In this document: positions 1 to 22,004 of the stretch, piece by piece
Layout: each line of letters starts with the position of its first letter
Position numbering within the stretch: the stretch's first letter is position 1
From: a virus
IMG/VR virus record: IMGVR_UViG_3300031825_000076
Coordinates: 1-22,004 of that record
Strand: one strand, 5' to 3'
Length of the DNA: 22,004 nucleotides
Translations under genes and position numbers: made by a program
Notes under the pieces: model-generated
Databases searched by the model: none
What the model was told of the DNA's origin: nothing
The model's input: only the letters and a program-made list of their open reading frames with translations

Positions 1-96
1 GCCCCGGTCGGCGGTGTTGCGGGTGGGATCATCGGGAATGGCGCCGGGCAGCGTGAAGCGGTCGAACGCGGGCTCGGGGGATGTGCGGGTCGGCAT
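1..96 (-). CDS. 5' end of a flanking (host) gene, partial
   Basis: The complement reads ATG at 96-94 and stays open to the left window edge, giving 32 residues that begin MPTRTSPEPAFDRF and contain LPGAIPDDPTRN. I do not recognise the family. No ribosome binding site is visible between this ATG and the phage end only a few bases upstream. This fits an element that inserted between a host start codon and its original leader, although the true host start could be elsewhere. It is called host because it lies outside the motif-bearing phage end and Mu-type ends abut host DNA directly. Confidence 0.5.
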   Translation of the reverse strand, partial: MPTRTSPEPAFDRFTLPGAIPDDPTRNTADRG

Positions 97-100
97 CGGT

Positions 101-300
101 TGTTAGTTGACACGAGGAGTTGGAGTCTCGTCCAGGCGGGTTTTTCCGGGATCAGGCGGGACCTCGCGGTGTGGAACGGCGGAAATCGGCCATTTTTGGC
201 CATGCGGCGCGGATCGGTACCGTCGCGGCGACTGTCTAGAGTCCCGGTTAATTTAGACGGTTCTCTGACAAGAGCGGTTAGAGTCCGCGCTGGCCGTTCA
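101..300 (+). other. Left phage end with three transposase-site-like motifs (L1-L3 analogue)
   Basis: The segment begins TGTTAGTTGAC and holds three related motifs: GTTGGAGTCTCG (119-130), TCTAGAGTCCCG (235-246) and GTTAGAGTCCGCG (277-289). They share T(A/G)GAGTC. The steps between copies are about 116 and 42 bases, close to the L1-L2 and L2-L3 spacing of phage Mu, where MuA binds. No convincing gene lies here. Assignment as transposase-binding sites is inference from position, repetition and spacing. The matching right end is outside the window, so the exact terminus (101 or a base or two away) is not fixed. Confidence 0.6.
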
Positions 301-393
301 GAAGCTTCTTAGTGGCGGATTTGCGCCGTTTCAGCGTTCTCTGAGGGACCGGAAGCGCGCCTCGAACCGGGACAGAAGTGGGACTCAAGGTGC

Positions 394-423
394 CCCAGTT
401 CGGGAGGAAAATCGCGAACTGGG
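394..423. repeat. Inverted repeat, 9-bp perfect arms
   Basis: CCCAGTTCG (394-402) is matched by CGAACTGGG (415-423) around a 12-base loop. It lies between the left end and the first leftward gene. It could act as a stem-loop ending the leftward repressor transcript, but no clear T-run follows on either strand. The roughly 200 bases from 300 to 506 otherwise hold nothing I can support. Confidence 0.4.
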
Positions 424-506
424 CACTCATTGATATTAAAGGGAAATACCGGGTCCAACGCGCCCGAAACGCATTACTGACTCGCATGAAAGTGGGCGCG
501 TTCTTG

Positions 507-782
507 TCAGCCTTCGCGGCCGACCGTGACGGTCCTCGACCTGGTGTACTTGCGTTCGCCGACCTCGATCCACGCCAGGGGACCCAGATGGATATTGCCG
601 CCGTCCTTGAAGGTGACGCGATCGGCGAGGCCGTCCTTGAAGGCGTCAATCCGCGATCGCCGCCATCCGCCGTAGCGCCTGCGGCCGCACCACAGGCGGA
701 AGACGGTGATGGGCGAACCGGCCACGGCGAGCTCCTCTGCGAGTCGGCTCACCGAGCTAGAATGTAGGATGAACGTCTGCAA
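507..782 (-). CDS. Small unknown protein, leftmost leftward gene
   Basis: This leftward frame gives 91 residues if the TTG at 782-780 is used. A GTG ten codons later (752) is an alternative start, and neither has a good ribosome binding site. The translation has a basic middle part (GRRRYGGWRRSRIDAFKDGL) followed by a plausible beta-rich end (NIHLGPLAWIEVGERKYT). I do not recognise a family. A frame on the opposite strand (378-767) is also open, but its translation is rich in Ala/Pro/Arg and looks like a shadow. The gene would lie downstream of the repressor and exported-protein genes on the same strand, so it could be expressed in the lysogen. Confidence 0.4.
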   Translation of the reverse strand: MQTFILHSSSVSRLAEELAVAGSPITVFRLWCGRRRYGGWRRSRIDAFKDGLADRVTFKDGGNIHLGPLAWIEVGERKYTRSRTVTVGREG

Positions 783-804
783 TCCAATCAGTCTGCCAAA
801 GTGG

Positions 805-1158
805 CTAAAGGCACGAAGCGACCAATGCCCTTATTCTATCGTCCCAGGACTTGTTGGACTGAATTCCGACGGTGCGGCGCGTCCCTTCGTCATTGATCGC
901 CACTAGATAGGCAACCGAGTCGATCGCCCAACCTTCAGCTCCAGCGAAGATCAGAACCTTCCGCTCTCCCCTAATCGACATTGGTAACGCGAGATCGGCT
1001 AGACCTACGCCGATACAGTACTCGAGTTCCAATGAGCTCTTATCACTCGCTTGGGTGGCGGGAGGCATCTTGCTCAACCGTTGCTGCAGATCCTCCGCGT
1101 ACGCGGTCTTCGCCAAACCTACGGCTAGACTGGCAATCAAGGCGGTGATGACCTTCAT
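805..1158 (-). CDS. Small exported protein encoded behind the repressor
   Basis: This 117-residue protein starts with a clear Sec signal peptide: Met-Lys, a hydrophobic run, then TAYA before Glu-Asp, so cleavage is likely after residue 21. The mature part is about 96 residues with two cysteines (EYCIG and the near C-terminal ASCL) that could pair in the periplasm. An AAGGA sequence sits about 7 bases before the ATG. The gene follows the repressor stop by only 13 bases on the same strand, so it is probably co-transcribed with the repressor and made in the lysogen. That placement is typical of lysogenic conversion or superinfection-exclusion proteins, but no family was recognised and the role is inference. 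Local GC is visibly lower than in the structural genes. Confidence 0.75.
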   Translation of the reverse strand: MKVITALIASLAVGLAKTAYAEDLQQRLSKMPPATQASDKSSLELEYCIGVGLADLALPMSIRGERKVLIFAGAEGWAIDSVAYLVAINDEGTRRTVGIQSNKSWDDRIRALVASCL

Positions 1159-1171
1159 GCACTATCCTTTC

Positions 1172-1831
1172 CTAGACCTTCTTCACGACTGCGACGACGC
1201 GACCGATGATATGAAGTTCGTCGTGCGCAACCGGATAATCGCTGACGTCCGGGTTGTCGGAGACCAGATGGACGCCGCCGTCAGGTAGAACTCGAACACG
1301 CTTGATCATCGCGATTGACCCTGCGTGCAGCGCCCAGAGCTGATCGCTAACCCTTACCATCTCCTGGCTGCGGTCGATCAGCACAAGGTCGCTCGGGTGA
1401 ATCGTCGGAACCATAGAGTCGCCAATCCCGATCGCGAAATAGAGGCGGCTGGACGGCGCGCGCGTGAATTGTCGGATGAACGATCGGGGAAATCGCTCGA
1501 TCGAAGTTGCGACCGAAGCGTCGTCCACGAAGGAGCCGCCCATGCCATAAGCTACATCTGAAACGACGACTTCGACGAGATCGTCGAGATCGCGATGCCT
1601 GGCGATGTCGTGGCCGTTGCCACTAGGCTCGGGATCGTCGGTCTCACCCACGAGGAATTCGACGGACGTATGCAGCTCGCGCGCAATCCGATGGAGATGT
1701 GCCGAACTGTGCGACTTGCCCGAGATGAGCGCAGATATTGTCGGCTGCTTCAGGCCGACTCGGCGCGCGAGCTCGGCCCCCGACATGTCGAGTGCCTTGA
1801 GACGGTCTCTGATCCGATCCCCCACCGTCAT
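1172..1831 (-). CDS. CI-type repressor (XRE helix-turn-helix plus S24/LexA-like peptidase domain)
   Basis: This 219-residue protein has an N-terminal helix-turn-helix at about residues 17-38 (SGAELARRVGLKQPTISALI). The C-terminal S24 domain has the nucleophile in GDSM (Ser139) and the paired lysine in AMIKRV (Lys177). These are the residues used by LexA/CI proteins for self-cleavage in the SOS response, so induction by DNA damage is likely. The linker near residues 90-100 (SDVAYGMGG) may hold the cleavage bond. It is divergent from the Cro-like gene across an 86-base control region, the usual immunity layout. The start at 1831 is taken from the helix-turn-helix N-terminus; no good ribosome binding site precedes it. 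Confidence in the family is high; operators and SOS control are inferred. Confidence 0.92.
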   Translation of the reverse strand: MTVGDRIRDRLKALDMSGAELARRVGLKQPTISALISGKSHSSAHLHRIARELHTSVEFLVGETDDPEPSGNGHDIARHRDLDDLVEVVVSDVAYGMGGSFVDDASVATSIERFPRSFIRQFTRAPSSRLYFAIGIGDSMVPTIHPSDLVLIDRSQEMVRVSDQLWALHAGSIAMIKRVRVLPDGGVHLVSDNPDVSDYPVAHDELHIIGRVVAVVKKV

Positions 1832-1917
1832 GCGAGCAACCTATAGAAAAGCGAATTGGCCCGCGCGTTAGAAGTGCCTGTTGACTTGATATAGGCATAT
1901 CTATAGCACCTATAGGC
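1832..1917. promoter_or_regulatory. Divergent promoter/operator region between repressor and Cro-like gene
   Basis: This 86-base, AT-richer gap holds three CTATAG hexamers (1841-1846, 1901-1906, 1910-1915), a direct repeat TATAGGCAT (1890-1898 and 1911-1919), and the interrupted palindrome GATAT-AGGC-ATATC (1888-1901). A good rightward -35 box, TTGACT, lies at 1881-1886. The best -10 candidate (TATAGC, 1902-1907) has a short 15-base spacer, so the start of the early transcript would be very near the Cro-like ATG. The CTATAG elements are the natural candidates for repressor and Cro operators. Confidence 0.7.
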
Positions 1918-2223
1918 ATGCCGAACTCATCCACTCCCTTCGACGCGCTTGAAGAGCTCATTGCGAGAGCTGGCGGATCCCAGAGCGCGCTGGCGCGTGC
2001 ATTAGAGGTCTCTCAGCCCACCGTCTGGCACTGGCTACGGTCGTCGAAGCGACTGCCTGCCGAATACGTGCTCACAGCGGAGAGGCTCTACGGCGTCTCC
2101 AGGCACGATCTGCGGCCGGACGTCTATCCACGCGATTACCCTCCTGCTCCCGAAGCCCGGAAGCCCGCGGATCATGTCAGCGCCGGCCGCGAGGCGCACC
2201 GTCTAAGTGGCGGTGCCAAATGA
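1918..2223 (+). CDS. Cro-like / YdaS-family helix-turn-helix regulator
   Basis: This 101-residue protein has a helix-turn-helix at about residues 21-42 (SQSALARALEVSQPTVWHWL) followed by SKRLPAEYVLTAERLYGVSRHDLRPDVYP. That arrangement is characteristic of the YdaS/Cro-like family that sits opposite phage repressors. It is the first rightward gene and probably the antirepressor of lysogeny, shutting off the divergent repressor promoter. The start at 1918 is supported by this conserved N-terminus and follows the putative promoter so closely that the message may be nearly leaderless. The last residues (AHRLSGGAK) are encoded by one copy of a 39-bp repeat found again at 2790. Confidence 0.85.
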   Translation: MPNSSTPFDALEELIARAGGSQSALARALEVSQPTVWHWLRSSKRLPAEYVLTAERLYGVSRHDLRPDVYPRDYPPAPEARKPADHVSAGREAHRLSGGAK

Positions 2224-2229
2224 GCAGCC
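2191..2229 (+). repeat. 39-bp direct repeat, copy A
   Basis: This copy spans the end of the Cro-like gene and the following ATGAGC. It matches copy B (2790-2828) at 32 of 39 positions by eye, with a perfect 14-base core GGCGCACCGTCTAA (2193-2206). It can form a stem GCACCG/CGGTGC around TCTAAGTGG. Confidence 0.75.
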
Positions 2230-2822
2230 TATTCAGCTCTGTCGGCGTCAAGGTAAGCTGGTCGGGCGAAGTCAGGGACCAGTTCGGTCGCCGATTCTGG
2301 TCGATGGAATCGACGCAACTTGCGGGCCGCTGGGCAACCCTCATGCTCCCGAGTCGGGCGGACGACTTCGTCATCATCCAAGACGCGGCCGGCCGTGAGT
2401 TTCGCGCCGACCTGATCGCTGACCCCTTCATGCGGTCGAAAGCCGCGCAGGTCGAGGAAGCGAAGAGGCGGACATCAATCGTTCGCCGGCAGGCTGAACT
2501 GCTGGTCGATCTCATTGATCAGCGCCTCGAGGAACAACTCCGCGCCGGCAATTTCTTCTGCCGCCTCGCCGCCCATTTGCCGCCTGGCTTGTTCAAACGC
2601 CTCTTCCATCGTGCCGGGCAACCTCGTCTCGACAATGCGGAGATGTGCGCGGACCAGGTGCCGCTGCGCGTCGATGCGAGCCTCAAGTTGGCTCAAGCGA
2701 TTTTCGAACATCCGCACGCGGTCCTCCAGGCTCGGCCCCATGTTGTGCCTCCAGTCTTGAGCAGCCCGATTCCTAGCGACGCCAAAGTGGCGGCGCACCG
2801 TCTAAATGGAGACGCGAAATGA
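2220..2822 (+). CDS. Uncertain rightward ORF; N-terminal part plausible, C-terminal half antisense to another gene
   Basis: The frame opens at ATG 2220, overlapping the Cro-like stop, and stays open for 200 residues. The first 90-100 residues read like a real protein, with GRRFWSMESTQLAGRWATL and a helical, charged stretch RSKAAQVEEAKRRTSIVRRQ. The part after about 2475 lies opposite a leftward gene that looks far more protein-like. The frame ends AHRLNGDAK, nearly the same as the end of the Cro-like protein, because it runs into copy B of the 39-bp repeat. The original gene may have been shorter and have had its tail replaced when the leftward genes arrived. No family recognised. Confidence 0.4.
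   Translation: MSSLFSSVGVKVSWSGEVRDQFGRRFWSMESTQLAGRWATLMLPSRADDFVIIQDAAGREFRADLIADPFMRSKAAQVEEAKRRTSIVRRQAELLVDLIDQRLEEQLRAGNFFCRLAAHLPPGLFKRLFHRAGQPRLDNAEMCADQVPLRVDASLKLAQAIFEHPHAVLQARPHVVPPVLSSPIPSDAKVAAHRLNGDAK
2475..2741 (-). CDS. Small coiled-coil protein, leftward, unknown function
   Basis: This leftward gene encodes 88 residues starting MGPSLEDRVRMFENRL. Residues 5-42 carry regular hydrophobic spacing (RVRMFENRLSQLEARIDAQR) typical of a coiled coil, and the rest is rich in Glu and Ala with predicted helix. A strong GGAGG lies 7 bases before the ATG, which is why this start is preferred over an upstream one at 2798. It runs against the surrounding early genes, and a rightward frame is open across the whole of it. 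I judge the leftward reading real because of its ribosome binding site and coherent heptads. It probably shares a leftward transcript with the gene at 2831-3121. Function unknown. Confidence 0.65.
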   Translation of the reverse strand: MGPSLEDRVRMFENRLSQLEARIDAQRHLVRAHLRIVETRLPGTMEEAFEQARRQMGGEAAEEIAGAELFLEALINEIDQQFSLPAND

Positions 2823-2828
2823 GCGGCC
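2790..2828 (+). repeat. 39-bp direct repeat, copy B
   Basis: The partner of copy A (2191-2229) shares the perfect 14-base core (2792-2805). It lies between the two leftward genes. It can form a stem CGTCT/AGACG around AAATGG. The 11-mer ACCGTCTAAAT (2797-2807) also occurs in inverted orientation in the left phage end at 251-261. Confidence 0.75.
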
Positions 2829-2830
2829 GG

Positions 2831-3121
2831 TCACTGAAGGGTATCGGCGAGCGGGTTCCGAACGCGGACGAAGAGCTCCTCGACCAAGTCGTGGTATCCG
2901 ACCCGATAGAGCACGGCGAGCTGGTTGAGGACGGTCAGAGCGGCGCCCTCGGGGGTGAGATGGAATTGCCCGCTGCAGGCGCGCAGCATGAAGTTGTTCT
3001 CGCCGCGGAAGACGAGGACGGTGCCGTCGAACCGACATCGGACGAACTCGATTCCGTCCGCTGGAACGACTTCCTCTCCAAACTCACGTCCCTCGACGGT
3101 CGTCAGTTCCGCGTCCGGCAT
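2831..3121 (-). CDS. Small unknown protein, leftward, in the early region
   Basis: The leftward ATG at 3121 gives 96 residues with a strong ribosome binding site (AGGAGAAGGGG just upstream). The protein is mixed alpha/beta with an acidic first half (VEGREFGEEVVPADGIEFVRC), a strand-rich middle (GTVLVFRGENNFMLRACSGQF) and a helical end (LAVLYRVGYHDLVEELFVRV). No family recognised. The opposite rightward frame is also open, but its translation is low-complexity acidic and looks like a shadow. With the neighbour at 2475-2741 this forms a two-gene leftward island inside a rightward operon, like a moron: a cargo unit expressed separately from the lytic programme. No clear promoter was found for it. 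Confidence 0.7.
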   Translation of the reverse strand: MPDAELTTVEGREFGEEVVPADGIEFVRCRFDGTVLVFRGENNFMLRACSGQFHLTPEGAALTVLNQLAVLYRVGYHDLVEELFVRVRNPLADTLQ

Positions 3122-3154
3122 ACCCCTTCTCCTGCTGGTGTCGACAACCGCAGG

Positions 3155-3571
3155 ATGACCGAAGCGGCCGCCCTTCGGCAAGCTCTGGCTGAGCGGAATG
3201 CGAAGGGCGGCCGCCGAGAGCGAGTGATTCTTGCCGCTTTGGCGGCGGCCGCTGCAGCCGGCGCCTTCGTCGTCAGCTCGCCCGCCTCCGCGCGGCAGAA
3301 TCCGGGGCCGGACGGCTATGCCTTCGAGCGCAAGGAGTACACGCAGACACGGCTCGACGTGCGGATCGTCGAGCACGCGAGTTACCGCGAGCTGCTGGCG
3401 GCCATGCCGAACGGTGGCCCGCCCCGCGCGGTTCGCAAGGTCCAGGCCTGGTCGAACATCTCGCCGGACGGCTTCTGCGAGATCCACATCATCGACCAGT
3501 CGGTCAGCTACACGCCCGAGGCGATCGGGCACGAGCTGGCGCACTGCATCTATGGCCGGTGGCACGACTGA
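3155..3571 (+). CDS. Exported or membrane-anchored HExxH-motif protein (putative zinc metallopeptidase)
   Basis: From ATG 3155 the protein has 138 residues: a charged N-terminus (residues 1-26), a hydrophobic segment RVILAALAAAAAAGAFVVSS ending SPASA (about 27-50; signal peptide or anchor), and a globular part. It ends HELAHCIYGRWHD, so the HExxH zinc-binding motif is at residues 126-130 with another histidine at 137. The motif is placed at the extreme C-terminus, which is unusual for a working peptidase. The same frame is open upstream to 2819, but that part is antisense to a better leftward gene, so the start at 3155 is preferred even though its ribosome binding site is weak. Enzyme activity is inferred from the motif only. 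Confidence 0.65.
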   Translation: MTEAAALRQALAERNAKGGRRERVILAALAAAAAAGAFVVSSPASARQNPGPDGYAFERKEYTQTRLDVRIVEHASYRELLAAMPNGGPPRAVRKVQAWSNISPDGFCEIHIIDQSVSYTPEAIGHELAHCIYGRWHD

Positions 3572-3620
3572 TGGGCGCGCTGCTCAACCAGGCCATCCCC
3601 TCGAAACCCGGAGAATCTCA

Positions 3621-3920
3621 ATGAGCAGGACGTGCCTGGTCGACCAATGCGGCAAGCCCGCGCTGGCGGCCCAATCGCTGTGTCTGAAGCACGGCGTGTT
3701 CACTCCGCAAGGCATGCGCGAGGACCTGCGCCGGGCCTGCAGCGATCGTCTCGGCATCGAGAACCGCATCCTGGACGGGAAGCCGGTGTCACCCGAGGAC
3801 GCCGCCGCGGCCGAGTTCGTCGTGGCCCGGATGGAGGCGGCGGTCCGCGCCTGGTGGACGGTCGATTCTGCCCTGACCGAACCGAGGGTGCACGAGACCC
3901 CGACGAGGGCCGCGGCGTGA
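3621..3920 (+). CDS. Small protein with N-terminal C-x4-C / C-x2-H zinc motif
   Basis: These 99 residues start at ATG 3621 with GGAG about 8 bases upstream. The N-terminus reads CLVDQCGKP...LCLKHG, a C-x4-C...C-x2-H pattern that could bind one zinc ion. The remainder is helical and charged. Its stop overlaps the start of the ParB-like gene (GTGA junction), so the two are translationally coupled. No specific family recognised; nucleic-acid or protein binding is a guess. Confidence 0.75.
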   Translation: MSRTCLVDQCGKPALAAQSLCLKHGVFTPQGMREDLRRACSDRLGIENRILDGKPVSPEDAAAAEFVVARMEAAVRAWWTVDSALTEPRVHETPTRAAA

Positions 3921-4918
3921 CCGTTCGGCAAGTTCAAGGCGAGCGTGGGTCGCTCCTTTCCAACGCCGCGCTGTTCGAGGTCTCGCCGCTGCATGTCGAC
4001 GAGGGTGAGCGGATCGGCTTCCTGCACGAAGACAAGGCTGCAGCCATCGGGCGGCTGATGGCCGTCGACGGCCAGCGGGACCCGATCAAGGTTGTTGCCA
4101 GCAACAACCCGGACAAGCCGTGGCGCCTGGTCACCGGGATGCACCGGCTGATCGGTGCGCGGATCGAAGCTATCACCGTCTGGGCGATCGAGGTTTCGGG
4201 CAAGCCCGAGGACCTCGCGGACCTCGAAGCGTCCGAGAACCTGCACCGCCGCCCGCTGGCGCCGATCGAGCGCGCCAAGTTCGTCCATGCGCTCTGCCAA
4301 GCCGCTCAAGAGCGGATCGCTCGTGAGCATGGCGAACTGAAGCAGCAGCAGCTGGCCGTTCGAGCCCGCTGGCAGCGCGTCAAGGGCGGCGAGTCCCGTG
4401 TCGAAGACGCGCTCGCCGAAGAGACCGGCGATACGAGTGACAAAATGTCGCGCGTATACGGCTGGGCCGATTCTGCGGCCGAAGCCCTGGGCCTCGACAA
4501 ACGAACCATCTTCCGTTCCCTGGAGCTCTACCGCCTCGTCGTCGAGCCGTTTCCCGATCTGGCCGAGGACCTCTCGAAGCATCCTGTCGTCGGCGAGAAC
4601 GCCGCCCAGCTGCGGCTGATCGCCCAGGTCAGGACAGAGGCCGAACGCCGCGCGGTGATCGAAGCCCTGCTGGCCGACGAGGAAATCGGCGCCGACGACG
4701 CGCGGATCCTGGCCGGCATCGATCGCCCGGCCGGCCCGGCGCCGGTCGCCTATCAGAAGCACTACAACGCCATCGAGGGCGGGTGGTCACGGCTCGGCCT
4801 CAGCGAAAAGCGCCGGTTCCTGCCGAAACTGGTCAGCCTGCTGACCCCGGAAATGAAGCGCGAGCTGCGCGACCGGCTCAACGAAGAGCTGGAGGCAGAG
4901 GCCGCCGATGCGCGGTGA
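3917..4918 (+). CDS. ParB/Spo0J-like (ParB N-terminal domain) protein
   Basis: This 333-residue protein starts with GTG 3917, which overlaps the previous stop and has GAGGG upstream. Residues about 22-120 form a ParB N-terminal domain: HVDEGERIGFLHEDK, then the nucleotide-binding signature GMHRLIGA (residues 74-81), then ENLHRR (107-112). The middle (about 115-210) is helical with a possible helix-turn-helix (AAEALGLDKRTIFRSLELYR). The end is charged. ParB-domain proteins are common in the early regions of B3-like and alphaproteobacterial Mu-like phages, where their role is not established. Family known: CTP/DNA-binding partition proteins and related nucleases. No parA gene is next to it, so partition is unlikely. 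Confidence 0.85.
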   Translation: MTVRQVQGERGSLLSNAALFEVSPLHVDEGERIGFLHEDKAAAIGRLMAVDGQRDPIKVVASNNPDKPWRLVTGMHRLIGARIEAITVWAIEVSGKPEDLADLEASENLHRRPLAPIERAKFVHALCQAAQERIAREHGELKQQQLAVRARWQRVKGGESRVEDALAEETGDTSDKMSRVYGWADSAAEALGLDKRTIFRSLELYRLVVEPFPDLAEDLSKHPVVGENAAQLRLIAQVRTEAERRAVIEALLADEEIGADDARILAGIDRPAGPAPVAYQKHYNAIEGGWSRLGLSEKRRFLPKLVSLLTPEMKRELRDRLNEELEAEAADAR

Positions 4919-5606
4919 AATCTCCTCCGGCAGCTACGACAAGCGGCACCCGTACGACTGGTACGTCGACCCGCAATGGGTCACCGAGCAGCTGATCCGG
5001 GCGGTCGGCTTCCGCGAGGAGCTGACGCACGGCGAGGCGATCTGGGACCCGAGCTGCGGGTTCGGCAACATTCCCTCGATGTTCGAGGGATGGGGCTTCG
5101 GCGGCCGCGTCTGGCTGTCCGACGTCGTGCGCAACGTCGACGGCAGCAACTTCGTCGAGCCGTTCGAGTTCTTCGCGGCCGACTTTCTCGAAGTCGAGCA
5201 TGCGCCGGCGACCTGTTCGATCGTCTGCAACCCGCCCTACAGCTACCGCAAGGTCCAGCGCGTCCTCATTTCCGAGCTGTTCGCGCGGCACGCGCTGAAG
5301 CTGGTGGGTGAGTGCGGCGGGCGCCGCGTCTGCATGCTGCTGCCGAGCAAGTGGCTCGCCGGCCAGGCGCGCTATCGCCTGTTCACCGAGTTTCCGCCGC
5401 AGCTGGTGCTGCACCTGTGCCAGCGGCCCTCGATGCCGCCGGGCGACCGCATCGCGGCGATGGGCAACCGGGCCTTTCGTGGCGGGAGGGTCGATTACTG
5501 CTGGATCGTGTGGGACGTGACGCGGCCGACGGCGATCGGCGCGACGCGCACCGTTTGGCTGCCACCGCTCGGCGAGGCGGTGCGACCTGTGGAGGGGCTG
5601 GCCTGA
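4908..5606 (+). CDS. Orphan adenine-type DNA methyltransferase (NPPY)
   Basis: This 232-residue protein has the two core methyltransferase motifs in amino-to-carboxy order: the SAM-binding loop DPSCGFGN (residues 47-54) and the catalytic NPPY (108-111), typical of N6-adenine DNA methyltransferases. It is short, with little room for a separate target-recognition domain. It overlaps the ParB-like gene by 11 bases and no restriction gene is nearby. Probable role: methylating phage DNA during replication to avoid host restriction or to tune regulation. That role is inference. Confidence 0.85.
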   Translation: MRGEISSGSYDKRHPYDWYVDPQWVTEQLIRAVGFREELTHGEAIWDPSCGFGNIPSMFEGWGFGGRVWLSDVVRNVDGSNFVEPFEFFAADFLEVEHAPATCSIVCNPPYSYRKVQRVLISELFARHALKLVGECGGRRVCMLLPSKWLAGQARYRLFTEFPPQLVLHLCQRPSMPPGDRIAAMGNRAFRGGRVDYCWIVWDVTRPTAIGATRTVWLPPLGEAVRPVEGLA

Positions 5607-5977
5607 TGGCGGGCCCGGGCCAGAGCTACGCAGACCGGCTCGAGCCCGCGCTCGGCCGGACGACGCGCGGCGACGACGCCTGGGAATGGCAGCGTGCCTA
5701 CGAGGATGCGCTGCGCTCGCTGCAGTCGCTGCCCGATCCGGCGCTGTTCGCGGTCTCGATCGACGCTCACCATCGCGAGGCGCTGCGCACCGCCTGGCGC
5801 AGCCGCGAAGGCTGGCGGGTACAGCCGGAGTACGTGCGCGAGCTGAGGCTGCTCGGCCTGGTCGAGGTGAGCGGCGATCCGCATCGGCCCGAAGCGCACG
5901 CCGAGACACGCAATTACCTGAGCGGCTTCGGCATGGCCGTGCGCCGGGTGGTGCTCCAGGCAGAGGACCTCGGCTGA
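5606..5977 (+). CDS. Hypothetical early protein, 123 aa
   Basis: ATG 5606 overlaps the methyltransferase stop by one base (TGATG) and has GGAGGGG about 8 bases upstream. The protein is helical with aromatic/arginine patches (DDAWEWQRAYEDALRSL; REGWRVQPEYVRELRLLGLV), which could be a small winged-helix fold, but I do not recognise a family. It lies in a run of small coupled genes between the methyltransferase and transposase. Confidence 0.75.
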   Translation: MAGPGQSYADRLEPALGRTTRGDDAWEWQRAYEDALRSLQSLPDPALFAVSIDAHHREALRTAWRSREGWRVQPEYVRELRLLGLVEVSGDPHRPEAHAETRNYLSGFGMAVRRVVLQAEDLG

Positions 5978-6267
5978 TGCGGCCGTCGACCTCGCCCCGC
6001 CAGATGCAGCTGCTGCGGTTCATCCGCGGCTACCAGCTGGCCAAAGGGTATTCGCCGAGCTTTCGCGAGATGGCCGAGGGAATCGGCCTCTCGCCGCGGG
6101 CCAAGGCACGGGTCTTCGACTTGCTGGCGAACCTGGAGAACCGCGGCCTGGTCCGCCGGCTCTACGGCCGGGCGCGCGCGGTCTACCTCGTGGCAAGACC
6201 TTCGATTCCGCGTGCGCCGGACGGTGCGCCGCTGTTCGAAGTGGTCAGCTTTCGGGAGGCGCGCTGA
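5977..6267 (+). CDS. LexA-type winged-helix DNA-binding protein, 96 aa
   Basis: Residues 6-70 resemble the DNA-binding domain of LexA: SPRQMQLLRFIRGYQLAKGYSPSFREMAEGIGLSPRAKARVFDLLANLENRGLVRR. Here the recognition segment follows SPSFREMAEGIGL and a wing follows RGLVRR. There is no peptidase domain, so it is a stand-alone DNA-binding domain, probably a regulator of phage or host (perhaps SOS) promoters. The one-base TGATG overlap with the previous gene and an AGAGGA sequence support the start. Confidence 0.8.
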   Translation: MRPSTSPRQMQLLRFIRGYQLAKGYSPSFREMAEGIGLSPRAKARVFDLLANLENRGLVRRLYGRARAVYLVARPSIPRAPDGAPLFEVVSFREAR

Positions 6268-6515
6268 TGCGTCGCGCCGACTTCGCCTCGGACGCCGAAT
6301 ACTACCGGGCGCACCGCAGGGCCTTCCTGCTGGCGCAGGAGCTGGGCTGTACGCCGGCCGAGGCGGAGCGGCGCATCAAGGCCGAGGAGGCGCGCCTGCG
6401 CGATATTGCCGCACAGCATCGGCTCGATGCCCGGCTGAATGCCCCGCTGGCGCCCGGCATGCCCGAGCTGCGCCATACCCCGGCGTGGGATGCGCCGTGG
6501 ATGATGCAGGAGTGA
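6267..6515 (+). CDS. Hypothetical early protein, 82 aa
   Basis: The start ATG 6267 overlaps the previous stop, with GGGAGG just upstream. The protein is a charged helical hairpin (DAEYYRAHRRAFLLAQELG, then TPAEAERRIKAEEARLRDIA) with a proline-rich tail. No family recognised. Confidence 0.7.
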   Translation: MRRADFASDAEYYRAHRRAFLLAQELGCTPAEAERRIKAEEARLRDIAAQHRLDARLNAPLAPGMPELRHTPAWDAPWMMQE

Positions 6516-6520
6516 GCGGC

Positions 6521-6823
6521 GTGGGACGGAAACACACGCGCCGCCACCGGCAGAATCTGCGCCCCGCGCCGTTCTCGATCACGCCTGCGATCGTGCGCGC
6601 CGTGTTGGAGCTGACGTCCCGGCCACAGCCGGCGCTGGTTCAGGTGCCGATCCTGCCCATCAAGCTCGTCGATCGGCCGCGCCGCTCCGAAGACCCGCGG
6701 CTCGCCATGGCCAACGACGACGACGGCTGCGCTCCGTCGCCGGCAAAACTGGACCTGAACAACGTGCCGAGCGCGATGGAGCGCCTGGCGGAGAGCTGGC
6801 GGCGGGAGAAGACCGATGGCTGA
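6521..6823 (+). CDS. Hypothetical early protein, about 100 aa
   Basis: GTG 6521 is preferred because AGGAG lies 8 bases upstream; GTG 6512 (overlapping the previous stop as GTGA) is the alternative. The N-terminus is strongly basic (GRKHTRRHRQNLR), then FSITPAIVRAVLELTSRPQPALVQVPILPIKL. No family recognised. The basic head suggests contact with nucleic acid. Confidence 0.65.
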   Translation: MGRKHTRRHRQNLRPAPFSITPAIVRAVLELTSRPQPALVQVPILPIKLVDRPRRSEDPRLAMANDDDGCAPSPAKLDLNNVPSAMERLAESWRREKTDG

Positions 6824-6998
6824 GGCCGCGCTCCCGATCATGCCGCTCGACGACACCGCCCGCGACGGCGAGCTGCGCGTGGTCGGCAACGGCGAGCACT
6901 TCGCGCTGGCGCGATTCACCGACGAGGGATGGAAGTTCAACAGCGGGCTCCCGCTCGATTTCGATCCCATCGGCTACTACCGCCCGAGGGCCGGCTGA
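6816..6998 (+). CDS. Small hypothetical protein, 60 aa
   Basis: ATG 6816 overlaps the previous gene by 8 bases, with GGGAG upstream. The sequence has a compact beta pattern (GELRVVGNGEHFALARFTDEGWKF) ending PLDFDPIGYYRPRAG. Similar small proteins with this PLDF ending are often seen in Mu-like early regions, but no function is known to me. Confidence 0.7.
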   Translation: MAEAALPIMPLDDTARDGELRVVGNGEHFALARFTDEGWKFNSGLPLDFDPIGYYRPRAG

Positions 6999-7348
6999 TG
7001 GCCGACGCGAGGCGCCTCTCGGTGCTCGGATACCGGTCGCAGGTCGATGCCTGCGTCGCGCTCGCGGACGCCGGCCTGACGCCCGCGGAGATCGGCGTGC
7101 GTATCGGCCGGGACGCCGGCCACGTGCGGGCCGCGCTTCGCGGGCGCAAGGCGGTGCCGAAGCCGCGCACGTTCACGCTCCCGCGGCACATCATCGAATG
7201 CCTCGGCAGCGCAGCGGCGGCGCGGGGAATCGAGCCCGTCGAGCTCGCCCGGCAACTGCTCGACACGATCGTCGAAGACGACCTGTTCGACGCTCTGCTC
7301 GGCGAGGCGGTTGCGCCGCAGCAAACCGGGGGCGCGGCCGATGGCTAA
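6998..7348 (+). CDS. Putative DNA-binding protein with helix-turn-helix and RHH-like part, 116 aa
   Basis: Residues about 22-50 form a helix-turn-helix (LADAGLTPAEIGVRIGRDAGHVRAALRG). Residues about 58-100 (TFTLPRHIIECLGSAAAARGIEPVELARQLL) resemble a ribbon-helix-helix unit of the CopG/Arc type. Two DNA-binding-like parts in one small protein suggest an early regulator. It overlaps its neighbours at both ends (TGATG start, 8-base overlap with the next gene). Confidence 0.7.
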   Translation: MADARRLSVLGYRSQVDACVALADAGLTPAEIGVRIGRDAGHVRAALRGRKAVPKPRTFTLPRHIIECLGSAAAARGIEPVELARQLLDTIVEDDLFDALLGEAVAPQQTGGAADG

Positions 7349-7814
7349 GGCGAAGCCGCACCCCGCCCAGCTGGGCTTCGTGTTCGATCCGCCGCCGCCG
7401 GCGACGGGAGCTGCGTGCCTGGCGGGAATCGAGCAGCGCATCTGCCGCACAGTCGGCACCATTCTCGCCAGCGACGGCCGCGCGCGCGCGGTGATCGCAG
7501 CCGAGATGAGCGAACTGCTCGACGAGACCGTGAGCAAGGAGATGCTCGACGCCTACGCCAGCCCGGCGCGCACCGAGCACAAGGTGCCGATGTGCCGCTT
7601 TCTGGCGCTGGTGGCGGTGACGGGCCGCCACGACCTGCTGGACCCGCTGCTGCGCGAGATCGGCGCGGCGCTGCTGGTCGGCGAGGAGGTGCACACCGTG
7701 CGGCTCGGCCACATCCGGCGGCAAATCCAACAATTGAGGGCGGAAGAACGGCGCATCGAGGGATCGGCGCCGCTCATCCGGACAGGGGGAATGAATGGCC
7801 AGTCGGGCAGTTGA
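7341..7814 (+). CDS. Early protein preceding the transposase, 157 aa (possibly CII/CP76-like)
   Basis: ATG 7341 starts a 157-residue protein. The middle (SKEMLDAYASPARTEHKVPMCRFLALVAVTGRHDLLDPLLREIG, about residues 70-113) resembles the arrangement of phage CII/CP76-type regulators, in which a helix-turn-helix is followed by a helical segment tracking 'leucine/threonine-glycine-aspartate' repeats. The end is a charged helix (GHIRRQIQQLRAEERR) that may oligomerise. The last 20 bases overlap the transposase start. Role as a regulator is inference. Confidence 0.7.
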   Translation: MAKAKPHPAQLGFVFDPPPPATGAACLAGIEQRICRTVGTILASDGRARAVIAAEMSELLDETVSKEMLDAYASPARTEHKVPMCRFLALVAVTGRHDLLDPLLREIGAALLVGEEVHTVRLGHIRRQIQQLRAEERRIEGSAPLIRTGGMNGQSGS

Positions 7815-9771
7815 TCATGACGCTCCCGTACACCGCACGACCCGCGAGTGGTTCACGGCCGCCGAGCTCGCCGAGCTCGCGTTGCCGGGCCTGCCGGGCG
7901 ACAAGCGGTCGATCAACCGCCGCGCGCAGGACGAGCGGTGGACTTCGCGCGCCGGCACCGACGGCAATTCGCTCGTGCGGCCGCGCGTGGGCCGGGGCGG
8001 CGGAGTCGAGTTCCATGTCACCCTGCTGCCCGGTGCCGCCCGGCTCGAGCTGGCCCGCCGCGGGATCACAGCCGACCGGCCGGCGCCCGAGCTGGTCGAA
8101 ACCGACGAAGGCGGATGGCGCTGGTTCGACGCGCAGAGCGGCAAGATCAAGGCCGAGGCCGAACGCCGCCTGGCGATCGTCGGCGAGGTGGAGCTGCTCG
8201 AGAAAGCGGGCATGACGCGTACGGCAGCCATCGCCGCCGTCAGCTCGCGGCACGAGAGGGCCAAGACTGCCACCGTGTGGAACTGGCTCCGCTCGCTCGA
8301 GGGAGTGGCGCGCCATCATTGGCTGCCGGCGCTCGCGCCGCGGCATCGCGGTGGCGGACGCGAAGCCGAGATCGACGGGTTCGTGTGGAACCTGTTCAAG
8401 AGCGACTGGCTGCGGCCCGAATGCCCGACGCTGAGCAGCTGCTACGACCGGACGGTCGCTGCGGCGGCGCTGAGAGGGCTCTCAGTGCCCTCCGAGGCAG
8501 CCTTCAGGCGCAAGATCAAGCGGGAGCTGGACCCGGGCGTGGTGCTGCTCGCGCGCGGCGGCGCCGAGAAGGCCGTCCGCTCGATCCCCGACAACCGGCG
8601 CACGCTCGACAGCACCCACGCGATGGACCTGGTCAACATCGACGGCCACCAGTTCGACGTGTTCGTCGCCCGGCCCGAAGGCGGCAAGCCCGTCCGGCCG
8701 GTGCTGATCGCGATCCAGGACGTCTTCAGCCGCAAGATCCTCGCCTGGCGTCTCGACCTCAGCGAGAACGTGCTGGCCACTCGCCTTGCGTTCGCCGACC
8801 TGTTCGAGCGCTACGGCATCCCCAACCGCTGCTACCTCGACAACAGCCGCACGTTCGCCAGCAAGGCGCTGACGAGCGGCGCCGAGACGCGGTATCGCGG
8901 CAAGATCAAGGAGGAAGAGCCGGCGGGCCTGCTCGTCTCGCTCGGCATCCAGGTCCGCTTCGCGCAGATCTATCACGGCCAGTCGAAGCCGATCGAGCGC
9001 GCCTTCCGCGACATGAGCGACCGGATCGCCCGGCACCCGGCCTGCGCGGGCGCCTACACGGGTAACAGCCCGGTCAACAAGCCGGCGAACTACGGCAAGC
9101 GCGCGGTGCCGTGGGCCGAGTTCGAGCAGATTGTCGCCCAGGGCATCGCCGACCACAACGCGCGCCTGGGCCGCCGCACCGAGACGGCGCGCGGGCGCAG
9201 CTTCGACGAGACGTTCGCCGAGAGCTACGCCGCCTCGACGATCCGCAAGGCCGGGCCGGAACAGCTGCGCATGGCGCTGCTCGCCGCCGAGCAGAAGCGC
9301 GTCAACCGGCGCACCGGCGAGATCGATCTCTATGGCAACCGCTACTGGGCGCCCGAGTGCGGGCGGTATCTGGGCGAGCTGGTGACCGTGCGGTTCCACC
9401 CGGACAACCTGCACCGCGAGATCCACCTCTATGGCCGTGACGGCGGCTACCTGGCGCGGGCCGAGGTGATCCAGGACTTCGGCTTCGCCGAGCAGGCCGG
9501 CGCGATCTCGGCAGGCAAACGGCGCAAGAATGCGATGCGCCAGGTACGCGACGGGCTCGCGGCCGAACGGCTGCTCTCGGCCGAGGCGGTCGCCGAGCTG
9601 CAGGCGCCGATCGCCGAGCCCGAAATCCCCGCGGCGAGCGTGGTGCGGCCGGTCCGGCCGGCGATGACCACGCGAGGCGCGGCGGCACTGCGGCAGGCGC
9701 CGATCGTGAGCAGCGAGAGTGAGACGCGAATGTCCAACGCCCTGCGGCTGATCGTCGGAGGCGAGAAGTGA
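7795..9771 (+). CDS. A: DDE transposase, MuA family
   Basis: This 658-residue protein matches MuA (663 residues) in length and order. The N-terminus (REWFTAAELAELALPGLPGDKRSINRRAQ) is the Mu-type winged helix that binds the internal enhancer. Then come end-binding helices, the catalytic domain, and a C-terminal tail that would contact the AAA+ partner. The acidic triad is intact: Asp283 (NIDGHQFDV), Asp349 (CYLDNSRTF) and Glu401 (GQSKPIERAFRD). The gaps of 66 and 52 residues are close to those of MuA (D269, D336, E392). The start follows AGGGGGA. The protein performs strand transfer for integration and replicative transposition, acting at the left end described above. Confidence 0.95.
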   Translation: MASRAVDHDAPVHRTTREWFTAAELAELALPGLPGDKRSINRRAQDERWTSRAGTDGNSLVRPRVGRGGGVEFHVTLLPGAARLELARRGITADRPAPELVETDEGGWRWFDAQSGKIKAEAERRLAIVGEVELLEKAGMTRTAAIAAVSSRHERAKTATVWNWLRSLEGVARHHWLPALAPRHRGGGREAEIDGFVWNLFKSDWLRPECPTLSSCYDRTVAAAALRGLSVPSEAAFRRKIKRELDPGVVLLARGGAEKAVRSIPDNRRTLDSTHAMDLVNIDGHQFDVFVARPEGGKPVRPVLIAIQDVFSRKILAWRLDLSENVLATRLAFADLFERYGIPNRCYLDNSRTFASKALTSGAETRYRGKIKEEEPAGLLVSLGIQVRFAQIYHGQSKPIERAFRDMSDRIARHPACAGAYTGNSPVNKPANYGKRAVPWAEFEQIVAQGIADHNARLGRRTETARGRSFDETFAESYAASTIRKAGPEQLRMALLAAEQKRVNRRTGEIDLYGNRYWAPECGRYLGELVTVRFHPDNLHREIHLYGRDGGYLARAEVIQDFGFAEQAGAISAGKRRKNAMRQVRDGLAAERLLSAEAVAELQAPIAEPEIPAASVVRPVRPAMTTRGAAALRQAPIVSSESETRMSNALRLIVGGEK

Positions 9772-9774
9772 AGC

Positions 9775-9811
9775 GGCGCGCGGGGCCAGCGTAGGAACTG
9801 CCCCGCGCGCC
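9775..9811 (+). promoter_or_regulatory. Perfect 12-bp hairpin between transposase and AAA+ genes
   Basis: GGCGCGCGGGGC (9775-9786) pairs perfectly with GCCCCGCGCGCC (9800-9811) around a 13-base loop. It begins 3 bases after the transposase stop. There is no T-run, so it is not a simple intrinsic terminator. It may be an RNA processing or stability element, or a translational barrier uncoupling the two genes, which here lack the usual overlap. Confidence 0.75.
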
Positions 9812-9844
9812 ATGTCCCAAGCGAGGAACAGGAGCACGAATATC

Positions 9845-10828
9845 ATGAACGACCCCAAAGCACAGCCCATCGACATCGAGGAGCAGCGCGCCTGGATCAA
9901 CGAGTACAAGCGCGACACGGGCCTCAGCTGGAACGAGATCGCCCGCCGCCTCGGGCAGGGTCGTCCGGGGCAGGACCTCAAGATGAGCACGCTCAGCCTT
10001 TTCGCCGGCAACAAGTACGCTGCACCCGGTGAGTGGATCGCCGAGGCGATCTTCAAGTTCCGCCAGACCCTCGCCTCGCAGGCGGCGCTTCGTAGCAAGG
10101 GCGTGGAAGTGCCCGGCTACTTCGACACCGAAACCAGCGGGCACCTGATCTATCGCCTCAGCTGGGCGCAGCGCGGCCGGATCGTGGTGTGCGCGCTGGC
10201 CGCCGGGCTCGGCAAAACCATCGCCGCGAAGCACTTCCAGGCCTGCAACGCCAGCGTGTTCCGCGTGACGATGAAGCCGTCGACTTCGGGCCTGTTCAAC
10301 ATGCAGCACGCCGTCCTGAAGAAGGGCCTGGGCGTGACGACCGCCTCAGGCAGCACCGAGAAGCTGTCCAGCCTGATCATGGATCGGGTCGAGAACCTGA
10401 CGAACCCGCTGCTGATCGTCGACGAGGCGCAGCACCTTACCGTGAAGGCGATCGAGGAGATCCGCAGCTGGCACGACGAGACCGGCCTCGGCATCGCGCT
10501 GCTCGGCAACGAATCCGTGCAGCAGAAGCTCGACGGCGGGCGGCGTTCGCCCGAGTATGCGCAGATCTTCAGCCGCATCTCGCTGCACATGTCACGCTCG
10601 CTGCCTCTGGCGGCCGATGTCGAGGCCGTGCTCGAGGCGTGGCGCGTCGACGATCGGCGCGTGTGCGAGGAGATCCACCGCCTGGCGCTTCTGCCCGGCA
10701 CGTTGCGCGGCGTCTCCCACGCCCTCGAGCTCGGCCATATGCTGGCCGCTGCAGAGCAGGAGCCGCTGGCGCTCAAGCACATCAAGGAAGCGTGGACTCA
10801 GCTGTCCTCGCGATCGGTGGCGGCATGA
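9845..10828 (+). CDS. B: AAA+ ATPase, MuB-like transposition target-selection protein
   Basis: From ATG 9845 (AGGAG 10 bases upstream) the protein has 327 residues; ATG 9812 would add 11 but abuts the hairpin directly. Residues about 25-60 form a small helix-turn-helix (GLSWNEIARRLGQ...STLSLFAGNKY), as in the N-domain of MuB. The ATPase core has a Walker A loop AAGLGKT (119-125) and Walker B LLIVDEAQ (189-196). MuB binds target DNA in filaments, stimulates transposase and gives target immunity. The family is clear; the details here are inferred. The last 4 bases overlap the next gene. Confidence 0.92.
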   Translation: MNDPKAQPIDIEEQRAWINEYKRDTGLSWNEIARRLGQGRPGQDLKMSTLSLFAGNKYAAPGEWIAEAIFKFRQTLASQAALRSKGVEVPGYFDTETSGHLIYRLSWAQRGRIVVCALAAGLGKTIAAKHFQACNASVFRVTMKPSTSGLFNMQHAVLKKGLGVTTASGSTEKLSSLIMDRVENLTNPLLIVDEAQHLTVKAIEEIRSWHDETGLGIALLGNESVQQKLDGGRRSPEYAQIFSRISLHMSRSLPLAADVEAVLEAWRVDDRRVCEEIHRLALLPGTLRGVSHALELGHMLAAAEQEPLALKHIKEAWTQLSSRSVAA

Positions 10829-11226
10829 GGCGCGCGCCCATCGACTGGACGCGCTGCCACTTGTGCGGCGGCGAGCCCGAGGCGGATTCGCCGCGCGGCA
10901 GCCCGACTTGCGCCGAGTGCCGGCCGATCCGCGAGCACGTCGTCGCAATGAGCAACACGGAGCAGACATCGATCGCGAAGTGCCGCTGTGGCTGGCGATC
11001 GGAGGTGGCGTGGGAACACCGCGCGACCGTCCAGGAGGCCAAGGTCCGGCTGCACTGGCGCGACGTGATCCGGCGCAAGCGCGCCGAGTACGACGCCGAG
11101 TTCGGCGCCGGTGCCGCGGCGGCCGAGCTGGACGCGGCGATCGCCGGCGTATCGGCCTTCGTCTTCCTCTCCGGCGGCGCGATCGGCCTGCTGCTGCTCG
11201 CCGACATGATCGGGAGGACCGCATGA
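10825..11226 (+). CDS. Zinc-ribbon protein with C-terminal membrane segment, 133 aa
   Basis: Two cysteine pairs lie in the first half: CHLCGG (residues 11-14) with CAEC (29-32), and a CRCGW at about 53-55. The end is a hydrophobic segment (AIAGVSAFVFLSGGAIGLLLLADMI) that should cross the inner membrane. This is an unusual mix for a gene between the MuB-like and DnaA-like genes: it could tether a nucleoprotein complex to the membrane, but there is no direct evidence. The ATG 10825 overlaps the previous stop. Confidence 0.7.
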   Translation: MRRAPIDWTRCHLCGGEPEADSPRGSPTCAECRPIREHVVAMSNTEQTSIAKCRCGWRSEVAWEHRATVQEAKVRLHWRDVIRRKRAEYDAEFGAGAAAAELDAAIAGVSAFVFLSGGAIGLLLLADMIGRTA

Positions 11227-11564
11227 CGAAGATCCTCAACATCGCCGAGCTGCGCAGCCGGGCGTTCGCGTTCGTCGTGCGCGAAACGGGCCTTTCCTAC
11301 GTGGAGATCTGCAGCCACCGGCGCTCGTCGCACCTCGTGGCTGCGCGCGCGCTGATCGTGTGGATCGCCAGGACCTACGGGCCCGAATTCCTCAGCTTCC
11401 CGGAGCTGGGCCGCTGGCTCGGCGGCCGCGACCACACGACCATCATGCACATGTGGAACGTCGTCGTGCCGCGGCTGCGTGCCCACGACGCCGATTTTCG
11501 CCTGCTGTGCGAGCGCTTCGCCGGGCAGGCCGCAATGCAGCCGGAGACCGAGACATGTCACTAG
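11223..11564 (+). CDS. Stand-alone DnaA domain IV-like DNA-binding protein
   Basis: The 113 residues contain the signature of the DnaA C-terminal domain: AARALIVWIARTYGPEFLSFPELGRWLGGRDHTTIMHMW (about residues 40-78). It includes GGRDHTT (67-73), which in DnaA reads the DnaA box. Domains I-III (including the AAA+ part) are absent. The gene follows the MuB-like AAA+ gene after one small gene. It may help the phage recruit or mimic host initiation at the transposed ends, or act as a regulator. Similar small proteins are found in other alphaproteobacterial phages. Confidence 0.85.
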   Translation: MTKILNIAELRSRAFAFVVRETGLSYVEICSHRRSSHLVAARALIVWIARTYGPEFLSFPELGRWLGGRDHTTIMHMWNVVVPRLRAHDADFRLLCERFAGQAAMQPETETCH

Positions 11565-12286
11565 CCGCCCACGCCCGGGCCGCGCGCCCGGCGCAGTTCG
11601 ATCGCCTGACGCAGCATCGGCGGGCGATGATCGCCAAGGTCAATATCGCCCGTCACCAGCTGGCGATGGACGAGGACGATTATCGCCAGCTGCTGCTCGA
11701 CACGACCGGGCGGCTGAGCCTGAAGGAGTGCGACGACCGCCAGCTCGAGGCGATGATCGCCAGGCTGAAGAGCAAGGGCTTCCAGCCCCTGCCGCGAAAG
11801 GGTGCCGCGCCCGCGGCGCAGCATCCGATGGCCAGGAAGGCGCGGGCGCTGTGGATCTCGCTGTTCCATCTTGGCGTGGTGCACAACCAGGCCGAGGAGG
11901 CGCTGGAGGCGTTCGCCAGGCGCCAGCTCGGCTGCGACCGCCTGGTCTGGGCGCGGCAGTCGGACGCGTTCAGGCTGGTCGAGGCGCTCAAGGCCATGGC
12001 CGAGCGTGCCGGGTGGCGCCAGCGCGGGATCGACGGCAAGAAGCTCTCGCCGCTCGTGCTCAAGTCGCACCTGTGTGAGGTCATCCTGGCCCGGCTGAAG
12101 GAGCTGGGCGTCGCGGCCGATGGCTGGTCGCTGGAGACGGCCGCGTTCCGGCTGTGCGGCATCGAGATAGGCCAGGCCGACCGACTGTTCGCGGCCGAGG
12201 AGCTGGACCGCCTGGCGGCCGCACTCGGCGCCCGGCTGCGCGAGGCGGTGCCGCATGCGGCGACGGCCGAGGACGACGCGAAATGA
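11555..12286 (+). CDS. gemA: GemA-like regulatory protein (DUF1018)
   Basis: This 243-residue protein reads as the GemA family: QHRRAMIAKVNIARHQLAMDEDDYRQLLLDTTGRLSLKECDDRQLEAMIARLKSKGF (residues about 22-78) is the conserved N-terminal block. It is followed by a block KARALWISLFHLGVVHNQAEEALEAFARRQ. In Mu, GemA (with Mor) modulates host gene expression and DNA topology. ATG 11555 has GGAG upstream and overlaps the previous stop by 10 bases. Confidence 0.88.
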   Translation: MSLAAHARAARPAQFDRLTQHRRAMIAKVNIARHQLAMDEDDYRQLLLDTTGRLSLKECDDRQLEAMIARLKSKGFQPLPRKGAAPAAQHPMARKARALWISLFHLGVVHNQAEEALEAFARRQLGCDRLVWARQSDAFRLVEALKAMAERAGWRQRGIDGKKLSPLVLKSHLCEVILARLKELGVAADGWSLETAAFRLCGIEIGQADRLFAAEELDRLAAALGARLREAVPHAATAEDDAK

Positions 12287-12462
12287 GCCGCCGCACGAAG
12301 ACGATGCGCGACGTTCGAAGCGGTTGCTTCGTCTGCCACGGAACAGACGCGAAGTGGTGGGGGCCGCAGGCCCAAGGCACGGCGGCGCGCCACCATGATG
12401 CAACTGGTCACGAGACTTGGGCCGATGTGCTGATGTGCGTCCGCTACGGCGAAAGAGCATGA
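12283..12462 (+). CDS. Small CxxC protein, 59 aa
   Basis: The 59 residues include CFVCHGTDAKWWGPQAQGTAARHHDATGHETW: a CxxC pair (residues 15 and 18) followed by HH and H, which could make one zinc finger. It overlaps GemA (ATGA) and the next gene. Function unknown; a small nucleic-acid-binding or adaptor protein is possible. Confidence 0.65.
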   Translation: MSRRTKTMRDVRSGCFVCHGTDAKWWGPQAQGTAARHHDATGHETWADVLMCVRYGERA

Positions 12463-12785
12463 GCGCGCCCGACCTCAAACAGGCCCTGCGCGCCGTCGAG
12501 GCGCTCGGCCTGGCGCCGCTCGCCCGCGTCTACAACACCCAGCCCAAGAGCTATTTCGGCTCGGCTCAGGCTTACACGAAATGGACCGTGCGGCTGCGCG
12601 AGGCCGAGGCGCTGGCGGTGATGCAGCTGTCCGCACGGGGCGCCAGCATCGTCGAGGTGAGCGGCGCCACGCGCGTCCGACTGGCGGGCGTCGCAGCCTC
12701 GTCGACGGCGGGCCTGCAGGCCGCCCTCAGAAACTGGAAAGCGGGCGCCGAGAAGCGCCTCAAGGGAGAAGGAGCCCGCCGATGA
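12459..12785 (+). CDS. Hypothetical protein between gemA and mor, 108 aa
   Basis: ATG 12459 overlaps the previous stop. The protein has a helical N-terminus (LKQALRAVEALGLAPLARVYNTQPKSYFG), a middle with TKWTVRLREAEALAVMQL, and SGATRVRLAGVAASSTAGLQAALRNWKAGAEKR. The last part is alanine/arginine-rich and helical. No family recognised. Confidence 0.72.
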   Translation: MSAPDLKQALRAVEALGLAPLARVYNTQPKSYFGSAQAYTKWTVRLREAEALAVMQLSARGASIVEVSGATRVRLAGVAASSTAGLQAALRNWKAGAEKRLKGEGARR

Positions 12786-13009
12786 AGCGCAGCCCCAAGC
12801 CGAGCCTTGCGCTCGTGTCGGTGATGATCAAGCCCGAGACGCTGGCGGACCGGCTCGCGCGCCGCGCCTATCGCCCGGTCTACCGGCCCGGCCAGGTCAA
12901 CCCGTGCCCCGGCTGCGGCCGCAGCCAGTGGATCGTCGGCCGCACCAGCGCCGAATGCGCCTTCTGCGAAGCGCTGCTGCCGCTCTCGCCCGATGGGGGC
13001 GCGCAGTGA
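12782..13009 (+). CDS. Small zinc-ribbon protein, 75 aa
   Basis: Residues about 42-62 carry CPGCGRS...CAFCEA, two CxxC pairs 16 residues apart: a compact zinc ribbon. The start ATG 12782 overlaps the previous stop by 4 bases. Function unknown. Confidence 0.7.
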   Translation: MKRSPKPSLALVSVMIKPETLADRLARRAYRPVYRPGQVNPCPGCGRSQWIVGRTSAECAFCEALLPLSPDGGAQ

Positions 13010-13284
13010 GCGCCCCTTCGACGCCGCTCAGGACAGGACCCGGCGTCTCCGATCATGCGCTGCTGCGCTTCCTCGAGCGTGCCGGCGGCCTCGATGTCGA
13101 GGAACTGCGCGCGCGGCTCGCCAACTCGCTGGCGCGCGCGCACCGGGCGGCGCTCACGCTCGACGCCGTGAACTACGTGATCAAGGCGGACGGCCTGGTC
13201 TACGTGGTGCGCGGCGAGACCGTCACCACGGTCCTCGAGGAGAGGGCCGGCTATACCGCCGCCAGGGCCATGAGAAACTGGTGA
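13006..13284 (+). CDS. Hypothetical protein upstream of mor, 92 aa
   Basis: GTG 13006 overlaps the previous stop (GTGA) and has GGGGG upstream. The protein reads SDHALLRFLERAGGLDVEELRARLANSLARAHRAALTLDAVNYVIKADGLVYVVRGETVTTVL. This SDHA(L/V)xRFLER pattern ending in a short beta region is a small protein often seen in alphaproteobacterial prophages, function unknown to me. Confidence 0.72.
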   Translation: MSAPSTPLRTGPGVSDHALLRFLERAGGLDVEELRARLANSLARAHRAALTLDAVNYVIKADGLVYVVRGETVTTVLEERAGYTAARAMRNW

Positions 13285-13640
13285 GCGAGCAGCTGACCGA
13301 AAGCCTCAAGGCCCTGCTCGGCGTCGAGGCCTTCGTCTCGCTCGCCGAGCGGTTCGGCGGGCGTCGGCTCTACGTGCCGCAGACGATCGGGCCTGATCAC
13401 GAGATCGCCGCGGCGATCGGCGCCGAGGCCGCGACGAAGCTCATGCGCCGCTACTCGCTCGCCTTCATCCGCGTCCCCCTTGCCCGCGCGCTCCGGGCGC
13501 GCCATTACCGCGCCCGCGGTCTCTCGAACGGCGAGATCGCCAGCAGGCTCGGCCTCACCGAGACCGGCGTCGACAAGCTGTTCGCCCGCATGGACCGCCC
13601 GCCCGCCAAGGGCAGCGGCCAGCTCTCCCTCAATATCTGA
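13281..13640 (+). CDS. mor: Mor-type transcription activator
   Basis: The 119 residues follow the Mor/C family of Mu: FGGRRLYVPQTI (residues 25-36; the dimerisation strand) and a C-terminal helix-turn-helix GLSNGEIASRLGLTETGVDKLFARM (80-104). Mor dimers activate middle/late promoters by binding an inverted repeat next to the -35 region. The downstream gap 13641-13737 is where such a promoter is expected. The start GTG 13281 overlaps the previous stop (GTGA) and has only a weak ribosome binding site. Confidence 0.88.
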   Translation: MSEQLTESLKALLGVEAFVSLAERFGGRRLYVPQTIGPDHEIAAAIGAEAATKLMRRYSLAFIRVPLARALRARHYRARGLSNGEIASRLGLTETGVDKLFARMDRPPAKGSGQLSLNI

Positions 13641-13654
13641 CGACAATGCGGCCG

Positions 13655-13674
13655 ATGCCCGCCGTGGCGGGCAT
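13655..13674 (+). terminator. Perfect inverted repeat after mor (probable transcript end or activator site)
   Basis: ATGCCCGCC (13655-13663) pairs with GGCGGGCAT (13666-13674) around a 2-base GT loop. It starts 14 bases after the mor stop. No T-run follows, so it is only a candidate terminator; the tight two-base spacer would also suit a protein-binding palindrome. Confidence 0.5.
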
Positions 13675-13737
13675 GCAACCGAGAGCCCCCGCACCGTAAG
13701 ACCATGCCCTGACGCAATTTTCGGACCGGGGGTCCAA
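13675..13737 (+). promoter_or_regulatory. Likely start region of the late/lysis transcript
   Basis: This is the only sizeable gap between mor and the large terminase and precedes the lysis cassette, so a Mor-driven promoter should lie here. A visible element is GGACC-GGG-GGTCC (13723-13735), an inverted repeat that overlaps the ribosome binding site of the next gene (ATG 13738) and could hide it in a stem. I found no clear -35/-10 pair, which is expected for activator-dependent promoters. Confidence 0.5.
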
Positions 13738-14022
13738 ATGGGCAAGTGGTTCATCGCCGAATGGCGGGAAGCGTGGCGCTTCTCGTCGCTGTGGGTCGGC
13801 ACTGTCGGCATGGGTGTGCTGATGGCGTGGAACATGATGCCGCCCGCGGTGCGCGCCGCGCTGCCCGACCGCGTCGAGCTGTTCGTGGGCCTGTTCCTGT
13901 GGCTGGCGCTGCTGCTCGCGCGGATCTGGCGCCAGCCCTGGTCGCAGGCGAAGATCGACGCCAAGCGGGCAGCTGCGCAGCCCGACGACTATAGCCACTG
14001 GAACGACCAGGCCCATGGCTGA
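13738..14022 (+). CDS. Holin-like membrane protein, 94 aa
   Basis: Two hydrophobic segments, SSLWVGTVGMGVLMAWNMM (about 16-35) and VELFVGLFLWLALLLARIW (about 46-64), flank a short loop. The end is charged and cytoplasmic-like (SQAKIDAKRAAAQPDDY). It resembles the DUF7940-like phage holin family often placed before the endolysin. The start at 13738 follows an inverted repeat that may control its translation, and it overlaps the endolysin gene by 8 bases. Role as holin is inference from size, topology and place. Confidence 0.75.
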   Translation: MGKWFIAEWREAWRFSSLWVGTVGMGVLMAWNMMPPAVRAALPDRVELFVGLFLWLALLLARIWRQPWSQAKIDAKRAAAQPDDYSHWNDQAHG

Positions 14023-14641
14023 GCCGGCATCCACCAGCGCCAGGAAAGGCGCCCTCGCCGCGGCGATCGCCGCGATCATCGCCGCCGTCGTCACCGTCGA
14101 GGGCGGTTACATCGATCATCCGGACGATCCGGGCGGCGCCACCAAGTACGGCGTCACCGAGGCCGTCGCGCGGGCGAACGGCTACCGCGGCGACATGCGC
14201 GACCTGACGTATGAGCAGGCCACCGGGATCTACGTGCAGCAATACGTCGAGAAGCCCGGCTTCGACGGCATCGTGGCCTACAGCCAGGCGCTCGGCGAGG
14301 AAATCACCGACAGCGGGGTCAACTTCGGCCCGCACCGGCCCGGCTGCTGGCTGCAGACCGCGCTCAACGCGCTCAACCGCCAGCAGCGCGACTATCCCGA
14401 CCTCAGGGTGGACTGCGCGGTCGGGCCGGCGACGGTCGCCGCCTATGCGGCGCTGGCGAGCAAGCGCGGCGACCTGAAGGCGTGCGAGATGGTGCTGAAG
14501 CTGGTCGAAGCGCAGCAGGGCGCCGAGTATCTCCGGCTCGCGGCCGCCAACGACAGGCTCGAGCAGTTCATGGCGGGCTGGGCCGATCGCCGGCTCGGCA
14601 ACGTGCCGATCGCGCATTGTGCGCGGGGCGGTGCCCGATGA
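14015..14641 (+). CDS. Endolysin, GH108-type muramidase with possible SAR anchor
   Basis: The 208-residue protein has the GH108 (glycosyl hydrolase 108) signature EGGYIDHPDDPGGATKYGVT (29-48) with the catalytic Glu29 at the start. The PG_binding_3 segment follows, with ITDSGVNFGPHRPGCWLQTALNAL. The first 28 residues have a weakly hydrophobic stretch, KGALAAAIAAIIAAVVTVEGG, typical of a signal-arrest-release anchor that holds the enzyme inactive until the holin opens. It digests the peptidoglycan in the periplasm at lysis. Confidence 0.9.
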   Translation: MAEPASTSARKGALAAAIAAIIAAVVTVEGGYIDHPDDPGGATKYGVTEAVARANGYRGDMRDLTYEQATGIYVQQYVEKPGFDGIVAYSQALGEEITDSGVNFGPHRPGCWLQTALNALNRQQRDYPDLRVDCAVGPATVAAYAALASKRGDLKACEMVLKLVEAQQGAEYLRLAAANDRLEQFMAGWADRRLGNVPIAHCARGGAR

Positions 14642-14862
14642 CCGTCGCCGATTATGTCCTCGCGATCGCCGGCCTGCTCGCGTGCCTCGCCTGGGCGGCG
14701 GTCTCCGGGCTGGTGTCACAGATCGATTCCTTCATGCCGGCGCCCGACAATACGAGCGCCCGGCTCGGCCGCGGCGGATGCCTCTCGCTGGTGCTGGCGC
14801 TCCTTGCGGGAGGTTATTTCGGCGGCGTTCTCTGGAACGGCGACTGGGGCTGGCTGCTGTGA
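14638..14862 (+). CDS. Second small holin/antiholin-like membrane protein, 74 aa
   Basis: Two membrane segments (YVLAIAGLLACLAWAAVSGLV, residues 6-26; CLSLVLALLAGGYFGGVLW, about 48-66) enclose a polar loop. It overlaps the endolysin and the Rz-like gene at its ends. Its place suits an antiholin or second holin, but the sequence does not decide which. Confidence 0.72.
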   Translation: MTVADYVLAIAGLLACLAWAAVSGLVSQIDSFMPAPDNTSARLGRGGCLSLVLALLAGGYFGGVLWNGDWGWLL

Positions 14863-15332
14863 CCGGCATCCGCTTCTACGTCGGCCTGGGCGTGGGCCTA
14901 GCGTTCCTCCTGACGATCGCCTGGGCGCTGCGGCTCGAACAGCTGCGCGGCGACTGGCAGGGCAGGTTCAAAGCACTCGACGGGCAGGCGAACAGCGTGC
15001 TCGCGGCGGCGCGCGTCGCGGCCGACAATCCCCGCCTCACGTGGGGCGGTGTCGCCGGCCAGGTCTATGCACTCGGCGACGACAGGCGCGCCCTGACCGC
15101 GGCGATCGCGGCCCAGAACGTGGCGATCGACGACATGGCGCGCGAGGCTGTGCGGCTGCGCGCCGGCGCCGCCGAGCTGAAGCGCATCGCCGACCTCGCG
15201 CGGGCGCAGCGACAGAGCGCGCTCGACCGGCTGGCCGACATGGCGATCACGCCGGGCACGCGCGACGATTGCGAGCAGCTGCTGCGCGAGGCCGAGGAAG
15301 CGCTCGATCTGGTCTACGAGGCCGGGCTGTGA
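14859..15332 (+). CDS. Rz-like inner-membrane spanin, 157 aa
   Basis: GTG 14859 overlaps the previous stop (GTGA). A single N-terminal membrane segment (FYVGLGVGLAFLLTIAWAL, about 5-23) is followed by a long helical periplasmic part with alternating charges (RLRAGAAELKRIADLARAQRQSALDRLADMA), as in i-spanins. The next gene is an Rz1-type lipoprotein, so the pair probably fuses inner and outer membranes in the last step of lysis. Confidence 0.78.
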   Translation: MTGIRFYVGLGVGLAFLLTIAWALRLEQLRGDWQGRFKALDGQANSVLAAARVAADNPRLTWGGVAGQVYALGDDRRALTAAIAAQNVAIDDMAREAVRLRAGAAELKRIADLARAQRQSALDRLADMAITPGTRDDCEQLLREAEEALDLVYEAGL

Positions 15333-15625
15333 TCCGCCGCTTCGCCATCGCCCTGGCGGCCGCGCTGGCGGGCTGCGCGAGCACGCCCGGTACGATCGTG
15401 CGCGACCGGCCGGTACCGGTGAACGTGCCCGTGCCGCAGCCTTGCGCCGGCGAGCGGCCGGCGAAGGTGCAGCCGTTGAAGGAGCGGGTGCCGCCGGCCG
15501 AGTGGGCGCAGCACGACGTGCGGCAGAAGGCCGCGCTGGTCGGGGGCCAGGGGCTCGATCGGCAAGCCTACGGCGAGCAGCTCGATGCGGCGACGGCCGG
15601 GTGTCCGGAAGTGGGAGGGGGCTGA
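15329..15625 (+). CDS. Rz1-like outer-membrane lipoprotein spanin, 98 aa
   Basis: GTG 15329 overlaps the Rz-like stop. The N-terminus is a lipoprotein signal: RRFAIALAAALAGC, with a lipobox LAGC and the lipidated Cys at residue 16. The mature part is proline-rich (VRDRPVPVNVPVPQPC), a mark of o-spanins. It is in tandem with the Rz-like gene, not nested within it. Confidence 0.82.
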   Translation: MIRRFAIALAAALAGCASTPGTIVRDRPVPVNVPVPQPCAGERPAKVQPLKERVPPAEWAQHDVRQKAALVGGQGLDRQAYGEQLDAATAGCPEVGGG

Positions 15626-15876
15626 TGTTCAAGAAGTGCCTTGCCGTAGGGCTCGCGGCGCTGGCGATGTCATGGCCGGTGTCGTTCGCTCAGAGCGGCG
15701 GTCAGTTGGTCGAAGCCATCGAGCCCGAACGTCAGCGGCGCCCTGTGCGCCGCGTCTCCGTCGCGAGCTTGCCGGCGAAGTACCGCAACCGTCGCAAGGC
15801 AGGCAAGCCGAAGCGCCGTCCGAACCGCCTGCACATCTCGAGGCGGGTTCGTCGCCGGCATCGCAAGGCTGCATGA
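15625..15876 (+). CDS. Small exported, strongly basic protein, 83 aa
   Basis: ATG 15625 (one-base overlap, GGGAGGGG upstream) begins a signal peptide MFKKCLAVGLAALAMSWPVSFA, cleaved probably after residue 22. The tail is extremely rich in Arg, Lys and His (YRNRRKAGKPKRRPNRLHIS and more). Such a polycation could bind lipopolysaccharide, teichoic-like polymers or nucleic acid in the periplasm. No family recognised. It lies directly behind the spanin pair, so an added role in lysis is possible. Confidence 0.65.
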   Translation: MFKKCLAVGLAALAMSWPVSFAQSGGQLVEAIEPERQRRPVRRVSVASLPAKYRNRRKAGKPKRRPNRLHISRRVRRRHRKAA

Positions 15877-16100
15877 TGGACGCGGGCGAGCGCCAGATCG
15901 AGGCCGCCGAGCGGTTCGTTGCGCTGGAGACGGATGCGGCGATCGCCGGCATTCGCGCTTCGCTGCGCGTGGAGAGCGACGGGCTCTGCAGCGACTGCGA
16001 GGAAGCGATCGACGCCCGCCGGCTGGCGGCTCTGCCCTCGGCCCAGCGTTGTATCGCCTGCCAGAAGAAGTTCGAAGGAGGACGCCTTGGAGGCCGCTAG
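15873..16100 (+). CDS. TraR/DksA-type C4 zinc-finger protein, 75 aa
   Basis: The four zinc cysteines are Cys39, Cys42 (LCSDCEEAI) and Cys60, Cys63 (CIACQ), with the typical 'arginine-leucine-Ala' stretch between (DARRLAALPSAQR). This is the C-terminal half of DksA/TraR. Short members, like TraR and phage homologues, bind RNA polymerase directly without ppGpp. ATG 15873 overlaps the previous stop. Confidence 0.85.
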   Translation: MMDAGERQIEAAERFVALETDAAIAGIRASLRVESDGLCSDCEEAIDARRLAALPSAQRCIACQKKFEGGRLGGR

Positions 16101-16443
16101 CCAGTGGATCGCGCTGATCGCGCTGTTGGTCAGTATCGTCAACACCGTGGCCGTGTGGGTCAGCCGGCCGGGCAAGCTGGCAAAGGAGCGGCATGACGCG
16201 CTCAAGGAATGGGTCGACAAAACCGTCGATACGCTCAGCAAGGCGACGTCCGACAGCCTGAAGGCGCACGACCGGCGCATCCAGGCGGTCGAGGGCGATC
16301 AGAAGCACATGCCGACGACCGACGACTTCCACGAGCTGAGCAAGCAAGTCGCCGGGCTGGAAGCTTCGCTCAAGGCCCAGGTCGAAGGGCTCAGCCACAC
16401 GGTACGCCGGATCGACGATTACCTCAGGGAAGAGAGCCGATGA
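16087..16443 (+). CDS. DUF2730-like membrane/coiled-coil protein, 118 aa
   Basis: The start is TTG 16087, with AAGGAGG 5 bases upstream, the best ribosome binding site in this region; no ATG gives a full membrane segment. The N-terminal membrane segment is QWIALIALLVSIVNTVAVWV (6-25). It is followed by a charged coiled coil (HDALKEWVDKTVDTLSKATSDSLKAHDRRI) to the end. This matches the Mu-like DUF2730 family that sits before the terminase genes. Function unknown. Confidence 0.78.
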   Translation: MEAASQWIALIALLVSIVNTVAVWVSRPGKLAKERHDALKEWVDKTVDTLSKATSDSLKAHDRRIQAVEGDQKHMPTTDDFHELSKQVAGLEASLKAQVEGLSHTVRRIDDYLREESR

Positions 16444-16736
16444 GCTACGACGCGACGATCGCCGAGGACGCGCGGCTGTTCATCCTCAGAGAGCTGGCAG
16501 CGCAGACCGACGGCCGGCTCAACGAGCTGCTGCTCCAGCGCTTGCTGGAGGCGCGCTATGGCATCGCCCGATCGCGCGAATGGGTACAGACCCAGATGCG
16601 CAAGCTGGCCGAGCTCGGCGTGGTCGAGCTGGTCGAGGCGGCGTTCCTGGTCGCGCAGATCGGGCGCGCCGGGCGCGACCACCTGGCATCGCGCTCGATC
16701 GTTGCCGGCATCACGCGGCCTTCGGAGATCGATTGA
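16440..16736 (+). CDS. Winged-helix type protein before the small terminase, 98 aa
   Basis: Residues about 10-75 have the pattern of a winged helix: ARLFILRELAAQTDGRLNELLLQRLLEARYGIARSREWVQTQMRKLAELGVVEL, then a wing AFLVAQIGRAGRDHL. Mu-like phages have a protein of this kind in the same place, between DUF2730 and the small terminase. Role unknown; regulation or DNA contact is plausible. Confidence 0.78.
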   Translation: MSYDATIAEDARLFILRELAAQTDGRLNELLLQRLLEARYGIARSREWVQTQMRKLAELGVVELVEAAFLVAQIGRAGRDHLASRSIVAGITRPSEID

Positions 16737-17335
16737 TGGCGAGCGCGGCTGACAGGCGCGAAGGTCGCGGCCGGCTTTCCTCGATCGACCTGCTCCCGGA
16801 CGAAGCCGAGGAGGACGTGGTCTGGGCGCTCGAGCAGCTGCGCGACCACAAGCTGCCGCAGGTCATCATCCTGGTCGAGTTCAACGACCGCCTGGTGGCC
16901 AAGGGTATCAAGCCGATCAGCAAGTCGGCCTGGAACCGCTACGCGGTGCGCAAGGCGATCCAGTTCCGCCGGCTCGACGAGGGCCAGCGCATCGCCGGCG
17001 AGCTGGCCGCCTCGCTCGGCACGGACGGCGCCGATCAGATGACCGTGGCGATCGCCGAGATGCTCAAGCTGGCGATCTTCGAGCGGCTGGAGAACGGGGT
17101 CTCGGACCCGAAGGCGATGATGGAAATCGGGCGCGCCATCTCGTCGGCCGTGAGTGCGCAGAAGGCATCGGCCGAGCTTCGCCGCAAGCTCGAGGACAAT
17201 GCGCTCGCCCGCGTGGGCAAGGCCATCGACAAGGCCGGCGAGGCTCTGGCCGGCGATCCGGCGCTCGCGTCCGATCCCGCCACGGTGCTGCAGAAGATCC
17301 GCGAGGACGTGTACGGGATCTTCGATCGGTCGTGA
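16736..17335 (+). CDS. Small terminase subunit, Mu gp27-like (DUF3486)
   Basis: The 199-residue protein reads SSIDLLPDEAEEDVVWALEQLRDHKLPQVIILVEFNDRLVAKGIKPISKSAWNRYAVRKA in its first third, the characteristic DUF3486 block. It is followed by a helical part. The place, directly before and 4 bases overlapping the large terminase, agrees. It would recognise the packaging site and load the ATPase/nuclease partner; in Mu-like phages packaging starts near the left end, here near position 101. Confidence 0.88.
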   Translation: MASAADRREGRGRLSSIDLLPDEAEEDVVWALEQLRDHKLPQVIILVEFNDRLVAKGIKPISKSAWNRYAVRKAIQFRRLDEGQRIAGELAASLGTDGADQMTVAIAEMLKLAIFERLENGVSDPKAMMEIGRAISSAVSAQKASAELRRKLEDNALARVGKAIDKAGEALAGDPALASDPATVLQKIREDVYGIFDRS

Positions 17336-18705
17336 CCCAGCCTGCAGTTCCTCTGTTCGGTTACCAGCGACGGTGGTTCCTCGACCGGAGGCGCTTCAAG
17401 CTCGGCAAGTTCGCGCGCCAGACCGGCAAGACGTTCACCACCACGCTGGAGATCGTCGACGACTGCTACGAGCACGCGCTGCAGGGCAAGCGCACCCGCT
17501 GGGTGATCCTCAGCCGCGGCGAGCGCCAGGCGCGCGAGGCGATGAACGAAGGGGTCAAGCTCCACGCGCAGGCCTACGGCATGGCGATCGAGGCGCAGGA
17601 GTTCGACTGGCGCGGCGAGAGCGGCAGCTACCGCGCGCTCGAGATCGAGCTGCCGCACGGCTCGAAGATCACGGCGCTGCCCTCCAACCCCGACACCGCC
17701 CGCGGCTTCAGCTCCAACGTGTTCCTCGACGAATTCGCGTTCCACAAGGATAGCGGCGCGATCTGGAAGGCCCTCTTCCCGGTCATCTCGGCCGGCTGGA
17801 AGCTGCGCGTCACCTCCACGCCGAACGGCAAGTCGGGCAAGTTCTACGAGCTCGACACAGCGCAGGACGATACCTGGTCGCGCCACATCGTCGATATCTA
17901 CCAGGCGGTCGCCGATGGCCTGCCACGCGACATCGACGAGCTGCGCGCGGGCATCGCCGACGAGGACGCCTGGGCGCAGGAGTACGAACTGGTCTACCTC
18001 GACGAGGCGAGCGCGTGGCTGTCCTACGACCTGATCAGCTCGGTCGAGGACGAGAACGCCGGCATTCCGGAGCTCTACCAGGGCGGGCCATGCTTCGTCG
18101 GCCGCGACATCGGCCGGCGCCACGATCTCCACGTCATCTGGGTGTGGGAGCAGATCGGCGACGTGCTGTGGGAGCGCGAGCGGATCGAGCAGAAGCGCGC
18201 CACCTTCGCCGACATGGACGCCGCTTTCGACGAGGTCATGCTGCGCTACAATGTCGCGCGGGCCTGCATCGACCAGACCGGCATGGGCGAGAAGGTCGTC
18301 GAGGATGCGCAGCGCCGTTATGGCAGCCGGATCGAGGGGGTGCTGTTCACCGGTCCGAACAAGCTGATCATGGCCACCCGCGGCAAGGAGCACTTCGAAG
18401 ACCGCCGCGTCCGCATAACCGAAGGCGACCCGGCCTTGCGGGCGGATCTGCACAAGCTGCGCAAGGTCGCCTCCGCCACGGGCGCACCGCGCTTCGTTGC
18501 CGATCGCGATGACGACCACGCCGACCGCACCTGGGCGGCCTTCCTCGGCATCCATGCGGCGGACAACGGCCTGCACAGTTACGGCTACGAACCGATCCAC
18601 CGGCATCGGGGCGACGCCTATGACGGACGCGAGGACGACGACGAGCGCCGCTCCTGGTGGCGGCCGCCGCTCGGTTCCGGCCGGTACGCCGGAGGCTCGA
18701 TTTGA
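17332..18705 (+). CDS. Large terminase subunit, Mu gp28-like
   Basis: The 457-residue protein starts with GTG 17332, overlapping the small-terminase stop. The ATPase has Walker A RQTGKT (29-34) and Walker B NVFLDEF (129-135). The nuclease half carries the acidic residues Asp259 (VGRDIG), Asp314 (CIDQTGMG) and the DDDHAD cluster (393-398), typical of the RNase H-like terminase nuclease. It cuts DNA and drives packaging into the procapsid. Mu-like terminases make headful cuts from the phage end into host DNA. Confidence 0.93.
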   Translation: MTQPAVPLFGYQRRWFLDRRRFKLGKFARQTGKTFTTTLEIVDDCYEHALQGKRTRWVILSRGERQAREAMNEGVKLHAQAYGMAIEAQEFDWRGESGSYRALEIELPHGSKITALPSNPDTARGFSSNVFLDEFAFHKDSGAIWKALFPVISAGWKLRVTSTPNGKSGKFYELDTAQDDTWSRHIVDIYQAVADGLPRDIDELRAGIADEDAWAQEYELVYLDEASAWLSYDLISSVEDENAGIPELYQGGPCFVGRDIGRRHDLHVIWVWEQIGDVLWERERIEQKRATFADMDAAFDEVMLRYNVARACIDQTGMGEKVVEDAQRRYGSRIEGVLFTGPNKLIMATRGKEHFEDRRVRITEGDPALRADLHKLRKVASATGAPRFVADRDDDHADRTWAAFLGIHAADNGLHSYGYEPIHRHRGDAYDGREDDDERRSWWRPPLGSGRYAGGSI

Positions 18706-18766
18706 GGCCCGTGGAGCGCCTTCAGGCCCTCCCACCGCGGAGTGACCACCCGACTGGCCTCTTAGA

Positions 18767-18785
18767 GCCGTTTAAACGGCGTTTT
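18767..18785 (+). terminator. Palindrome followed by short T-run, candidate terminator
   Basis: GCCGTTTAAACGGC (18767-18780) folds with a 5-bp stem GCCGT/ACGGC around TTAA and is followed by GTTTT. It lies 62 bases after the large-terminase stop, in a gap before the portal gene. The stem is short, so termination may be partial. The surrounding gap 18706-18817 holds no other gene that I can support. Confidence 0.55.
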
Positions 18786-18817
18786 GGGGCATTTTCATTC
18801 CGAGGGGAGATCGTCTG

Positions 18818-18856
18818 ATGTGGCCTATCGCTGCGCTGCTCGAGGCCGGGCGATGA
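18818..18856 (+). CDS. 12-codon ORF coupled to the portal gene
   Basis: ATG 18818 has AGGGGAG about 8 bases upstream and reads MWPIAALLEAGR, stopping at TGA 18854-18856. Its stop overlaps the portal ATG (18853) as ATGA. The good ribosome binding site belongs to this small frame and not to the portal start, suggesting a leader peptide whose translation opens the portal start. Whether the peptide itself does anything is unknown. Confidence 0.5.
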   Translation: MWPIAALLEAGR

Positions 18857-20433
18857 GCGGCCTGGTCGATCGGTGGGGCAACCCGCTGCGCAAGGAGCTG
18901 CTGACCAGGGATGTGGCGGGCCCGACGCTTGCCGGCGTCCGCCAGCCTGTCTCCGGCTATCCGGGCGACGGCCTGACGCCGGTGCGCCTGGCGAGGATCC
19001 TGCGCGACGCCGATCAGAATGATCCGCTTGCCTACTTCGAGCTCGCCGAGCAGATCGAGGAGCGCGACCTGCACTACGTTGGCGTGCTCGGCACCCGCAA
19101 GCGCAGCGTCAGCCAGGTTGATGTGACCGTCGAGGCCGCATCGGAGAGCGCCGAGGACGAGCGCCGCGCCGAAATGGTACGTGAGTGGCTCAAACGCGAC
19201 GAGCTCGCCGACGAGACCTTCGACATCCTCGACGCGATCGGCAAGGGCGTCAGCTGGTGCGAGATCGTCTGGGACACGAGCTCCGGGCAGTACCGGCCCG
19301 ATCGGCTCGAATGGCGCGACCCGCGCTGGTTCAACTTCGACCGCGATGGCACCACGCCGCTGCTGCGCGGCGGTGAGGAGGGCAACGCCCAGGACGCGCC
19401 GCTGCCGGCGTTCAAGTTCATCCGCCTGACGATCAAGGCCAAGTCCGGCCTGCCGATCCGCTCCGGCCTCGCGCGCCTCGCCGCCTGGAGCTGGATGTTC
19501 AAGGCCTACGCCCAGCGCGACTGGGCGATCTTCACCCAGACCTACGGGCAGCCGGTCCGCATCGGCCGGTATCACTCCGGCGCGTCGAAGGAGGACCGGG
19601 ATACGCTGTACCGGGCGGTAGCCAACATCGCCGGCGACTGCGCGGCGATCGTGCCCGAGGAGATGAAGATCGAGTTCATCGAATCGAAGAACGTCACCGC
19701 GGGCTCCGACCTCTACGAGAAGCGCGCCGACTGGCTCGACCGGCAGATCTCGAAGGCGGTACTCGGCCAGACCAACACCACCGACGCCCAGGCAGGCGGT
19801 CTCGGTTCCGGCCAGGCCAATGTCCACAACGATGTCCGCGAAGATATCGAGACGGCCGACTGCAAGGCGCTCTCGGCCGTGCTCAACCGCGACCTGATCC
19901 GGCCGTGGATGGATCTCGAGTTCGGACCCGGCGATGCCTACCCGCGCGTGGTGATCGCGCGGCCAAAGCAGGAAGACCTCAAGCTGCTGTCTGACAGCCT
20001 CGCCCAGCTGGTGCCGATCGGCCTGCGCGTCAGCCAGTCCGAGATCCGCGACAAGTTCGGGCTCGGCGAGCCGGGCGACGGCGACGAGGTGCTGTCGCGA
20101 GCGCCGGCCGCATCGCCGACCGCCGAGCCGCCGATCGGCGCCAGGCCCGGCGAGAAGCCCAGCTTGTCGCTGCACCAGCGCGAGAAAGTGGACAACCACC
20201 CGGCCGAGCTGATCGCGCGCCAGCTGGCCGAGCTCGGCGTGCCGGCGGTCGAGGCGATGGCCGGCTCGATCGAGACCATGCTCGAGCGCGCGAACGACAT
20301 GGGCGAGTTCCGCGCCATGCTATCGGCCGCCTACGGCGAGCTCGACAGCAGCGAGCTTGCGGCCCTGCTCGCCGGCGGGATGCTCGCCGCTCATGCCGCC
20401 GGCCGGAGCGACCTGGTCGACGAGAGCAAGTAA
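18853..20433 (+). CDS. Portal protein, Mu gp29-like (DUF935)
   Basis: The 526-residue protein begins at ATG 18853 (MSGLVDRWGNPLRKELLTRDVAGP). The beginning and the core (HYVGVLGTRKRSVSQVDVTVEAA; FDILDAIGKGVSWCEIVW; YGQPVRIGRYHSGASKEDRDTL) are the conserved blocks of the DUF935/Mu gp29 portal family. The frame is open upstream to a TTG at 18784, but that start is not supported by this family. The portal forms the 12-fold ring at the vertex through which DNA enters. Confidence 0.92.
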   Translation: MSGLVDRWGNPLRKELLTRDVAGPTLAGVRQPVSGYPGDGLTPVRLARILRDADQNDPLAYFELAEQIEERDLHYVGVLGTRKRSVSQVDVTVEAASESAEDERRAEMVREWLKRDELADETFDILDAIGKGVSWCEIVWDTSSGQYRPDRLEWRDPRWFNFDRDGTTPLLRGGEEGNAQDAPLPAFKFIRLTIKAKSGLPIRSGLARLAAWSWMFKAYAQRDWAIFTQTYGQPVRIGRYHSGASKEDRDTLYRAVANIAGDCAAIVPEEMKIEFIESKNVTAGSDLYEKRADWLDRQISKAVLGQTNTTDAQAGGLGSGQANVHNDVREDIETADCKALSAVLNRDLIRPWMDLEFGPGDAYPRVVIARPKQEDLKLLSDSLAQLVPIGLRVSQSEIRDKFGLGEPGDGDEVLSRAPAASPTAEPPIGARPGEKPSLSLHQREKVDNHPAELIARQLAELGVPAVEAMAGSIETMLERANDMGEFRAMLSAAYGELDSSELAALLAGGMLAAHAAGRSDLVDESK

Positions 20434-20684
20434 TGGGGCGGCTCAGCTGCCACCGCCTCGTGGTCGAACTGGCCGCGCCGCTGCTCGAGCAGGCAATGCC
20501 GATCGGCGGCGGAGCCCTGCCTGACGTGGTGCTCGGCTGGCGGGACAGCTGCGGCCGCATTCGTCGCGTACGGGCCGACTATCCGAACGGCTGGCGCCTC
20601 GACCTTCGCGTCAACACCAGGGGCGAGATCACGAGCCACCACGGCTCGATCCGCCTCAGGGGCAAGGTTCGCGGCCGTGCCTGA
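20433..20684 (+). CDS. Hypothetical protein between portal and head morphogenesis genes, 83 aa
   Basis: ATG 20433 overlaps the portal TAA by one base. The protein is beta-rich and basic (VVLGWRDSCGRIRRVRADYPNGWRLDLRVNTRGEITSHHGSIRLRG). No family recognised. It overlaps the following gene by 8 bases. Confidence 0.65.
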   Translation: MGRLSCHRLVVELAAPLLEQAMPIGGGALPDVVLGWRDSCGRIRRVRADYPNGWRLDLRVNTRGEITSHHGSIRLRGKVRGRA

Positions 20685-21942
20685 TCATCCCAGCAGCGAG
20701 CTCCAGGGCGTCTTCGGCCGTCCGTTCACCGAGCAGGTGGCGTTCTTCCGCCGCAAGCTAAAGAACCTGGTGCCGACGCAGCGGTGGGACGACATCGAGC
20801 GCGAGGCGCACGACAGCGCGTTCATGGTTGCCGGTGCCGCCAAGGCGGACCTGCTGACCGATCTTGCGGCCGCCGTCGACAAGGCGATCGCCGAAGGCCG
20901 CGGGCTGGAGGAGTTCCGCCGCGACTTCCGCGCGATCGTCGCCAGGAACGGCTGGACTGGCTGGACCGGCGAAGGCAGCGTGCGGGGGGAAGCCTGGAGA
21001 GTGGGCGTGATCTACCGCACCAATTCCTACACCAGCTACGCGGCCGGTCGCCTGGCACAGCTCAAGGCGGGCAACTTCAAATTCTGGGTCTATCGCCACG
21101 GTGGGAGCCTCGAGCCTCGACCCGAGCACCTCTCCTGGGACGGCCTGGTCCTGCCGCCCGAGCATGCTTTCTGGGCGACGCACTACCCGCCTTCGGACTG
21201 GGGTTGCAGCTGCTACGTGGTCGGCGCTCGCTCCGAAGCTGGCGCCAGGCGGCTTGGCGGCGATCCCGCGAAGACGCTACCGGAGAACTGGCGGACGATC
21301 GACCCGAAGACCGGCGCGCCGATCGGCATCGGGCGAGGCTGGAACTATGCGCCTGGCGCCAGTGTCTCGAAGGAAGTGCAAGCGCTCGCCGGCAAGGTCC
21401 GGCATTGGGACTACGCGGTCGCCAAGGCGTTCATGGACGAGCTGCCGCCCGAGCGGGCGGACGAGCTGGCCCAGGCCTATCGCGCCCTGCCGTCGACGGC
21501 CGACGATGCGCGGCGCTACGCGCAGCGAGTCTACGAGCCCAAGCCCGATCTTCCCGAACTGCCGCCGGTTCGGACGATGGGCCGGCTCAGCCAGGCGCAC
21601 GCCGCCGAGATCCGGAAAGGCGGCGGCTTCGACGCCGAAGGCTTCGACTTCGCGCTCGCCCTCGACGAGCTGGCGCACGTGCGCGACGAGCACGGCAGCG
21701 CCCCGATCGAGCGGGCGCGCGGCCAGCGCGCGATCACGGCCGCCGACTTCGCGCGCCTTCCGGCCCTGCTCAATGCCGGCCTGCCGCGCTTCGTCGGCAT
21801 GTCGCGCGGCCACAACCAGCCGGTGTTCGAAATCGTCCAGACGATCGGCCGCGAGGAGTACGCGACCAGGTGGGAGCTGTGGCGGCGCCGGCGTTCGCTG
21901 GTGCTGCTCAACTTCTTCGTGCGGACGGGGCAGCGGACCTGA
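20677..21942 (+). CDS. Head morphogenesis protein, Mu gpF/SPP1 gp7-like, with C-terminal nuclease-like (PBECR-type) domain
   Basis: The 421-residue protein starts with GTG 20677. Its first 200 residues carry the Mu F signature: a helical part, VIYRTNSYTSYAAGRL (111-126), HLSWDGLVLP (151-160) and PPSDWGCSC (171-179). Past residue 300 there is an extra domain with LDELAHVRDEHG, ITAADFARLPALLNAG, VFEIVQTIGREEYAT and RRSLVLLNFFVRTG. This looks like the PBECR (barnase/EndoU/colicin/RelE-like) toxin-like fold found fused to phage Mu F proteins. The head role is well supported; nuclease activity is inferred. It is the last complete gene in the window. Confidence 0.87.
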   Translation: MPDHPSSELQGVFGRPFTEQVAFFRRKLKNLVPTQRWDDIEREAHDSAFMVAGAAKADLLTDLAAAVDKAIAEGRGLEEFRRDFRAIVARNGWTGWTGEGSVRGEAWRVGVIYRTNSYTSYAAGRLAQLKAGNFKFWVYRHGGSLEPRPEHLSWDGLVLPPEHAFWATHYPPSDWGCSCYVVGARSEAGARRLGGDPAKTLPENWRTIDPKTGAPIGIGRGWNYAPGASVSKEVQALAGKVRHWDYAVAKAFMDELPPERADELAQAYRALPSTADDARRYAQRVYEPKPDLPELPPVRTMGRLSQAHAAEIRKGGGFDAEGFDFALALDELAHVRDEHGSAPIERARGQRAITAADFARLPALLNAGLPRFVGMSRGHNQPVFEIVQTIGREEYATRWELWRRRRSLVLLNFFVRTGQRT

Positions 21943-22004
21943 CCGCCTCCCCGATACGTCCGTAGCGTTTCAGGCGATGAACCCGCAGGTGGATGCGGCC
22001 AGGA

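Follow-up and report, generated by a model that had tools for sequence, protein, structure and literature searches.

The early region of a Mu-like phage

The window, that is the whole stretch of 22,004 bases analysed here, is a Mu-like phage contig from an IMG/VR virus record, and Mu-type transposition genes are also encoded in it. The closest transposase relative, at 73% identity, is found in a prophage of an Altererythrobacter MAG (L009), followed by that of a Sphingomonadales MAG (L010) at 63% and those of several viral contigs; judged by these closest relatives, the host group of the phage is the sphingomonads. The rightward early operon begins with a Ner-type regulator gene (ner), and between this gene and a ParB-like gene (parB) lie two small leftward genes, A and B, which share their strand with a C repressor encoded downstream of both (Table 1). 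Gene A converges on and overlaps R1, the frame following ner, and genes B and R2 are divergent. A further leftward gene (805-1158, minus strand) of 117 aa and 55% GC closely follows the repressor on its downstream side; it displays a signal-peptide-like N-terminus and is placed like e4 of phage Fc02, making it a possible lysogenic conversion gene.

Table 1 Features of the early region in the window, with the positions of junction element J in relatives.
Feature	Position	Strand	Evidence or remark
C repressor (HTH + S24)	1172-1831	-	PF00717 2e-15; phrog_4 2e-40
Ner-type regulator (YdaS-like HTH)	1918-2223	+	PF15943 1.4e-17; phrog_35 9e-19
J1 (CACCGTCTAAGTGG...AAATGA), at end of ner	2193-2229	+	
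R1, frame after ner	2220-2822	+	coding-like in first ~85 codons (2220-2474)
Gene A, 88-aa all-helical orphan	2475-2741	-	GGAGG site; codon log-likelihood +10.5 leftward
J2, second copy, between A and B	2792-2828	+	
Gene B, 96 aa, family phrog_26297; pentapeptide-like strands, then two helices (predicted)	2831-3121	-	phrog_26297; independent HMM
R2 gene proper, probably exported	3155-3571	+	RR-hydrophobic signal; HELAH motif
ParB-like early gene, bordering the variable site on the right	3917-4918	+	phrog_3264 1e-18; 46-69% identity, six relatives
Methyltransferase	4908-5606		
J in relatives	L057 2165 (reverse complement); L003 330; L009 4647; L010 5162; L014 1665; L015 3429; L017 2310		

Coding strand of genes A and B

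ORF A runs leftward from an ATG at 2741 to a stop at 2475 and ORF B from an ATG at 3121 to a stop at 2831. The Shine-Dalgarno sequence of A, CTGGAGGCACAACATG, places GGAGG 6 nt before the ATG, and that of B, AGCAGGAGAAGGGGTATG, holds AGGAG at normal spacing, which bears out a sequence-only reading of this DNA that had singled out the two as leftward genes with strong ribosome sites. Among 20 other genes checked in the same phage, only two have GGAGG within the searched range. Codon usage likewise favoured the leftward strand, with log-likelihoods against the mirrored rightward frame of +10.5 for A and +3.5 for B, and as a control, all 77 windows of accepted genes scored positive for their true strand. 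With a larger pooled codon training set, A still won and B tied with its mirror frame; thus, the strand of B is decided by homology and not by codon use. Taken together, the case for a leftward coding strand is strong for B and good for A, the latter being very probably coded leftward with codon usage and the ribosome site as its two supports.

The same reading had pointed to a rightward frame open through both genes and had warned that automatic gene callers might choose the wrong strand. R1 and the R2 frame (2819-3571, plus strand) are indeed open, but this is to be expected, as a mirrored frame of 116 codons was free of stops in 200 of 261 windows (77%) of accepted genes of this phage. Mirrored frames are often open because GC-rich genes seldom use the codons TTA, CTA and TCA, and the rightward frame through A and B is therefore an uninformative by-product. 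The warning itself is well placed, since strand calls are unsafe here, where mirrored frames stay open in GC-rich phages. A reading that places the genes in the rightward frames and treats both leftward ORFs as artefacts is hardly credible: although the rightward frames are longer and run in the direction of the operon, the family match of B described below lies on the minus strand, which already contradicts this idea for B, and the rightward sequence facing A and B is without homologues. Homologues are thus not confined to the rightward frames, and on homology and codon usage these frames were rejected as genes for B and are unlikely for A.

Both rightward frames do appear to contain a gene. 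The codon score of R1 is strongly rightward over 2220-2474 and changes sign at ~2475, the end of A. Its first ~85 codons look like a real rightward gene and the remainder (2475-2822) mostly like the mirrored frame of A; no homologues of R1 were found. Within the frame of R2, residues 124-249 are 63% identical to L009 4939-5310, and residues 1-123 have no relative. The gene start is therefore placed near 3155, and the part of the frame upstream of it, to 2819, is antisense to B. The R2 product carries a metallopeptidase-like motif (GHELAHC), which is unusual for an early operon and is also present in L009.

A different division of the sequence would retain B and regard 2475-2741 as the C-terminal part of a 200-aa rightward R1, leaving A as a chance antisense ORF behind a chance GGAGG. 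This would agree with the finding of no homologue of A in any collection, with the frequency of open antisense frames at high GC, and with the R1 frame, which stays open as far as J2 and, like ner, terminates in HRLNGDAK. Nevertheless, we consider it unlikely, as the codon score of A puts the rightward reading below all 77 true-gene windows, the sign changes at the stop of A, and the pooled model also favours A; R1, moreover, is likewise without homologue.

Gene B belongs to an uncharacterised family, and gene A is an orphan

On the evidence of profile searches, B is a real leftward gene and a true member of the uncharacterised family phrog_26297. It aligned near full length with the family profile (residues 7-91 of 96 on profile positions 2-90 of 93, E=5.3e-7). 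An HMM built from 11 relatives without B gave B 37 bits (E=9.3e-10), compared with a best score of 9.8 bits among 2,000 shuffled copies of B, and in 23 phage loci with ~4,100 open frames nothing else came near B. The family is present in 13 of 398 order-level genomes (E<=0.001) and in none of 14 control genomes, and a class-level sample of 385 genomes contained two matches, both weak. Its members have DG..F..C.F in common, together with a second cysteine and a helical stretch containing GxAA. Relatives were reached by profile only: single-sequence searches with B in phages, plasmids, viral contigs, and genome contigs returned no homologues, and a profile scan of viral contigs returned no relatives. 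Gene A had no homologues in phages, viral contigs, or 398 Sphingomonadales genomes, where A-like matches (best per-genome E about 1e-3) were discarded as coiled-coil noise. The search of both translations suggested by the sequence-only reading was therefore productive for B and empty for A.

Nine readable genome contexts show the B relatives mostly as solitary chromosomal genes beside housekeeping genes, and most of the relatives inspected lie outside prophages and defence islands. A phage-borne member is found near the integrase in Elizabethkingia phage EKP1 (UKL15135.1; L056 11678-12255). There, it overlaps by 4 nt a gene for a small membrane protein (phrog_26238), whereas B is without such a partner and only ~25% identical to the EKP1 copy.

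A single-sequence model of B consists of four strands followed by two helices at low confidence (pLDDT 52), and a fold comparison was dropped, as matches to so poor a model are meaningless. The family profile weakly matched the pentapeptide-repeat MfpA structures (2bm4) over ~35 residues (E=0.003), and pentapeptide Pfam models gave no match for B and weak matches in only 3 of 11 relatives. B may accordingly be pictured as a very short beta-helix followed by a helical tail. The likeness to pentapeptide repeat proteins lies in this weak match of the family, hinting at a short right-handed beta-helix; B would differ from them in having about two coils only, and no gyrase-related evidence accompanies it. 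For A, the AlphaFold2 model (pLDDT 73) places helices at residues 5-40, 45-55, and 58-81, of which the first forms an N-terminal coiled coil predicted with confidence. The earlier description of the pair as coiled-coil plus globular agrees with these models, in which A is a coiled coil with further helices and B a small strand-plus-helix protein.

A junction element marks the ner-parB site

J1 and J2 form a 37-nt direct repeat with 84% identity and bound a 599-bp segment holding R1 and A. In the element J, CACCGTCTAARTGG leads into the start region of the following gene, whose start codon coincides with J or lies only a few bases away. In seven relatives, J is found either where ner ends or immediately ahead of parB, next to unrelated genes (Table 1). 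Peptide-level conservation of HRLxGxAK tails was considered as an explanation and rejected, since all copies retain a CTA codon for leucine and belong to unrelated genes, indicating conservation at the DNA level. J thus looks like a module border, and it may be a protein-binding site. In addition, a conserved left-end sequence, GTCTAGAGTC..GGTTAATTTAGACGGTT (233-262 in the window; ~1993 in L009, ~1167 in L015, and ~215 in L017), contains the core of J (CCGTCTAAAT) in inverted orientation, the copy in L017 matching the J 14-mer at 13 of 14 positions. It could be speculated from this common core that J is a transposase-type site inside the early operon.

The content of the site varies between relatives. 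In L057 and L003, the site is empty, ner and the parB-like gene being directly adjacent with J at their junction, while L009 carries a different 99-aa gene together with the R2 relative, and other small genes fill the interval in L010, L014, L015, and L017. As the site is empty or differently filled in these relatives, A and B are accessory cargo, in keeping with the moron-like status proposed from the sequence; the shuffling of content may come about by homologous exchange at J. The GC content of A (62%), B (63%), and the N-terminal part of R1 (63%) is below the 69.7% of the rest of the early operon (3917-11500), and low values are also seen in the repressor (60%) and ner (64%). A leftward gene is annotated at the same place in Rhodovulum phage vB_RhkS_P1. 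Candidate leftward ORFs are also seen in the interval of L014 (1365-1667, minus strand) and L015 (3129-3431, minus strand). A substitution test between these two phages, with 13 differences, and codon scores for the candidate region of L014, L015, and L017 were ambiguous as to strand. Overall, the cargo site is credible and not radically new, this kind of system being already known.

Possible roles of genes A and B

For the Pseudomonas phage Fc02, lysogen RNA-seq has revealed a transcript that begins ahead of olg1/olg2, which lie opposite gene 10, the gene that follows ner; this transcript takes in the repressor, and Olg1 and Gp10 each exclude other phages when expressed from plasmids (PMC9936078). 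By analogy, we find it on balance probable that A and B are two accessory repressor-strand genes of the ner-parB site that are made in the lysogen and exclude other phages or benefit the lysogen in another way. As both face the early operon, they would be expressed chiefly in the lysogen, while the rightward early promoter is inactive. A leftward promoter located upstream of B would drive them and send its transcript toward the repressor. Upon induction, converging early transcription would silence both. At least one product might then alter the susceptibility of the lysogen to other phages (superinfection exclusion) or confer some other benefit. Lysogen expression is proposed from the layout of the genes, since no sigma-70-like site scoring above shuffles was recognised upstream of A or B, in consensus scans that are weak for GC-rich alphaproteobacteria. 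A perfect 14-bp inverted repeat (3164-3214) lies just upstream of B, inside the start of the R2 gene, with a fold of about -40 kcal/mol and without a T-run.

The exclusion role taken by itself is a reasonable hypothesis, though less likely than not. Neither A nor B showed detectable sequence similarity to Olg1/Sie1-type genes, and tblastn against 50,697 phage records gave no match for A (E<0.1) or B (E<10). No family of the PADLOC defence models was matched by either protein at E<=1, nor was there a match in Pfam or NCBIfam, to toxin-antitoxin or conserved-domain families, or to any known exclusion protein, phrog_26297 itself being uncharacterised. The solitary position of most inspected B relatives beside housekeeping genes speaks against a dedicated anti-phage role. 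These contexts in sphingomonads would instead agree with lysogen cargo unrelated to defence, in which B performs a host-type function, as the chromosomal copies would, and A is neutral or regulatory, e.g., tuning the repressor or the early transcript by convergent transcription. The position of both genes upstream of the repressor and in line with it fits such a function as well, yet the sole characterised case of this layout acts in exclusion (PMC9936078), and we regard non-defence cargo as quite possible though short of probable.

The sequence-only reading had also raised the possibility of a two-component defence or exclusion unit, which, extended to a toxin-antitoxin pair, now seems very doubtful. 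Two small co-directional genes, one encoding a coiled coil and each with a strong ribosome site, invite the idea, as does the pairing of the B relative with a small membrane protein in EKP1. However, A and B are separated by an 89-bp gap with J2 inside, A is without relatives, none of the nine readable contexts of B relatives holds an A-like neighbour, the EKP1 partner is a membrane protein unlike A, and neither PADLOC, Pfam, nor NCBIfam returned a match. Most likely, A and B came separately and act independently.

A broader proposal would have the ner-parB interval as a cassette site that is bounded by the conserved ~30-nt J, which includes the start region of the following gene and a core in common with the left end, and that is loaded with repressor-strand exclusion genes of unrelated families, giving the B family a first role. 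In its full form, we consider this a speculative and rather improbable proposal. Independently of it, B offers an easily tested phage-borne copy of an uncharacterised chromosomal family.

Comparison with known systems

The site resembles the morons and regions of genomic plasticity of Mu-like phages, which similarly comprise small accessory genes of deviating GC at an indel site between conserved early genes (PMC4378225). For those regions, no recognisable flanks are reported (PMC4378225), whereas the ner-parB site is marked by a common junction repeat. The closest parallel is provided by olg1/olg2 (sie1) of Fc02 and B3-like Mu-like phages, which are also small repressor-strand genes upstream of the repressor and antisense to the gene after ner (PMC9936078). 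Unlike olg1 and olg2, which overlap, A and B are separated by 89 bp, and while expression and exclusion have been demonstrated for Fc02 (PMC9936078), A and B are likened to its genes by layout. If the comparison is right, the Fc02-type layout would extend to Mu-like phages from another class of bacteria, and the ner-parB site would be worth mining for small exclusion proteins.
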